Part shown: positions 1 through 64,000 of the stretch, one piece after another | How the letters are laid out: each line of letters begins with the position of its first letter | How positions within the stretch are numbered: the stretch's first letter is position 1 | Source of the DNA: Corallococcus macrosporus DSM 14697 | Lineage (GTDB): Bacteria; Myxococcota; Myxococcia; Myxococcales; Myxococcaceae | Direction of reading: 5' to 3' | DNA length: 64,000 nt | NCBI RefSeq assembly: GCF_002305895.1 | Contig: NZ_CP022203.1 | Coordinates: 1,156,501-1,220,500, forward strand | Translations under genes and position numbers: made by a program | The notes under the pieces: generated by a model | Databases searched by the model: none | Told to the model about the DNA's origin: nothing | What the model saw: the letters and a program-made list of their open reading frames with translations, nothing else

Positions 1-2
1 GC

Positions 3-575
3 CTGTGGCTGCACGCATCGCCGGGCTGGCGCACGCGCATCGAGGGCCGTGAGCTCATTCCAGCCGGGCCCTGTGTGATGGTGGTCAACCATCAGTCCGC
101 GGCGGACATCCTCGCCGTCATGGGCCTGTTCCATCCCTACAAGTTCGTGGCGAAGGCGTCGCTGTTCTCGCTGCCGCTGGTGGGGTGGATGATGACGCTG
201 CTGGCCTACGTGCCCATCGTCCGCGGCTCGTCCACCGCGATGCACCAACTCCTGGACCCGTGCCGGCGCTGGCTGCGCCGCGGCATGCCGGTGCTCATCT
301 TCCCGGAAGGGACGTACTCCAAGGGAGGACAGTTGCTGCCCTTCAAGCGCGGCGCCTTCCAGCTCGCGGTGGAGGAGCACGTGCCGGTGGTGCCCATCGT
401 GGTGGAGGGCACGCCCGAGCTGCTGGACGGAGACGGCCCCTGGATGAGTCCGCGCGCCTCCATCCGCGTGCGGGTGCTCCCGGCGCTGCCGCCCGAGTCC
501 TTCGGCCCCGACTCCCAGGCGCTGGCCGCCGAGGTCCGCGCGCTGTTTGAAAAGACGTTGGCCGCCACGGGGTGA
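3..575 (+). CDS. plsC: 1-acyl-sn-glycerol-3-phosphate acyltransferase, 5' end outside the window
   Basis: Membrane-associated enzyme that adds the second acyl chain to lysophosphatidic acid, making phosphatidic acid for phospholipid synthesis. The frame is open from base 3, so the start lies upstream; a GTG at 75 only begins the internal segment VMVVNHQS. Visible family motifs are the catalytic HX4D block (NHQSAAD, bases 87-107), a hydrophobic stretch around LPLVGWMMTLLAYVPIVRG, the FPEGT block and VVPIVVEGT. About 190 residues are present, against roughly 240 for a full PlsC, so only the N-terminal membrane segment is missing. The stop is TGA at 573-575 and the next gene starts 28 bases later. 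The family assignment is firm; the exact acyl-acceptor is inferred from the family. Confidence 0.88.
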   Translation: MWLHASPGWRTRIEGRELIPAGPCVMVVNHQSAADILAVMGLFHPYKFVAKASLFSLPLVGWMMTLLAYVPIVRGSSTAMHQLLDPCRRWLRRGMPVLIFPEGTYSKGGQLLPFKRGAFQLAVEEHVPVVPIVVEGTPELLDGDGPWMSPRASIRVRVLPALPPESFGPDSQALAAEVRALFEKTLAATG

Positions 576-603
576 TGCCGCGACTGCGCTATCGTCGCGG
601 ACC

Positions 604-3339
604 ATGCGCTCGACTCTGATGTTGCTTGGGTGGCTGGGGCTGTCGTCGCCAGCCCTGGCCGCGGTGCCCACGGGCTTCGTGGAGACACCTTACACCTCGA
701 ATACCCTCACCCAGGCGACGGGGATGGCCTGGGCCCCGGATGGCTCGGGCCGCCTGTTCATCATCCGCAAGACGGGCGAGGTGCGGGTGGTGTCGCTGAA
801 GGACGGCGAGCCTGAAACGCAGCCGGGGAACAACACGCTGGTGACGCGGGTGTTCGCGACGGAGCTCTCCGTCCACACCCACAGCGAGTGCGGACTCATC
901 GGCATCGCGTTCGACCCGAACTACGTGGTCAACCGCTACGTCTACTTCTTCGTCACCGTCTCCGCGTCGGAGCAGCAGATTGTCCGCTACACGGATGCGA
1001 ACGGGACGGGCACGGCGCGCACCGTCGTCGTCAATCGGCTGCCCACGCAGGGGGCGAACCATGACGGCGGCGCCATTGGCTTCGGTCCGGACGGGAAGCT
1101 GTACTGGGCCATTGGCGACCTGGGCAATGGCACGGGGGTGAACGCGGACCTGACGTCGATGGCGTCCAAGGTGAGCCGCGCGAACCTGGATGGCACACCG
1201 GCCAACGACAACCCGTTCAACGACGGCGTGGGCCCCAACAACGAGTACATCTGGGCGCGTGGCTTCCGCAATCCCTTCACCTTCACCTTCCAGCCCGCCA
1301 CGGGCCAGTTGTGGGTGAACAGCGTGGGCACCGGCTACGAGCAGGTCTTCGTCGTGCCCAGCAGGGGCCATGCCGGCTACAGCAACTACGAGAACAACCA
1401 GCCCAGCGGAAACGACTACATCACGCCTGCCGTGAAGTACCGCACCAACGGCGTCGACACCCGCAACGTCGTCCCGGGCAACGGCGCCTCGCGCAGCGCC
1501 GGAGTGGCCACCTTCGCCACCTCTGGAGACCATGGCTTCCGCAAGGGCGAGCTGCTCACGCTCAGCGGTGTGGCGGACCCGAGCTTCAATGGCCCGTTGC
1601 GGGTGGCCAGCGTGCCCTCGTCCACGACCTTCACGGTGGCGCAGCCTTCACTGCCCGACGCCACGAGCGGCGGGGGGACGGCCACGACGCAGGCGCTGGG
1701 TGGCTCCATCACCGGGGGCACCTTCTACGATGCCACCCTGTTCGACGAGACGTACCAGGACGACTTCTTCTTTGGTGACTACAACGCCGGTCAGCTCACG
1801 CGCGTCACGCTGGACGCGGACAACTCGGTGGCCACGGTGGACGCGTGGGCCACGGGCTTCAGCTCGCAGGTGGACGTGTCGGTGGGCCCGGATGGGGCGC
1901 TATACACCATTGGCGTGACGGGCGGCACCCTGCGGCGCATCACCCCCGAGGCGCCGGGCCAGAAGCTGGTGGTGTCCGGGCTGCATCCGCGCGTCGAGGA
2001 GGGCGGGCGCGCCGCCTTCACCGTGCGCCTGGCGGAAGCGCCGGCCTCCGAGGTCTCCGTCCAGGTGTCTCGCGCGATGGGCGGCTCAGAGGACCTGAGC
2101 CTCGTCAGCGGCGCGGCGCTCACCTTCACCGCGTCCAATTGGAGCGTGCCCCAGGTGGTGACGCTCACCGCGGCGGTGGACTCGGACGCGACGCCGGATG
2201 TCGCCACGTTCATGGTGGTGGCGGAGGGGCTGCAAGAGGTGCCGGTGGTGGCCACCACCATCGACAACAACTCGCCGCGCCTGGTGCTGACGGCCGCTCA
2301 AATGAGTGTCGAGGAGGGCGGGACGGCGACCTTCGGCGTGTCGCTCTCGCAGCGGCCCCAGCGCAACGTCACGGTGAACGTGGCGCGGACCCGCGGGGAC
2401 GCGGACGTCACGGTCCAGGCCGGGGAGACGCTGACCTTCAGCACCTCTGACTGGAGCACGCCCAAGGACGTCACCCTGGCCGTCGCGCGGGACGCGGACA
2501 ACCAGGATGGGACGGCCATCATCACGGTGGCCTCGCCCGGACTGGACGCGCGCGAGGTGGAGGTCTTCGAGCAGGACACGGACCCGCTGCCTCCCGTCAT
2601 CCTCTCCGAGCCGGTGACCACCGCCGTGGTGGGCAATCCGTACCGGTACGAGGTGCATGCGAGGGCCCGGCCCGCGCCCGTGTATGCGCTGGTGGACCCG
2701 GTGGAGGGCATGGACCTCGATGCCGCCACGGGCGTCCTCACCTGGGCGCCCACCGAGGCGGGCGAGGTGGCCGTCACCGTGTACGTGAGCAACGGCGAGG
2801 CTCCGGACGCGACGCAGACCTTCACCCTCACCGTCAGCCCGGATGCACCTCCCACCGCCATCCTCACGCGCCCCGAGGACGGTGAGCGCGTGTCGGGCGC
2901 CACGGCGGAGTTCTACGGCGACTGCGTGGACGACGTGGGCTGCACGCACGCGGAGTTCTATGTGGACGACGTGCCGCGCTACACCGACGTGCAGACCGGG
3001 AACCACTTCCACTACGGCGGCGAGCACAACCGCTGGGACACCACGGACCTGACGCCCGGCTGGCACCGCGTCCGCTTCGTGGTGGTGGATTCGACCGGGC
3101 AGCAGGGCTCCGCCGAGGCGACGGTGTGTGTGGGAGAGGTCCCCTGTGAGCCGCTGCAGCCGGATGCCGGCGCGGATGCGGGGACCGACGCCGGCACGGA
3201 CGCGGGAGCGGATGGGGGCACCCGGCCGCCGCCGCCCGGACCGGGTGGCTGCGGCTGCAACGCGATGCCGCTGGCGCCGTTGGCCTGGGGGGCGCTCGCG
3301 TGGCTCGCGCTTCAGCGGCGGCGCTCACGTCGCCACTGA
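604..3339 (+). CDS. Secreted PQQ-type sugar dehydrogenase (GSDH fold) with Ig-like repeats and MYXO-CTERM tail
   Basis: A 911-residue exported protein. I chose ATG 604 because it opens a clear signal peptide (MRSTLMLLGWLG... SPALAA); the upstream in-frame codons look non-coding. Residues about 25-455 form the glucose/sorbosone dehydrogenase beta-propeller (blocks such as GLIGIAFDP, NHDGGAIGFGPDGKLY and WARGFRNPF), a family that oxidises sugars with PQQ. Two tandem repeats of about 95 residues follow (VEEGG...FTVRLAEAP and VEEGG...FGVSLSQRP), then a putative Ig domain, a further beta domain (YGDCVDDVGCTHAEFYVDD), an Asp/Ala/Gly/Thr linker and a C-terminal GGCGC-hydrophobic-RRRSRR segment typical of MYXO-CTERM. 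That tail predicts processing and surface anchoring. An insert at about 300-370 interrupts the propeller. PQQ dependence is inferred from the fold. Confidence 0.85.
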   Translation: MRSTLMLLGWLGLSSPALAAVPTGFVETPYTSNTLTQATGMAWAPDGSGRLFIIRKTGEVRVVSLKDGEPETQPGNNTLVTRVFATELSVHTHSECGLIGIAFDPNYVVNRYVYFFVTVSASEQQIVRYTDANGTGTARTVVVNRLPTQGANHDGGAIGFGPDGKLYWAIGDLGNGTGVNADLTSMASKVSRANLDGTPANDNPFNDGVGPNNEYIWARGFRNPFTFTFQPATGQLWVNSVGTGYEQVFVVPSRGHAGYSNYENNQPSGNDYITPAVKYRTNGVDTRNVVPGNGASRSAGVATFATSGDHGFRKGELLTLSGVADPSFNGPLRVASVPSSTTFTVAQPSLPDATSGGGTATTQALGGSITGGTFYDATLFDETYQDDFFFGDYNAGQLTRVTLDADNSVATVDAWATGFSSQVDVSVGPDGALYTIGVTGGTLRRITPEAPGQKLVVSGLHPRVEEGGRAAFTVRLAEAPASEVSVQVSRAMGGSEDLSLVSGAALTFTASNWSVPQVVTLTAAVDSDATPDVATFMVVAEGLQEVPVVATTIDNNSPRLVLTAAQMSVEEGGTATFGVSLSQRPQRNVTVNVARTRGDADVTVQAGETLTFSTSDWSTPKDVTLAVARDADNQDGTAIITVASPGLDAREVEVFEQDTDPLPPVILSEPVTTAVVGNPYRYEVHARARPAPVYALVDPVEGMDLDAATGVLTWAPTEAGEVAVTVYVSNGEAPDATQTFTLTVSPDAPPTAILTRPEDGERVSGATAEFYGDCVDDVGCTHAEFYVDDVPRYTDVQTGNHFHYGGEHNRWDTTDLTPGWHRVRFVVVDSTGQQGSAEATVCVGEVPCEPLQPDAGADAGTDAGTDAGADGGTRPPPPGPGGCGCNAMPLAPLAWGALAWLALQRRRSRRH

Positions 3340-3975
3340 CGAGGGCTGGCCGGCGCCGCGCCCGTGGGCCTCCCCGGCCACCTCGTGCAGGGCGTCACTC
3401 AGCAGAAGCGCTGGAGCCACCAGGGACTCCAGCGCTTCGACGCTGTCGGGCATGCCGCGCTTCATCGCAGTGAGGCGCGCGCCCTCGATGGTGAAGTCCG
3501 TGAACCGGCGGCAGAGCGTCATGAGCTGCTGCCGCACCCCCGGCGCTCGAAGGATGTCTCGGGTTTCGTCGGACAGGTACTCCAGGGTGAGGAGGGCATC
3601 CAGCTTCGCGTCGCCGACGTCCTCGTCCCGCTGGCCAATCACCTTGAGGAGCTTGTCGGCGATGCCCTCGGGACGGATGCGCACATCCGGAGGTAGCGCC
3701 TGGCCGAACTCCAACCTCACCACCGTGCAGAGATAGGTATGAGGTTGGCCAGGTCCATTGCTCTGGTGACGCTCCGTGCGCATGCGGAACTGCCGTCCCC
3801 GGTGGAGTCCTGCGACCTCCCATGTCCCCAGGGAGTAGATGCAGCTCCAGTCGTGAAGGGCCGCGAATTGTCTCCAGGCTCGGTGCCGGCGCTGGTGGCG
3901 CATCCAATAGGCGGTGACGACCAGCACCAGCGCGATGGCGGCGAGGACCATGGGGAGCAGTGACTCGAGGCTCAT
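3325..3975 (-). CDS. Membrane-anchored hypothetical protein (larger of a paralogous pair)
   Basis: A 216-residue protein of no family I recognise. The start is the ATG at 3975, which overlaps the stop of the upstream gene by 4 bases (ATGA), so the two are translationally coupled. Residues about 6-26 are one strong transmembrane helix (LLPMVLAAIALVLVV...), followed by a basic stretch and a soluble region beginning RHRAWRQFAALHDW. That region resembles the soluble part of the neighbouring 109-residue protein: an aromatic-rich opening, a short G-x-W/L strand, an R-x-F/L-x-x-x-T/E-R/H strand and a VVRxE strand. The last 100 residues are helical and unique to this copy. The gene converges on the upstream dehydrogenase gene and the two coding ends overlap by 15 bases. 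Function unknown. Confidence 0.72.
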   Translation of the reverse strand: MSLESLLPMVLAAIALVLVVTAYWMRHQRRHRAWRQFAALHDWSCIYSLGTWEVAGLHRGRQFRMRTERHQSNGPGQPHTYLCTVVRLEFGQALPPDVRIRPEGIADKLLKVIGQRDEDVGDAKLDALLTLEYLSDETRDILRAPGVRQQLMTLCRRFTDFTIEGARLTAMKRGMPDSVEALESLVAPALLLSDALHEVAGEAHGRGAGQPSSVAT

Positions 3976-4301
3976 GGGGTGGCGCTCCGGACGGCGTCGC
4001 CCAGCTCGTGCCGGACGATGGTGAAGATGTTGAAGCTCTTGCCCGTGCCCCGGTGCTCGGTCTCCACGATGAGGGAGCGGCCGGCATGGGTGCCCTTCAA
4101 CTGGAGCGTCCCCGCGGAGTAGAGGAAGCCGGGCGTGGACTGGAACCGCCAGCCGCGCTGCGCGGCGACCTCCTCCCAGACCTGGAGCTGCTGCTTCCAG
4201 CGCGTCCAGCGGACGTAGCCGATGAGGCCCGCGATGCCAAAGCCCACGCCGAAGACGCCCGCGAAGATGCCGGGGTGGAATCCGTTCATGGGCGCGAGCA
4301 T
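3972..4301 (-). CDS. Small membrane-anchored hypothetical protein (smaller of a paralogous pair)
   Basis: A 109-residue protein with an N-terminal glycine-rich transmembrane helix (GIFAGVFGVGFGIAGLIGYV) and a soluble domain beginning KQQLQVWEEVAAQRGW. That domain looks like a short copy of the domain in the next gene of the operon, to which it is joined by a 4-base ATGA overlap. Two in-frame starts are possible, ATG 4301 and ATG 4289; neither has a strong Shine-Dalgarno sequence. No catalytic motif is visible and I recognise no named family. It is transcribed away from sbcD, with 222 bases between them. Confidence 0.65.
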   Translation of the reverse strand: MLAPMNGFHPGIFAGVFGVGFGIAGLIGYVRWTRWKQQLQVWEEVAAQRGWRFQSTPGFLYSAGTLQLKGTHAGRSLIVETEHRGTGKSFNIFTIVRHELGDAVRSATP

Positions 4302-4457
4302 CCCCGCTCGGCGCGTGCCGGCAAACCCCCTCGGCGCGTGAGGGTCTCCTGGGGGGACGTGGCGGGGCGTCCGCTTCGAAACGGCCTGGAGTTACAGGAA
4401 CTTGCGCCCATGTCAGACCGGGGGAGTAAGGGAGCAGGCGCCCGCCGCTTGGAGCGA

Positions 4458-4480
4458 GCAGCCTCCCTGGTGGAGGCTGC
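4458..4480 (+). promoter_or_regulatory. Perfect 9-bp hairpin in the presumed sbcDC leader
   Basis: GCAGCCTCC and GGAGGCTGC form a perfect 9-bp stem around the five-base loop CTGGT. It ends 43 bases before the sbcD start. No T-run follows, so it looks more like a leader structure or a protein-binding dyad than a terminator. The rest of 4302-4523 shows nothing else I can name. Confidence 0.35.
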
Positions 4481-4523
4481 CCGCCGGTCAGAGCGCCACG
4501 GGAAAGAGGGAGGGTGAGGCCTG

Positions 4524-5768
4524 ATGCGCCTGCTGCACACGTCGGACTGGCACCTGGGACACACGCTGTACGACGTCTCTCGGGATGCGGAGCACGCGGC
4601 CTTCCTGGACTGGCTGCTGGAGACCCTGGAGGCGCAGGCCGTGGATGCGCTGCTGGTGGCCGGGGACATCTTCGACACGGCGAACCCCAGCGCGGAGGCG
4701 CAGGCGGCCTGGTACCAGTTCGTCGCGAAGGCGCGGCGGCGGCTGCCCCGGCTGGACGTGGTGGTGATTGGTGGCAACCACGACTCGGCGGCGCGGTTGG
4801 ACGCGCCGGACCCGCTGTTCGCGGCGCTGGGCGTGCGCGTGGTGGGTGGGCTCCCGAGAGTGAGAGGGGCGTTGGATTGGGAGCGGCTGCTGGTGCCGCT
4901 GCATGACGCGAAGGGCCGGGTGGGCGCGTGGGTGGCGGCGGTGCCGTACCTGCGGCCCTCGGACCTGCCGCCCGTGCAGGGGGATGCGTCGGACCGGTTG
5001 GTGGAGGGCGTGCGCACCGTCTACGCGGAGGTGCTGGCCGCCGCGCGTCGCCGGCGTCAGGCGGGGCAGGCGCTGGTGGCCATGGGGCATTGCTACATGA
5101 CGGGCACGGAGCTGTCCGTGCTGAGCGAGCGGAAGATCCTGGGAGGCAATCAGCACGCGCTCCCGGTGGAGCTGTTCCCGGAGGACGTGGCGTACGCGGC
5201 GCTGGGGCACCTGCACAAGGCGCAGCGGGTGGGCGGGCGCGAGGGCGTGCGCTACAGCGGCTCGCCGCTGCCCCTGTCGCTGTCGGAGGCGGGCTACCGG
5301 CACCAGGTGCTGCTGGTGGAGCTGGCAGGGGACGCGTTGGGAGCGGTGCAGGCGCTCCCCGTGCCCAGGACCACGGACATGGTGCGGGTGCCCGAGCGGG
5401 ACGCGGCGCCCCTGGAGGCGGTGCTGGCGTTGCTCGAAGCCCTGCCGGCGCACGACGCGGAGGCGCTGGAGTGGCGGCGCCCCTACCTGGAGGTGTGCGT
5501 GTCGCTGCCCAGGCCGGAGCCCGCGCTGCGGCAGAAGGTGGAGAAGGTGCTGGATGGGAAGTCCGCGCGGCTGGTGAAGCTGACGCCCGCCTATACCGGC
5601 ACGGGCGGCGCGCTGGCGGAGGTGCAGCCGGGGCTCTCCTTGAAGGAGCGCACGCCGGAGGACGTCTTCCGCGCGCGCTACGCCCGTGACTTCGAGGAGC
5701 CGCCCGCGCCCGCGCTGCTGGAGGCCTTCCATACGTTGCTGACCGATGTGCAGGAGGAGTCGCCGTGA
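4524..5768 (+). CDS. sbcD: Nuclease SbcCD subunit D (Mre11-type exonuclease)
   Basis: The metallophosphoesterase subunit of SbcCD, the bacterial Mre11-Rad50 equivalent, which cuts DNA hairpins, covalently blocked ends and palindromes. All phosphoesterase motifs are present: DWHLGH near residues 8-13, VAGDIFDTANP near 50, GGNHDS near 90, MGHCYMTG near 190 and GHLHKAQ near 230. Its 414 residues fit the family. The ATG at 4524 is preceded by a purine-rich GGGAGGGTGAGG sequence. The stop overlaps the sbcC start (GTGA), which is the usual coupling of these subunits. Assignment is secure. Confidence 0.96.
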   Translation: MRLLHTSDWHLGHTLYDVSRDAEHAAFLDWLLETLEAQAVDALLVAGDIFDTANPSAEAQAAWYQFVAKARRRLPRLDVVVIGGNHDSAARLDAPDPLFAALGVRVVGGLPRVRGALDWERLLVPLHDAKGRVGAWVAAVPYLRPSDLPPVQGDASDRLVEGVRTVYAEVLAAARRRRQAGQALVAMGHCYMTGTELSVLSERKILGGNQHALPVELFPEDVAYAALGHLHKAQRVGGREGVRYSGSPLPLSLSEAGYRHQVLLVELAGDALGAVQALPVPRTTDMVRVPERDAAPLEAVLALLEALPAHDAEALEWRRPYLEVCVSLPRPEPALRQKVEKVLDGKSARLVKLTPAYTGTGGALAEVQPGLSLKERTPEDVFRARYARDFEEPPAPALLEAFHTLLTDVQEESP

Positions 5769-8700
5769 AGGTGCTCGCGATTCGCGGTTCCAACCTGACG
5801 AGCTTCGCGGGGGACTTCGCGCTGGAGCTGGACCAGCCGCCGTTGGACCGGCTGGGCCTGTTCGCGATCACGGGGGCCACGGGCTCGGGCAAGAGCACGC
5901 TGCTGGACGCGCTGTGCCTGGCGCTCTTCGACCGCACGCCCCGGCTGGGCGGGCGGGGCGGGGTGCCGGTGGGCCGCGCGGACGAGGACGAGGAGGCGCG
6001 GCTGTCCGCCTACGACGTGCGCGGCATGCTGCGCCGGGGCGCGGCCGAGGGCTTCGCGGAGGTGGACTTCCTGGGCAAGGACGGGCGGCGCTACCGGGCG
6101 CGCTGGTCCGTGTGGCGCGCGCGCAACCGCGCGGAGGGGCGCTTCCGGCCGCAGGAGATGCAGTTGACGGACGTGGCCACCGGCCAGCGCTCCGGCCGCA
6201 CCAAGGGCGAGGTGCTGGCCGCCATCCAGGAGCGGCTGGGGCTGTCGTTCGACCAGTTCCGGCGCTCCGCGCTGCTGGCGCAGGGGGAGTTCGCGGCGTT
6301 CCTCAAGGCGGATGCGAGCGAGCGCGCGGAGCTGCTGGAGCGGATGACGGGCACGGAGGTGTACAGCCGGGTGTCCATCGCCGCGCACGAGAAGAACAAG
6401 GCGGAGCAGGAGGCGCTCACGCGGCGGGCGCAGGGGCTGGCGGCGATATCGCTGATGCCGGAGGCGGAGCGGGCTGCGGCGGAGGCGGCGCTCGGCGAGG
6501 AGTCGCGGGCGCGCCAGTCGGTGGAAGGCCAGCTCAAGGCGGCGGAGGGCGCCGCGGCCTGGCACGTGGAGCGGGCGGCGCTGCGCGACGCGGAGCAGGG
6601 GGCGGACACGAAGGTCCACGCGGCGCGGGTGGCGCTGGAGGAGGCGGCGCCGCGCGCCACCCGGCTGGAGGAGGTGCGTGAGGCGGAGTCCTTCCGGGCC
6701 GCGGTGACGGCGGCGGAGTCCGCGGAGCGGGCGTGGGCGGTGGCGGAGGCGGCGCAGGTGGCGCGGGCCTCGGAGGTGGAGGCGGCGCTGGCGGAGTCCT
6801 CGGCGCTGCGCGTGGCGCTGCTGGATGCGGAGACCGCGCGCGCGACGGCGCAGGAGAAGGACGTGGCCCTGCGTCCGGCGCTGGAGGAGGCGGCGCGCCT
6901 GGACGCGCGGCTGGAGGGGGTCACCCGGGAGGCGCGGGAGGCGCAGCGGCGCGCGGAGACGTCCCAGGCGGCGGTGGTGGCCGCGAAGACGGAGCTGGAG
7001 GCGGTGCTCGAGCGGGAGGCGGCGGCGCGGACAGCGGCCGAGGCCGCGCGGGCGTGGCTGACGGACAAGGCGCACTGGGTGGCGCTCACGAGCGAGTGGC
7101 CCCGCTGGCAGCGCGAGCTGGAGCGCTACGAGGTGGCGCAGGCGGAGCGGCGGAAGGCGCGTGAGGCGTCCGGGCGGCTGCTCGGCGAGGTGGAGGGGCT
7201 GCGCGAGTCGGTGGGGCTGCGGCGTGAGGAGAAGGAGGCGGCGGCGCGTGCGGAGGAGATGGCCCAGGCCGCGGCGACGCACGCGGAGGCCGCCCTGGGC
7301 ACGGAGTCAGGGGCCGAGCGGCGCGCGCTGCGAGAGGCCCTGCTGGCGCGTCAGGAGGCCGTGCGGCGGCTGACGTCGGCGCATGAGGGGCTGGCCTCGG
7401 ATGAGGCGGAGACGCGCGAGGCGGCGGCGGACGAGGCTGCGGCGAAGGACGAAGCCGAGGCCGCGGCGGCGGAGGCCCGCGAGGCGGCGGAACGTGGGAG
7501 TCGGGGCGAGGCGGCGCTGAAGGAAGCGCGGCGCGCGTTGTCGGTGGCGCAGGCGACGCAGGGGTATGCGTCCCAGCGCGCGCTGCTGCGTGAAGGCGAG
7601 GCCTGTCCGCTGTGTGGCGCTGCGGAGCATCCGTATGCGCGCGAGGCTTCCGCGCTCGACGGGCTGGTCGCGGAGGCGGCCTCGCGCGTGGAGGAGCTGG
7701 AAAGGGAGCGAGGCGCGGCGACGCAGGCCGAGGTGACGGCGAGCGCGCGGGCCGCGGCGGCGAGCACGCGGGCGGGGCAGTCGGGGGCGCGCAAGAAGGC
7801 CGCGCTGGTGCGTGCCACGGCGCATGGCGATTCCTGGCGGAGCGGGTGCTCCGCCTGGGTGGAGGCGCTCGCGGTGGCTTCGGGCCAGCCCTCGCGCTCC
7901 GACGCGGAGGCACCGCCCGAGCTGGGCGGCTCGCCCGAGGCCGCGGCCTGGCTGGAGGCGGCGCGCGCGGAGGTGGCGGGCCGGCTCGCGGCGCTCAAGG
8001 GCGAGGAGCAGGCGGCCGAGTCCCTGGCCCGGACGGCGCGCGAGGCGCGCGCGACGCTGGAGACGCAGCGCACGCGGCGAGAGGTGGCGGCGGAAGCGCT
8101 GCGCCGGGCGGAGGAGGCCCTGTCCCGCGAGGAGGCCGTGCTCAAGGACGTCCACGCCCGGCTCGATGCCACCGAGCAGACGCTGCGGCAGGTGGTCGCG
8201 GAGCTGTCCCCCGTCTTCACCGTGGACGCGGGCTGGGACAAGAAGCTGGAGGGCGACCCGGCCACCTTCCGCCGCAAATGCGGCGAGCGGGTGGTGATGT
8301 GGAAGGGCAAGGAAGAGGCCCGGCAGCAGGCGGAGCTGCGCGAGGTCGAGGAGCAGCGGCACCGCGCCCGGGCCCAGGGGCAGGTGGAGGTGGTCACCCG
8401 CCACGCGGAGGAACATCAAGGCCTCGCCGTCCTCAAGGAGCAGGAGCGCGGTGAGGTGGCCCGCGCCCGCGCGGCGCTGCTGCAAGGCCGGCCCACGGCC
8501 GAGGTCCGCGCCGAGCTGCAAGCCCGGCTGGACGCCACGGAGTCGGCCTTCGAGAAGGCGCGCGAGCGCGCGGAGGCGGCGAACCAGGCCGTGCGCGTGG
8601 CCACCGCCCGCGCCGAGGACGCCGTGCGCACCAGGGCGGAGGCGCAGGCCCTGCGAGAGGCGGAAGGCGCCGCCCTGGCCGCGCAGCTCGCCGCGCGTGG

Positions 8701-9580
8701 CACCACCCTGGAGGCGGTGCGGGCGCTGCTGGCCTACGACGCCGCCTGGCGTGAGGCGGAGGCCCGCGCCCTGACGGCGCTGCGCGAGTCACTGGCCCAG
8801 GCCACCGCCGTGCTGGCGGAGCGGCGCGAGCGGCGCGCGCGGCACGAGGCGTCCGGCCCGCCGTCCCTCTCCGAACAGGACGCGGGGCCCGCGTGCGAGC
8901 GCCTGCGCGCCGAGGTCGAGGCCCGCCGCCACGCCGAGGCCACGCTGCACGCGCGGCTGGAGGCGGACGACGCGGCGCGCGCGCGGCACGGCGCCGAAGC
9001 CGCCGCGCTGGAGGAGGGCCGCCGCGCGGCGGAGGTGTGGAAGGTGCTGGGCGACCTCATCGGCTCGCACGACGGCAAGCGCTTCAAGGTCTTCGCGCAG
9101 AGCCTCACGCTGGACGCCCTGCTGCTGCACGCCAACGCGCACCTGCGGGAGCTGGCGCGGCGCTACCGGCTGATGCGCGTGCCCGGGCACGACCTGGACC
9201 TCCAGGTGGTGGACGGGGACATGGGCGACGAGGTGCGCAGCGTGGCCAGCCTGTCCGGTGGCGAGAGCTTCCTGGTGTCCCTGGCGCTCGCGCTGGGGCT
9301 GGCGTCCCTCTCCTCGGAGACGACCCAGGTGGAGACGCTCTTCATCGACGAGGGCTTCGGGACGCTGGACCCGGAGACGCTGGAGGTGGCGCTGGCCACG
9401 CTGGACGCGCTCCAGGCCACGGGCCGGCAGGTGGGCATCATCTCCCACGTCAGCGGCATGGCGGAGCGCATTGGCGTCCAGGTGCGCGTGGTGAAGCAGG
9501 GCGGCGGGCGCAGCCGGCTGGTGGTGGAGGGAGACCCCGGCATGGTGCCTCCCACCGTGGGCCGGCAGGAGGTGGCCTGA
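5765..9580 (+). CDS. sbcC: Nuclease SbcCD subunit C (Rad50-type SMC ATPase)
   Basis: A 1271-residue SMC-family ATPase partner of SbcD; it uses ATP to open and close around DNA ends and gate the nuclease. The Walker A motif GATGSGKST lies at about residues 37-45. Two very long Ala/Glu/Arg-rich coiled coils flank a zinc-hook CPLC motif near residue 615. The ABC signature LSGGES is near 1160, followed by Walker B LFIDEGFGTLD near 1190. The GTG start at 5765 lies inside the sbcD stop (GTGA overlap). The length is somewhat above E. coli SbcC because of the extended Ala-rich coiled coils. It converges on the kinase gene with only 6 bases between the stops. Confidence 0.96.
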   Translation: MKVLAIRGSNLTSFAGDFALELDQPPLDRLGLFAITGATGSGKSTLLDALCLALFDRTPRLGGRGGVPVGRADEDEEARLSAYDVRGMLRRGAAEGFAEVDFLGKDGRRYRARWSVWRARNRAEGRFRPQEMQLTDVATGQRSGRTKGEVLAAIQERLGLSFDQFRRSALLAQGEFAAFLKADASERAELLERMTGTEVYSRVSIAAHEKNKAEQEALTRRAQGLAAISLMPEAERAAAEAALGEESRARQSVEGQLKAAEGAAAWHVERAALRDAEQGADTKVHAARVALEEAAPRATRLEEVREAESFRAAVTAAESAERAWAVAEAAQVARASEVEAALAESSALRVALLDAETARATAQEKDVALRPALEEAARLDARLEGVTREAREAQRRAETSQAAVVAAKTELEAVLEREAAARTAAEAARAWLTDKAHWVALTSEWPRWQRELERYEVAQAERRKAREASGRLLGEVEGLRESVGLRREEKEAAARAEEMAQAAATHAEAALGTESGAERRALREALLARQEAVRRLTSAHEGLASDEAETREAAADEAAAKDEAEAAAAEAREAAERGSRGEAALKEARRALSVAQATQGYASQRALLREGEACPLCGAAEHPYAREASALDGLVAEAASRVEELERERGAATQAEVTASARAAAASTRAGQSGARKKAALVRATAHGDSWRSGCSAWVEALAVASGQPSRSDAEAPPELGGSPEAAAWLEAARAEVAGRLAALKGEEQAAESLARTAREARATLETQRTRREVAAEALRRAEEALSREEAVLKDVHARLDATEQTLRQVVAELSPVFTVDAGWDKKLEGDPATFRRKCGERVVMWKGKEEARQQAELREVEEQRHRARAQGQVEVVTRHAEEHQGLAVLKEQERGEVARARAALLQGRPTAEVRAELQARLDATESAFEKARERAEAANQAVRVATARAEDAVRTRAEAQALREAEGAALAAQLAARGTTLEAVRALLAYDAAWREAEARALTALRESLAQATAVLAERRERRARHEASGPPSLSEQDAGPACERLRAEVEARRHAEATLHARLEADDAARARHGAEAAALEEGRRAAEVWKVLGDLIGSHDGKRFKVFAQSLTLDALLLHANAHLRELARRYRLMRVPGHDLDLQVVDGDMGDEVRSVASLSGGESFLVSLALALGLASLSSETTQVETLFIDEGFGTLDPETLEVALATLDALQATGRQVGIISHVSGMAERIGVQVRVVKQGGGRSRLVVEGDPGMVPPTVGRQEVA

Positions 9581-9586
9581 GCGGGC

Positions 9587-10513
9587 TCAGGTCTCCATCA
9601 GCCCGCGCACCACGGCGGCCACGGCCAGGGGCGTGGCCACGCGGTCATCACTCAGGGGCGCCAGGGCCCGGGCGAACTGCTCCGCGGAGCTGAAGCGCTG
9701 CGTGGGCATGGGCGCCAGCGCGCGGTCCAGCACCTGCGCCAGGGCGCCGGAGATGCCGGGCACGCGCACGCGCACGGGCGTCACCCGGCCGCCGCGGATG
9801 GAGGACTCCACCTGCTCCTCCGGCCCGGAGGGGAAGGGGGACTCCAGCGACAGCAGCTCGTAGAGGAGGACGGCGGTCGCCCACAGGTCCACGGCCACGG
9901 ACACGTCGCCCGCGAGCAGCTCCGGGGAGCGGTAGTGCTGCTTGCCCAGGCGGCGGATGTCCTGCACCGAGCCCGCACGGGAGCGCGCCACGCCGAAGTC
10001 CGCCAGCTTCACCTCACCCGTGCGGGACAGCAGCACGTTGTGCGGAGACACGTCGCAGTGCACCACGCCCAGGGGCCGGCCCGTGGTGCTGACGGCGTGG
10101 TGCGCGTGCGACAGGGCCTCCAGCACCTGCCGGACGATGAGCACGCAGATGTCGACGGGCAGCTCGATGCGGCGGCGCCGGCACCGCGCCAGCACGCGGC
10201 CCAGGTCCGGCCCCTCCACCAGCTCCAGCGCCAGGTAGCCACCATCCGGCAGCTCGCCGTACTCCACGAAGCCGACGATGTACGGGTGGCGCAGGCAGCG
10301 GGCGAGCTCGGCCTCGTGCAGGAGCTGCTCGTGGGCCTCCGCGTCCCGCAGGCGCTCGGGCCGCACGCGCTTGAGGGCCACCTGCGCTCCGGTATGCGGG
10401 CCCTGCTGCATCCGCGCGAGAAACACCTCCGCCATGCCTCCGCGTCCCAGCCGGGACAGGAGCTGGAAGCGGCCATGGTCTCGAGGCCAGATTTCCCGCA
10501 CGTCCTCCATCAT
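9587..10513 (-). CDS. Serine/threonine protein kinase with an atypical HCD catalytic loop
   Basis: A 308-residue soluble Hanks-type kinase domain with no transmembrane segment or extra domain. It has the glycine-rich loop LGRGGMAEVF (residues about 21-30), the VALKRV lysine, an alpha-C glutamate (EAELA), DFG (LADFGVA) and an SPE in place of APE. The catalytic loop reads HCDVSPHN where HRDVSPQN is usual, so the RD arginine is replaced by cysteine. The catalytic Asp, Asn and DFG Asp remain, so activity is plausible but activation-loop control may differ. It starts 2 bases after the stop of the PilZ gene, so the two probably form an operon. Two adjacent ATG codons (10513 and 10510) are possible starts. 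Confidence 0.9.
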   Translation of the reverse strand: MMEDVREIWPRDHGRFQLLSRLGRGGMAEVFLARMQQGPHTGAQVALKRVRPERLRDAEAHEQLLHEAELARCLRHPYIVGFVEYGELPDGGYLALELVEGPDLGRVLARCRRRRIELPVDICVLIVRQVLEALSHAHHAVSTTGRPLGVVHCDVSPHNVLLSRTGEVKLADFGVARSRAGSVQDIRRLGKQHYRSPELLAGDVSVAVDLWATAVLLYELLSLESPFPSGPEEQVESSIRGGRVTPVRVRVPGISGALAQVLDRALAPMPTQRFSSAEQFARALAPLSDDRVATPLAVAAVVRGLMET

Positions 10514-10515
10514 GT

Positions 10516-11373
10516 TCAGCCCGCGCCGCCCGCCAGGCTCGCCAGATAGCCGTCCAGCGTCTGGGCGAAGGTGGCGTCGTCGTTGAGGAACGCCAGCCCC
10601 ACGCCGCCCGTGTACGGGTCGTCCACCACGTGGACCACCACCGCGTCTCCTTGAAGGCGCTCGCCGTTGGGCAGCTTCACGTCCACGGTGACGACGCTGT
10701 CGGGCAGGGGCCGGTGCGCGGTGCGCACGAAGAGGCCGCCGTTGGAGATGTTGAGGGCGTGCTCACGGACGAAGTCCAACTCGGTTCGGAACTCCATTTC
10801 CAGCTTCACGGCGAAACGTCGACCGCGACGCTGCGGCCCATCCGCCGGGCGGACGGGCACCTGGTGGGGCTGGTTGGCGACCGGGGGAGCAGGCGTCTGA
10901 GCGGGTGGCGCCGCGGCCGGGCCGGCGTCCGACGGCGGCTGCGCGTCGGCTTGAGGCGCGGCGGGAGCCCCTCCGGCGGCGGGCGCGGTGGGGCGCTCGT
11001 TGCTCACGGGCAGCGTGGCCAGGTGTTGCTGGAGCGCGCGCGCCGCGGCGGAGCGCTCGTCTCCCCGGTAGGTGGTGCCACCCACGAAGGTCGTCGCGCG
11101 GAAGGCGTCCCGCTCCGCCTTGGGAAGCCGCCACAGCTCCACGAACGTGCCGCCGCTGCGCTTGGCGTCCTCGGCGAGCCGCTCCACCGCGGAGCGCGGA
11201 TAGCCCGGCGCCTCCACCTTCAATTCAATGCCTGCCTCCTCGGGGCGCAAGGCCACCACGAGCTGGAGTGACTGCGCGGAGGTGAGCACCTCGCCAATCC
11301 CTTCCACCCAGGCCGCCACGCGCTCCGGGGGAGCCGAGCCATTCCACAATGCCGCAAGACCGAAGACGGGCAC
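10516..11373 (-). CDS. TIGR02266-type PilZ-domain protein
   Basis: A protein of about 285 residues with a C-terminal PilZ-like domain of the Myxococcus TIGR02266 paralogue type (RRGRRFAVKLEMEF, then NISNGGLFVRT, then GVGLAFL). PilZ domains often bind cyclic di-GMP; the RR pair followed by an NxSxGG block is the usual ligand signature and both are visible. The N-terminal half (MPVFGLAALWNG onward) is a separate alpha/beta domain, joined by an Ala/Pro linker. I prefer GTG 11373 because the conserved-looking region starts there. An in-frame TTG at 11436 would add 21 residues and neither start has a good ribosome binding site. It is co-transcribed with the downstream kinase, with 2 bases between them. 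Confidence 0.8.
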   Translation of the reverse strand: MPVFGLAALWNGSAPPERVAAWVEGIGEVLTSAQSLQLVVALRPEEAGIELKVEAPGYPRSAVERLAEDAKRSGGTFVELWRLPKAERDAFRATTFVGGTTYRGDERSAAARALQQHLATLPVSNERPTAPAAGGAPAAPQADAQPPSDAGPAAAPPAQTPAPPVANQPHQVPVRPADGPQRRGRRFAVKLEMEFRTELDFVREHALNISNGGLFVRTAHRPLPDSVVTVDVKLPNGERLQGDAVVVHVVDDPYTGGVGLAFLNDDATFAQTLDGYLASLAGGAG

Positions 11374-11588
11374 GGGCGCGACGATAGCCGACCGCTTTCC
11401 ACCCGCGAACCCTGTTTGCCAACAGCCTGGGCGCAATCCATCCGCGTCACTGGACTGGGAGCATCCAGACCCCGACTCAGAGTTGCCCCAGGGAACAGGG
11501 ACTCGGAAAGTCCTCCATCGTTCTCTACAATGGAAGTCTGCTTCGACTCACCCCCCACCTGGAGTCGGAGTCATTGGAGTCAAAGACG

Positions 11589-14500
11589 ATGCGCAACCCC
11601 CTGATGCGGTACTTCACCTGCGCGTTGCTGGCAGCGTCGTTGCTGACTGGCTGCGGCGGTGGGAAAGACCCTGACCCCAATCCACAACCGAACGCCGATG
11701 GCGGCGGTGGTGGCAATGACGGCGGTGATGATGGCGGTACGGAGCCTCAGGAAGAGGACGCCGGCATCATCCCGGACCCGGACCCGGACCCGGGCGAAGT
11801 GCCCACGGACATCGATGACCCGGAGAACGTCAACAAGGACTCCGACTGCGACGGCCTGACGGACGCGGAGGAGTTCGCCACCATCTATCCCGGTGGCCAG
11901 AAGACGAACCCCGGCCTGCGCGACACGGACGGCGACGGCATCCGTGACGGCGTGGAGGTGGGCCGCACGGCGAGCCCCGACCCCGACTGCAACTTCCCCG
12001 GTGACCAGGACACGGCCACGCGCACCTCGCCGGTGCTGGCGGACACGGACGGGGACGGCATCCCGGACGGCCTGGAGGACCTCAACCGCAACGGCCGCAG
12101 GGACCCGGGCGAGACGGACCCGAACGCCATCGACTCGGACGGTGACGGCCTGGCGGACGGCGCCGAGGACGCCAACCGCAACGGCGTGGTGAGCCCCGGC
12201 GAGACGGACCCGCGCAAGCGGGACTCGGACGGTGACGGCCTGGATGACGGTCTGGAGGCGCGGACCAACACCAACCCGCTCGCCCCGGACACGGACGGCG
12301 ACACGTGCAGCGACGGTGAAGAGGACGTCAACCGCAACGGCGTCGTGGACGGCAATGAGACGGACCCGCGCGTGGCGGACTGCGCCGCGTCGGTGCCGGA
12401 CGCGGACTTCGACGGCATCCCGGACGCGGTGGAGGAGGCGACGAACACGGACCCGAACAACGCGGACACGGACGGTGACGGCATCCCCGACGGCGTCGAG
12501 GACGCGAACCGCAACGGCCGCGTGGACTCCGGTGAGACGGACCCGCGCCTGACGGACTCCGACTGTGACGGCCTGCAGGACGGCCCGGGCCGCGATGGCT
12601 TCCGCGGCGAGGACCCCAACGGCAACGGCAACGTGGACCCGGGCGAGACGGACCCGACCAACCCGGACACGGACGGTGACGGCCTGCTGGACGGCCTGGA
12701 GCTGGGCGTGACGACGGCGCAGGCGCCGCGCAGCGACTGCGGCTACGTGGGCGACGCGGACCCGGGCACCACCACCAGCCCGACGAACCCCGACAGCGAC
12801 GGTGACGGCATCCAGGACGGCGCGGAGGACGCGAACCAGAACGGCCGCGTGGATGAGGGCGAGCTGAACCCGAACGACCCCGCGGACGGCGCGGGCAACA
12901 CGCCGGCGGGCCAGGCCTGCCGCACGGCCAACCTGCGCACCGTGACGTTCAGGGAGGAGAACGGCGCGGACCTCCGTCTGGCGCTGCCCTCCACCTTCAC
13001 GGACGCCAACCTGCGCACCATCCGCGACGGCAACAACGCGGTGGGCATCATCGGCTGGGACGCCACCAAGCAGGTGACGCTGATTGCGTACAAGCGCGGC
13101 CGCGTCGGTTCGTCCTCCAACCCCACGGGCGACGAGGCCGGCATCCGCACCGGGTCGTTCAACTCCGCCACGCGTGACTTCCAGCAGACCTTCAACACCT
13201 GGGACGGCTACCCCGCGCTGTCCGCGCGCTACGCCATGTCGGGTGGTGGGGATTTGAAGACGTTCACCAACACGCTGACCCGCTCGCTGGTCCCCGGGAG
13301 CACCGGTGAGCTGACGGGCACGGCCGGCGTCAGCGGTCCGTTCACCATGCAGGCGCAGTATGTCCACCGCTCCGACGACAGCGTGGTGGTGGTGATGGCC
13401 ATCACCCCCACGTCCCGCTACAACGAGGCGGGCAGCCTCTTCACCACGGCGGACACGGCGGGCGGCTCGGCGCTGGCGCAGTTCGGCGACACGGACGCGG
13501 TGCAGTGCGAGCAGTTCACCGTGCGGCGGGCGGTGGTGGACTTCATCTTCGTGGTGGACGACTCCGGCTCCATGGCCTCGTCGCAGCAGTCGCTGGCCAA
13601 CGCGGCCACGGCCGTGGCGGACAAGCTGGCCAACGCCACCCTGGACTACCGCCTGGCGATGGTGACCACCACGTATACCTACAGCAGTGGGTCGAACAAC
13701 GGCACGCTGCGTGGCTTCACGGGGAACATCAACCAGTTCCGCGCCTGGCTGACGCAGAACAGCACGTGCAGTGGCGGTCAGTGCTCCGGCATCACCATCC
13801 CCCCGGGCTCCCAGCAGACGACGTGCTCCTCCAACGCCCAGTGCTGGGTGGGGCAGAGCGGCAACGGCACCGAGCGCCCGCTGCAGGCGGCCCGCGAGGT
13901 CATCAACCTGCTGGCCTCTTCGGGGGGCACGCCGGAGACGCGCTTCCGCGCGGGCGCCAAGGTCGTGGTCGTCGTCCTGACGGACACGCGGGACCAGTCC
14001 AGCGGCACCATCGACACGTACACCCAGTACTTCCTGGGGACGGGCAACGAGCCCGGGACGAACCGCAACCCGCTGAACCAGCCCATCGACGTGCACGGCA
14101 TCCTCTGCCCGCATGAGAACGCCACCAACGACACCAGCACCTGGTGCCAGAACCAGGAGGACCCCCGCAACCCGCGCCACCTGGACATCATCCAGGCCAC
14201 CGGCGGCGTGTACGGCAGCATCCGGGACTCGGCCGCCATCACCACCACCATCAACGCCATCATCGACAGCGTCATCGCGTCGGTGGGCTACCGGACGCAG
14301 AAGCCGCCCATCGGCGCCTCGCTGAAGGTGGCCATGGGGGCGGTGGCGAACGCCTCGCAGTGCCCCACGCCGGGAGACCTGCCGCGCAGCCGCGTCCACG
14401 GCTTCGACGTGGACGGCATCAGCCGCGCGGTGTCCTTCTTCGGCGGGTGTCGCCCGGAGTCGCCGGGCACCACCCAGGCGGCGCTGTCCTACCGCTACTG

Positions 14501-14981
14501 GACGGACCGCACGTCCAACCCGGATGGCGTCCCCGCGCCGTGCGAGGGCGACGACTTCCACGACCCGAACGACCCGGACTTCTGCGAAGGCAAGCTGGTG
14601 TGCAACCGCACCACGGACAAGTGCGAGTGCCCGTCGGACTGCGGCGGCGGCGGTGAGCCGGGCCAGGTGTGTGACACGGACCCCGAGGTGTGCGCCTTCA
14701 CCTGCGCGCCGGACTGCGGCGGCACGTGCGGCACCTATGAGACGTGCAACACGGACACCTGCTCGTGCTCGTGCGTCCAGTCGGCCACCTGCGCGCCGGG
14801 CTTCACCTTCAGCCAGGACGCGTGCGGCTGCGTGTGCGACACCGCCGCGCTGAACTGCGGTCCCCAGTACCAGGCGGACCCCAACACCTGCGCCTGCGCC
14901 TGCAAGTCGGACTGCGGCGGCTGCGGCCCGAACTCGGTGTGCAACCAGAGCTACTGCGTCTGCGAGGGCATCATCGGCTGA
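11589..14981 (+). CDS. cglD: Adventurous gliding motility lipoprotein CglD-like (Ca-binding repeats, VWA domain)
   Basis: A 1130-residue outer-membrane lipoprotein. ATG 11589 opens a signal peptide ending in the lipobox LLTGC (Cys22); a second ATG at 11604 would also serve. Residues about 70-440 hold some ten thrombospondin type-3/calcium-binding repeats of DTDGDGxxD, mostly ending in ETDP. A second beta domain follows. Then comes a von Willebrand A domain near 645-900 with the MIDAS start VVDDSGSMAS, and a Cys-rich C-terminal region with CxC and CGG clusters. This architecture and the myxobacterial context match CglD, one of the contact-stimulable A-motility lipoproteins, which works with the CglB adhesin at focal adhesions. 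The domains are seen; the CglD name is recognition from memory. A strong terminator follows. Confidence 0.78.
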   Translation: MRNPLMRYFTCALLAASLLTGCGGGKDPDPNPQPNADGGGGGNDGGDDGGTEPQEEDAGIIPDPDPDPGEVPTDIDDPENVNKDSDCDGLTDAEEFATIYPGGQKTNPGLRDTDGDGIRDGVEVGRTASPDPDCNFPGDQDTATRTSPVLADTDGDGIPDGLEDLNRNGRRDPGETDPNAIDSDGDGLADGAEDANRNGVVSPGETDPRKRDSDGDGLDDGLEARTNTNPLAPDTDGDTCSDGEEDVNRNGVVDGNETDPRVADCAASVPDADFDGIPDAVEEATNTDPNNADTDGDGIPDGVEDANRNGRVDSGETDPRLTDSDCDGLQDGPGRDGFRGEDPNGNGNVDPGETDPTNPDTDGDGLLDGLELGVTTAQAPRSDCGYVGDADPGTTTSPTNPDSDGDGIQDGAEDANQNGRVDEGELNPNDPADGAGNTPAGQACRTANLRTVTFREENGADLRLALPSTFTDANLRTIRDGNNAVGIIGWDATKQVTLIAYKRGRVGSSSNPTGDEAGIRTGSFNSATRDFQQTFNTWDGYPALSARYAMSGGGDLKTFTNTLTRSLVPGSTGELTGTAGVSGPFTMQAQYVHRSDDSVVVVMAITPTSRYNEAGSLFTTADTAGGSALAQFGDTDAVQCEQFTVRRAVVDFIFVVDDSGSMASSQQSLANAATAVADKLANATLDYRLAMVTTTYTYSSGSNNGTLRGFTGNINQFRAWLTQNSTCSGGQCSGITIPPGSQQTTCSSNAQCWVGQSGNGTERPLQAAREVINLLASSGGTPETRFRAGAKVVVVVLTDTRDQSSGTIDTYTQYFLGTGNEPGTNRNPLNQPIDVHGILCPHENATNDTSTWCQNQEDPRNPRHLDIIQATGGVYGSIRDSAAITTTINAIIDSVIASVGYRTQKPPIGASLKVAMGAVANASQCPTPGDLPRSRVHGFDVDGISRAVSFFGGCRPESPGTTQAALSYRYWTDRTSNPDGVPAPCEGDDFHDPNDPDFCEGKLVCNRTTDKCECPSDCGGGGEPGQVCDTDPEVCAFTCAPDCGGTCGTYETCNTDTCSCSCVQSATCAPGFTFSQDACGCVCDTAALNCGPQYQADPNTCACACKSDCGGCGPNSVCNQSYCVCEGIIG

Positions 14982-15041
14982 GGATGCCCGGCGCTCCGGC
15001 CTTCGTTGACGGAGGAGGCCGGAGTCGGCGGGTCTGAAAAC

Positions 15042-15079
15042 GAAGACGCCCCGGTGCCCACGGGCGCCGGGGCGTCTTC
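15042..15079. terminator. Bidirectional intrinsic terminator between cglD and the M14 peptidase
   Basis: A 17-bp stem (GAAGACGCCCCGGTGCC paired with GGCGCCGGGGCGTCTTC, with one G-T pair) closes on the 4-base loop CACG. An A-rich flank (GAAAAC) lies on the left and ATTT on the right, so it can stop transcription from both converging genes. Confidence 0.85.
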
Positions 15080-15098
15080 ATTTCACGGCCGGGGTGCC

Positions 15099-16874
15099 CT
15101 ACGGCGTCGCGGCCTTCACCGTCGTCAGCTCCCGCGGCGCGGCCTGGGTGCGCAGCACGGGGTAGACGCGGAGCTGGACGTCGCGGGCCGGGTGGCGCTC
15201 GTAGAAGAAGCGCAGGCGGGCGCGCGCGTCCTTGGCGAAGGCTGGGTCCTTCAGCTTCGCCTCCCACGCCGCCTTCACCGCGGCGTCCTTCGCCAGCAGC
15301 TCACGCGCGAAGGGCTCCAGCACGTAGTCCTCCACGTACTCCTTCTGCTCGAAGTGGGCGTTGAAGAAGCCCCAGGCCAGCAGCGAGTCCGGCCCGGTGG
15401 GCTCCAGCAGGTGGGCCACCAGCTCCACGCCCTCCTGCGCCACCGGGACGTACAGCGTGCCGGCGGGGAGCGCCTGCGTCCCTGGCTGCCACGCGCCCTT
15501 CACGTCGAGCATCTGCCGGTTCTCCACGGACTGGGCGCTCCACTTCGCCTCGTCGGCGCGGAAGCGCTCCACCGCCGCGTCGGCCACGGGCTTGGAGAGG
15601 CGCTGGGAGCGCAGGCCGTGCGCGGCCAGCTTCGCCTCCACCCAGGCGGCGTGCGCGGGCGGCACCAGGTAGCCCCCGGCGGGCAGCGTGACGGTGAGCG
15701 CGGGCTGGACCTCCTCGAAGTAGGGCACCTTCCAGAGTTGGGGCTTCGTGTCGTCGTAGCGAATCCACGTCTGGCCGGACACGTCGGAGGCGCCCCGCTG
15801 GTAGGCGTAGCCGCGGAAGTCGATGGTCCGCTTCTGCTCGGTGTTCTTCCACGCGAGCACCACCTCGCGCGTCTTTCCTGCCGCGTCCTCCGCGTCCGCC
15901 GCCTTCACCGCCGCGCGCAGGGCGGCGCCGTCGCGGGCCACCAGCCGCAGCAGGCCGGCCACGACGTCGCGGGTGGCCTTCACGCGCTCCGCGTAGGGCT
16001 TCCACGAGTGCGTCTCCACCAGCACGCCGAAGCGGCGGTTCGCGGCCCAATAGGCGTGGCTGAAGCGCGGCGGCGGCACGCCGTAGGCGAAGCCGGAGGC
16101 GGGGTCATCGTCCTCGATGAAGGACGGGTAGAAGGGCACGGGCAGGTGCTGCTGGGACGAAAGCTCCGTGAAGAGCTCCTCGCGCAGCTTCACGCCCAGC
16201 GCGCGCAGCGGGGCCGGCCCGGACTTCTGCGGCTCGATGCCCACGGACACGTCGTGCTCGAACTTGGCGCCGTTGGTGGCGTGCAGGTCCGCGTAGACGA
16301 GCGGGTCCCACGCGTGGAGGTACTTCAGCAGGGCCACCATCTCCGGGGCCTCCGCCTTGGCGTAGTCGCGGTTGAGGTTGAGGTTCTGCGCGGTGGCGCG
16401 CCAGCCCATCTCCTCGGGGCCATTCTGGTTGGGGCGGTGGTTGGGGCCGAAGCGCTCGTGGCCGTCCACGTTGAAGACGGGGACGAAGACGGCGGTGACG
16501 CGCTTGAGGACGCCGGGCTGCTCCTTGCCGGCGAGCAAGTCGCGCAGCAGCCAGAAGCCGGCGTCCTTGCCGTCAATCTCACCGGAGTGGATGCCACCCT
16601 GGAAGAAGACGACGGGGCGCTGCTTCTTCGCCGCGGCGGCGGGGGTGAGGGTGCCGTCCGCGCTGGCGACGAGCGCGAGCAGCGGGCGGCCCTCCGGCGT
16701 GGTGCCGAGCGTGTCGCAGCGCACCTTGCCGGGGAACGCCTTGGGGAAGGCGCGGCAGAGGGACTCCACTTCCAGGTAGCGGCCCGTGCGCTTCCAGCCG
16801 CTCTGTTCAGAGACGGTGGTGAGGGACGACGGTGCCTGATGCAGCGTCAGGGCGAGGAGGGTGGGCAGGAGCAT
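15099..16874 (-). CDS. Secreted M14-family zinc carboxypeptidase
   Basis: A 591-residue metallopeptidase. I chose ATG 16874 because it opens a short signal-like segment (MLLPTLLALTLHQAPSS); the longer frame upstream lacks one. The M14 zinc ligands are visible: H96 and E99 in GGIHSGEIDGK and H198 in YADLHATNG. The substrate-binding NLNRD block is at about 166-170 and the catalytic glutamate lies in LVETHSW. Such enzymes release C-terminal residues from peptides or cell-wall stem peptides, which fits a predatory, proteolytic bacterium. The C-terminal 200 residues are a separate beta-rich extension. It lies 31 bases downstream of the MBL-fold gene on the same strand, probably in one operon, and ends at the bidirectional terminator. 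Confidence 0.88.
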   Translation of the reverse strand: MLLPTLLALTLHQAPSSLTTVSEQSGWKRTGRYLEVESLCRAFPKAFPGKVRCDTLGTTPEGRPLLALVASADGTLTPAAAAKKQRPVVFFQGGIHSGEIDGKDAGFWLLRDLLAGKEQPGVLKRVTAVFVPVFNVDGHERFGPNHRPNQNGPEEMGWRATAQNLNLNRDYAKAEAPEMVALLKYLHAWDPLVYADLHATNGAKFEHDVSVGIEPQKSGPAPLRALGVKLREELFTELSSQQHLPVPFYPSFIEDDDPASGFAYGVPPPRFSHAYWAANRRFGVLVETHSWKPYAERVKATRDVVAGLLRLVARDGAALRAAVKAADAEDAAGKTREVVLAWKNTEQKRTIDFRGYAYQRGASDVSGQTWIRYDDTKPQLWKVPYFEEVQPALTVTLPAGGYLVPPAHAAWVEAKLAAHGLRSQRLSKPVADAAVERFRADEAKWSAQSVENRQMLDVKGAWQPGTQALPAGTLYVPVAQEGVELVAHLLEPTGPDSLLAWGFFNAHFEQKEYVEDYVLEPFARELLAKDAAVKAAWEAKLKDPAFAKDARARLRFFYERHPARDVQLRVYPVLRTQAAPRELTTVKAATP

Positions 16875-16905
16875 GCCCCTCCCACAACATAGGCCCTGGT
16901 GGGTT

Positions 16906-17841
16906 TCAACCGTGGCGCACGGTGAGTGTTCCACCCACCGGCAGCACTTCGACGCGCTCGCGGGCCAGGCCCCGGCGGGTCCACTCCGCGTCCAGGCGGC
17001 GGGGCGGCTCGTCGAGCGGCTCGTCGGTGAGCTTGAAGGTCCCCCAGTGCATGGCCAGGAAGCGCGCGGCGCCCAGGTCCTCGAAGGCCTGCACGGCCTC
17101 CTCGGGGTTCATGTGCTGGCGGCGCATGAACCAGGCCGGGTCATACGCGCCAATGGGCAGCATGGCCGCGTCGATGCCCGGGTGGCGCTGGCCAATCTCC
17201 TTGAAGCCCTCGAAGTAGGCGGTGTCGCCGGAGTGGAAGACGCGGGCGCTGGAGCCCTCGATGACGAAGCCGCCCCAGAGCATCTCGTTGACGTCGTTGA
17301 GGCCGCGGCGGCTCCAGTGCTGCGAGGGCACGAAGTGCACCGTGACGGCGCCCACCTGGGTGGATTGCCACCAGTCCAGCTCGGTGATGCCCAGGCCCGA
17401 GCCCCGGAACACCGGCGCGTGGCCCAGGCCGGTGACGATGGGCGCGCCCACCTTCTGCAGCGTGGGCAGGTCCAGGTGGTCGTAGTGGTTGTGGGAGACG
17501 AGGCTGGCGGTGATGGGCGGTAGCTTCTCCACCGGGACGCCCGGCGGCACGTTGCGGCGGATGACGCCGCTGATGGCGTCGCGCAGCACCGGGTCGATGA
17601 GCAGCGACACGCCGTCCAACTGCACCAGCCAGCTCGCGTGGCCCAGCCACGTCAGCCGGGCGCCTTCACCGGGGGCGGGCGGCGTGGAGAGCAGCGCGAG
17701 GTCGGGCTCCACGCGGGGCACGTCCGCGCGGGCGGGCGCCTTGCGGCGGCGGCCGGCGAGCTTGTCGGCCACGGCCCACTTGAAGACGCTGCTGAACGGC
17801 TGCGGTCCGCTGCCATCGAGGTTCTTGAACCGCAAGGCCAT
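16906..17841 (-). CDS. MBL-fold metallo-hydrolase (NAPE-PLD/UlaG-like)
   Basis: A 311-residue metallo-beta-lactamase-fold hydrolase. The dinuclear metal motif HxHxDH is at residues 117-122 (SHNHYDHLD). Further ligands sit in SQHWSRR, FHSGDTAYF and AMHWGTF. The tryptophan-rich pattern TWLGHASWLVQ followed by LLIDPVL is typical of the NAPE-phospholipase D/RomA-type subgroup, whose members hydrolyse phosphodiester or lipid substrates; the substrate here cannot be read. ATG 17841 has a GGGAG ribosome binding site 8 bases upstream. It precedes the M14 peptidase gene in the same direction. Confidence 0.88.
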   Translation of the reverse strand: MALRFKNLDGSGPQPFSSVFKWAVADKLAGRRRKAPARADVPRVEPDLALLSTPPAPGEGARLTWLGHASWLVQLDGVSLLIDPVLRDAISGVIRRNVPPGVPVEKLPPITASLVSHNHYDHLDLPTLQKVGAPIVTGLGHAPVFRGSGLGITELDWWQSTQVGAVTVHFVPSQHWSRRGLNDVNEMLWGGFVIEGSSARVFHSGDTAYFEGFKEIGQRHPGIDAAMLPIGAYDPAWFMRRQHMNPEEAVQAFEDLGAARFLAMHWGTFKLTDEPLDEPPRRLDAEWTRRGLARERVEVLPVGGTLTVRHG

Positions 17842-17949
17842 GTGCTCGCTCCCTCGTCTGGCGGGGCTGGGGGCCCCGCGCGCGTGCCCCTGTCATGCTC
17901 GGATGGGGCACGGCGCGCAAGCAAGACGGAGCGGCCGTCGAAGGCCGGA

Positions 17950-17974
17950 CGCCACCGCGCCGCCGTCGGTGGCG
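17950..17974 (-). terminator. Stem-loop just after the methionine-branch operon
   Basis: The arms CGCCACCG and CGGTGGCG form a perfect 8-bp stem with a 9-base loop directly next to the last stop codon. No T-run follows on the minus strand, so it is only a possible terminator or an mRNA 3' stabiliser. Confidence 0.35.
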
Positions 17975-17975
17975 C

Positions 17976-19106
17976 CTAGGCGGCCACGCGGCCTGCCTGG
18001 GCGAAGGCCCTCGAGAGGTCCTCTTGCAGGTCCTCCCCGTCCTCCAGTCCCACGGAGAAGCGGATGAGCCCGTCGGTGATGCCCCGGCGCTCCCGCTCGG
18101 CGGCGGGGACGGAGGCGTGGGAGTGCCGCGCCGGGACGGTGACGATGCTCTCCACGGCGCCCAGGGACACGCCCAGCAGCGGGAGCTGAAGCGACTCAAC
18201 GAAGGGCGCCGCCAGCGCGTCCTGGGCCAGCCGGAACGACACCACCGCGCCGGTGCCCGGATAGAAGACCTGCCGCACCTCCGGCCGGTGGCCGAGCCAC
18301 TTCGCCAGCGCGCCCGCCGTGCGCACCTGCCGCTCCAGGCGGACCTGCAACGTCTTGATGCCTCGCTGGAGGAGGAAGCAGTCCTGGGGCCCCAGCACCG
18401 CGCCCACCGCGTTCTGGAGGAAGCCCAGCTCCCGCGCCAGCGCGGGCGTCTTCACCGCCACGGTTCCGGCGACGACGTCGCTGTGGCCGCCCAGGTACTT
18501 GGTGGCGGAGTGGATGACGATGTCCGCGCCCTCCGTCAGCGGGCGCGAGAGGGCCGGGGACAGGAAGGTGTTGTCCACGATGAGGAGCGCCCCGTGCGCC
18601 TGGGCCAGCCGGGCCATGGCGGGGAGGTCGGTGCGTCTGAGGAAGGGGTTGCTCACGCTCTCCACCAGCAGCGCGCGCGTGTTGGGGCGGAGCGCGGCGC
18701 GCACGGCGTCCGGGTCGCTGGTGTCCACGAAGGTGGCCTGCAGGCCGAAGCGGCTGAAGACGCGGGTGAGCACCCGGTAGGTGCCGCCGTAACAGTCGTC
18801 CGTCACCACCAGGTGGTCCCCCGCGCTGAACAGCATCAGCACGCTGGACACGGCGGCCATGCCGGAGCCGAAGGCGAAGGCGGCGTGGCCTTCGTCCAGC
18901 GCCGCGAGCACGCCCTCCAGGGCCTTGCGCGTGGGGTTGCCGGAGCGCGCGTAGTCGAACTCGCCGGGTGTCTCCAGGCCCGGCTGGTCGAACATGGACA
19001 CCTGGTAGATGGGCACCGCGGCGGCGCCCGTGGCGGGGTCTTGCTCATGCCCCGTGTGCAGCAGACGGGTCGCGAAGCGCGTGGGCCAGGTCGTCGATGA
19101 TGTCAT
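17976..19106 (-). CDS. Cys/Met metabolism PLP-dependent enzyme (cystathionine lyase or synthase type), third gene of the operon
   Basis: A 376-residue fold-type I transsulfuration enzyme. It shows the family opening TRFATRLLHTG, the phosphate-binding SGMAA, the VDNTF block and the PLP lysine K203 in SATKYLGGHSD. Members interconvert cysteine, cystathionine and homocysteine, and sequence alone does not tell gamma-synthase from lyase. Position after thrA and a second paralogue suggests that one copy forms cystathionine (or homocysteine directly) and the other cleaves it. The ATG at 19106 overlaps the previous gene by 62 bases, an unusually long overlap; I see no good later start that keeps the conserved N-terminus. 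Confidence 0.9.
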   Translation of the reverse strand: MTSSTTWPTRFATRLLHTGHEQDPATGAAAVPIYQVSMFDQPGLETPGEFDYARSGNPTRKALEGVLAALDEGHAAFAFGSGMAAVSSVLMLFSAGDHLVVTDDCYGGTYRVLTRVFSRFGLQATFVDTSDPDAVRAALRPNTRALLVESVSNPFLRRTDLPAMARLAQAHGALLIVDNTFLSPALSRPLTEGADIVIHSATKYLGGHSDVVAGTVAVKTPALARELGFLQNAVGAVLGPQDCFLLQRGIKTLQVRLERQVRTAGALAKWLGHRPEVRQVFYPGTGAVVSFRLAQDALAAPFVESLQLPLLGVSLGAVESIVTVPARHSHASVPAAERERRGITDGLIRFSVGLEDGEDLQEDLSRAFAQAGRVAA

Positions 19107-20145
19107 GGGAGTCCTCGATTCCTACGGAGAGCCGGAGCAGCCGGTCGGAGATGCCCAGCGCCTCCCGGCGCTCGGCGGGGATGTCAGCGTGGGTCTGCGT
19201 GGTGGGGTAGGTGATGAGCGTCTCCACGCCACCAAGCGACTCGGCGAAGAGACACAGCTTCACGGACGCGAGCACCTGGGGCACCAGGGCCGCGTGGGCG
19301 ACGTTGAAGGACAGCATCCCGCCCACGCCGGGATAGAAGACGCGCTCCACGCCCGGGTGCGCGCGCAGCCAGGCGGCCACCTCGCGCGCGTTGGCCTGGT
19401 GCCGCTCCATGCGCAGCGCCAGCGTCTTCAGCCCGCGAATCACCAGGTACGCGTCCTGCGGGCCCAGGATCGCGCCGATGCCGTTCTGGAGATACGCCAG
19501 CCGTTCACCCAGTGCCGCGTCCTTGACCACCAGGGCCCCGGCGACGACGTCGTTGTGTCCCGCCAGGTACTTCGTGGCGCTGTGGACGACGATGTCCGCG
19601 CCCAGCTCCAGCGGGCGCTGGAGCCAGGGCGTGAGGAAGGTGTTGTCGACGATGAGCAGCACGCCGGCCTCGCGGGCGATGGCCGCCAGCCCGGCGAGGT
19701 CCGCCGTGCGCATCATCGGGTTGGTGGGCGTCTCCACGACGATGGCGCGCGTGTTGGGGCGCAGCGCGTCCTGCACGGCGCCAGGCCGCGAGGTGTCCAC
19801 GAAGGTGCAGGGGACGTGGAGGATGCGGTCCGCCAGCCGGTAGGTGCCGCCGTAGAGGTCCTCGGTGAGGAGGACGTGGTCCCCCGGGCCGAAGAGCTGG
19901 AGGGCGCAGTGCAGCGCGGCCATGCCGGAGCTGAAGGCCAGGCCCCGGCTGCCGCCCTCCAACTGTGCCAGCGCGTCCTCCAAGGCGGAGCGGGTGGGGT
20001 TGCGCGTGCGTGAATAGTCGTAGCCGGTGGACTGGCCGAGCGCGGGGTGCTGGTACGTGGCGGACTGGTAGATGGGGACGGCGACCGCGCCGGTGCTGGG
20101 GTCGCGGCGCACGCCGGCGTGGACGAGGGCGGTGGCGAGTTTCAT
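19045..20145 (-). CDS. Cys/Met metabolism PLP-dependent enzyme (cystathionine gamma-synthase/lyase family), second gene of the operon
   Basis: A 366-residue fold-type I enzyme that starts at ATG 20145 (MKLATALVHAG), 25 bases after the thrA stop. It has YSRTRNPTR (substrate and PLP phosphate contacts), SSGMAA, VDNTF and the PLP lysine K192 in SATKYLAGHND. It is clearly a paralogue of the next gene, so a local duplication with divided roles is likely. ThrA makes homoserine; a gamma-synthase would condense acylated homoserine with cysteine, and a lyase would release homocysteine for methionine. No homoserine acyltransferase lies in the window. A longer open frame upstream runs into thrA and looks non-coding. 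Confidence 0.9.
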   Translation of the reverse strand: MKLATALVHAGVRRDPSTGAVAVPIYQSATYQHPALGQSTGYDYSRTRNPTRSALEDALAQLEGGSRGLAFSSGMAALHCALQLFGPGDHVLLTEDLYGGTYRLADRILHVPCTFVDTSRPGAVQDALRPNTRAIVVETPTNPMMRTADLAGLAAIAREAGVLLIVDNTFLTPWLQRPLELGADIVVHSATKYLAGHNDVVAGALVVKDAALGERLAYLQNGIGAILGPQDAYLVIRGLKTLALRMERHQANAREVAAWLRAHPGVERVFYPGVGGMLSFNVAHAALVPQVLASVKLCLFAESLGGVETLITYPTTQTHADIPAERREALGISDRLLRLSVGIEDSHDIIDDLAHALRDPSAAHGA

Positions 20146-20170
20146 GAGAGGAGCCCTTGGGGTGACGCGC

Positions 20171-22666
20171 TCAACGGCCGCGCAGGGTCTGGGAGATCTT
20201 GAGGATGTCCGCCAGCACGCCGGACGCGGTGACGGCGCCGCCCGCGCCCGCGCCCCGGACGGTGAGCGGGAAGTCGCTGTGGCGGGTGGTGGTGAAGGAC
20301 ACGAAGGACTCGGAGCCGCGGAGGTCCGCCGCGGGGTGGCCCGCCTCGACGCCCACGGTGCCCACGCGGATGACGGGGGTGCCGGTGCCCGCCTTCGACG
20401 GGTCGATGCGCGCCAGGTAGCGCAGCACGGTGCCGGACTGGCGGCAGCGGGCCACGCGCTCCGCGTAGGCCGCGTCCTTCGTGGCGAGCACCTGGAAGAA
20501 CGAGTCCACGGTGGCGCACTCGTCCGTGGTGACGAAGGGCTCCAGCGCCACGTCGGACAGGGACAGGGGCAGGCCCAGCTCCCGGGCGAGGATGAGCGCC
20601 TTGCGCGCCACATCCGTGCCGCTCAGGTCCTCGCGAGGGTCGGGCTCCGTGTAGCCGCGCTCCCGGGCGGCGCGGACGGCCCGGGACAGGGGTACGCCGG
20701 CCGTCAGCTCGTTGCAGATGAAGCCCAGGCTGCCGGACAGGGACGCGGTGATGAGGCGCACGCTGTCTCCGGTGCGCACCAGGTTCGCCAGCGTGTCGAT
20801 GACGGGCAGGCTGGCGGCCACCGTCGTCTCGTAGTGGTACGCGACGTGGTTGCGCCGCGCCGTGTCCACCAGGGCCTCGCGGGCCTCCCATGGCAGCGCC
20901 AGCGGCTTCTTGTTGGCCGCCACCACGTGGATGCCACGCGTGAAGGCCTCCGTGTAGAGCGTCTCCAGCCCGCCCGCCGCGGTGCAGTCCACCAGGATGG
21001 GCACGGGCAGCCGCCGGAGCGCGTCCAGCAGGGGCACCAGCGTGCGCGCCTCGGGGGCCTCGGGCGCCACGCCTTCCAGGCGCGCCTCCAGGCCGTCCAG
21101 CGAAAGGCCCGAGGCGTCGAAGAGCGCGCGCCGGCTGTCGGCCAGCCCCACGACGCGCAGCGCGATGCCGTGCCTGTCCTTCAGCAGCGCCTGCTGCGCG
21201 CGGAGCTGGGCCAGCAACTGCCCGCCCACGGTGCCCCGGCCCAGGACGAACAGGCTCACCTGCTGGTGGGCCAGGTTGAAGGCCGCGTGCGTGGTGCGCG
21301 CGGCGATGGCGGTGTCCGCCGCGTCGACGACGCACGACAGGGAGCGGGAGCTGGCGCCCTGGGCGCTGGCGCGCACGTTGACGCCCACCGCGCCCAGCGC
21401 GCTGAAGAAGCGCCCTGCCACGTTGACGCCATGGCCCATGGCTTCCGCCACCAGCGTCAGCAGCGTCACCGGCTGGCGGACCTCCAGCGGCTCCACCTCG
21501 TGGCGGGACAGCTCCTGCGCCAGCTCGGAGGCGAGCACGGAGCGCGCGCGCTCCGCGTCCGGCCGGGGGACGACGACGGCCAGCGACTGGCCATTGGCGG
21601 ACTGCGCGGTCATCCACACGGTGACGCGCGCCTCGCGCAGCGCGGCCAGCACGCGCTCGCCGAGCTGGAACTGGTCGGACAGCTTGCGCACCTCGACGCC
21701 CAGCAGCGCCAGGTCCTCGCGCGTCGCGATGCAGGCGGGCCGCTGGCCGTCGCGCGAGCCGATGGCGTCGATGAGCGTGCCCGGGTGCTCCGGCGCCATG
21801 GTGTTGCGGATGCGCAGGGAGATGCCGGACTCGATGAGGGGAATCATCGTGCGCGGGTGCAGCATGCGGGCGCCCACCGCCGCCAGCTCCAGGCCCTCGC
21901 CGTGGGTGAGGTGCGCCACGGGGTAGGCGTCCGCCACCAGGTCCGGGTCCGCGGTGTGCAGGCCCAGCACGTCCGTCCACACCGTGACCTCCGACGCGCC
22001 CAGGCCCTGGGCCACCAGCGCGGCGGTGTAGTCGGAGCCGTTGCGGCCCAGCGTGGTGGTGCGCCCATCCTCCGTGGCGGCGATGAAGCCGGGGAGGACG
22101 GGCACCTCGGCGCCCCACGTCTCGCGCGCGGCCTGGAGCCGCTCCCGGGTCCGCGTCAGGTCCACCCGCGCCGCGCCGAAGCGGTCATCCGTCACCAGGA
22201 GCCGCCGCGCGTCGCGGAAGGCCGCGGGCGTGCCATGGGCGGTGAGCAGCTCCGCGAGGAGCGTGGCGGACACCTGCTCGCCAAAGGACAGCACCCGGTC
22301 GCGCGTGGGCGCGGAGCACTCCCGCGTGAGGGAGATGCCCTGGAGCAACTGCCGCAGTGGCGCGAGCAGGCCGTCGACGCGCTCTCCCAGCTCGGAGGCC
22401 TGGCCGGGCGCGAGCGCCGCGACGTTGGCCTTCGCCAGGTCGGCGATGCGCGTGGCCACCGCGAGCGCGTCCTCCAGCTCACCCGCGGTGGCGTGGCTGG
22501 CCGCGTCCAGCAGCCAGTCCGTGGTGTCGCCCATCGCGGAGACGACCACCGCCAGCGGGCCTCGCCGCGCGTGCCTTCCAATCAACTCGACGACCTGGTG
22601 GAGCCGCCTGGGCGAGCCCACGGACGTGCCACCAAACTTCATCACCTGCAGGGACGTGCTGCGCAT
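20171..22666 (-). CDS. thrA: Bifunctional aspartate kinase / homoserine dehydrogenase I
   Basis: An 831-residue fusion that catalyses the first and third steps from aspartate to homoserine, the precursor of threonine and methionine. The aspartokinase half begins MKFGGTSVG near residues 9-17. A central ACT regulatory region spans about 310-460. The homoserine dehydrogenase half carries the nucleotide motif LFVLGRGTVGGQL near 470 and VAANKKPLA near 590. The length matches E. coli ThrA (820). ATG 22666 is preferred; an upstream in-frame start adds 16 basic residues without family support. It heads an operon with two transsulfuration enzymes, not thrB-thrC, so flux seems directed to methionine. 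Confidence 0.95.
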   Translation of the reverse strand: MRSTSLQVMKFGGTSVGSPRRLHQVVELIGRHARRGPLAVVVSAMGDTTDWLLDAASHATAGELEDALAVATRIADLAKANVAALAPGQASELGERVDGLLAPLRQLLQGISLTRECSAPTRDRVLSFGEQVSATLLAELLTAHGTPAAFRDARRLLVTDDRFGAARVDLTRTRERLQAARETWGAEVPVLPGFIAATEDGRTTTLGRNGSDYTAALVAQGLGASEVTVWTDVLGLHTADPDLVADAYPVAHLTHGEGLELAAVGARMLHPRTMIPLIESGISLRIRNTMAPEHPGTLIDAIGSRDGQRPACIATREDLALLGVEVRKLSDQFQLGERVLAALREARVTVWMTAQSANGQSLAVVVPRPDAERARSVLASELAQELSRHEVEPLEVRQPVTLLTLVAEAMGHGVNVAGRFFSALGAVGVNVRASAQGASSRSLSCVVDAADTAIAARTTHAAFNLAHQQVSLFVLGRGTVGGQLLAQLRAQQALLKDRHGIALRVVGLADSRRALFDASGLSLDGLEARLEGVAPEAPEARTLVPLLDALRRLPVPILVDCTAAGGLETLYTEAFTRGIHVVAANKKPLALPWEAREALVDTARRNHVAYHYETTVAASLPVIDTLANLVRTGDSVRLITASLSGSLGFICNELTAGVPLSRAVRAARERGYTEPDPREDLSGTDVARKALILARELGLPLSLSDVALEPFVTTDECATVDSFFQVLATKDAAYAERVARCRQSGTVLRYLARIDPSKAGTGTPVIRVGTVGVEAGHPAADLRGSESFVSFTTTRHSDFPLTVRGAGAGGAVTASGVLADILKISQTLRGR

Positions 22667-22909
22667 CGGGGAACCTCGAAGGGACGGGCGGACGTGTCGC
22701 CGCGAGCCGGACACACGCCGGCCAGACGCGGCGCGCGAGCGCCCACGGGGAAGGGGAAGCGCGGTGTCGGGAGTTGGAGCCCTGGCGGACTAGTGCCCGC
22801 CGCCGGGCCAGCGCATTCGATGCGCGGCGACGACGCGACGGAGCACGGACGGCACGTCAGCGGTGGTCAACGGTGCGGAGCAGGTGGATGGAACCACGGG
22901 GGCCCTCTC

Positions 22910-23131
22910 TCACCGAAGCGGGAGGATGCCCTCCGGCCTCGGACGCTTGGATTGCCCGGGGAGCCACTGCTCCTCGAGCCGCATCGTTTGGACACCTTGG
23001 AGGTCCGACCCCAGGTTGTCGGGCCACCGCGCGAGGCGGAGGCCGCTCTGGATGCTGCGGACGAAATAAGCGTGGACCCCCATGTCTGTCAATGCCTCGC
23101 GTGGCTCCGCTTCCGTCACGACACCTTCCAT
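22910..23131 (-). CDS. Doubtful 73-codon hypothetical ORF
   Basis: The frame encodes 73 residues with a plausible amino-acid mix (for example MGVHAYFVRSIQSGLRLARW), but it has no recognisable domain, no good Shine-Dalgarno sequence before ATG 23131 and no strong third-position GC. It could be a small gene, a remnant of a larger one, or chance. I include it because nothing else explains this stretch. Confidence 0.25.
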   Translation of the reverse strand: MEGVVTEAEPREALTDMGVHAYFVRSIQSGLRLARWPDNLGSDLQGVQTMRLEEQWLPGQSKRPRPEGILPLR

Positions 23132-23181
23132 TCACGTCAGGATTTGATGGGAATGCCCGGTGCCCGGGGCGGATGCCGGCG

Positions 23182-23193
23182 TCAACACGTTGA
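23182..23193. promoter_or_regulatory. Dyad TCAAC-AC-GTTGA before the sigma factor gene
   Basis: A perfect 5-bp inverted repeat with a 2-base centre, 48 bases before the GTG start of the ECF sigma gene. It could be an operator or part of a promoter; there is no direct evidence for either. Confidence 0.25.
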
Positions 23194-23241
23194 AAACAGG
23201 CGCCGGGGATGTGCAGATGATGGGTGGGAAAGGAGCACGGC

Positions 23242-23838
23242 GTGACGGAGACCGGGGCGCTGAATGACGAGGTGGTGCGTGCGTTGGTGGACAACCATCG
23301 CCAGTTCCTCGCCTTCGTGGAGCGGCGCGTGGGCAGCCGCGCCATCGCGGAGGAGATTCTCCAGGCGGCGTTCGTGAGGACGCTGGAGAAGGGCGGCGCG
23401 CTGGAGGAGGGCGAGGGCGCGGTGGCGTGGTTCTACCGGCTGCTGCGCAACGCGCTGGTGGACCACTACCGGCGCCAGGCGGCCGAGGGACGCGCGCTGG
23501 AGCGCGAGGCGCGGGAATCCGTGGTGGCCACCGAGGACCCGGAGCTGAAGCAGGCCGTCTGCGCGTGTGTGGGCGAGCTGCTGCCCACGTTGAAGCCGGA
23601 GTACGCGGACATCCTGCGGCGCGTGGACCTGGAGGAGCGCGGCGTCCCGGACGTGGCGCGCGAGGACGGCATCACCGCGAACAACGCGGGCGTGCGGCTT
23701 TACCGAGCCCGGCAGGCGCTGAAGAAGCAACTGGAGCGGAGCTGCGGCACCTGCGCCTCGCATGGGTGTCTGGACTGCTCCTGCAAGTCGCCCCGCCAGG
23801 CAGCCGGGCCCACTGGCCCCGGGGCGCCCGTCGCCTGA
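23242..23838 (+). CDS. ECF sigma factor with metal-binding Cys-rich tail (ECF44/CorE-like)
   Basis: A 198-residue ECF sigma factor. GTG 23242 is chosen because AAAGGAG (23229-23235) lies 6 bases upstream; an earlier in-frame GTG at 23224 has none. Region 2 spans about 12-80 (AIAEEILQAAFVRT, WFYRLLRNALVDHYRR) and region 4 about 110-165. Instead of depending on an anti-sigma gene, it carries a Cys-x-Cys at 107/109 and a C-terminal C-x2-C-x4-C-x2-C-x-C cluster (C168, C171, C176, C179, C181). That layout matches the CorE family first described in M. xanthus, where copper (CorE) or cadmium/zinc (CorE2) binding to the Cys-rich domain switches activity. No anti-sigma gene follows. The metal specificity cannot be read, but copper-handling genes begin about 1.2 kb downstream. 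Confidence 0.85.
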   Translation: MTETGALNDEVVRALVDNHRQFLAFVERRVGSRAIAEEILQAAFVRTLEKGGALEEGEGAVAWFYRLLRNALVDHYRRQAAEGRALEREARESVVATEDPELKQAVCACVGELLPTLKPEYADILRRVDLEERGVPDVAREDGITANNAGVRLYRARQALKKQLERSCGTCASHGCLDCSCKSPRQAAGPTGPGAPVA

Positions 23839-24005
23839 AAGCGCTTGCGCCGGGGCGGAGGGCCTCGTTAACTCCCGCCCAGGTGCCGAGGGGCGCCTGC
23901 CCGAAAAGACGACGTCACCCTCCGCTTCACGCCGCCGTTCGACAGTTCCGATGAGTTCCTTCCACGGCCCACGAACGGGTGAGGGCCGGCGCCAAGGGAC
24001 TTTTC

Positions 24006-24929
24006 ATGCGAACCGTCTCCCTCCACGAATGCAAGGTCCGCGCGTCGCTCCTGCTCAAGGCGCTGGCGTCAGCGGACGCGTCACTCGCGGCGGAGCGGCT
24101 GCGCGTGCTGCCCGGCTTCTCGGGGCTGTCCGTGGGGCAGGTGCTCGCGCGGAAGGACTCGGTGCGGCGCAAGCACGCGCTGGCCGTCATCGCGCATGAG
24201 CAGGGGTATGCCTCCTGGGCCGACCTGAAGCAGGTCCGCGAGGTCGACTTCGAACACCTGCTCGCCCAGGTGGGCGCCGCCCACCTCAACCGCTGGTTCG
24301 CCTCCTACGCGGAGGCCGTGGACTCCCTGCGGGCGCAGGGCGGCTTCCTCTTCCCCTTCCGCGAGCAGTTCTTCGTCTGTGACGCCAGCCTCGTTCAGGC
24401 CCTGGGCGTGGACCCCGCGGACGCGGACTGGGCGCGCACGGGCCGCGACTGGATGTCGCCCGAAGATGGGGCCGCGCAGGCCCGGCTCGCGCGGCGGTTC
24501 ACCCACGCTTCTTCTTCTCCACACACGAGGTCTCCCATGTCCGCAGACGCGCCGTCCCAGGTTTCCGGTCCCCGCTCCCGCCGCGCCGAGCTGAAGCGCT
24601 CCTACAAGGAAGCGCCGCCGCCCATGGGCGTGTACGCCGTGCGCTGCCTGGCCAACGGGAAGGTGCTGGTGGGCGCCAGCGCCAACGTGCAGGGCATGCT
24701 CAACCGCATCCGCTTCGAGCTGTCCACGGGCATGGACCGCCTGCCCGCGCTGCTGGAGGACTGGAGGCGCTACGGCGCGGAGCAGTTCACCTTCGAGGTG
24801 CTCGACGTGCTGAAGCCCTCCGACGAGCCCGTGGTGGCCCCGGAGGAGGAGCTGAAGGTGCTGGAGGCGCTCTGGCTGGACCGGCTCAAGCCGTACGGCG
24901 ACGCGGGCTACAACGTGCGAGGCGGCTGA
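24006..24929 (+). CDS. Fusion of an unnamed N-terminal domain with a GIY-YIG-type nuclease-like domain
   Basis: A 307-residue protein from ATG 24006, with GGGA 8-11 bases upstream. Residues 1-160 hold a helical domain with the segment RRKHALAVIAHEQGYASWADLK, seen in assorted unnamed proteins, and a following alpha/beta part. Residues 207-307 are a GIY-YIG-like domain (MGVYAVRCLANGKVLVGAS, then an N-R-x-R-F segment and ALWLDRLKPYGDAGYNV). The second tyrosine motif is degenerate (VLVG), so nuclease activity is uncertain. The joint (about 160-185) reads like translated spacer, and an internal ATG at 24537 has its own Shine-Dalgarno, so this may be two former genes read as one. Confidence 0.7.
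   Translation: MRTVSLHECKVRASLLLKALASADASLAAERLRVLPGFSGLSVGQVLARKDSVRRKHALAVIAHEQGYASWADLKQVREVDFEHLLAQVGAAHLNRWFASYAEAVDSLRAQGGFLFPFREQFFVCDASLVQALGVDPADADWARTGRDWMSPEDGAAQARLARRFTHASSSPHTRSPMSADAPSQVSGPRSRRAELKRSYKEAPPPMGVYAVRCLANGKVLVGASANVQGMLNRIRFELSTGMDRLPALLEDWRRYGAEQFTFEVLDVLKPSDEPVVAPEEELKVLEALWLDRLKPYGDAGYNVRGG
24527..24530 (+). promoter_or_regulatory. Internal Shine-Dalgarno GAGG for a possible restart at ATG 24537
   Basis: GAGG lies 6 bases before an in-frame ATG that would begin MSADAPSQ and give a free-standing GIY-YIG protein of 131 residues. The spacing is ideal for initiation, so both a long and a short product may be made. Confidence 0.4.
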
Positions 24930-24973
24930 GGCCGGTCGCCTGCTTGCCCCCCACGGCGCAAGGACCTGGGGCT

Positions 24974-24988
24974 GTGGCAACTTGCCAC
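24974..24988. promoter_or_regulatory. 15-base palindrome upstream of the MbnP/MbnH pair
   Basis: GTGGCAA-C-TTGCCAC is a perfect 7-bp inverted repeat around one base, 60 bases upstream of the MbnP start. The size and place suit an operator for a dimeric regulator; the regulator is unknown. It could also fold as a very tight hairpin, which is less likely with one central base. Confidence 0.45.
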
Positions 24989-25048
24989 GTTTCCGGCATG
25001 GCGGGATTGGGTTAGGCCAAGGCAGGCTTTATTCCACGGGAGTCCGCC

Positions 25049-25918
25049 ATGGTGTCCGCTCGTCGCCTTGCCTTTCGTTCTCTTCCATTCGCGCTGCTCG
25101 GTGTCCTGGGCTGTGGCGATGAAGAGGAGACGCGCATGGAAGTCGCCATCCCCTTCGAGGCCCGGGTGGGCGGCGAGCCCTTCGCATGTGGCCGCTCCTA
25201 TGCCGGGGTGGGGACGACGGGGACCACGTACGAGCCCCTGGACTTCCGGGTGTTCATCCACGACGTCCGGCTCGTCACGGCGGGAGGCGCGGAGGTCCCG
25301 CTGCAGTTGACGCAGGACGGGCGCTGGCAGCACGAGGGCACGGCGCTGCTCGACTTCGCGGACAAGTCGGGGCAGTGCACCCAGGGGACGCAGGCAACGA
25401 ACCTGCGCATCACCGGCACGGCGCCCCAGGGCGACTACACGGGCCTGCGCTTCAAGCTGGGCGTGCCGGAGACGCAGAACCACCTGGATGTGTCCACGGC
25501 GCCCTCGCCGCTGAATGACACGAGCCTCTACTGGAGCTGGCGCTCGGGCTATCTCTTCGCGCGCATCGAGGGGCAGACGACGGGGTTGCCGGAGGGGCAC
25601 TTCATGCACCTGGGGAGCACGGACTGTGCACCGCCGCCGGAGGGCCAGACGAACGGCACCGCGGGGTGTACGTTCGGCAACCGCCCGGAGGTGGCCCTGG
25701 ACTCGCTCGACCTGGAGACTGGCAAGGTGGTGCTGGATTTGGGGGCGCTCTTCGCGGGCTCGAACCTGGATGAGAACGCGGTGGTGGAGAACACCGCCGT
25801 GGGCTGCATGTCGCAGCAGACGGACCCGGACTGCGCGCCCCTGTTCAGCCGGATGGGGCTGACGCACCGGAGCCAGGAGGGGGCGCCGGGGCCCCAGGCG
25901 TTCATCAAGGCGGAGTAG
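25049..25918 (+). CDS. MbnP-family copper-binding lipoprotein (TIGR04052 type)
   Basis: A 289-residue exported lipoprotein, with signal peptide and lipobox LGVLGC ending at Cys22. It has the family beginning (MEVAIPFEARVGGEPFACG), a Y-x-P-L-D-F-R-V-F-I-HDVRL strand, a conserved WSWRSGY block and paired cysteines (FACG, GQCTQG, TDCAPP, AGCTFG, GCMSQQTDPDC). MbnP proteins bind copper; in the methanotroph system a tryptophan of MbnP is oxidised to kynurenine by the di-heme partner MbnH, creating a tight copper site. No methanobactin genes are present, so here it serves another copper task. The partner gene starts 12 bases downstream, and a palindrome lies upstream. Confidence 0.88.
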   Translation: MVSARRLAFRSLPFALLGVLGCGDEEETRMEVAIPFEARVGGEPFACGRSYAGVGTTGTTYEPLDFRVFIHDVRLVTAGGAEVPLQLTQDGRWQHEGTALLDFADKSGQCTQGTQATNLRITGTAPQGDYTGLRFKLGVPETQNHLDVSTAPSPLNDTSLYWSWRSGYLFARIEGQTTGLPEGHFMHLGSTDCAPPPEGQTNGTAGCTFGNRPEVALDSLDLETGKVVLDLGALFAGSNLDENAVVENTAVGCMSQQTDPDCAPLFSRMGLTHRSQEGAPGPQAFIKAE

Positions 25919-25930
25919 GAGGGGGATGTC

Positions 25931-27070
25931 ATGGCGTGGCGCGTGGGAAGACGAGCAGGCGTGCTGGCGGTGCTGGCCGGGCTGGGCGCGGGGTGCGGCG
26001 ACAAGGGGGGCGAGGCGGAGACCTACGCGTGGAAGCTGCCCGCGGGGTTCCCCACGCCGAAGGTGCCCGCGGACAACCCGATGACGGAGGCGAAGGTGCA
26101 GTTGGGCCGGAGGCTCTTCTTCGACGTGCGCCTGTCCCGCAACGAGACGCAATCCTGCGCGTCCTGCCATGACCCGGCGCGAGCCTTCACCGAGCCGCTG
26201 GTGACGTCCCAGGGCAGCACGGGCGAGACGCACCGCCGCAACTCCCAGGGGCTGGCCAACGTCGCCTATGCCACGAGCCTCACCTGGGCGAACCCCTCGC
26301 TCACGACGCTGGAGGCGCAGGCGTTGGTGCCCCTGTTCGGCAAGGAGCCGGTGGAGCTGGGCTTCGGCGACAGGGAAGAGGAGTTGCTCGCGCGGCTTCG
26401 CGCGGTCCCTGCACTGGAGGCGGAGTTCCGGAGCGCGTTTCCGGAGGCCGTGGAGCCCGTGTCCGTGGCCACGCTGACGCGCGCGCTGGCGTCGTTCCAG
26501 CGCAGCCTCATCTCCGGCAACTCCCCGTACGACCGCTACGTGTATGGCGAGGAAGTGGAGGCGATGACGCGGCAGCAGAAGCGCGGCATGGAGTTGTTCT
26601 TCTCGGAGCGGCTGGAGTGCGACCACTGCCACTCTGGCTTCAACTTCCAGGACGCCACGGTGCACGAGGCGACGTTCGAGCCCATCCTGCCCTTCCACAA
26701 CACGGGCCTCTACAACGAGGACGGCCAGGGCACGTACCCGGCCAAGGACCCGGGCCTCATCGAGCTGACGGGCCGCCCCGAGGACATGGGGCGCTTCCGC
26801 GCGCCGTCCCTGCGCAACGTGGCCGTCACCGCGCCGTACATGCATGACGGCAGCCTGGCCACGCTGTCGGACGTGCTGGACCACTACGCGGCGGGTGGGC
26901 ACGCGCGGCTGGCGAATGGCGGCGAGGCCAGCCCGCTCCAGAGTGGCTTCGTGCGAGGCTTCACGCTGACCGCGCAGGAGAAGGAAGACGTCCTGGCGTT
27001 CCTCGAATCGCTCACCGACACGGACTTCCTGACGGACCCGCGCTTCTCGGACCCGTTCGCCGCGCCGTGA
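25931..27070 (+). CDS. MbnH-family di-heme enzyme (MXAN_0977 family)
   Basis: A 379-residue exported di-heme c-type protein of the bacterial cytochrome c peroxidase superfamily, subfamily MbnH. The signal/lipobox is GLGAGC (Cys22). Heme motifs CASCH at 76-80 and CDHCH at 230-234 are both intact. Other family blocks are LGRRLFFD, ALASFQRSLISG, FRAPSLRNVAVTAPYMHDGS and DVLDHYAAGG. Known members use a bis-Fe(IV) state to modify the partner MbnP. It is co-transcribed with the MbnP gene (12-base gap with a GGAGGGGG ribosome binding site). I recall the TIGR04039 family being named after the M. xanthus locus MXAN_0977, so this is probably its orthologue. Confidence 0.9.
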   Translation: MAWRVGRRAGVLAVLAGLGAGCGDKGGEAETYAWKLPAGFPTPKVPADNPMTEAKVQLGRRLFFDVRLSRNETQSCASCHDPARAFTEPLVTSQGSTGETHRRNSQGLANVAYATSLTWANPSLTTLEAQALVPLFGKEPVELGFGDREEELLARLRAVPALEAEFRSAFPEAVEPVSVATLTRALASFQRSLISGNSPYDRYVYGEEVEAMTRQQKRGMELFFSERLECDHCHSGFNFQDATVHEATFEPILPFHNTGLYNEDGQGTYPAKDPGLIELTGRPEDMGRFRAPSLRNVAVTAPYMHDGSLATLSDVLDHYAAGGHARLANGGEASPLQSGFVRGFTLTAQEKEDVLAFLESLTDTDFLTDPRFSDPFAAP

Positions 27071-27082
27071 ACCTCGCGGGGC

Positions 27083-27245
27083 TCACGGCGGGGCCGTTGG
27101 CGCCCTGGCGGTGAGGAACGGCGCGTCCGTCAGGGTGTGGAGGAAGGCGATGATGGCGTCTTCCTCTGCGTCCTGCAGCGGCAGTCCGGGCGCCGGGCCT
27201 TCGCGAAGGAAGGCGGCGTTTTGTCGCGCGGCAAGATGTCATTGC
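27083..27245 (-). pseudogene. Remnant of the C-terminus of a second di-heme peroxidase-like gene
   Basis: On the minus strand the end of a cytochrome c peroxidase/MbnH-like protein can be read: LPLQDAEEDAIIAFLHTLTD followed by APFLTARAP and a stop at 27083-27085. It matches the style of the tail of the neighbouring MbnH (EKEDVLAFLESLTDTDFLTD). Upstream the frame soon meets a stop (TGA), and a neighbouring frame reads CNDILPRDKT, as if a frameshift broke the gene. No heme motif or start remains. It looks like the stump of a lost paralogue that was convergent with the MbnP/MbnH genes. Confidence 0.55.
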
Positions 27246-27260
27246 ACGCGGTGCGCGCCG

Positions 27261-28667
27261 TCAGCTCCCCAGCTCCGCCGCGGGCTCCGCCGCCGCCACC
27301 GCCTGCACCCGGCGCTGCTCGTTGTAGACGGACAGCCGCAGCGTCAGCACATACGTGACGCAGCAGGCGAGGACGGCGGGCGGGCCATACGCGGACCCGA
27401 ACACCTCCAGCACCAGGGCAATGGCCGCCAGCGGCACGCCGACCACCGCCACCAGCGCGGAGGCGATGCCCACCACCACGAACACCGTCACGTCCGCGGG
27501 CCCCGTCCCCGTCACCGACGCCAGGAGCTGCGCGGTGGCCGCGCCGGACACGCCTCCCAGCACCATGGACGGGATGAGCATGCCCGCCGAGCCGCCCGAC
27601 TGCACCGTGAAGCTCGTGGTGAGCAGCTTCCCGCCCACGATGAGCAGCAGGAACCACCACATCGACAGCGGCCCCGACGTGCCCGCCAGCAGTTGGGCGA
27701 TGGTGTATTCGCCCATGCCCAGCACGTGCCGGAAGTCCATGCCCACGACGTAATAGAGCCCACCGGCCACCAGGACGGTGCACAGCGCGCCCATGGCGCC
27801 GCGCAGCACGGGGCTGGCGCGCTCCACCACCTGCCGCGTGTGCTTCATCGCCAGGCCGAACAGCAGCGCGATGGGCGCCGAGACGGCCACGGCGACCAGC
27901 GCGGTGAGCCCATACTCTCCCAGCGTGTACGTGTGCGCGTGCGGCGGGGCCACGAAGATGGGCTTGAAGCCGAGGAAGCGGTTGTTGAGCGCGTACGCGG
28001 TGATGCCCGCCAGGAGGCAGTACGCCAGCTTCCGGTAGACGATGCGGTTGCCGTAGACGACCTCCAGCGCGAACAGCGCGGCTGCGAACGGCGCGTTGAG
28101 CAGCGTCCCCACCGCCGCGGCGATGCCCGCGAGCTGGCAGGTGCGCAGTGTGTGCTCGGAGCGGGCGCGGGTCAGGCGCGCCACGCCCGCGCCCAGGGAC
28201 TCGCCCACGAGCACCACCGGACCCTCCAGTCCGCCCGACGCGCCAGAGCCCAGCGTCAGCAGCGTCGCCACCGCCTTGCGCAGGGCGAGCCGGATGGCGG
28301 GCAGCGAGTAGCGCGGGCGCGGGTCGTCCGCCGGGTCCTCGTAGGTGATGTGGTAGTTGGAGAGCGCGACGTCCACCCCGTCCGAGGCCACGTCGCTCCA
28401 GCCGGGCCGGCGGTTGAGCAGCCCTCGCAGCAGTCCGCCCAGCAGCAGCACGCCCGCGAGCACCAGCGGCGCCCACCAGAGGCTCCGCCCCGAAGCGAAC
28501 GCCAGCAGCGTGTCACTGGTGGCGTGGACGCCATACCGCAGCGCCGAGCACACCCCCCAGATGAGCACCGTGCTCAGAATCACCCGGCCCACCGTGCGCA
28601 GCACCGTGTCCCACGAGTCGTGGAGGGCGCGCTGCTCTTCGTCCAGGGGTTCTCGACGGCCAGCCAT
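27261..28667 (-). CDS. ClC-family chloride channel or transporter
   Basis: A 468-residue polytopic membrane protein. It has the ClC selectivity blocks: GSGASGGLEGPVV (GSGxP equivalent with the gating glutamate in GLEGP), the AAAVGTLLNAPFAAALFALE block, GGSAGMLIPSMVLGG (GxFxP region) and a late Tyr-containing helix. About ten hydrophobic helices are visible. There is no C-terminal CBS domain. The conserved gating Glu suggests, but does not prove, channel or proton-coupled exchange. ATG 28667 is preferred over an in-frame TTG at 28697. It lies between the copper-pair remnant and the NTF2-like gene with no obvious operon partner. Confidence 0.9.
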   Translation of the reverse strand: MAGRREPLDEEQRALHDSWDTVLRTVGRVILSTVLIWGVCSALRYGVHATSDTLLAFASGRSLWWAPLVLAGVLLLGGLLRGLLNRRPGWSDVASDGVDVALSNYHITYEDPADDPRPRYSLPAIRLALRKAVATLLTLGSGASGGLEGPVVLVGESLGAGVARLTRARSEHTLRTCQLAGIAAAVGTLLNAPFAAALFALEVVYGNRIVYRKLAYCLLAGITAYALNNRFLGFKPIFVAPPHAHTYTLGEYGLTALVAVAVSAPIALLFGLAMKHTRQVVERASPVLRGAMGALCTVLVAGGLYYVVGMDFRHVLGMGEYTIAQLLAGTSGPLSMWWFLLLIVGGKLLTTSFTVQSGGSAGMLIPSMVLGGVSGAATAQLLASVTGTGPADVTVFVVVGIASALVAVVGVPLAAIALVLEVFGSAYGPPAVLACCVTYVLTLRLSVYNEQRRVQAVAAAEPAAELGS

Positions 28668-28751
28668 GGAGCGGGAGGCTACGTCGTTTGAGGGCAAAGT
28701 AAATGCCCGTCGGCCCGCCCCCCCACGTCCAGCGGCGCGAGCGGCTGCCCG

Positions 28752-29603
28752 TCAGACGGCCCGGGCCACGGCGTGGCTGTCCTCGAACATGCGATAGCGC
28801 GTGATTCTGCCATCCCGTACGGTCATGTCGAAGGCGAAGGCCGATTCGATGAGCCGGCCCGTGGCCTTCACCAGCGAGGCGAGGTCGCCCAGGATGACCG
28901 CTGTCTCGTCGTCCGCGAGGATGGTGCGCACCTCGAAGCGGCGTGGCTCCACGTGGGTCACCAGCTCGCGGAAGAAGTCGCCCACCCCGGCGCGGCCACG
29001 CCTGGGGCCAATCCACGGGACGCGCGCGACGTCACCGTCGATGCTCCAGTCGGCGTCCTCGTCGAAGAGCGCGAGGAGCTCCGCGAGCGTCTCCGGCGCG
29101 GTGGGGTTGGCGCGAAACGCCTGCATCCCCTGGAGGTACCGCTCCGCCACTTCACGAGGCGTGGCGGCTGGCGCGTCCTCGCGGAAGAGGTGGACGCGCC
29201 GCTGGTCGGCATTGGTGAAGTCCGGGTCGACGTAGATGTGGATCCGGCGAATCAAGGGGCCGTCGAACTCGAAGACGGTGCAGAACCGTCCCTGGGAAAT
29301 CTCGCCGTCCGGCCAGCTCACGCCGCCTCGCGTGACGCCCCGCTCCTGTCCCTCGACGGCGATCCGGTCCCCATCCACCGTGAAGACGAGCCCGTCGAGG
29401 TCATGGACCAGGCTGGCGACCTCCCGCCCGAACCGCTCGCTGAACCGTGCCAGCGCGGCCTTTCCCTGCGCCGGTCCGAACTTGGGGAAGAAGAACCGCA
29501 CATCATCCGTGAAGAGGTCCGACAAGGTCGGGTCCTTCTCGTCCACCTTGCGGAAGTAGCTGCGGATCGTCTCGAGACGCTGCCCGGCCGTGTCGGCTGT
29601 CAT
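28752..29603 (-). CDS. Tandem SnoaL/NTF2-like protein
   Basis: A 283-residue protein with two NTF2-like (SnoaL-type) domains in tandem, residues about 8-135 (ETIRSYFRKVDEKDPTLSDLF... DVRFFFPKFGP) and 150-283 (YLQGMQAFRAN... LLALFDEDADWSIDG). Such domains are small cone-shaped pockets that act as polyketide cyclases, isomerases or ligand binders; no catalytic set can be assigned. ATG 29603 is the sensible start because the longer frame runs into the AT-rich intergenic operators. It is divergent from a TetR-type regulator gene 100 bases away, so it is the likely target of that repressor. Confidence 0.85.
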   Translation of the reverse strand: MTADTAGQRLETIRSYFRKVDEKDPTLSDLFTDDVRFFFPKFGPAQGKAALARFSERFGREVASLVHDLDGLVFTVDGDRIAVEGQERGVTRGGVSWPDGEISQGRFCTVFEFDGPLIRRIHIYVDPDFTNADQRRVHLFREDAPAATPREVAERYLQGMQAFRANPTAPETLAELLALFDEDADWSIDGDVARVPWIGPRRGRAGVGDFFRELVTHVEPRRFEVRTILADDETAVILGDLASLVKATGRLIESAFAFDMTVRDGRITRYRMFEDSHAVARAV

Positions 29604-29615
29604 CTGTCTTGCTCC

Positions 29616-29641
29616 ATATCTGTAAGTCGGTTTACATATAT
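29616..29641. promoter_or_regulatory. Probable TetR operator 1 (imperfect palindrome)
   Basis: ATATCTGTAA and TTACATATAT form 10-base arms with one mismatch around a 6-base centre. It lies just upstream of the NTF2-like gene, in an unusually AT-rich gap where its promoter must be. Confidence 0.6.
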
Positions 29642-29674
29642 GGGGCATCCTTCTGATGAGGGTGTCAAGAATTA

Positions 29675-29690
29675 TGTAGTAGTGACTACA
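29675..29690. promoter_or_regulatory. Probable TetR operator 2 (perfect palindrome)
   Basis: TGTAGT and ACTACA form a perfect 6-bp inverted repeat around AGTG. It ends just before the regulator's GAAAGGA ribosome binding site, so binding here would give autoregulation. Confidence 0.55.
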
Positions 29691-29703
29691 GAAAGGACGT
29701 TGT

Positions 29704-30384
29704 ATGGCTGTCCGGGGACGTCCGCGCAGCTTCGACCGTGACGCCGCGCTCGCGCAGGCCATGTCGCTCTTCTGGGCGAAGGGCTATGAGGCAACCCAGC
29801 TCGCCGACCTGATGGCGGCGATGAAGATCAACCCGCCGAGCTTCTATGCCGCCTTCGGCTCGAAGGAGCAGCTCTTCCGCGAGGCAGTCGAGCTCTACCT
29901 CGCCACGCGCGGCGCGGGCAGCATGAAGGCGCTGGCGGAGACGGCCCATGCCCGGGACGCCATCCAGGCGATGCTCCTGGCGAGCGCCGACATCGCGCTC
30001 GCGAGCCCTTCGCGCGGCGGCTGCCTGGTCAGCCTGGGGCTCGTCAACTGCCAGTCCCAGAACCTGCCGCTGCGTGAGCACATGCGGGCGCTGCGGCGCG
30101 AGACGGTGGCGCTCATCCACCAGCGCCTGGAGCAGGGGGTGGTGGATGGCGAGCTGCCCGCCGGACTCGATGTCCCGCGCACCGCGACCTACTACGCCAT
30201 GGTGATGCAGGGGCTCTCCCTCCAGGCCCAGGACGGTGCCTCAGCCGAGGAGCTGGCCGGCGTCGTCGCGACCGCGATGTCCGCGCTGGACCAGGACCAG
30301 GCCAGCGCCAGCAAGCCTGCCGGGCGCACCGGGGGCTCCACGAAGAAGCAGGGCGCCGCCGCCCGAGGCCGTCGGCGACCGTGA
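29704..30384 (+). CDS. TetR/AcrR-family transcriptional regulator
   Basis: A 226-residue regulator. Residues about 5-60 form the TetR helix-turn-helix (RGRPRSFDRDAALAQAMSLF, then LADLMAAMKINPPSFYAAFGSKEQLF). The rest is the helical ligand-binding and dimerisation domain, ending in a basic Ala/Gly/Arg tail. ATG 29704 follows GAAAGGA at good spacing. It is divergent from the SnoaL-like gene, with two palindromes in the 100-base gap, the standard arrangement for a repressor of its neighbour and itself. The inducer is unknown. Confidence 0.92.
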   Translation: MAVRGRPRSFDRDAALAQAMSLFWAKGYEATQLADLMAAMKINPPSFYAAFGSKEQLFREAVELYLATRGAGSMKALAETAHARDAIQAMLLASADIALASPSRGGCLVSLGLVNCQSQNLPLREHMRALRRETVALIHQRLEQGVVDGELPAGLDVPRTATYYAMVMQGLSLQAQDGASAEELAGVVATAMSALDQDQASASKPAGRTGGSTKKQGAAARGRRRP

Positions 30385-30518
30385 GGCTGGCGTAGGCGCT
30401 CCGTGTGACGGTCCGCCGCCGCATGCGTCGGGCAGCGGCGCGACTCATTCTGCATGGACACCCTGTAAGAGCCGGCCGGGTGCTTCGTTGGCCTGGGCGA
30501 AAGGAGCCTCGAAGCGCC

Positions 30519-32981
30519 ATGTCCCATCCCCATTCGCCTCCTCCCTCCCCGGCCAGGGAGGCGCCCGCCATCGACCCTGTCTGCGGCATGAAGGTCGACC
30601 CGAGCGCCCCGAAAGGCGGCCACCTGGAGCACGAGGGGCTCACCTACGCCTTCTGCAATCCCAGGTGCCGGGAGCGGTTTCGCTCGGACCCGCGGCGTTA
30701 CCTCTCACCCCCGCAGGACGCGCCTCCGTCCCCGCCTCCGTCCTCGCCGGGCGCCGTGTACGTCTGCCCCATGGACCCGGAGGTCCGTCAGTCGCACCCC
30801 GGCGCCTGCCCCAAGTGCGGCATGGCGCTGGAACCCGAGGCGCCTCCCGTCCCCGCGTCCCAGGTGGAGTACGTGTGCCCGATGCACCCGGAGGTGGTGA
30901 AGGACGGTCCGGGGAGCTGCCCCAAGTGCGGCATGGCGTTGGAGCCGCGCACCGTCCTGGCGCAGGAGCCGCCGGACCCGGAGCTGCAATCCATGCGGCT
31001 GCGCTTCCGCGTGGGGTTGGCGCTCACGGTGCCGCTGCTCGTGCTGGCCATGTCGGACATGATTCCGGGGCAGCCGGTGCAGCACGCGGTGTCCGCGAGC
31101 GTGCTGGCCTGGGCGCAGCTCGTGCTGGCCACGCCCGTGGTGCTCTGGGCCGGCGCGCCCTTCTTCCAGCGCGGCTGGGCCTCGGTGCGCAACCGGCACC
31201 TCAACATGTTCACCCTCATCGCGCTGGGCACGGGCGCGGCGTATCTGTTCAGCGTCTTCGCCACGCTGGCGCCCCAGGCCCTGCCACGGGGCCTGCGTAC
31301 GGGGCACGGCGGCTCCGCGCCCCTCTACTTCGAGGCCGCCGCCGTCATCGTCACCCTGGTGGCGTTGGGGCAGGTGTTGGAGCTGCGCGCCCGGCACGCT
31401 ACGTCCGGCGCGCTGCGGGCCTTGCTCAGCCTCGCGCCGCCGGTGGCGCGGCGAATCGGCGCGGGCGGCCACGAGGAGGACGTTCCGCTCGCGAGCGTCC
31501 AGCCGGGTGACACGCTGCGCGTGCGCCCTGGCGAGAAGGTGCCGGTGGACGGCGTGGTGCTCCAGGGCTCCAGCGCCGTGGACGAATCCATGGTGACGGG
31601 CGAGTCGCTGCCCGTGGAGAAGGGCCCGGACGCGCAGGTGACGGGCGGCACGGTGAACGGCACCGGCTCCCTGCTGATGCGCGCCGAGCGCGTGGGCCAG
31701 GACACGTTGCTCTCGCGCATCGTCCAGCGGGTGAGCGAGGCCCAGCGCACCCGCGCGCCGATTCAGCGGCTCGCGGACAAGGTGGCGGCGGTCTTCGTGC
31801 CGGTGGTCATCGCGGTGGCGGTGGTGACGGCGGCCGTGTGGGCGCTCTGGGGGCCCGAGCCCCGGCTGGCGCACGCGGTGGTCAACGCGGTGGCGGTGCT
31901 CATCATCGCCTGCCCCTGCGCGCTGGGGTTGGCCACGCCCATGTCCGTCATGGTGGGCACGGGGCGCGGCGCCCAGGCGGGTGTCCTCATCCGCGACGCG
32001 GCGGCGCTGGAGCGGCTGGAGGCCGTGGACACCCTGGTGGTGGACAAGACAGGCACGCTCACCGAGGGCAAGCCGCGCCTCGTGACGGTGATTCCCGCGC
32101 CGGGCATGGAGGAGCTCCGGCTGCTGCGGCTGGCCGCGAGCCTGGAGCGTGGCAGCGAGCACCCGCTGGCCGCGGCCATCGTCGCGGGCGCGAAGGAGCG
32201 GGGCGTGACGCTGGCGCCCGTGGAGGACTTCCGCTCAATCACGGGGCAGGGCGTGGTGGGCGAGGTGGAGGGCGCCGAGGTGGCCCTGGGCAACGCGGCG
32301 CTGACGGATGCGCTGGGGGTCCATGCGGGAGACCTGGCGGCCCGCGCCGAGGCCCTGCGCGCCGAGGGCCAGACGGTGGTGCTGGTGGCGGTGGAGGGGA
32401 AGGCCGCGGGCCTGCTCGGCGTCGAGGACCCGGTGAAGTCCTCCACGCCGGAGGCCCTGGCGTTGCTGCGCGAGGAAGGGCTGCGCGTGGTGATGCTCAC
32501 GGGCGACAGCCAGACGACGGCGGACGCGGTGGCGCGGCGGCTGGGCATCACCGAGGTCATCGCCGGGGTGCAGCCGGAGGCGAAGGGCGACGCCATCCGG
32601 CGGCTGCAGCAGGAGGGGCGGGTGGTGGCCATGGCCGGGGATGGCGTCAACGACGCGCCCGCGCTGGCGCAGGCGGACGTGGGCATCGCCATGGGGACGG
32701 GGACGGACATCGCGATGGAGAGCGCGGCGGTGACGCTGGTGAAGGGGGACCTGCGGGCCATCGCCCGGGCCCGGCGCCTGAGCCAGGGCACCCTGCGCAA
32801 CATCCGGCAGAACCTCTTCTTCGCCTTCGTCTACAACGCCGTGGGCGTGCCGCTGGCGGCGGGCGTGCTCTATCCCGTCTTCGGTCTGCTCCTCAGCCCC
32901 ATCTTCGCCAGCGCCGCGATGAGCCTCTCGTCGGTGTCCGTCATCGGCAACGCGCTCCGGCTGCGGACGCTGAAGCTGTAG
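30519..32981 (+). CDS. Copper-type heavy-metal P1B ATPase with YHS and two HMBD modules
   Basis: An 820-residue metal-exporting ATPase. The N-terminus has a YHS metal domain (DPVCGMKVD) and two copies of the heavy-metal-binding module YVCPM(D/H)PEV...[10 protein letters not shown]. Eight helices follow, with the transport motif CPC at 465-467, the phosphorylated Asp509 in DKTGTLT, the TGES actuator loop, SEHPLA in the nucleotide domain, [10 protein letters not shown], and the last helices with [11 protein letters not shown] and MSLSSVSV. This set marks P1B-1 pumps that export Cu(I) or Ag(I). ATG 30519 follows AAGGAG. It is followed 22 bases later by a Cys-rich copper-storage type protein. Confidence 0.94.
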
Positions 32982-33003
32982 TCCCTGGCCACGGGGGGCC
33001 GGG

Positions 33004-33465
33004 ATGTCCAACCTTGAACGCGAACCCAATGCCTCCAGGAGCGTGGACACCATGGCCCCAGCCGAAGTGATGAAGACCGACAGTGACCTGAATCAGTGCA
33101 TCGAGGACTGCCTGGCCTGCCACCGCGTCTGCGTGGAGACGCTGACGTACTGTCTGGGCAAGGGTGGCAAGCATGCGGAGGCCGGCCACCTGCGCCTGCT
33201 GATGGACTGCGCGGAAATCTGCCAGACGAGCGCGAACTTCATGCTGCGGGGCTCGGAGCTGCACAGCCGCACCTGCTTCGCCTGCTCGGAGGTCTGCAAG
33301 CGCTGCGCGGAGTCCTGCGGGCGCATGGGCGACGACGTGGTGATGAAGGCCTGCGCGGACATGTGCACCCGGTGTTCGGATTCGTGCTGGAAGATGGGGG
33401 GAGGCGTCATGCCGCAGACGCCCAACCCGGAGGCCGCCCAGCGCGCCGCCGACCTCCCCGCGTGA
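33004..33465 (+). CDS. Four-helix-bundle copper-binding protein (DUF326/Csp type)
   Basis: A 153-residue cytosolic protein with 16 cysteines in CxxxC/CxxC patterns along predicted helices (CIEDCLACHRVC, CAEIC, CFACSEVCKRC, CADMCTRCSDSC). This is the pattern of four-helix copper-storage proteins, which pack Cu(I) inside the bundle. There is no signal peptide, so it should act in the cytosol (Csp3-like). ATG 33004 is given; an in-frame ATG at 33052 is possible. It lies 22 bases after the copper ATPase and is surely in the same copper-detoxification operon. Confidence 0.88.
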   Translation: MSNLEREPNASRSVDTMAPAEVMKTDSDLNQCIEDCLACHRVCVETLTYCLGKGGKHAEAGHLRLLMDCAEICQTSANFMLRGSELHSRTCFACSEVCKRCAESCGRMGDDVVMKACADMCTRCSDSCWKMGGGVMPQTPNPEAAQRAADLPA

Positions 33466-33554
33466 GGCGTCCGCCCGGAAGAGTCCAGGCAAGCCGGAAA
33501 CGGGCGTGAAGCGGAGCCCTTCACTCGCCGTCGAGGCCGATTAGAGTGCCTTCC

Positions 33555-34628
33555 ATGAGCCCCTCTGGTGCGCCCGCTGGACATATCTCGGTCGTCCGCC
33601 TGCCCAACGCCTGGTTCATCCTGTGTGCTTCAAATGAGCTGGGAGACAAGCCCCTGGCGCGTACGCTCCAGGGCTCGCCCCTGGTGCTCTTCCGGGGCGA
33701 GGGCGGCAAGCCCGCGGCCCTGGTGGACCGCTGTCCGCACCGCAACGTGCCGCTGTCGCTGGGCCGGGTGAAGGAAGGCCAGCTCCAGTGCGGCTATCAC
33801 GGCTGGCGCTTCGACGGCGAGGGCCAGTGCCGCGCCATCCCGGGCTTCCTCGGCGAGCCCGGCGCCCGCGCCCGCTGCGCCACGGCGCACGCCACGCGCG
33901 AGCAGGACGGCTTCGTCTGGGTCTACTCCACGCCGGGCGTCGAGCCCACCACGGAGCCCTACCGCTTCCCGCTGCTGGAGGCGCGCGAGTACACCACCGT
34001 GCGCCGGGTGCTGAGGGCCCCCGGCTCGCTGCACGCCACGCTGGAGAACACGCTGGACGTGCCGCACACCGCGTACCTCCACGGCGGGCTGTTCCGCACC
34101 GAGGAGAAGCGGAACGAAATCGAGGTGGTGGTGCGCCGCGGCGCAGACAAGGTGGAGGCGGAGTACATTGGCGAGCCGCGCCCCAGCGGGCTCGTGGGCA
34201 AGCTGCTCGCGCCGGGGGGCGGGGTGGTGCAGCACTTCGACCGCTTCCTGATGCCCTCCATCGCCCAGGTGGAGTACCGCATCGGTGACGCCAGCCACGT
34301 CATGGTGACGTCCGCGATGACGCCCGTGTCCGAATGGGACACGCTGGTGTACGCGGTGGTGACCTTCCGCCTGCCAGTCCCCCGCTGGCTGGTGCGCGCG
34401 GCGCTTCCGCTCATCATGCCCGTGGCGCTCCACATCTTCGGGCAGGACGCGCGCATCCTCCGGCGGCAGACGGAGACCATCCGCCGCTTCGGCACGGAGG
34501 CCTATGCCTCCACCGAAATCGACGTGCTCGGGCCCGGCATCCTCCGCCTGCTCCGCGCCGCCGAGCGCGAGAAGCCCGGCGCCGTGGGCGACGCCGTGCA
34601 TGAAACACGGCTGAAGATGCGGACCTGA
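33555..34628 (+). CDS. Rieske [2Fe-2S] ring-hydroxylating-type oxygenase
   Basis: A 357-residue oxygenase component. The Rieske cluster ligands are C60/H62 (CPHRN) and C79/H82 (CGYHGW). The mononuclear iron site follows as ENTLDVPHTAYLH, with the expected D-x2-H-x4-H. The C-terminal catalytic domain is shorter than in aromatic dioxygenases and resembles the Rieske monooxygenases that act on pigments, sterols or cholines. The substrate is not readable and no ferredoxin or reductase gene adjoins. ATG 33555 is chosen; a GTG at 33546 would add three residues. It stands alone between copper operons and converges on the efflux operon. Confidence 0.85.
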   Translation: MSPSGAPAGHISVVRLPNAWFILCASNELGDKPLARTLQGSPLVLFRGEGGKPAALVDRCPHRNVPLSLGRVKEGQLQCGYHGWRFDGEGQCRAIPGFLGEPGARARCATAHATREQDGFVWVYSTPGVEPTTEPYRFPLLEAREYTTVRRVLRAPGSLHATLENTLDVPHTAYLHGGLFRTEEKRNEIEVVVRRGADKVEAEYIGEPRPSGLVGKLLAPGGGVVQHFDRFLMPSIAQVEYRIGDASHVMVTSAMTPVSEWDTLVYAVVTFRLPVPRWLVRAALPLIMPVALHIFGQDARILRRQTETIRRFGTEAYASTEIDVLGPGILRLLRAAEREKPGAVGDAVHETRLKMRT

Positions 34629-34767
34629 GAGACATCGCCGCGCGCCGCGCCCGGGACATTGAATGGGAGGTGCTGTCGCGGGTGGCGCCCCGGCTCGCCG
34701 CCCACCGAGGCATGAGGACGCCGTCTCCTGCTCCTGCGTGTAACCGCCCGGACTGTCGGCGCCCGCT

Positions 34768-34793
34768 CCCCGGGAGCTGGGCGGCTCCCGGGG
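34768..34793. terminator. Perfect 10-bp hairpin between convergent Rieske and RND genes
   Basis: CCCCGGGAGC and GCTCCCGGGG pair perfectly around TGGGCG. There is no T-run beyond, but the position between two convergent genes suits a bidirectional terminator. The rest of the gap shows nothing else. Confidence 0.6.
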
Positions 34794-34796
34794 GCA

Positions 34797-34819
34797 AAGC
34801 CAGACTGTCTGACTGGCTT
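34797..34819. terminator. Second hairpin of a tandem pair between convergent genes
   Basis: AAGCCAG and CTGGCTT pair over a 9-base loop, four bases after the first hairpin. The A and T at its ends give it terminator character in both directions. Confidence 0.45.
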
Positions 34820-34833
34820 GGAGATGGGATGGG

Positions 34834-37800
34834 TCAGGCGGTCTGCGGCTTGGCGGGCAGCGGCGGCTCACCCGTGCCTTCCTCGGGCTGCGCCTGGGGA
34901 AGGTGGCGCCGCTTCCAGAGGGCGAAGATGGCCGGATACACGGTCAGCTCCAGCAGGAACGACGTCACGAGTCCGCCCACCAGCGGCGCGGCGATGCGCT
35001 TCATCACGTCCGCGCCCGTGCCGGTGCTCCACAGCACGGGGAGCAGGCCAATCATGTCCGTCATCACCGTCATCAGCTTGGGACGGATTCGGCGCGCCGC
35101 GCCATCGACGATGGTCTCCGTGAGGTCGGCCATGGTGCGCAGCCGGCCCTCCTGGTCCGCCTTCTTATGGGCCAGGGTGAGGTAGAGCAGCATCACCACG
35201 CCCGTCTCCGCGTCGAGCCCGGCCAGGGCGATGAGCCCCACCCACACGGCGATGCTCATGTTGTAGTCGAGCAGGTACAGCAGCCACACCGCGCCAATCA
35301 GGCTGAAGGGCACCGCGAGCAGGACGATGCCCGTCTCCACCACGGACTTCGTGCTGAAGTAGAGCAGCAGGCACACCAGCAGCAGGGTGACGGGAATCAC
35401 CACCTGGAGCTTCTCGGTGGCGCGCTCGAAGTACTTGAACTGGCCGCTCCACTCCACGCGCACGCCGGGGGGCGTCTTCACCTCGCGCGCCACCGCCGCC
35501 TTCGCGTCCTTCACGTAGTCCGCGATGGGCCGCCCCGTGTCCACGAAGACGTAGGTGACGAGCTTGCCGCCCTCGCTGCGAATCATGGGCGGGCCCTGCA
35601 CGAAGCGCACGTCCGCCACCTGGGTGAGCGGCACCTGCGCGCCGCCCGGCGTGGGGACCAGCACCTCCTTCAGCAGCTCCGGGCTGTCGCGGTACTCGCG
35701 CGCGTAGCGCACGTTGATGGGGTAGCGCTCGCGGCCCTCCACCGTCTGGGAGACGTTCTCCCCGCCGATGGCGCCCATGACGACTTCGTTGACGGCCTTC
35801 ACGCCCAGGCCCAGGCGCGCGGCCTCCTCGCGCTTCACCTCGATGTCCACGTAGAAGCCGCCCGTGGAGCGGTCCGCGAACGCGCTGCGCGTGCCGGGCA
35901 CCTGCGCCACGGCCTGCTCAATGGCCACCGCCGTCTGCTCCAGCGTGTCCAGGTCGTCGCCGAACACCTGGATGCCCAGCGGGCTGCGGATGCCGGTGGC
36001 CAGCATCTCCGTGCGCGTCTGAATGGGCATCCAGAAGATGTTGGGCATGCCCGGGTACTGGAGCGTGTCGTCCATCTCCGCGAGCAGGGCCTCCCACGTC
36101 AGGCCCTCGCGCCACTCGGACTTCGGCTTGAGCACCACCGTCGTCTCGAACATGGACAGGGGAGCGGGGTCCGTGGGCGTCTCCGCGCGGCCCGCCTTGC
36201 CGAAGACGCTCACCACCTCCGGGATGCGCTTGAGCTGCGCGTCCATGGCCTGGAGGATGCGCGTGGCCTCGGTGATGGACATGCCCGGCGGTGACGTGGG
36301 CATGTAGAGGATGGCGCCCTCGTTGAGCGGCGGCATGAACTCGTGGCCCAGCCGCAGGAAGGCGGGCACCGTCAGCGCCATGGCCACCACGGACAGCGCC
36401 ACCACCGCCTTCGCGTGCCGCACCACGAAGCGCACCACCGGCATGTAGAGCGCGACCAGCCAGCGGTTGAGGGGGTTCTCGTCCTCCCGGCGGATGCGCC
36501 CGCGGATGAAGAGCACCGCCAGCGCGGGCGTCAGGGTCACCGCCAGCACCGAGGCGAAGCCCATGGAGTACGTCTTCGTGTACGCCAGCGGCTTGAAGAG
36601 CCGGCCTTCCGTGGCCTCCAGGGTGAAGACGGGGAGGAAGGCCACGGTGAGCACCAGCAGCGTGCCGAAGATGGAGGGGCCCACCTCCTGCATCGCGGCG
36701 ATGATGACCTCTCGTCGCTCGCCGGGGCGGCCTTCCGCCTCCCACGCCTCCAGCTTCTTGTGGATGTTCTCCACGATGATGATGGAGGCGTCCACCATGG
36801 CGCCAATGGCGACGATGATGCCGCCCAGGCTCATGATGTTGGCGGTGAGCCCCTGGTAGTACATGGGGATGAAGGCGAGCAGCACCGCCACGGGCAGCGT
36901 GAGGAGGGTGACCAGCGCGCTGCGCGCGTGCATCAGGAAGAGGAAGATGATGAGGCTCACCACCAGCATCTCCTCCACCAGCGCGCGGCTGAGCGTGCCA
37001 ATGGACTCCTCGATGAGCCCGGAGCGGTCATACGTGACGACCAGCTCCACGCCCTCCGGCAGGCCCGCGCGGACCTCCTCCAGGCGCGCCTTCACCGCCT
37101 CGATGACGGTCAGCGCGTTCTCCCCGTAGCGCATGACGACGATGCCGCCGGCCACCTCGCCCTTGCCGTCCAGCTCCGCCACGCCCCGGCGGATGTCCGG
37201 CCCCAGGCTCACCTGGGCCACGTTGCGCACCAGCACCGGCGTGCCGTCCTCGCTCACCTTCAGCGGGATGCTCTCCAGGTCCTGGGTCGAGCGGATGTAG
37301 CCGCGCCCGCGGATGACGTGCTCGTGGCCGGCGATCTCCAGCACCCGGCCGCCCACGTCCTCGTTGGACTCGCGGACGGCGCGCGTCACGTCACCCAGCG
37401 TCACGCCGTAGGCGCGGAGCTGGTTGGGGTCCACCTGCACCTGGTACTGCTTCACGATGCCGCCCACGCTGGCCACCTCCGCCACGCCGGGCACGCTGGA
37501 CAGCGCGTAGCGCACGTTCCAGTCCTGGAGGCCGCGCAGGTCCGCCAGGGAGTGCTTGCCGCCCTCGTCCACCAGCGCGTACTCGAAGACCCAGCCCACG
37601 CCGGTGGCGTCCGGCCCCAGCGTGGGCGTCACGCCCGAAGGCAGGCGTCCGCGCGCCGTCTCCATGTATTCGAGCACGCGGCTGCGCGCCCAGTACATGT
37701 CCGTGCCGTCCTCGAAGATGACGTAGACGAAGGACATGCCGAACATCGACTGGCCCCGCACGGCCTTCACCTTCGGCGCCGACAGCAGGGAGGACGAGAT

Positions 37801-38034
37801 GGGGTAGGTAATCTGGTCCTCGACCAGGTCCGGCCCGCGCCCCATCCACTCGGTGAAGACGATGACCTGCGTGTCGGACAGGTCCGGAATCGCGTCCAGC
37901 TTGGTGCCGCGAATCGCGTGGACGGCCCACGCCGCCAGGCCGCCCACCAGCAGGAGGGTGAGGAACGGGTTGCGCGCGCACGCGGCGATGAGGCGGCCGA
38001 TGACGCCCTGTCCACCGTGCTCAGTGGGCTGCAT
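34834..38034 (-). CDS. CusA/CzcA-family heavy-metal RND efflux pump
   Basis: A 1066-residue inner-membrane proton-driven metal exporter. Twelve helices and two large periplasmic loops are evident. The family blocks are DTQVIVFTEW, TYPISSSLLSAP, the proton-relay helix with GGIIVAIGAMVDASIIIVEN and GHEFMPPLNEGAILYMP. A Met-containing periplasmic segment (IQTRTEMLATGIRSPLG) resembles the copper/silver site region of CusA, and the adaptor's metal module also points to Cu/Ag. It is the last gene of a three-gene operon; its start overlaps the adaptor's end by 14 bases. Cu/Ag preference over Zn/Co is an inference. Confidence 0.94.
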   Translation of the reverse strand: MQPTEHGGQGVIGRLIAACARNPFLTLLLVGGLAAWAVHAIRGTKLDAIPDLSDTQVIVFTEWMGRGPDLVEDQITYPISSSLLSAPKVKAVRGQSMFGMSFVYVIFEDGTDMYWARSRVLEYMETARGRLPSGVTPTLGPDATGVGWVFEYALVDEGGKHSLADLRGLQDWNVRYALSSVPGVAEVASVGGIVKQYQVQVDPNQLRAYGVTLGDVTRAVRESNEDVGGRVLEIAGHEHVIRGRGYIRSTQDLESIPLKVSEDGTPVLVRNVAQVSLGPDIRRGVAELDGKGEVAGGIVVMRYGENALTVIEAVKARLEEVRAGLPEGVELVVTYDRSGLIEESIGTLSRALVEEMLVVSLIIFLFLMHARSALVTLLTLPVAVLLAFIPMYYQGLTANIMSLGGIIVAIGAMVDASIIIVENIHKKLEAWEAEGRPGERREVIIAAMQEVGPSIFGTLLVLTVAFLPVFTLEATEGRLFKPLAYTKTYSMGFASVLAVTLTPALAVLFIRGRIRREDENPLNRWLVALYMPVVRFVVRHAKAVVALSVVAMALTVPAFLRLGHEFMPPLNEGAILYMPTSPPGMSITEATRILQAMDAQLKRIPEVVSVFGKAGRAETPTDPAPLSMFETTVVLKPKSEWREGLTWEALLAEMDDTLQYPGMPNIFWMPIQTRTEMLATGIRSPLGIQVFGDDLDTLEQTAVAIEQAVAQVPGTRSAFADRSTGGFYVDIEVKREEAARLGLGVKAVNEVVMGAIGGENVSQTVEGRERYPINVRYAREYRDSPELLKEVLVPTPGGAQVPLTQVADVRFVQGPPMIRSEGGKLVTYVFVDTGRPIADYVKDAKAAVAREVKTPPGVRVEWSGQFKYFERATEKLQVVIPVTLLLVCLLLYFSTKSVVETGIVLLAVPFSLIGAVWLLYLLDYNMSIAVWVGLIALAGLDAETGVVMLLYLTLAHKKADQEGRLRTMADLTETIVDGAARRIRPKLMTVMTDMIGLLPVLWSTGTGADVMKRIAAPLVGGLVTSFLLELTVYPAIFALWKRRHLPQAQPEEGTGEPPLPAKPQTA

Positions 38035-39754
38035 GGCCGCCTCCGAAGTCGTCCGTGGCGGAGCGCAGGCGGCTCTCCGCCGCGATGAGGAAGTTGCCGC
38101 TGGTGACGACCACGTCGCCGGGCGACAGGCCCTCCAGCACCTCGTAGGTGCCGTTGCCCTTGAGGCCGAGCTTCACCTCCTGGGGCCGCAGCCGCCCCTC
38201 GCCCAGGTCCACGAACACCAGCCGGCGCGGGCCGGTGTAGATGACGGCCGAGTCGGGAACCTGGAGGCGCGCGCCGCCCTGCAGGACGAAGCGGACGTCC
38301 GCGTACATGTCCGGCTTCAGCTCCAGCTCCGGGTTGGGCAGCTCGATGCGGATGCGCCCGGTGCGCGTGGTGCCCTGCAGGGACGGGTACACGTAGCCGA
38401 CGCGGCCCGCGTACTTCTTGCCGGGCAGGTAGGGCAGGGTGACCTCCACCGGCTGGCCCGGCTTCACGCGCGCCAGGTCCTGCTCGTACACGTCCGCCTC
38501 CACCCAGACCTTGGCCAGCGGGGCGATGCGGAACAGGCGCTCACCGGCCTTCACCGCCGCGCCCTCCACCACGTTCTTCTCCAGCACGTAGCCGCTGGCG
38601 GGCGCCAGGAAGGGCATGTTCTCCACCGGCTGGCCGCGCCGGGCCACGCGCTCGATTTGCGCCGAGGACAGGCCCCACAGCTCCAGCCGCTTGCGCGCCG
38701 CGCCCACCAGCGACGCGTTGGCCGCGCTCTGGCTCTGGCGCGCCAGCAGGTACTCCTGCTGCGCGGCGTAGAGCTCCGGGCTGTAGAGGGTGAAGAGGAC
38801 GTCGCCCTTCTTCACCGGCTCCCCGGTGGCGTTGACGCGCAGCTCGTGGATGTAGCCGTCCAGCTTGAGGGTGACGTCCACCAGCGACTTCTCGTCGAAG
38901 GTGACGCGGCCCAGGGCGCGCAGGGACAGGTCCATGGGGGCCTCCGTCACCGGCGCCGTCTTCACGCCGATGCGCTGACGCCGCAGGTCGTCCACCCGGA
39001 TGACGCCGCTCTCCAGCTCCGCGCGGCTGACGGGCGTCAGGTCCATGCCGCAGAGGGGGCACGCGCCCGGGCCGTGCTGCTTCACCGACGGGTGCATGGG
39101 GCAGGTGTAGTGCGCGATGTCGCCGTCACCGTGCGCCCCGGCGGGCGTGGCCGCGGGCCACTCGCTGGTGGTGCCACACGCCAGCATGCGCCGGCCCATG
39201 TAGGGGTTCTCCAGCTTCGGCTCGCGCTGGAGCCACTGGTTCACCCCGTCCACCATGGGGCATTCGAAGATGTGCCAGCCTTCCTGGAGCCGTGGGTCGC
39301 CGGCGGCCAGGGCGATGAGCGCCTCGCTCACGCGCGCGAAGTGCTGGCGCGCCGCCTCCGCGTCCTTCGCGGAGGCCAGGTGGGTGGCGGCGTCCGCGCC
39401 CTGCTGGAGCCACGCCGTCAGGGGCGTGCCGTCATCGGTCGCGGCCTCGGCGGCCTGCTGGAGCGCGGTCTTCAGCTCACCGGCGCGGGCCGGAAGTCCC
39501 TCCACCGCGTCCCGCGCGAGCAGGGCCCGCGCGCCTTCGTAGGCTTCAAAGGCCGCGCGGGTGTACTCCAGGGCGGCGTCGGGCAGGGGCGTGCCCGCGC
39601 CGCCGTGGGCGTCATGCGTGGCGGGCGCCGTGCCGGTGTGGGACGCCGGGCCGGAGAACCAGCTCACGAGGGGCCTCCAGGCCAAGGCGACGAGCACGGC
39701 GAGCCCCAGCACTCCGAGCCAGGGGGCGATGCGGCGGCGGTTCGGGGGGCTCAT
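38021..39754 (-). CDS. CusB-type periplasmic adaptor of metal RND pump, with DUF3347 and HMBD domains
   Basis: A 577-residue membrane-fusion protein with an N-terminal membrane anchor (APWLGVLGLAVLVALAW). It has a DUF3347-like helical domain (about 55-205), a heavy-metal-binding module YTCPMHPSV...CPLCGMDL at about 215-240, then the barrel-sandwich/hairpin adaptor (ALGRVTFDEKSLVDV, then KKGDVLFTLYSPELYAAQQEY, then VLEKNVVEGAAVKAGERLF). It ties the RND pump to the outer-membrane channel and hands metal over. The HMBD module matches those of the P-type ATPase nearby, so both exporters probably see the same metal. It overlaps the TolC gene by 4 bases and the pump gene by 14. Confidence 0.93.
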   Translation of the reverse strand: MSPPNRRRIAPWLGVLGLAVLVALAWRPLVSWFSGPASHTGTAPATHDAHGGAGTPLPDAALEYTRAAFEAYEGARALLARDAVEGLPARAGELKTALQQAAEAATDDGTPLTAWLQQGADAATHLASAKDAEAARQHFARVSEALIALAAGDPRLQEGWHIFECPMVDGVNQWLQREPKLENPYMGRRMLACGTTSEWPAATPAGAHGDGDIAHYTCPMHPSVKQHGPGACPLCGMDLTPVSRAELESGVIRVDDLRRQRIGVKTAPVTEAPMDLSLRALGRVTFDEKSLVDVTLKLDGYIHELRVNATGEPVKKGDVLFTLYSPELYAAQQEYLLARQSQSAANASLVGAARKRLELWGLSSAQIERVARRGQPVENMPFLAPASGYVLEKNVVEGAAVKAGERLFRIAPLAKVWVEADVYEQDLARVKPGQPVEVTLPYLPGKKYAGRVGYVYPSLQGTTRTGRIRIELPNPELELKPDMYADVRFVLQGGARLQVPDSAVIYTGPRRLVFVDLGEGRLRPQEVKLGLKGNGTYEVLEGLSPGDVVVTSGNFLIAAESRLRSATDDFGGGHAAH

Positions 39755-41121
39755 CGCGTCTCTCCGTTCCGGGGCAGGCCCGGCGTGTGGCCCAGGGCCT
39801 TGTCCAACTCCGCCCGGCGGCGCTGCACGTCCGCCAGGGCCGTCTGTTCACGCAGCTCCACGCGGCGCAGGTTGCGCTCCGCTTCGATGAGGACCTGGAA
39901 GCCGTTCTTCCCGCTCTCGAAGCCCGCGCGGGCGGCGGCCACCTGGTCCCTGGCCGCGGGGACCAGCCGCTCCTGGAAGAGCGCCACCACGCGGCGCGCC
40001 TCCTCCGCGCGCGAGCGGGCCTGCTCCACCTCGACGCGGATGTCGTCGATGAGCTGCTCCTCCTCGCGGCGCAGGCGCTTCAGGCCAGCCTCGGCCGCGC
40101 GCACGGCGGCCTTCCGCTTGCCGAAGTCGAGGGGGATGTTGACGGTGACGCCCGCCATGAACTGGTGGGGCGTGTCCATCCACATGGAGTTGTACTCCCC
40201 CATCACCATGACGTCCGGGTAGGAGTCCCGCTTCGCGAGCCGGACGGCGGCCTCGCCTCCGCCCAGCCGCGCCCGCAGGCCCTCCAGCTCCGGGCGCAGG
40301 CGCAGCGCTTCATCCTGCAGCCGCTCGGCGGGGAGGGGCTCCGCTGCCAGCGCGGGCAGGGCCTCCGGCGGCGGCGGCAGCGGCGCCTGGGGCGCGCGGT
40401 GCAGCAGGCCGTTGAGCCGGGCGCGCAGCCGCTCGCGCTCGGCCTCGAACATCACCTGCTCCCGCAGCACCTCGCTCAGCTCCACCTCCGCCTGGAGCGG
40501 GTCCTGCTGGGACGCGCGGCCGGTGACGTACTGCGCCTCCGCGCTCTGCTTGAGCTGCCCCAGCAGCCGCAGGTGCTCCTGGGTGACGGCGAGCGAGCGC
40601 TCCACGACGAACAGGTCATCGAAGAGCGTGGACGCCAGGAGCGCCAGGCGCAGGCGCAGCGCCTCGCGGTCCTCGCGCAGGGCCTCCGCCTCCGCCAGCG
40701 CCAGCTCCCCCCGCAGGCCGCGCTTGCCGGGGAAGGGGAGCTGCTGGCGCAGCTCCACGGACTGCCCGAAGCGCGCGCTGCCGGTGATGCTCAGCGGCGC
40801 GACGCCGTAGGACAGCGTCGGGTCCTCGAGCGCCGTCTCACGCGGGTAGCGCTCCAGGCTGGCGCGCCAGGCCTCCCGCGCCGCCTCCAGCGAGGGGTTG
40901 CGTGAGAGCACCTGCCGCACCAGCTCCGCGCGCTCCAGCACGGGCGCCCGCGTGAAGGGCGCTGGCGCCTTCGCGTCCGGTGCCTGCCGGGCCACCGCTT
41001 CGAGCTGGGATTGATACCGCTGCTCACTGGCTCCGGCCGCGCCGGGGCCCAGCCACACGGCGGCGCCGGTGGCGAGCACGGCCCGCGTGGCGGACCGCCT
41101 CCAGGTTCCATGGAACGACAT
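39751..41121 (-). CDS. TolC-family outer-membrane channel of metal efflux system
   Basis: A 456-residue outer-membrane efflux protein. An N-terminal signal (ATRAVLATGAAVWLGPGAAGA) is followed by two OEP repeats of long coiled helices (for example RNPSLEAAREAWRASLERYP and ARAGFESGKNGFQVLIEAER). It supplies the exit duct for the CusB- and CusA-type proteins encoded next. The stop overlaps the adaptor start (ATGA). It may head the operon, with the small Cys-containing gene 127 bases further upstream. Confidence 0.92.
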   Translation of the reverse strand: MSFHGTWRRSATRAVLATGAAVWLGPGAAGASEQRYQSQLEAVARQAPDAKAPAPFTRAPVLERAELVRQVLSRNPSLEAAREAWRASLERYPRETALEDPTLSYGVAPLSITGSARFGQSVELRQQLPFPGKRGLRGELALAEAEALREDREALRLRLALLASTLFDDLFVVERSLAVTQEHLRLLGQLKQSAEAQYVTGRASQQDPLQAEVELSEVLREQVMFEAERERLRARLNGLLHRAPQAPLPPPPEALPALAAEPLPAERLQDEALRLRPELEGLRARLGGGEAAVRLAKRDSYPDVMVMGEYNSMWMDTPHQFMAGVTVNIPLDFGKRKAAVRAAEAGLKRLRREEEQLIDDIRVEVEQARSRAEEARRVVALFQERLVPAARDQVAAARAGFESGKNGFQVLIEAERNLRRVELREQTALADVQRRRAELDKALGHTPGLPRNGETR

Positions 41122-41198
41122 GACTTCCTGCTCCAGATGACGGGATACGAGCCTGTCGCCGGGAGAAGGACGTCACCGGCGGCGGGCGGAATCCGGCC

Positions 41199-41216
41199 GG
41201 TGGGCACACGCCCACC
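41199..41216. promoter_or_regulatory. Perfect 7-bp hairpin upstream of the efflux operon
   Basis: GGTGGGC-ACAC-GCCCACC forms a compact stem-loop in the gap between the small Cys-containing gene and the TolC gene. It could attenuate read-through or protect an mRNA end. It lacks a T-run. Confidence 0.35.
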
Positions 41217-41248
41217 CGCCAGGCCTCAGCGCATGCGGGCCGGACGTC

Positions 41249-41656
41249 TCAAATGAGGTAGGAGCAGTGCCGCAGATACAGCGGTGGCGCGGTGGCGTGA
41301 TGCACGCCCCGGATGCGCACCCACGACGAGGGCAGGGCCTCCGGCGCCGGTGGCGCCGCGGTGACGGCCTGGGGAGGCAGCGCCAGGGGCGCCAGCGTCC
41401 ACGAAGGTCCGGCGCTCGCCGTGACGGGCTCCGGCGCCGGGAGCCGCACGGCCAGCTCGCCGCAGCAGTCCTGGTGGTCGCCGAGGATGCCCGCTTCCTG
41501 GGAGACGGGCGCGGCCTTCGAGCGCTTCGCCTGGTGGCAGGCGCACGTCAGGTCCAGCTTCACCGTGCCCTGGCAGAGATGGAACAGCCCCTCGGCCGCC
41601 CCCGCGATGGGAGGCAGCCCCAGGACCACCAGCAATGTCAGGACTCGGAGGAGCAT
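41249..41656 (-). CDS. Small exported Cys-containing protein, unknown family, head of the metal-efflux operon
   Basis: A 135-residue protein with a clear signal peptide (MLLRVLTLLVVLGLPPIAGA). The mature part has five cysteines in its first half (HLCQG, CACHQ, DCCGE) and a sixth near the end (RHCSYL). A Pro/Ala-rich middle follows. I recognise no family. Its place before a CusCBA-type operon on the same strand suggests a periplasmic metal sensor, chaperone or scavenger; that is inference. No good ribosome binding site precedes ATG 41656. Confidence 0.6.
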   Translation of the reverse strand: MLLRVLTLLVVLGLPPIAGAAEGLFHLCQGTVKLDLTCACHQAKRSKAAPVSQEAGILGDHQDCCGELAVRLPAPEPVTASAGPSWTLAPLALPPQAVTAAPPAPEALPSSWVRIRGVHHATAPPLYLRHCSYLI

Positions 41657-41734
41657 GACCGTGGGCTTGCCACGCTGATAGCGCGGCGTGACGGGGCATG
41701 CAACTCCAGGCGCGTCACGCCATTCCCATTCAGC

Positions 41735-42700
41735 TCATGCCGCGCCGCGTGCAGGCACGGGCCTGGGCTGGATGAGCTCGGTGGAGAAGTAGCGCTCCAT
41801 GCGGTCGGGGAACACCGTCACCACCTGCGCGCCCGGCCCCAGCCGCTTCGCCGCTTCCACCGCGGCCACGTAGTTGAGACCGGAGGACGGGCCCACCGGG
41901 AAGCCGCGGCGGATGAGCGCCCGCGCGGTGCTCATGGCCATGTCATCCGACACGTCGATTTCCACGCGGCCCGGCATGTCCGCCTCGCGGTACAGCTTGG
42001 ACATCCCGTCCACCACGCCCGGCACGCGGGGGCTGAAGCTGCAACATTCGATGTCGCAGCCCAGCCCGGCGATGGGCCGCGCCACGAAGGCCGTCACCGG
42101 GCAGCCCGCCTCCGCGAAGGCCTGGTACAGGCCCACCACGGTGCCGCCCGTCCCCACGCCGCTGACCACGCCGTGCACCAGCCCGCCCGGCACCTGCGAC
42201 AGAATCTCCTGGCCCGTCCACACCCGGTGGGCCTCGGCATTGTCCAGGTTCTCGAACTGGCGGGGCGCGAAGGCCTTGCGCTCGCGCGCCAGCTCCTCCG
42301 CCTTCACGATGGCGCCCTGCACGCCGGCTTCGCGCGGCACCAGCACGACCTCGCCGCCATAGGCGCGGATGGTGAGGATGCGCTCGCCGGTGACGCCCTC
42401 CGGCATCACCGCCGTGAAGCGCAGGCCCATCTGCGCGCTGGCCAGCGCCAGGGCGATGCTCGTGGAGCCGCTGGACGCCTCGATGACCTCACCGCCGGGG
42501 GCAAGCACTCCCTGGCGCCAGGCCTTCTCCAGCATGTAGCGCGCGATGCGGTCCTTGGTGGAGCCGCTGGGGTTGAGGAATTCCAGCTTGCACCAGATGG
42601 TCGGGCCCTCCTCGTGCAGACGCACGGGGACGAGCGGGGTGGGACCCACGGCCTGGAGGAAGCGGCCGTCCGCGGGGAGAGGGCGACAGGGAGGACGCAT
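41735..42700 (-). CDS. Cysteine synthase-family PLP enzyme
   Basis: A 321-residue fold-type II enzyme. PLP lysine is in LNPSGSTKDR, the phosphate loop is SGVGTGGT, and the substrate loop is EASSGSTSIALA. Classical O-acetylserine sulfhydrylases have NPxxSxKDR and TSGNTG; here the second motif reads SSGSTS, so a variant substrate (for example another acyl-serine or a siderophore-type amino acid) is possible. Extra cysteines occur in GLGCDIECCSF. ATG 42700 is preferred over the longer frame. It is divergent from the histidine-kinase gene. Confidence 0.85.
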   Translation of the reverse strand: MRPPCRPLPADGRFLQAVGPTPLVPVRLHEEGPTIWCKLEFLNPSGSTKDRIARYMLEKAWRQGVLAPGGEVIEASSGSTSIALALASAQMGLRFTAVMPEGVTGERILTIRAYGGEVVLVPREAGVQGAIVKAEELARERKAFAPRQFENLDNAEAHRVWTGQEILSQVPGGLVHGVVSGVGTGGTVVGLYQAFAEAGCPVTAFVARPIAGLGCDIECCSFSPRVPGVVDGMSKLYREADMPGRVEIDVSDDMAMSTARALIRRGFPVGPSSGLNYVAAVEAAKRLGPGAQVVTVFPDRMERYFSTELIQPRPVPARGAA

Positions 42701-42870
42701 GGGACCTTCCCTATCGCGAAACGGCGCGCCGGGCACCGGCCATGAATTTTTTGCTGGGTTCCTGGACAGTCGCTTGTCTGCCCGGTCCGACAGTGCTCCC
42801 CGGGCATCCGTAACATCTGGCGTTCAGCGGGAGGCGCGGCTACGAATGCCCCTGGCTCGCACACCTCCGC

Positions 42871-44331
42871 ATGACCCCCACTCCCGCGCTCATCCTCAAC
42901 GTCAACGACGACGCGGCCAGCCGCTACGTCACCTCCCGGGTGCTGGGGCTCGCGGGCTTCCGTGTGGTGGATGCAGCCTCCGGCGCGGAAGCGCTCGCCC
43001 TGGCGAACGAGGAGACGGACCTCGTCATCCTGGACGTGCGGCTGCCGGACATCAGCGGCCTGGAGGTGTGCCGGCGGTTGAAGGAGGCCCCCCGCACCTA
43101 CGGTGTCCTGGTGCTCCACCTGTCCGCGCAGGCCGTGGGGCCAGGCGACCGGGCGCTCGGCCTGGAGCACGGCGCGGACGGCTACCTGGTGGCGCCGGTG
43201 GACCCGGAGGAGCTGGTGGCCCAGGTCCACGCGCTGCTCCGGCTGCGCCAGGCCGAGCGCGAGGTGAAGGTGCTGTCCCGCGAGGTGGCGCACCAGCGTC
43301 AGCTCCTGGAGCTGGCCATCTCCTGCGCGGCGGACCCCATCGCGCTCTATGACGAGACGGGGCGCGTCCTGTCCGCCAATCAATCCCTGTATGCCTCACG
43401 CGGCAGCCGCGCCGTGCATGCGCCGGGGCGGACGCTGGATGAGCTGCAGGCCGCGGACGCGGCGCTGACGCCGTACCTGGACCAGGTGCGGGTGGCCCTG
43501 CGCACGGGGCAGGTGCTGCGGGGCACCATCGCCCTCGATTCGGACCGGGGCCCGCGGTACTTCGACTACGTGCTGTCGCCCGCGTTGGAGTCTGGCGGCC
43601 AGGTGCTGGCGGTGATGTCCTCGCTGCGCGACGTCACCGAGGCGCGCAGCGCGGAGGAGTTCCGCGAGCAGTTCATCGGCATGCTCGGGCATGACCTGCG
43701 CAACCCGCTCAACGCGCTGTCCATGTCCGCGCAGCAGCTTCGGCGCAAGGGCGGGCTGGACGAGCGCCAGGGCATGCTCACCGAGCGCATCCTCACCAGC
43801 GCCGAGCGCATGGACCGGATGATTCGTCAGCTCCTGGACTTCGCGCGCGCGCGGCTGGGTGGAGGCATCCCGGTGATGCGCTCGCCGTGCGACGTGTTCG
43901 AGGTGGTGCGCCGCACCGTGGACGAGCTGCGCGCCAGCCACCCCGGCCGGGTGGTGCTGCTGGAGTCCAAGGGCGATGGCCAGGGGAAGTGGGACGCCGA
44001 CCGTCTGGAGCAGGCGGTGGGCAACCTGGTGGCCAACGCGTTGAAGTACAGTCCGGCGGAGAGCACCGTGTGGGTGGGCGCCGAGGGCTCCGCGCGCGAG
44101 GTGGTGCTGCGCATCCACAACCAGGGGACGCCCATCCCCGCGGAGGACCTGCCCCACGTCTTCGGGGCCTGGCGCCGGGGCCGGCGCACCGCCAGCGACA
44201 CGGGCGCCCCCAGCGGCCTGGGGCTGGGGCTCTACATCACCCGGCAGATTGTCCGGGCGCATGACGGGGACGCGCACGTGGCCTCCAGTGCGACGGATGG
44301 CACCACCTTCCTCATCCGCCTGCCGCGATGA
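42871..44331 (+). CDS. Receiver-PAS-histidine kinase hybrid
   Basis: A 486-residue soluble signalling protein. An N-terminal receiver domain (NVNDDAASRYVTSRVL, phospho-acceptor Asp55 in VILDVRLPD) is followed by a coiled linker, a PAS domain (about 145-255), a HisKA domain with His274 in MLGHDLRNPLN and an HATPase domain (NLVANALKYSP, then GLGLGLYITRQIV). There is no membrane segment, so input is by phosphotransfer to the receiver and a PAS ligand. Orphan hybrid kinases of this layout are common in myxobacteria. No response regulator gene is adjacent. Confidence 0.92.
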   Translation: MTPTPALILNVNDDAASRYVTSRVLGLAGFRVVDAASGAEALALANEETDLVILDVRLPDISGLEVCRRLKEAPRTYGVLVLHLSAQAVGPGDRALGLEHGADGYLVAPVDPEELVAQVHALLRLRQAEREVKVLSREVAHQRQLLELAISCAADPIALYDETGRVLSANQSLYASRGSRAVHAPGRTLDELQAADAALTPYLDQVRVALRTGQVLRGTIALDSDRGPRYFDYVLSPALESGGQVLAVMSSLRDVTEARSAEEFREQFIGMLGHDLRNPLNALSMSAQQLRRKGGLDERQGMLTERILTSAERMDRMIRQLLDFARARLGGGIPVMRSPCDVFEVVRRTVDELRASHPGRVVLLESKGDGQGKWDADRLEQAVGNLVANALKYSPAESTVWVGAEGSAREVVLRIHNQGTPIPAEDLPHVFGAWRRGRRTASDTGAPSGLGLGLYITRQIVRAHDGDAHVASSATDGTTFLIRLPR

Positions 44332-44397
44332 TGACCAGCCAACGGTTGGGGCACATCACGACTCCCCGTTTGGGGTTGCCGCCGCCACCTTCCGTGC

Positions 44398-45000
44398 ATG
44401 GCGTCAGAAAAGCTCATTTTCGCTCAGTCCGTGGAAGCCCTCTTCGTGCGAGCGCTCGGGCCATATCTCACCCGGGATGGACGCCAGCGCCTGAAGGCCG
44501 TGGGGCTCGACCTGTCGGAGCCGCTGCGCCCGCAGTACACCCTGGAGCAGTGGCGCGCCTTCCTGCGCGTGGCCGCGCAGGATGTCTTCCCGCACCTGCC
44601 GCCGTCCGAGGCGAGCTTCGCGCTGGGGGCGCGGTTCCTCCAGGGCTTCCGGCAGACGTCGGTGGGCCGGGCCAGCCTGTCGCTCGTCACCCAACTGGGG
44701 CCGCGGCGCACGCTGGAGCGCGTGCCGTACAACGTCCGGGCCGGCAACAACTTCAATGAGGTCCGCGTGGAGGAGTCCACGCAGGACAGCGCCACGCTGT
44801 GGATGAAGGACGTCACGGCGGACACGCCGGACTTCGCGGCGGGCTTCCTGGCGGAGACGCTGCGGTCGGCGGGCGCGGGGCACGTGGACGTGAGGCCCAT
44901 CGCCTTCGACGGCACGGCGGCCACCTTCCGCGTCACCTGGACAAAGGGCGTCAGCAAGGCGCCCGTGGCGAACGCCGCCGGCCCACGCCGCGTCCACTGA
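44398..45000 (+). CDS. TIGR02265/DUF2378 family protein
   Basis: A 200-residue member of the Myxococcus paralogue family DUF2378, recognised by its opening IFAQSVEALFVRALG, the R-L-K-A-V-G-L-D-L segment and the later FLAETLRSAGA block. The function of the family is unknown. There are many copies per myxobacterial genome, often near signalling genes, as here behind a hybrid kinase. It has no signal peptide or membrane segment. Confidence 0.85.
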   Translation: MASEKLIFAQSVEALFVRALGPYLTRDGRQRLKAVGLDLSEPLRPQYTLEQWRAFLRVAAQDVFPHLPPSEASFALGARFLQGFRQTSVGRASLSLVTQLGPRRTLERVPYNVRAGNNFNEVRVEESTQDSATLWMKDVTADTPDFAAGFLAETLRSAGAGHVDVRPIAFDGTAATFRVTWTKGVSKAPVANAAGPRRVH

Positions 45001-45116
45001 GCCCGGCGCGCCGCCACGGCACACCCTGGGAAGGCCGCGCTGGCGCTGGCCTCCTGCCATGAGCTGTCGCACGATGCCGCCCGGACGCGCTCCGTGTCCG
45101 GAAGGACGGCTTCAGC

Positions 45117-46184
45117 ATGGCCCGGTTGCTCGTCGAGGACGTCCACGTCCGGCTCGGCACGAATGACATCCTGAAGGGCATCACCGCCGACTTCCGGGAC
45201 GGTGAGGTCGTGGCGCTGCTGGGCCGCTCCGGCAGCGGCAAGTCCACGCTGCTGCGCTCCGTCGCCGGCCTGGAGACGCCGGTGCGCGGGCGCATCCACA
45301 TTGGCGAGCGCACGGTGTTCGACGCGGCGGCGAAGGTGAACCTGCCGCCGGAGCGGCGGGACCTGGGGCTGGTGTTCCAGTCCTACGCGCTGTGGCCGCA
45401 CAAGACGGTGTTCGACAACGTGGCCTATGGCCTGCGGCTGCGAAGGCAGCCCCGCGAGCAGGTGGACCGGGCGGTGCGCGAGGTGCTCCAGGGCGTGGGC
45501 CTGGACGGCCACGGCGACCGCTTCCCCAGCCAGCTCTCCGGCGGGCAGCAGCAGCGCGTGGCGTTGGCGCGGGCGCTCGTCTATGGGCCGCCCCTGGTCC
45601 TCCTGGACGAGCCGCTGTCCAACCTGGACGCGAAGCTGCGGGAGGAGGCGCGGGTGTGGATTCGCGCGCTCATCAAGCGGCTGGGGCTCACCGCGCTCTT
45701 CGTCACCCATGACCAGGTGGAGGCCATGGCCATCGCGGACCGCATCATGCTGCTGGAGGGCGGGCGGATGGTGCAGGACGGGACGCCGGAGCAGCTCTAC
45801 ACGGAGCCGCGGAGCCTGTTCGCCGCGGACTTCATGGGCGTGAACAACACCTTGCCGGGACGCGTGGTGGAGCGGCGCGGCGGTGAGGCGCGGCTCCAGG
45901 TGGGAGGCCAGTCGCTGTGGGGCCAGCAGCGAGGGGAGGGCGCCGGCGGTGACACGGCCACCGGCGTCATCCGCGTGGAGGCGCTCCAGTTGGCCTCGGG
46001 GCCCGGTGAGAACCGGCTCCCGGCCGCGCTGGCGAGCTCCCTCTACGTGGGCGGGCGCTGGGAGCACCAGTTCCAGCTCGAAGGCCAGACGCTGCGAGCC
46101 ACCACGCGCGAGCGGCTGTCTCCTGGCGCGTACATGCTCGCGTTCCCGAAAGAGCGCCTCTGGATTTTTCGAGGCGTGGGCTGA
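45117..46184 (+). CDS. ABC transporter ATP-binding protein (FbpC/PotA-like), orphan
   Basis: A 355-residue importer ATPase. Walker [10 protein letters not shown] is at 36-44, the Q-loop is [10 protein letters not shown], the signature is [11 protein letters not shown], Walker B is [12 protein letters not shown], and the switch His is in [13 protein letters not shown]-terminal regulatory TOBE-like domain fills about 240-355. The [19 protein letters not shown] block resembles ferric-iron (FbpC) and other CUT-type ATPases. No permease or binding-protein gene adjoins, so it must serve a transporter encoded elsewhere or have lost its partners. Confidence 0.88.
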
Positions 46185-46282
46185 CACGTCAGGAGTTGCG
46201 CCCGGTGCGTCAGCGGCGTGCGGCGGCACGGGCTCCGCCGTGGCGCGGATGTGGTTCCAGACGTTTGGGTTTTGAACGTCCC

Positions 46283-46297
46283 TGGCTTGCGGGATGC
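46283..46297 (+). promoter_or_regulatory. Weak sigma-54-like promoter candidate
   Basis: TGGCTTGCGGGATGC has GG and GC at the required 10-base spacing, with TGGC at -24 and ATGC for TTGC at -12. It lies about 70 bases before the start of the next gene. The match is partial. Confidence 0.25.
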
Positions 46298-46368
46298 AGA
46301 GCGTGGGGCTGCGTTCCCGCGAGCTGCTCCTCGCGTGGCGCATCACCCAAGCCAGGAGTGGAATCACC

Positions 46369-47406
46369 ATGAGCCAGTACGATGACTTGTTCTTCCGTGT
46401 GAGCACCAGCGACACAGGCGACCGGAACTTCGGGCACGAGTCGACAGACACCATCGCGTATCAGTCGCCCGACATCATCCCCTATGGCACCCGTCCCACG
46501 ACCAATCCGGTGCAATTCTTTGCCGGCAACTATGGCTCGGATGTGGGGCAGAACCTGGTGGAGAGCGCCGACAACTACATCTACCTGCGCGCCAGGAACC
46601 TGGCCGGTGAGGCCCGGTCCGGGAGCGTGTCGCTGTATGCCGTGCCGGCGAACCTGCTCCTGTACCCCTACCTGTGGGCGGGCAACGAGCTGCAGACCAG
46701 CGACAAGAACGTCGACAACGGGGCCCTGAACGTCATCCAGGCCGGCAGCGGCCAGATTGCGGTGACGGACAACCCCTTCGTCTGGAGAGCCCCCACGCCT
46801 GACCACTACTGCCTGGTCTCCCGGGTCTCGAATGCGACGCACCCGAACCCCGTCCCCACCGCGGCCCTGGGGGACATGAATGCGCTGACGGAGTTCATCC
46901 TGGACAACCCAGGGTTCGGATGGCGGAACGTCACCATCGTCGATGCCAACAAGCCGGACTACACCACCAAGGGCATCGGCTTCGAGCAGGGGACCGAGGA
47001 TGCGATGGTCACCTTCGACATCAAGTGCGTGAACGTCCCCGCGGGGGCGAGCGTCGCCTTCTCGGCCGGGACGCCGGGGCCCTCGCCCCTCATCGACCTG
47101 GGGGAGACGACGGTGCCCCAGACGTCTCCGGACCAGAACGGCAACTACAACTGGCACACGGGCATCGACTGCCTCGTGCGGGCGAACTACAAGACGACCA
47201 TCGACTATTCGTACTGGTCGCATGGCCTCGCGCCGCTGCCGGGGATGACCATCACGCTCCGGGTCCTCCCGTTCGTCGCCGCCGACCACCGCCTCTACGG
47301 CCGGCTCTTCACGCCCGAGCAGCTCGGGCTGTCTCCCGAGCGGTGCGCGGCGCTGGCGGGCAAGCGGGGCATCGTGCTCGGCTCCCACACCACCGTCTTC
47401 CGCTGA
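46369..47406 (+). CDS. Unrecognised beta-rich protein next to the LodA operon
   Basis: A 345-residue protein that I do not recognise. ATG 46369 (MSQYDDLFFRV) follows AGGAG by about 10 bases; an earlier frame start lacks support. Residues about 25-85 look like a CARDB/Ig-like strand pattern (SPDIIPYG, NYIYLRARNLAG, SVSLYAVPANLLLYPYLW). A middle region has many Asn/Asp/Gly turns, and a short C-terminal helix reads LFTPEQLGLSPERCAALAGK. There is no signal peptide or membrane helix. It converges on the pentaheme gene with 90 bases between. Composition is visually less GC-extreme than in the flanks, like the lod genes. Confidence 0.75.
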   Translation: MSQYDDLFFRVSTSDTGDRNFGHESTDTIAYQSPDIIPYGTRPTTNPVQFFAGNYGSDVGQNLVESADNYIYLRARNLAGEARSGSVSLYAVPANLLLYPYLWAGNELQTSDKNVDNGALNVIQAGSGQIAVTDNPFVWRAPTPDHYCLVSRVSNATHPNPVPTAALGDMNALTEFILDNPGFGWRNVTIVDANKPDYTTKGIGFEQGTEDAMVTFDIKCVNVPAGASVAFSAGTPGPSPLIDLGETTVPQTSPDQNGNYNWHTGIDCLVRANYKTTIDYSYWSHGLAPLPGMTITLRVLPFVAADHRLYGRLFTPEQLGLSPERCAALAGKRGIVLGSHTTVFR

Positions 47407-47496
47407 GCGGAGCGACACGCCTGGACGCGGTGAGGCGGCCACCGGGATGGGACGTCCGCCCACCGCCGATGGCCGCCGTGGTGAAGCCGCCGCGTC

Positions 47497-50400
47497 TCAG
47501 CGCTTCGTCACCCGGGCCTCACCCAGGACCATGGACCAGTTGTTCATGACCTCGGTGGGTTGAGAGGGGCCGTAGGTCTGGGCCTGCATGGGCGTCTTCG
47601 TGTTGAGGTGGCTGCTCATGTAGATGAGCCGCTGCATCGCGGGGCCCGGCGGGTTGTTGTCCTTGAGCGCGTCCTTGAACCGCGCGCCGAGGTAGCCCGG
47701 CGGGATGCTCTGGTAGTTCAGCCGGACCCGGACGGAGGCCCACGTGGGAATCTCGGACAGGGGGACCTGGTACACCAGCGTGTCTTCCCCCTCGGCTTCC
47801 CTGGCGCGGTTGCCGCTGGGGTAGTCCGGGTCACTCTCGATGCTGGGTTGGCCGCTCTGCACCTCGCTCAAGGGCGCCGTGAGCTGGGCCAGTTGGTAGA
47901 GGTCCAGGCCCAACTGCAGCTCTCCAGGTTGGCGGAGGCTCGCTGGCTTCCAGCCGGCGGGGAGGATTCGGTTGTCCTTCACGTCATGGAACTGCTGGAG
48001 CTCCAGGCTGGTGACCCGCTTGAGGTCGTCGACGACGCGGACCTCGTAGATTTGGACCTGGTCCTGCCGCTGGAGGGTCTGGAAGTGCGGCTGGAGCTGG
48101 CTGGGGTCGGATGAGAACTCGCTGGCGAGGATGTTGTCGCCATTGGCGTTGCAGCGGCCATTGCAGATGGCGCCTTGCGCGTTGGGCTGCCCGGAGGCCC
48201 AGAGCACCGTGCCGGACGCATCCAGGACCTCGAACTGGATGAACGCCCGGCGGAAGCCCGCGCCGCTGGGGAACTTGTGGCCCGCGTTGTTGATGAGGGT
48301 GACGGGGACGTTCAGCCTGTCGTACTCGATGGACGGGTCGCCCAGGGAGAGCTGCACCGCGGGGAGTGTCGGGTCGTAGGAGCCCTGGGCCGTGCTGTAC
48401 GCGAGGTCCAGGATGGACTGCTCGGCGTTGAGCAGGTTCTGCGCGACCACGTAGTTCCGCCTGGCGTCCGTGAGCGGGGCGATGGTGCCGTCGGGGAAGC
48501 GCAGGGCGAGAAAGAGGTCGTCCAGGAGGAGCGTCTCGCCGCTCCTGGCGGTGAAGCCGAGCTCGAGCCGGCGGAGGTCCGCGCCCACGGGCATGTTCGC
48601 CTGAAGGGGTTGCCACCTGGACTGGCCCGGCGTGGCCGCGAGCGGAGGCGAGGTGGACGCCAGGGCGTCTTGCGCCTTGTAGGTGCGCACGACGAGCTCC
48701 CCGCAGGAGAGCCTGTCACACCAGCCGGTGGCGCCCCAGATGAGGGTCGTCTTGTCGCCGCCCTTCTGGAGGGCGTCCTGGTAGCGGGTGAGGTCGATGC
48801 GCAGCGTCGAGGTGCCCTCGCTGAGCTGGAAGAAGTAGCGGCCATGGCTCGGGCGGACGGGGTGTCCCTGCGCGCCGGTGAGCGTCTGGACGGCGGCGAT
48901 GGCGCTCTGCTGGCTCCAGCCCGCGGTGTTGCCGTCCTCCGCGCCCGGATTGGGGACGAGGTTGGGCGTGCGGTTCAGGATGTCGGGGGATTGGAGGTAG
49001 GGCGGGACGCGCGAGTCGGGAGACAGGTAGAAGTCCAGCCCGAGCACGTCCGGGAACTGCTGGAACATCTCGTGGACGAACAGGTTGATGCCCAGCAACG
49101 TGTGCCGGTTGTACTCACGCGCCACCACTGGCGGGCTGCCTTCGTAGAAGGGGGCCAGGTCGTCGTTGCGCTGCGCCACGTGCACGCGCTTGTCGTGCGG
49201 TGATTCCGGCGCGGTGAGCGGCATGTGGCAGCTCTGGCACGACGTGTTGGCGCCGGGATAGCCGCTGTTGAGCCACTCGAAGTAGGTGGTCTGCTCGTAG
49301 GCGAGCGCGACGCAGGGGTCCTTCGTGAAGTCGCCGTCGGTGCGGAAGGTCGTCTGGCTGTCGTCGCAGCTCGCGGGGCGTTCGTAGCCGAAGTTCGCCT
49401 CCGTGATGGGCATGCCGGGCCTGTAGTTGGAGGGGACCTTGGGGAGGATGACGACATGGCAGGCGCCGCAGACCATGGAGTCGCGCAGGTAGCTGTGTCC
49501 GTCCACGTGCGCCGCGGTCTCCAGGTTCAGCCCCGCCGCGGCCATGGGCTTCGCGTTGAGGCCGACGTCAGGCCCGACGATGGCGCCCGGGCGCAGGTTC
49601 ATGGACGCGGTGAAGGGGAAGGACGGCGGTGTCTGCGTCCGCTTCTCCTCCTGGCTGACCAGCCGGTCCGAGATGGCCGTGGGGCCGAAGAGCGCTCCGT
49701 CCGAGCCATAGAAGAGGCTGTAGTCGGTGCCATTCCAGGGCTGGCCCTCCGAAGGCGCCATGGCGTGGCAGACGCTGCAGGAGAGCCCGTCCCGCGCCAG
49801 CGCGCCGTACACCGCGTTCCGCGGCTGCGTCTCGGAGACGTCGGGGAACGGATTCTCGTAGGGCGCGCCCTCCGGCGTCGCATAGAGGGTGTAGTGGTCG
49901 AACTGCACGTGGTTCGACAGGGCCTGCCGTTCCGCCAGCGGGGAATGGCATCGCAGGCAGAGCTGGTCCACCTGGTTGGGCTGATGCGGAGACAGTGAGC
50001 GGGTCGTCTCCACCTGGGCGAGGAAGACCGGGTCCCTGCCCGCCAGGGCCTTGATGGAGCCGCTCCAGTCTCCGAAGGGGGACCAGTTGGCGGACAGGTT
50101 CATGGGGCCCGCGCCGCCGTCCGCCCAGAGGCTGTTGACCGTGGGCTGCTGCCAGAACGCCATCTCCGGCAGGTCGCTGCCCTGGGCCTTCCAATCCGAG
50201 TCATGGCAGGACTGGCACACCAGGGAGGAGCTGAAGCTCTGGCTGCCGAGGTTCAGCCCGTTGTGCGCGATGTCCAGGTTCCGGTTGGGCAGCTTGACGA
50301 GCTCGCTGCTCTTGATTCGAGGGAGCTGGACGCCAAGCTGCTTCGTGTAGAAGTCGAGGAACGCCTGGGCGTCGTCGCTGGACTCGGCCAGGGGCTGGAG

Positions 50401-50595
50401 CAGGGCGTTGCCTCGCGGGAACACGGGGTAGGGCGGGGGGACGAGCCCATCCCCGGATGACGTGTCATCCGTGCCGCTGTCGCTCGCCGCGAGGACGGTG
50501 GGCGTGGGCTCCCGCTCGCTCGCGAGCAGGGCAACCGCGATGGCGCTCATGGCGCCGGCCGCGACAATCACATGACGTCGATACGTCGTCTTCAT
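47497..50595 (-). CDS. Pentaheme c-type cytochrome linked to the LodA/LodB operon
   Basis: A 1032-residue exported multiheme protein. The ATG at 50595 overlaps the flavoprotein stop (ATGA) and opens a signal or anchor (YRRHVIVAAGAMSAIAVALLA). Five heme motifs are seen: CQSCH 127-131, CLRCH 213-217, CSVCH 273-277, CGACH 376-380 and CQSCH 453-457. The heme-free C-terminal half has a carbohydrate-binding-like beta sandwich (NLVPNPGAEDGNTAGW, about 570-720) and a domain with NNAGHKFPSGAGFRR, as in other multiheme oxidoreductases. It probably takes electrons in the periplasm or at the surface. Coupling to the CTQ enzyme is inferred from the operon. Confidence 0.85.
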   Translation of the reverse strand: MKTTYRRHVIVAAGAMSAIAVALLASEREPTPTVLAASDSGTDDTSSGDGLVPPPYPVFPRGNALLQPLAESSDDAQAFLDFYTKQLGVQLPRIKSSELVKLPNRNLDIAHNGLNLGSQSFSSSLVCQSCHDSDWKAQGSDLPEMAFWQQPTVNSLWADGGAGPMNLSANWSPFGDWSGSIKALAGRDPVFLAQVETTRSLSPHQPNQVDQLCLRCHSPLAERQALSNHVQFDHYTLYATPEGAPYENPFPDVSETQPRNAVYGALARDGLSCSVCHAMAPSEGQPWNGTDYSLFYGSDGALFGPTAISDRLVSQEEKRTQTPPSFPFTASMNLRPGAIVGPDVGLNAKPMAAAGLNLETAAHVDGHSYLRDSMVCGACHVVILPKVPSNYRPGMPITEANFGYERPASCDDSQTTFRTDGDFTKDPCVALAYEQTTYFEWLNSGYPGANTSCQSCHMPLTAPESPHDKRVHVAQRNDDLAPFYEGSPPVVAREYNRHTLLGINLFVHEMFQQFPDVLGLDFYLSPDSRVPPYLQSPDILNRTPNLVPNPGAEDGNTAGWSQQSAIAAVQTLTGAQGHPVRPSHGRYFFQLSEGTSTLRIDLTRYQDALQKGGDKTTLIWGATGWCDRLSCGELVVRTYKAQDALASTSPPLAATPGQSRWQPLQANMPVGADLRRLELGFTARSGETLLLDDLFLALRFPDGTIAPLTDARRNYVVAQNLLNAEQSILDLAYSTAQGSYDPTLPAVQLSLGDPSIEYDRLNVPVTLINNAGHKFPSGAGFRRAFIQFEVLDASGTVLWASGQPNAQGAICNGRCNANGDNILASEFSSDPSQLQPHFQTLQRQDQVQIYEVRVVDDLKRVTSLELQQFHDVKDNRILPAGWKPASLRQPGELQLGLDLYQLAQLTAPLSEVQSGQPSIESDPDYPSGNRAREAEGEDTLVYQVPLSEIPTWASVRVRLNYQSIPPGYLGARFKDALKDNNPPGPAMQRLIYMSSHLNTKTPMQAQTYGPSQPTEVMNNWSMVLGEARVTKR

Positions 50596-51764
50596 GAGGT
50601 CACCTCGAGGGGCTGGGGGCGGCGGGGGGGCGCGGGGAGCGCGGGGGGGCCGGGCAGGGACTCCCACCGGTTCCTCCAGAAGGGCGCCTGGGGCCACCGC
50701 TGCTCCTGGCGGTAGTAGGCCCCTCGCGTCCGCTGATGTTCCTGGAACCGCTCGTTGAGCGTGGCTTCGTAGGTCTGGAGCGCCTCCAGGTCGCCGCGCA
50801 GGTAGCGCTCCAGGGCGTCGGCCGCCAGGAGCGCGGAGTCCAGCGCCTTGGTGATGCCCTGGGAGGACAGCGGGTCATAGGTGCAGGCGGCGTCACCGAC
50901 GGCGAGCCACTGTTCGCCCTGCATCCGGTCGAGCTGCCCGACGAGCACGGGCACCGCGACGAGCGGCTCGCTGGTGAAGTCACACACATCGAGCCGAGCG
51001 TGCGTCACGGGGGCCTGCTTCAGCAGGGCCAGCCAGGGCTCGGGGGTGGCCCAGCGCAAGCCGCGCAAGGAGTCCCCGTCGCCAATGAGCGCGACGACGA
51101 CGCGCCGGTTCGGCAGCAGCGCGGAGTACCACCAGCCCTCCGGGCAGGCCTCCACCAGCGCGTAGGTGGGGAAGGTCGCGTCATCCGGGAGCGTGAAGGC
51201 GCCATACACGGCGAAGCAGCGGTCGCTCACGAGCCGGCGCGCGCCCCGGGCAGAGGCGAAGGGCGCCTTCCAGCCGCTGGCATCCACGACGAACCGCGCC
51301 CGCAGTGTGCTGGGGCCCGATTTCGCGCGGGCGAGGTGCAGCAGGTAGCCGTCCCGCCCCAGCGCCTCCGCGCTCAGCAGCGTCGTCGTGCGAAGCACCC
51401 GCGCGCCCTGCCGGACGGCCTCAAGGCTCAGCCGCTCATCGAAGCGCGCCCGGTCCAGGTGCCACGCGGAGCCCCAGGGGGACATCAGCGTGTCATGGAA
51501 GCCCGGCTCCGCCTGCCCCCAGCACGCAGAGGTGCCGCGGGAGGCGAGGTGTCCGTCGCGCAGGAAGCTGCCCCAGACGCCGAGCCGCGACAGCGGCAGG
51601 CGGACATCCGGAGGCAGCGTCTCACCCAGCCGGGGCGCGTCGTACGCGGTGCGCTCGACGACGGTGACGGAGAGGAACGGCGCCTTGTCCCGCAGCGCCA
51701 CCGCCATGGCCGCGCCCGCGGGGCCTCCGCCGATGATGGCCACGTCGCAAGAGGACTCGCTCAC
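50592..51764 (-). CDS. LodB-type FAD-dependent maturase (tryptophan-halogenase-like flavoprotein)
   Basis: A 390-residue flavoprotein. The FAD dinucleotide motif is VAIIGGGPAGAA at residues 8-19; LGETLPP matches the flavin-halogenase-like superfamily, and the second FAD motif AVGDAACTYDPLSSQGI is near 290. LodB proteins act on the partner LodA in the cytoplasm to complete its cysteine tryptophylquinone cofactor. The pairing, with a 4-base GTGA overlap after the LodA-type gene, supports that role. A free-standing hydroxylase is the alternative. Confidence 0.88.
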   Translation of the reverse strand: MSESSCDVAIIGGGPAGAAMAVALRDKAPFLSVTVVERTAYDAPRLGETLPPDVRLPLSRLGVWGSFLRDGHLASRGTSACWGQAEPGFHDTLMSPWGSAWHLDRARFDERLSLEAVRQGARVLRTTTLLSAEALGRDGYLLHLARAKSGPSTLRARFVVDASGWKAPFASARGARRLVSDRCFAVYGAFTLPDDATFPTYALVEACPEGWWYSALLPNRRVVVALIGDGDSLRGLRWATPEPWLALLKQAPVTHARLDVCDFTSEPLVAVPVLVGQLDRMQGEQWLAVGDAACTYDPLSSQGITKALDSALLAADALERYLRGDLEALQTYEATLNERFQEHQRTRGAYYRQEQRWPQAPFWRNRWESLPGPPALPAPPRRPQPLEVTS

Positions 51765-53761
51765 GTGTGGCCTGCCTTGGGCCGCGCGGCGGCCTGCTGG
51801 CTGGGGTCCGGCTTGTACGTCCGCTCCACTTCGATGAACGTGGGCGCGGGCGGCATTCCTGGCCCGGCGTCAGGGCCTCGCTCGTTGGCGGGGGCGTCCG
51901 ACCGCTTGATGACGAAGCCCAGCTCGTTCCAGTGGAAGACCATGTCCTCGTCCACGTCGAAGTTCGACGGGGCCGGGCGGGTCCAGTAGTCCTGGTGCCA
52001 TTGCTGGTCGTCTCCCAGGTAGTTCACGTAGTAGGGCCGCTGGGCGGGCCACCACCAGAGGGACGTCTGCAGGACCGGCTGGTTGGAGCACTCGTTGAAG
52101 TCGGCTTGCCAGGGCAGCGCCATGTACTTGCTGGCATCCCCCGGCTCCAGGCCCAGCCCGTCGTGCGGGTTGACGTCCCACTGGAGCGGTTGACCCTCGG
52201 GCCTGACACGGTGCTTGAAGCGGAAGCCCGCGTCCGGGTCGTCCTGGAAGAAGTTCCCGTCCCGGGCAATCCACGTCATCTCGATGCCCGGGCAGAAGGC
52301 GCCGCCCACGCAGTTCTCCAGCACGGCGCGGTCCAGCAGCGCTCCCGGCGACGCGGTGGCCCTGGGCGGCGAGTGGTCGACCTTCCCGTCGCTGTATTGC
52401 TTGAGGAAGAAGTACTGGGTCCGCGTGAGCGTCAGGAACTTGCGGGGGAGGGTTTCGGTGATGGGGTTGTCGCCCGCCATCTTCGGCATGAGGTCCGGCG
52501 TGAGGACGTTGACGTCGGAGGGGTTCCGGATTTTGTGAAGGAAGCGGGGGCCCAGGTTCCCGCCCTGGATGGCGTCATGTTTGCCATTGCCGGTGGGGCC
52601 GACGTCCGCGACCCACTGGTAGACGGCGGGGCGGCTCAGGATGGGGAGGAGCTCCGCCTGGAAGTTGGGCGTGTAGTCCGTCTGGAACTGCCCGTCCTGG
52701 TAGAGCGAGGGGGCGAGGTTCTTCTGGGTGACGAAGGTGTCGTAGAGCGTGTCGTAGAGCGTGATGATGTTGAGGATTTGCGGCGCGTAGCCGGGCGGCC
52801 CCACCACCACCCACGCGGGGAACTCCACCTCGTGCTCCGAGTCGTCCTCCATGACCAGGGTCGCGGTCACGGGCCCGTCCGAGACGTCGTCCCACCAGAA
52901 GGTGTTGTTGGCGTACGTGTCCAGCCGGGGCTGGGGGTAGGCCATTTCGTGGATGAACTTCTTCGCCGCGCGCTGCTGGTCGCCGCCGAGGTCCAGGCTG
53001 GGGTCCGCGAGGACGGTGTCGACGGCGGCGTCGAAGGACTCCTGGGTGGCGTACCCGATGTCCGCGATGGACTTGAGCGCCTGGAGGATGTCCTGCGCCA
53101 GCGCGTGTTGCTTCTCCCAGCCCTCCAGCAGACCTGACGTGAGGTCGTAGTGCACCGACACGCCGGCCTTGCCGTAGCCGCCCACCGCGTGGAGGTGGCC
53201 CTGGGCATCCGTGACGAGCTTTCCCAGGCGGGTGATGTCGCTGCCTTCGGGGAGCAGGTTCGAGGGGTGGGCCGACGTCGCGGTCAGCGCGCAGTCCGCG
53301 GTGGTGGGCCAGCCGCCGGTGCCCCGGCAGGTGACGGTGCGCGGCCCCGCGTCGAGGATGAGCGCGTTGCGGTCATCCCCCAGGGTGCGTGGGTTTCGCA
53401 GCGGGTGCGGCTTGGGGGGATTGCCTTGCGGCGCATAGTTCCCGTCCGCGCCCTGCTGCTGCCGGAACTCGTACCAGGCGGCCTTCTTGTTGGCCAGGTG
53501 GACCGTCCAGCGGATGTCCTTGACGCCCCGCTCGCCCACTTGGACCGTGCTCAGGTACGCGCCGGACGCGTCGTAGGCGTGAATCTGGAAGCGCGCCGCT
53601 TGTCTGCGCACCGCCAGGTTGGCGTCGCGGAACCGCGTCACGGGGCCGCCGCTCACCTCCAGGGGCAGGCCTCCTGCCTCCTCGGGGCCGAGGTAGTAAT
53701 CCTCGCTGTCCCCGACGCGGGCCACGCCGATGGCCGGGTGAATCTTGTAGGTTGTGCTCAT
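51761..53761 (-). CDS. LodA/GoxA-family CTQ-dependent amino-acid oxidase or dehydrogenase
   Basis: A 666-residue enzyme of the LodA family, whose members oxidise amino acids (lysine, glycine) with a self-made cysteine tryptophylquinone. The family start KIHPAIGVARVGDSEDYYLGPE, the CVGGAFCPGIE block and PWQADFNEC...WWPAQRP are clear. Cys484 and Trp551 lie 67 apart, close to the Cys516-Trp581 pair of LodA, so they are the likely CTQ pair; Cys490 is an alternative. ATG 53761 has GAGGAG at good distance. There is no signal peptide, as in LodA. The substrate is unknown. It heads the operon and overlaps the LodB-type gene by 4 bases. Confidence 0.9.
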   Translation of the reverse strand: MSTTYKIHPAIGVARVGDSEDYYLGPEEAGGLPLEVSGGPVTRFRDANLAVRRQAARFQIHAYDASGAYLSTVQVGERGVKDIRWTVHLANKKAAWYEFRQQQGADGNYAPQGNPPKPHPLRNPRTLGDDRNALILDAGPRTVTCRGTGGWPTTADCALTATSAHPSNLLPEGSDITRLGKLVTDAQGHLHAVGGYGKAGVSVHYDLTSGLLEGWEKQHALAQDILQALKSIADIGYATQESFDAAVDTVLADPSLDLGGDQQRAAKKFIHEMAYPQPRLDTYANNTFWWDDVSDGPVTATLVMEDDSEHEVEFPAWVVVGPPGYAPQILNIITLYDTLYDTFVTQKNLAPSLYQDGQFQTDYTPNFQAELLPILSRPAVYQWVADVGPTGNGKHDAIQGGNLGPRFLHKIRNPSDVNVLTPDLMPKMAGDNPITETLPRKFLTLTRTQYFFLKQYSDGKVDHSPPRATASPGALLDRAVLENCVGGAFCPGIEMTWIARDGNFFQDDPDAGFRFKHRVRPEGQPLQWDVNPHDGLGLEPGDASKYMALPWQADFNECSNQPVLQTSLWWWPAQRPYYVNYLGDDQQWHQDYWTRPAPSNFDVDEDMVFHWNELGFVIKRSDAPANERGPDAGPGMPPAPTFIEVERTYKPDPSQQAAARPKAGHT

Positions 53762-53794
53762 GCCTTCGCTCCTCGCGGTGTGGCGCGAAGTCGT

Positions 53795-53808
53795 GCAAGG
53801 CACATTCC
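53795..53808 (-). promoter_or_regulatory. Weak sigma-54-like promoter before the lodA-type gene
   Basis: On the minus strand GGAATGTGCCTTGC has GG and GC 10 bases apart with a perfect TTGC -12 element but a poor -24 element. It lies 34 bases before the start codon, leaving a short leader. Confidence 0.25.
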
Positions 53809-53874
53809 CCCCAGGCACGGTTGTCGGGATTCCAGGTGGCCTGTGCTTTTTGTGGGTGAAGTCTGTGTTTTGCC

Positions 53875-53937
53875 CATGTCAGGCATTGCGGATGACGTGT
53901 CGGGCATGGGCCGTGACGTGTCAGCGTCCAGGCCGCA
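53875..53937. repeat. Three tandem repeats phased at 21 bp, core CRTGTCRG/CRTGTC
   Basis: CATGTCAGGCAT at 53875, CGTGTCGGGCAT at 53896 and CGTGTCAGCGTC at 53917 are spaced exactly 21 bases apart, two helical turns. Copies 1 and 2 agree at most of 12 positions; copy 3 keeps the CGTGTCAG core. The array is about 115-175 bases upstream of the lodA-type start and suits cooperative binding of an activator. Confidence 0.55.
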
Positions 53938-54054
53938 CGCCGGGCCAGCGGTCCGCCGGGGGCCCGCCCTCCACCCTCCACACCCGCGGTGGGGGCCTAC
54001 TCACGACGTTCCGTCGCGTTGACGCCGGGCTGTACCTGTGTTCAGGCTAGCCCT

Positions 54055-54059
54055 GGAGG
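54055..54059 (+). promoter_or_regulatory. Ribosome binding site fixing the lhr start
   Basis: GGAGG lies 5 bases before ATG 54065 and decides against the in-frame GTG at 54038. Confidence 0.7.
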
Positions 54060-54064
54060 TGCCC

Positions 54065-58408
<4,344 letters not shown>

Positions 58409-58473
58409 GCGGCGGGCCGCGTCGCCACCAGGTGCTAGGGTGCCGTCCCTCTCTTCTTCGAGGGGTCGCCCGC

Positions 58474-61044
58474 ATGCGTCGCCTGCTGTCGTTGGGACTG
58501 TTGCTGCTCACCGCCACCGCCTGCTCCGGCGACGACGACGAGGACCCGAGGGAGCAGCCTCCCTCCCGGACCGGTCGCATCCAGGGGGCGCTGACGCCCT
58601 TCCAGAGCAGTGAGCGCTCCACGGGCGACGGCGCCTCCCGGACGGTGCGCTCGCCGTTTCGCGCGGGCGAGCTGGCGGCGCTGAAGGAGACGCTGCGAGG
58701 GCTGTCCGCGGGGCGCTCGCGTGGGGAGCAGGTGGCGCCGAAGCGCGTGCCGGGGCTCTCCATCGTCCCATGGGCGCCAGGCCATGCGCCGCTCGAGCGC
58801 GCCTCCCGCGAGGACCCCACGATTCCGGGGGAGGTCATCCTCCGCTTCGAGGAGGCGGGCCTCTCACCGGAGCGCGTGCTGGCGGCGGTGCGGCGCCCGG
58901 GCTTCCGCGCGGTGCACAAGGGCTACGCCAGCGAGTACGTGCACCTGGTGGGCTACGAGCCGCTGGACGGCGAGGCGGTGACGGCCGCGAAGACGCAGGC
59001 GTGGGCCGCGCGGCTCGCCCAGGTGCCGGGCGTGACGTACGCGGTGCGCAACGAGCGGATGCGGGCGGCGGCCGCGCCGGATGACCGGGGCTACAGCCTC
59101 CAGTGGCACTACCCCACGCTCAACCTGCCGGCCGCGTGGGACCTGGCGCCGGACGCGTCCAGCGTCGTGGTGGCCGTCATCGACAGCGGCGTCGTTCCGC
59201 ACCCGGACCTGACGAACGTGCTCCCGGGTTACGACATGATTTCGGACCCGGAGAACGCGGGTGACGGCGACGGCCGGGACAGCGACCCGCGGGACGAGGG
59301 CGGGGACACGCCCAGCGGCGGCTCGACGTGGCACGGCTCGCACGTGGCGGGCACCATTGGCGCCAACACGAACAACCAGGAGGGCGTCGCGGGCGTGGCG
59401 TGGAACGCCCGGCTGCTGCCGGTGCGGGTGCTGGGGAAGAAGGGCGGCACGAGCTTCGACATCGCGGCGGCCCTCACCTGGGCCACCGGCGGCAGCGTGC
59501 CGGGCGTGCCGGACAACCCCACCCCCGCGAAGGTGGTGAACATGAGCCTGGGGGGCAGGGCGCCGCCGCAGGCGCTGTACCAGGACGCCATCGACGCGGC
59601 CCTGGGGCGAGGGGCCATCATCGTCGTCGCCGCGGGCAACGAGGACGTGGACGCGCGCAACAGCACGCCGTGCAACCAGCAGAACGTCATCTGCGTGGGC
59701 TCCACCAGCCTGGCGGGCCAGCGCAGCAGCTTCTCCAACTTCGGCGTGGACGTGGACGTGGTGGCGTCCGGCGGGGAGATGCGCGAGGACCTGAACGGCG
59801 ACGGCTACCCGGACGGCGTGCTGTCCACGGTGCTGGATGAGAACGGGCAGCCGGCCTATGCCTTCTCGCAGGGCACCAGCATGGCGGCGCCGCACGTGGC
59901 GGGCGTGGTGGCGCTGATGGCGGCGTCGCGGCCGGACCTGGATGCCGCGACGGCGGAGGGCATCTTGAAGGAGACCGCCACGCCGCTCACCAACGCGCAG
60001 TGCCCGGAGGGCTGTGGCGCGGGGCTCGTCAACGCGCTCGCGGCGCTGGCCCGCATCTCCAACGAGGACCCGGGCTCCCTGGACCCGCGGCTCAACGTGA
60101 CGACGTCCACGCTGTTCTTCCGGGGCAGCGGCACGCAGCAGCTCATCCTGAGCAACGTGGGCGGCAACCGGGGCGGCGACCTGATGGTGACGGCCACCAA
60201 GAGTGGGCCCAATGAAGCGGCGGTGTCGTTCCCGCAGGGGAACACGGTGCGCGTGCCCGCCTTCGGCTCGGCGCCGCTGGCCGTGGCGGTGGATGCCGCC
60301 GGGCTGCCCGCGGGAGACACGGTGGTGACGTTGAGCCTGGTGGGCTCGGGCACGTCGGGGGCGGCGACGGTGGCGGTGAAGATTGGCGTGGCGGGCGCTG
60401 CCAGCGACCTGGACGCCTTCGTCGCGTTCGTGTGGCAGGACGCGCGGGGGGAGTGGCAGACGTCCGAGGATGCCGTCGCGATTGCGCCCGCTTCGGCGAA
60501 CTACGCGTACAGCATCTCCCTGACGCCGCGCACGTACTACGCGCTGGCCACCATCGACGACGACCAGGACGGCAACTTCTTCGAGGACGGCGAGCGCACC
60601 GGCTACTGGCGCAACGTGGACGCCTTCGAGCCGCTGTTCGTCGAGGAGGGGGAACGCATCACCGACGTGAGCTTCGACCTGATTCCGCTGGCGCCCATCG
60701 ATGACGACCCGGCGCTGGTGGTGGGCAGTGCTTGCGGCTCCAACGGGGACTGTCCCGGGGGCGTGTGTGTGACGGACTATCCGGGCGGGTACTGCTCCAT
60801 GGACTGCACCACGTCGGCGTGTCCGGCGGGCTCGCGGTGCTACATCGTGGACTCCGCTTCCGGGCTCAAGGCCTGCCTGGCGACCTGTTCACGCCAGGTG
60901 GGGACGGGGCAGGGGGACTGCCGCTCCGGGTACGTCTGCTACAGCGACGGCACGGGCTCTGGTGCGTGCCAGCCCAACTGCCGCACCTCCGGCCTGTCGT
61001 GCGGTGGGGGCCGGACGTGCCTGGCCACCGGCTTCTGCCAGTGA
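58474..61044 (+). CDS. Subtilisin-family (S8) serine protease lipoprotein
   Basis: An 856-residue secreted protease. ATG 58474 opens a signal with a lipobox-like end LLTATAC (Cys20). A pro-region precedes the catalytic domain (about 205-530). The triad is Asp in VIDSGV, His in WHGSHVAGT and Ser in GTSMAAPHV, with the oxyanion Asn in AAGNED. After it come a beta-sandwich region and a Cys-rich C-terminal region of about 110 residues (CGSNGDCPGG, CSMDCTTSACPAGS, CGGGRTCLATGFC) that resembles disulfide modules in other myxobacterial surface proteins. It is probably outer-membrane attached and used in predation or matrix turnover. Confidence 0.92.
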   Translation: MRRLLSLGLLLLTATACSGDDDEDPREQPPSRTGRIQGALTPFQSSERSTGDGASRTVRSPFRAGELAALKETLRGLSAGRSRGEQVAPKRVPGLSIVPWAPGHAPLERASREDPTIPGEVILRFEEAGLSPERVLAAVRRPGFRAVHKGYASEYVHLVGYEPLDGEAVTAAKTQAWAARLAQVPGVTYAVRNERMRAAAAPDDRGYSLQWHYPTLNLPAAWDLAPDASSVVVAVIDSGVVPHPDLTNVLPGYDMISDPENAGDGDGRDSDPRDEGGDTPSGGSTWHGSHVAGTIGANTNNQEGVAGVAWNARLLPVRVLGKKGGTSFDIAAALTWATGGSVPGVPDNPTPAKVVNMSLGGRAPPQALYQDAIDAALGRGAIIVVAAGNEDVDARNSTPCNQQNVICVGSTSLAGQRSSFSNFGVDVDVVASGGEMREDLNGDGYPDGVLSTVLDENGQPAYAFSQGTSMAAPHVAGVVALMAASRPDLDAATAEGILKETATPLTNAQCPEGCGAGLVNALAALARISNEDPGSLDPRLNVTTSTLFFRGSGTQQLILSNVGGNRGGDLMVTATKSGPNEAAVSFPQGNTVRVPAFGSAPLAVAVDAAGLPAGDTVVTLSLVGSGTSGAATVAVKIGVAGAASDLDAFVAFVWQDARGEWQTSEDAVAIAPASANYAYSISLTPRTYYALATIDDDQDGNFFEDGERTGYWRNVDAFEPLFVEEGERITDVSFDLIPLAPIDDDPALVVGSACGSNGDCPGGVCVTDYPGGYCSMDCTTSACPAGSRCYIVDSASGLKACLATCSRQVGTGQGDCRSGYVCYSDGTGSGACQPNCRTSGLSCGGGRTCLATGFCQ

Positions 61045-61046
61045 GG

Positions 61047-61075
61047 CTCGGGCGCCCGTGTCCAGGACGCCCGAG
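61047..61075 (+). terminator. Hairpin after the subtilase gene
   Basis: CTCGGGCG and CGCCCGAG form an 8-bp stem over a 13-base loop, starting 2 bases after the stop codon. No T-run follows, so termination is uncertain. Confidence 0.4.
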
Positions 61076-61157
61076 GGGTAGGGAGGTGGACACTTGGCCA
61101 CAGTTCCCAGTTCCCACCGGCCGGTGACGGCGGCATCGTGCAGTCATCTTGTCCCTG

Positions 61158-61757
61158 ATGCAGCGACTGAAGAGTGAGACGCGCCCGCACCACGAGCGCA
61201 CCGAGGCCCAGGTGCGCTTGATGGACCCGGACCTCACGCCCACGGCGTACCGCCGCCACCTGGAAGCGCTTCACGGCTTCTATGGCCCATTGGAGACCCG
61301 GCTCGCCGGGCTGGGCCTCGACGCGGTGGCGGGCCTGTCCGTCCACGCGCGCTGGAAGGTGCCCCTCCTGGTGGAGGACCTTCGCGCGCTCGGCCACGAC
61401 GACGCCTCGCTCGCACACCTGCCGCGCTGCGGGGGGCTGCCCTCACTGGCGGGCGTGCCCGAGGCCCTGGGCTGCCTGTATGTTCTGGAGGGCTCCACGC
61501 TGGGCGGCCAGCTCATCCTCCGGCACCTGCGCCGCCACTTCGACGGCACGCCCCTGGGCCCCTTCGCCTTCTTCCGCGCCTACGGCGACGACGTCGGGCC
61601 CCGATGGCGGGCCTTCGGCGAGGCCGTCAATCAGGCCTCCGTCGTCGCCGCGGATGCCGCCTTCGACAGCCGTGCCGTGAAGGGCGCACAGGACACCTTC
61701 GACGCCTTCGCGGCCTGGCTACGACGGGAACAGGCCCATGCCTCCGTCTCCGCCTGA
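61158..61757 (+). CDS. bphO: Biliverdin-producing heme oxygenase
   Basis: A 199-residue heme oxygenase that opens heme to biliverdin, CO and iron. The proximal histidine is in the N-terminal segment LKSETRPHHERTE. The distal helix is represented by LYVLEGSTLGGQLI. ATG 61158 is chosen; an upstream TTG at 61149 is possible. It overlaps the bacteriophytochrome gene by 20 bases and so supplies its chromophore in the same transcript. Lack of haem-uptake neighbours favours the photoreceptor role over iron gain. Confidence 0.92.
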   Translation: MQRLKSETRPHHERTEAQVRLMDPDLTPTAYRRHLEALHGFYGPLETRLAGLGLDAVAGLSVHARWKVPLLVEDLRALGHDDASLAHLPRCGGLPSLAGVPEALGCLYVLEGSTLGGQLILRHLRRHFDGTPLGPFAFFRAYGDDVGPRWRAFGEAVNQASVVAADAAFDSRAVKGAQDTFDAFAAWLRREQAHASVSA

Positions 61758-64000
61758 AATCGACCTGAGCCAGTGTGAGCGGGAGCCCATCCATCTGCTG
61801 GGAGGCGTGCAGCCTCACGGCGTGCTCGTGGCCTTCCACGCGGCGTCGTCCCGAATCACGGTGGTGAGCGCCAACACGGAGCCCCTGCTGGGCGCTTCGC
61901 CTCCCGCGCTGCTCGGCCAGCCCATCACCGCCGTGCTCGACGCGGAGTCCTTGGCGCGCGTGCGCGCGGGCACCGGCACCGGCCCCGTGCGCGTGCGGGC
62001 CGGTGGACGTGCCTGCTCCGCGTTGCTGCACGCCAGCGGCGACGCGTCAGTGCTGGAGCTGGAGCCACTGACGGACGCGGACACCCGCGTGGAGGAGGAC
62101 GCGCTGGAGGCCATCCACGCGCTCGTGGCTCCGCTGGGGCAGGTGCGGGGGACGTCCGCGCTGCTCCAGGTCGCGGCGGAGGGGGTGCGCGCGCTCACCG
62201 GCTTCGACCGCGTCATGGTGTACCGCTTCCACGCGGACTGGCACGGCGAGGTGGTGGCGGAGAGCCGGGCCGAAGGCGTGGACGGCTTCATGGGCCTGCA
62301 CTTCCCGGCCAGCGACATCCCCGCGCAGGCGCGGGCGCTCTACCGGCGCAGCCCGCTGCGGCTCATCGCGGACGTCCACGCGAGGCCCGTGGGGCTGGTG
62401 CCCCCCACGTTGCCGGACACCGGCCAGCCGCTGGACCTGTCCGGCGCGGCGCTTCGCAGCGTGTCCGAGGTGCACCTCGAATACCTGCGCAACATGGGCG
62501 TGGGCGCGTCCTTCTCCGTGTCGCTGCTCAAGGACGGCGAGCTGTGGGGGCTCATCGCCTGCCACCACCTGTCACCGCGTCATGTGTCCGCCCAGCGGCG
62601 GCAGGCGTGTGAAGTGCTCGCGCGCCTGTTGTCGCTCCAACTCGGCGCGGAGGAGCGCGGCGCGGACGCGGCCACCCGCGTGCACCGGGCGGAGCTCCTT
62701 TCGCGGCTCGTCGCGGGCCTGGGCGGCGAAGGCGTGTCGCTGCCCAGCGCACTGGAGACCCACGGCGCGCTGCTGATGGACCTCACCGGCGCCACCGGCG
62801 TGGCGCTCGTCCTGGGCGAGCGGCTCGACGCGGAGCAGGGCGAGGCGCCGCTGCTCGTGGGCCAGACGCCCACGCCGAAGGAGGTCCTGGCGCTGGCGAC
62901 GCGGCTGGCGAGCACGCCGGGCGGGAGCGGCACCCTGCACACCGAGCGGCTGGGCGCGCTGCATCCGCCCCTGGCCGGACGCGCGGACGTGGCCGCGGGC
63001 CTGCTGGCCGTCCGCCTGGACCCCCAGGCGCCGCGCTTCGTCTTCTGGTTCCGCCCCGAAGTGGCGCGGACCGTCACCTGGGCGGGCAATCCCCACAAGC
63101 CCGCCCAGCCCGAGCCCGGCCACGCGCGCCTGCATCCGCGTGCCTCGTTCGAGGCGTGGCGCGAGGACGTGCGCGGCGCCAGCACGCCGTGGACGCAGGC
63201 GGACGTGGAGGCGGCCGAGTCCTTCCGGGGCGCCCTCGTGGGCGTGGTGTTGCGCCATGCCGCGGAGCTGGCCCGGCTGTCGCGCGCCCTGGCCCGCTCC
63301 AACGCGGAGCTGGAGTCCTTCAGCGGCACGGTGGGGCACGACCTGCGCGAGCCCCTGCGCGGCATCCAGCAGTACACGACCTTCTTCCTGGAGGACCACG
63401 GCGCGGCGCTCGCCCCGGACGGCCGCGAACAGCTCCAGTCCGTGACGTGGCTCGCCCGCCGGGCGCAGGCCCTGTTGGAGGACCTCTTCGAATACAGCCG
63501 GCTGGGCCGCATCGAGCTGGCCTGGCGGGAGGTGGACATGCACGCGCTGGTGGAGGAGGCGCTCGCCGTGGTGGCCTCCCGGCTCCAGGAAGGGGAGGCC
63601 GACGTGCGCCTGCCCCGCCGCCTGCCCCGCGTCGCCTGTGACGCCGTCCGCATCCGCCAGGTCTGGGAGAACCTCCTGGCCAACGCGGCCAAGTACCAGG
63701 CGGCGGCCCCCCACTGGGTGGAGGTGGGCTACCACGGCCCTGGGGAGCCACGTCCGGAGGCGGCGGCGCGGCATGACGCGCCCTACGTTTTCTTCGTGAA
63801 AGACCCTGGCATCGGCATCGCCTCGCGGTTCCACGAGGCCATCTTCGACATGTTCCGCCGGCTGCACCCCGTGCAGGCGTACGGAGGCGGCACCGGCGCG
63901 GGGCTGGCCATCGCGCGCCGGCTGGTGCGGCTGCACGGCGGCGAGCTCTGGGTCGACTCCTCGCCAGGGCAGGGCGCCACCTTCTACTTCACGCTGGGAC
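61738..64000 (+). CDS. bphP: Bacteriophytochrome histidine kinase, 3' end outside the window
   Basis: A red/far-red photoreceptor kinase of at least 754 residues; the frame runs off the window close to its natural end. Cys13 in the N-terminal segment (SQCEREPIHLLGGVQPHG) is the biliverdin attachment site. The PAS domain is followed by GAF with the signature HFPASDIPAQARALY, then PHY, and a HisKA domain with His534 in GTVGHDLREPLRG. The HATPase N-box is ENLLANAAKY, with the G-boxes KDPGIGI and GGGTGAGLAIARRL. It starts at ATG 61738 inside the heme oxygenase gene, in a different frame. In myxobacteria such proteins control light-affected development. Confidence 0.94.
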   Translation, partial: MPPSPPEIDLSQCEREPIHLLGGVQPHGVLVAFHAASSRITVVSANTEPLLGASPPALLGQPITAVLDAESLARVRAGTGTGPVRVRAGGRACSALLHASGDASVLELEPLTDADTRVEEDALEAIHALVAPLGQVRGTSALLQVAAEGVRALTGFDRVMVYRFHADWHGEVVAESRAEGVDGFMGLHFPASDIPAQARALYRRSPLRLIADVHARPVGLVPPTLPDTGQPLDLSGAALRSVSEVHLEYLRNMGVGASFSVSLLKDGELWGLIACHHLSPRHVSAQRRQACEVLARLLSLQLGAEERGADAATRVHRAELLSRLVAGLGGEGVSLPSALETHGALLMDLTGATGVALVLGERLDAEQGEAPLLVGQTPTPKEVLALATRLASTPGGSGTLHTERLGALHPPLAGRADVAAGLLAVRLDPQAPRFVFWFRPEVARTVTWAGNPHKPAQPEPGHARLHPRASFEAWREDVRGASTPWTQADVEAAESFRGALVGVVLRHAAELARLSRALARSNAELESFSGTVGHDLREPLRGIQQYTTFFLEDHGAALAPDGREQLQSVTWLARRAQALLEDLFEYSRLGRIELAWREVDMHALVEEALAVVASRLQEGEADVRLPRRLPRVACDAVRIRQVWENLLANAAKYQAAAPHWVEVGYHGPGEPRPEAAARHDAPYVFFVKDPGIGIASRFHEAIFDMFRRLHPVQAYGGGTGAGLAIARRLVRLHGGELWVDSSPGQGATFYFTLG

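What the first reader, a model, noticed from the sequence alone, without database searches (positions are those of the whole stretch)
47497..53761. LodA-LodB operon with a pentaheme cytochrome: a possible CTQ electron-transfer system
Three genes with 4-base overlaps encode a LodA/GoxA-type enzyme, a LodB-type maturase and a 1032-residue cytochrome with five intact CxxCH motifs. Known LodA and GoxA enzymes are described mainly as oxidases using O2, while quinohemoprotein amine dehydrogenase, another CTQ enzyme, feeds electrons to hemes. The linkage here suggests a LodA-family enzyme that hands electrons to a large periplasmic or surface heme protein with a carbohydrate-binding-like domain. The translational coupling is seen; electron transfer is inferred.
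Basis: partly seen in the sequence, partly recalled or inferred. Interest (0 to 1): 0.72.

Follow-up and report, generated by a model that had tools for sequence, protein, structure and literature searches.

The report
Amine-oxidizing enzyme paired with five-heme cytochrome
In some myxobacteria, an enzyme family known for making hydrogen peroxide from amino acids is inherited as one block with a large exported five-heme protein, which suggests that it hands its electrons to a heme chain rather than only to oxygen; the link is firm in the genomes but untested at the bench.

Summary
In detail: lodA (666 aa), lodB (390 aa) and a 1032-aa cytochrome with five CxxCH motifs lie on the minus strand with two 4-base overlaps. 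The triplet occurs in all 18 myxobacterial genomes with an orthologous LodA (145 searched in the order), and the orthologous cytochrome occurs in only those 18 of 195 genomes of the phylum. The cassette sits at different sites in different genera, and the three gene trees largely agree. In six sister species lodA and the cytochrome are both gone while lodB, which lies between them, survives. Two other LodA groups have unrelated c-type heme genes directly upstream: a diheme protein in a second myxobacterial clade and a one-motif protein in two gammaproteobacteria. Sampled loci that score as true LodA or GoxA, the characterized oxidases, show no heme gene. I favour electron transfer from the quinone enzyme to the cytochrome (about 50%). 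One problem is unsolved: this LodA has no signal peptide, while the cytochrome is exported. Electron transfer, heme loading and CTQ formation are all inferred. It is a new variant of the LodA/LodB system; I found no report of a LodA-cytochrome operon in the held papers.

The parts
51761..53761 (-). lodA: LodA/GoxA-family CTQ enzyme, 666 aa, no signal peptide
   Evidence: PF17990 and PF18417 above cut-off; 17-row alignment; coordinates
52049..52102 (-). codons of D554, C558 and W571, aligned with LodA D512, C516 and W581 (predicted CTQ site)
   Evidence: alignment to PDB 2YMW/3WEU; invariant in 17 orthologs; the W match rests on a weak segment
50592..51764 (-). lodB: flavoprotein maturase, 390 aa, 4-base overlap with lodA
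   Evidence: best NCBIfam match LodB maturase, 257 bits, under its equivalog cut-off of 400; Trp_halogenase and FAD_binding_3 domains
47497..50595 (-). pentaheme c-type cytochrome, 1032 aa, 4-base overlap with lodB
   Evidence: five CxxCH, invariant in 17 orthologs
50470..50595 (-). signal sequence region of the cytochrome, about residues 1-42; lipobox-like in five orthologs
   Evidence: read from the N-termini; no signal-peptide predictor was run
49225..50217 (-). heme region: CxxCH at 50217-50203, 49959-49945, 49779-49765, 49470-49456 and 49239-49225; K182 codon at 50052-50050
48490..48978 (-). CBM-like beta-sandwich, residues 540-702
   Evidence: AlphaFold segment of pLDDT about 70-90 and VIA matches Z up to 14.6
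48262..48294 (-). GHKFPSGAGFR motif with H773, a likely distal heme ligand
   Evidence: invariant in 17 orthologs and H773 in 14 of 14 distant relatives; aligns with PDB 5ZE8
46369..47406 (+). orf4: convergent gene of unknown function that travels with the cassette
   Evidence: strong matches only in 13 of the 18 cassette genomes; no Pfam or NCBIfam match

Best explanation
The cassette encodes a quinone-enzyme electron-transfer unit. Step 1 (established for the family, inferred here): LodB, a flavoprotein, completes a cysteine tryptophylquinone in LodA from C558 and W571. Step 2 (inferred): LodA oxidatively deaminates an amino acid or other primary amine; the substrate is unknown and probably not lysine. 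Step 3 (inferred): the reduced CTQ is reoxidized by the exported pentaheme cytochrome, so the enzyme works wholly or partly as a dehydrogenase. Step 4 (inferred, weakest): the electrons leave along the hemes at the periplasmic or outer face, where the CBM-like domain may hold the protein to glycan. Shown here: the operon, conserved CTQ residues, five conserved heme sites, a signal sequence, and joint inheritance of lodA and the cytochrome. Not shown: CTQ formation, heme loading, co-localization, electron transfer, substrate.
For: The triplet is conserved in 18 of 18 genomes with the orthologous LodA and the cytochrome is found only there. Gene trees agree and the genomic sites differ between genera. 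lodA and the cytochrome are lost together around a retained lodB in six genomes. CTQ residues and all five CxxCH are invariant. Two other LodA groups have unrelated c-type heme genes directly upstream in the operon, while sampled loci scoring as true LodA or GoxA have none. Five invariant candidate distal ligands (K182, H234, H498, H508, H773) for five hemes fit electron transfer rather than catalysis. CTQ feeding c-type hemes is known in QHNDH (PMC7876137).
Against: No LodA of this clade has a signal peptide, while the cytochrome must be periplasmic or outside to carry heme c. The family's characterized members use O2. Twelve of 15 plasmid LodA loci show no heme partner, so a cytochrome is not generally needed. 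All cassette carriers belong to one bacterial family. No structure of the complex could be predicted.
Confidence: 0.5

Rival explanations
1. LodA is an ordinary H2O2-producing oxidase, used against competitors or prey, and the cytochrome removes peroxide or otherwise protects the producer.
For: H2O2 from LodA-type enzymes kills cells and shapes biofilms (PMC4699246). Some group III LodA proteins are fused to a catalase-fold heme-binding domain (PMC4417212). A diheme oxidoreductase (DHOR, putative peroxidase) lies near LodA in Azospirillum. Myxobacteria are predators (general knowledge).
Against: The five hemes have enough invariant candidate distal ligands to be six-coordinate, which does not suit a peroxidase. 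The cytochrome has no peroxidase domain match.
Confidence: 0.18
2. The cytochrome takes part in CTQ biogenesis, as an electron acceptor for the last oxidation step or in place of a MauG-like enzyme.
For: MauG is a diheme protein that completes TTQ, and hemes have been proposed for the last oxidation of CTQ in QHNDH (PMC7876137). Other LodA clades have diheme partners.
Against: LodA and GoxA mature with only their flavoprotein LodB or GoxB. LodB acts inside the cell (PMC2855505), whereas the cytochrome is exported.
Confidence: 0.14
3. The cytochrome works in the same pathway but on another step, for example oxidation of the product or a separate surface redox reaction, without direct contact with LodA.
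For: Distant relatives of the cytochrome occur without LodA, one of them near an Nqr/Rnf-type complex in Paracoccus. Topology does not place LodA beside it.
Against: lodA and the cytochrome are always found together, and different LodA clades have unrelated heme partners.
Confidence: 0.13
4. The neighbourhood is an accident of shared ancestry with no functional meaning.
For: All carriers are from one family of myxobacteria, so the genomes are not independent.
Against: The cassette sits at different sites across genera, and lodA and the cytochrome are lost together around a retained lodB.
Confidence: 0.05

Closest known systems
LodA-LodB, L-lysine epsilon-oxidase of Marinomonas mediterranea (PDB 2YMW, 3WEU)
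   Same: Same two domains, CTQ Cys and Trp and the nearby Asp conserved, lodB directly downstream, no signal peptide
   Different: Third gene for an exported pentaheme cytochrome; about 50 residues between the CTQ Cys and Trp are missing here; 334 bits against the LodA equivalog cut-off of 600
GoxA-GoxB, glycine oxidase (PDB 6BYW)
   Same: Same family and maturase type
   Different: GoxA has a twin-arginine signal (PMC4417212), scores far apart (183 bits against 750), and no cytochrome was seen beside the sampled goxA locus
Quinohemoprotein amine dehydrogenase (QHNDH, qhpABCDEFGR)
   Same: CTQ enzyme linked to c-type hemes; flavoprotein in maturation (LodB also matches QhpG, 171 bits against 240)
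   Different: CTQ sits there in a small crosslinked subunit made with a radical-SAM enzyme, and hemes are in the alpha subunit (PMC7876137). Here CTQ would sit in the large LodA fold and the hemes in a separate five-heme protein. What it works like may be similar; it is not a member.
Pentaheme cytochrome c552 (PDB 5ZE8) and the ExtKL-type multiheme cytochromes
   Same: Shared GHxxPxG region; weak sequence similarity
   Different: 435 and 423 residues against 1032; no CBM-like domain; ligand position 182 is His in 5ZE8, Met in 14 myxobacterial and Paracoccus relatives, Lys here
Group III LodA proteins fused to a catalase-fold domain
   Same: Heme linked to a LodA-family enzyme (PMC4417212)
   Different: A catalase fold in the same polypeptide, not a separate exported multiheme c-type cytochrome

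Membership tests
LodA/GoxA family (CTQ-dependent oxidases) | LodA_N and LodA_C domains | tested here: met
   196 and 134 bits, above cut-offs of 26.3 and 25
LodA/GoxA family (CTQ-dependent oxidases) | Cys and Trp of CTQ and the nearby Asp | tested here: met
   C558, W571, D554 aligned with C516, W581, D512; invariant in 17 orthologs
LodA/GoxA family (CTQ-dependent oxidases) | Adjacent LodB-type flavoprotein | tested here: met
   4-base overlap; best match LodB maturase, 257 bits
LodA/GoxA family (CTQ-dependent oxidases) | CTQ formed; O2 used and H2O2 made | not testable with these tools
   needs protein chemistry
L-lysine 6-oxidase LodA (equivalog) | NCBIfam NF038172 score of at least 600 | tested here: not met
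   334 bits; a true Pseudoalteromonas LodA scores 1132
Glycine oxidase GoxA (equivalog) | NCBIfam NF038173 score of at least 750 | tested here: not met
   183 bits; a true GoxA scores 1189
Quinohemoprotein amine dehydrogenase | CTQ in a small QhpC subunit beside QhpA, QhpB and radical-SAM QhpD | tested here: not met
   The predicted CTQ protein is a 666-aa LodA fold and no QhpA, B, C or D match appears among the scanned neighbour genes. The rest of the genome was not searched for qhp genes.
Quinohemoprotein amine dehydrogenase | QhpE protease nearby | tested here: not met
   The S8 protease at 58432-61044 scores 35 bits against 165
NrfA-type cytochrome c552 (PF02335) | Pfam cut-off and CxxCK catalytic heme | tested here: not met
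   13.7 bits against 24.1; all five motifs are CxxCH
OmcA/MtrC-type decaheme surface cytochromes | ten hemes and family score | tested here: not met
   8 bits against 209 and five hemes

The most novel reading that the evidence does not exclude
Many LodA-family enzymes are not oxidases by design but CTQ dehydrogenases wired to c-type cytochromes recruited several times from unrelated families (pentaheme, diheme, one-heme), and the known H2O2-making LodA and GoxA are only the branches without a heme partner.
Probability: 0.3. Interest if true: 0.78.

Novelty: new variant of a known kind. Interest (0 to 1): 0.6.

Why it matters
The LodA family is described as amino acid oxidases that make H2O2. 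A clade in which the enzyme is always inherited with a multiheme cytochrome makes the oxidase-or-dehydrogenase question directly testable in culturable bacteria, and would add a second, unrelated type of quinone-heme amine-oxidizing system beside QHNDH. The repeated pairing of LodA clades with unrelated heme proteins suggests a wider rule. Orphan lodB genes kept without any lodA point to another substrate for this maturase family.

Tried and rejected
AlphaFold2 of the cytochrome and of LodA with 17-row alignments gave low confidence (pLDDT 44 and 47); only the CBM-like domain could be used, so no heme geometry or docking was attempted. The one genome-contig scan found only four close relatives, all carrying this LodA, so genomes outside the phylum were sampled only through plasmids. 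Of the two plasmid relatives of the cytochrome, the Paracoccus gene has no LodA beside it; the Sulfurovum neighbourhood was not opened. The promoter and terminator scan is uninformative: no sigma-70-like sites, and terminator-like sites as often as by chance. Repeats around the cassette look like chance matches, so no mobile-element boundary was found. Chance adjacency is rejected. QHNDH membership is rejected, as the enzyme has the LodA domains. A catalytic NrfA-type role is not favoured, as there is no CxxCK motif. Paper searches found no report of a LodA-cytochrome operon; most subscription papers are missing from that library.
Full report
OBSERVATION. The three genes are as described. lodA runs 53761-51761, lodB 51764-50592 and the cytochrome 50595-47497, all on the minus strand, with 4-base overlaps at both junctions. 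The enzyme has both LodA domains well above cut-off. The second gene's best NCBIfam match is the LodB maturase. The cytochrome has five CxxCH motifs in 1032 residues. The window lies in a complete 8.97 Mb genome of one contig.

COFACTOR SITE. Alignment with the solved M. mediterranea LodA puts C558 on C516, D554 on D512 and W571 on W581; C490 and Y283 fall on C448 and Y211. All five are invariant in 17 orthologs. The W581 match rests on a weak segment plus the shared WWP motif. About 50 residues between the CTQ Cys and Trp of LodA are missing here. The enzyme scores 334 bits against the LodA equivalog cut-off of 600 and 183 against the GoxA cut-off of 750. It is thus a family member, but neither a lysine nor a glycine oxidase by NCBI's rule, and its substrate is unknown. 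PMC4417212 noted that the group I gene of Corallococcus coralloides fits none of its subgroups.

CONSERVATION AS A UNIT. Among 145 genomes of the order, 18 including the window's have the orthologous LodA, at 51-81% identity; one of them, G081, has lodA split between two frames. In 17 the cytochrome follows lodB in the same order. In the eighteenth (G115) one contig ends in lodB and another holds the cytochrome at its end with orf4 behind it. The orthologous cytochrome occurs in exactly these 18 of 195 genomes of the phylum. Trees of the three proteins largely agree: distance correlations 0.94-0.98 and 10-12 of 13 splits shared. Within the genus the cassette sits between the same ABC-transporter and Lhr-helicase genes; in the other genera neither flank is found beside it, while the triplet is kept. 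A convergent gene, orf4, goes with the cassette in 13 of 18 genomes and has only weak matches elsewhere. All carriers belong to one family of myxobacteria, so these counts are not independent events.

A NATURAL DELETION. In six same-genus genomes (G101, G106, G116-G119) lodA, the cytochrome and orf4 are missing, but an intact lodB remains, 70-72% identical. In five of the six it lies between the same ABC and Lhr genes; in G106 it lies beside the ABC gene near a contig end. None of the six has a LodA_N domain anywhere in its genome. The orphan lodB nests within the lodB of this cassette type and shows dN/dS of about 0.25 between its two diverged lineages. So lodA and the cytochrome were lost together although lodB lies between them. 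This may be one ancestral event.

OTHER LodA CLADES. Twelve more distant myxobacterial LodA loci have a diheme protein gene directly upstream of lodA, 12-23 bp away, with a signal-like N-terminus and the motifs CD(T/S)CH and C(Y/F)RCH. A thirteenth locus (L107) shows the end of the same diheme gene at a contig edge. On plasmids of Xanthomonas sacchari and Pseudoalteromonas xiamenensis a protein with one CFxCH lies directly upstream of lodA. By blastp the pentaheme, diheme and one-motif types show no significant similarity to each other. In the LodA tree the pentaheme clade is one branch (support 100/98) and the diheme loci lie in a separate one. Loci scoring far above cut-off as LodA (Pseudoalteromonas NC201, 1132 bits) and GoxA (Martelella, 1189 bits) have no such gene nearby; the Martelella stretch is cut 0.65 kb upstream of goxA at the record start. 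Twelve of 15 plasmid LodA loci have no heme gene that looks like a partner, so the pairing is recurrent but not universal.

THE CYTOCHROME. All five CxxCH are shared with 14 distant relatives; so are H498, H773 and M351. In the LodA-linked clade K182, H234 and H508 are invariant as well. K182 replaces a Met found in all 14 relatives and aligns with a His in the solved pentaheme c552; that alignment is weak. Together K182, H234, H498, H508 and H773 offer one distal ligand per heme, which favours electron transfer over catalysis; this is inference from conservation. Residues 540-702 form a CBM-like beta-sandwich. Five orthologs have lipobox-like signals. One relative lies near an Nqr/Rnf-type complex in Paracoccus.

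MECHANISM. The best reading is that LodB matures CTQ in LodA, LodA deaminates an amine or amino acid, and the reduced quinone passes electrons to the exported pentaheme cytochrome. The weak point is topology: no LodA of this clade has a signal peptide. LodA of M. mediterranea is known to be extracellular while LodB stays inside (PMC2855505), and a Pseudoalteromonas protein that scores as true LodA begins in the same signal-less way. Export without a signal peptide is therefore possible in this family, by an unknown route. Rivals are peroxide removal, a part in CTQ biogenesis, or an indirect pathway link; the gene-neighbourhood evidence cannot separate these.

NOVELTY. CTQ with c-type hemes is known in QHNDH (PMC7876137), and catalase-fold fusions of group III LodA are known (PMC4417212). 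I found no report of LodA-family operons with c-type cytochromes in the held papers. I file it as a new variant of a known kind.

Noticed in passing
L134-L139 (G118, G101, G116, G117, G119, G106), counterpart of window 50592-51764: Intact orphan lodB kept under purifying selection (dN/dS about 0.25) in six Myxococcus-genus genomes with no LodA domain anywhere, with changes in otherwise conserved motifs (YDPLSSQG to HDPLSAQG or QDPLSAQG). It may have another substrate.
   Followed up: partly
L055, L058-L062, L064-L068, L071: A diheme protein gene, often with an extra variable N-terminal region, lies 12-23 bp upstream of a second LodA clade in myxobacteria.
   Followed up: partly
L120:5833-6957 and L122:5574-7004: Homologous proteins (44% identical) with one CFxCH lie directly upstream of lodA in a xanthomonad and a Pseudoalteromonas; one has a weak cytochrome P460 match.
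   Followed up: partly
window 46369-47406 (+): orf4 has no family match, is convergent to the cytochrome gene, and is confined to cassette genomes apart from weak matches.
   Followed up: partly
L119:3344-6933: In Azospirillum brasilense a divergent di-heme oxidoreductase (DHOR) and a ferritin-like gene precede the lodA-lodB pair.
   Followed up: no
L053:8484-10344 (G081): lodA is split between two frames: a frameshift or an assembly error, while lodB and the cytochrome stay intact.
   Followed up: no
L104:6975-9971, L105:8702-11596, L106:7777-10836, L107:4453-7360, L118:8900-11911: Six-heme relatives of the cytochrome, some with an N-terminal cytochrome P460 match; L107 carries one on the same short contig as a diheme-LodA-LodB set.
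   Followed up: partly
L034 (BNCN01000002.1): A record titled Comamonas sp. KCTC 72670 carries the cassette with the flanks of the window's own genus; the name is probably a mislabel.
   Followed up: no
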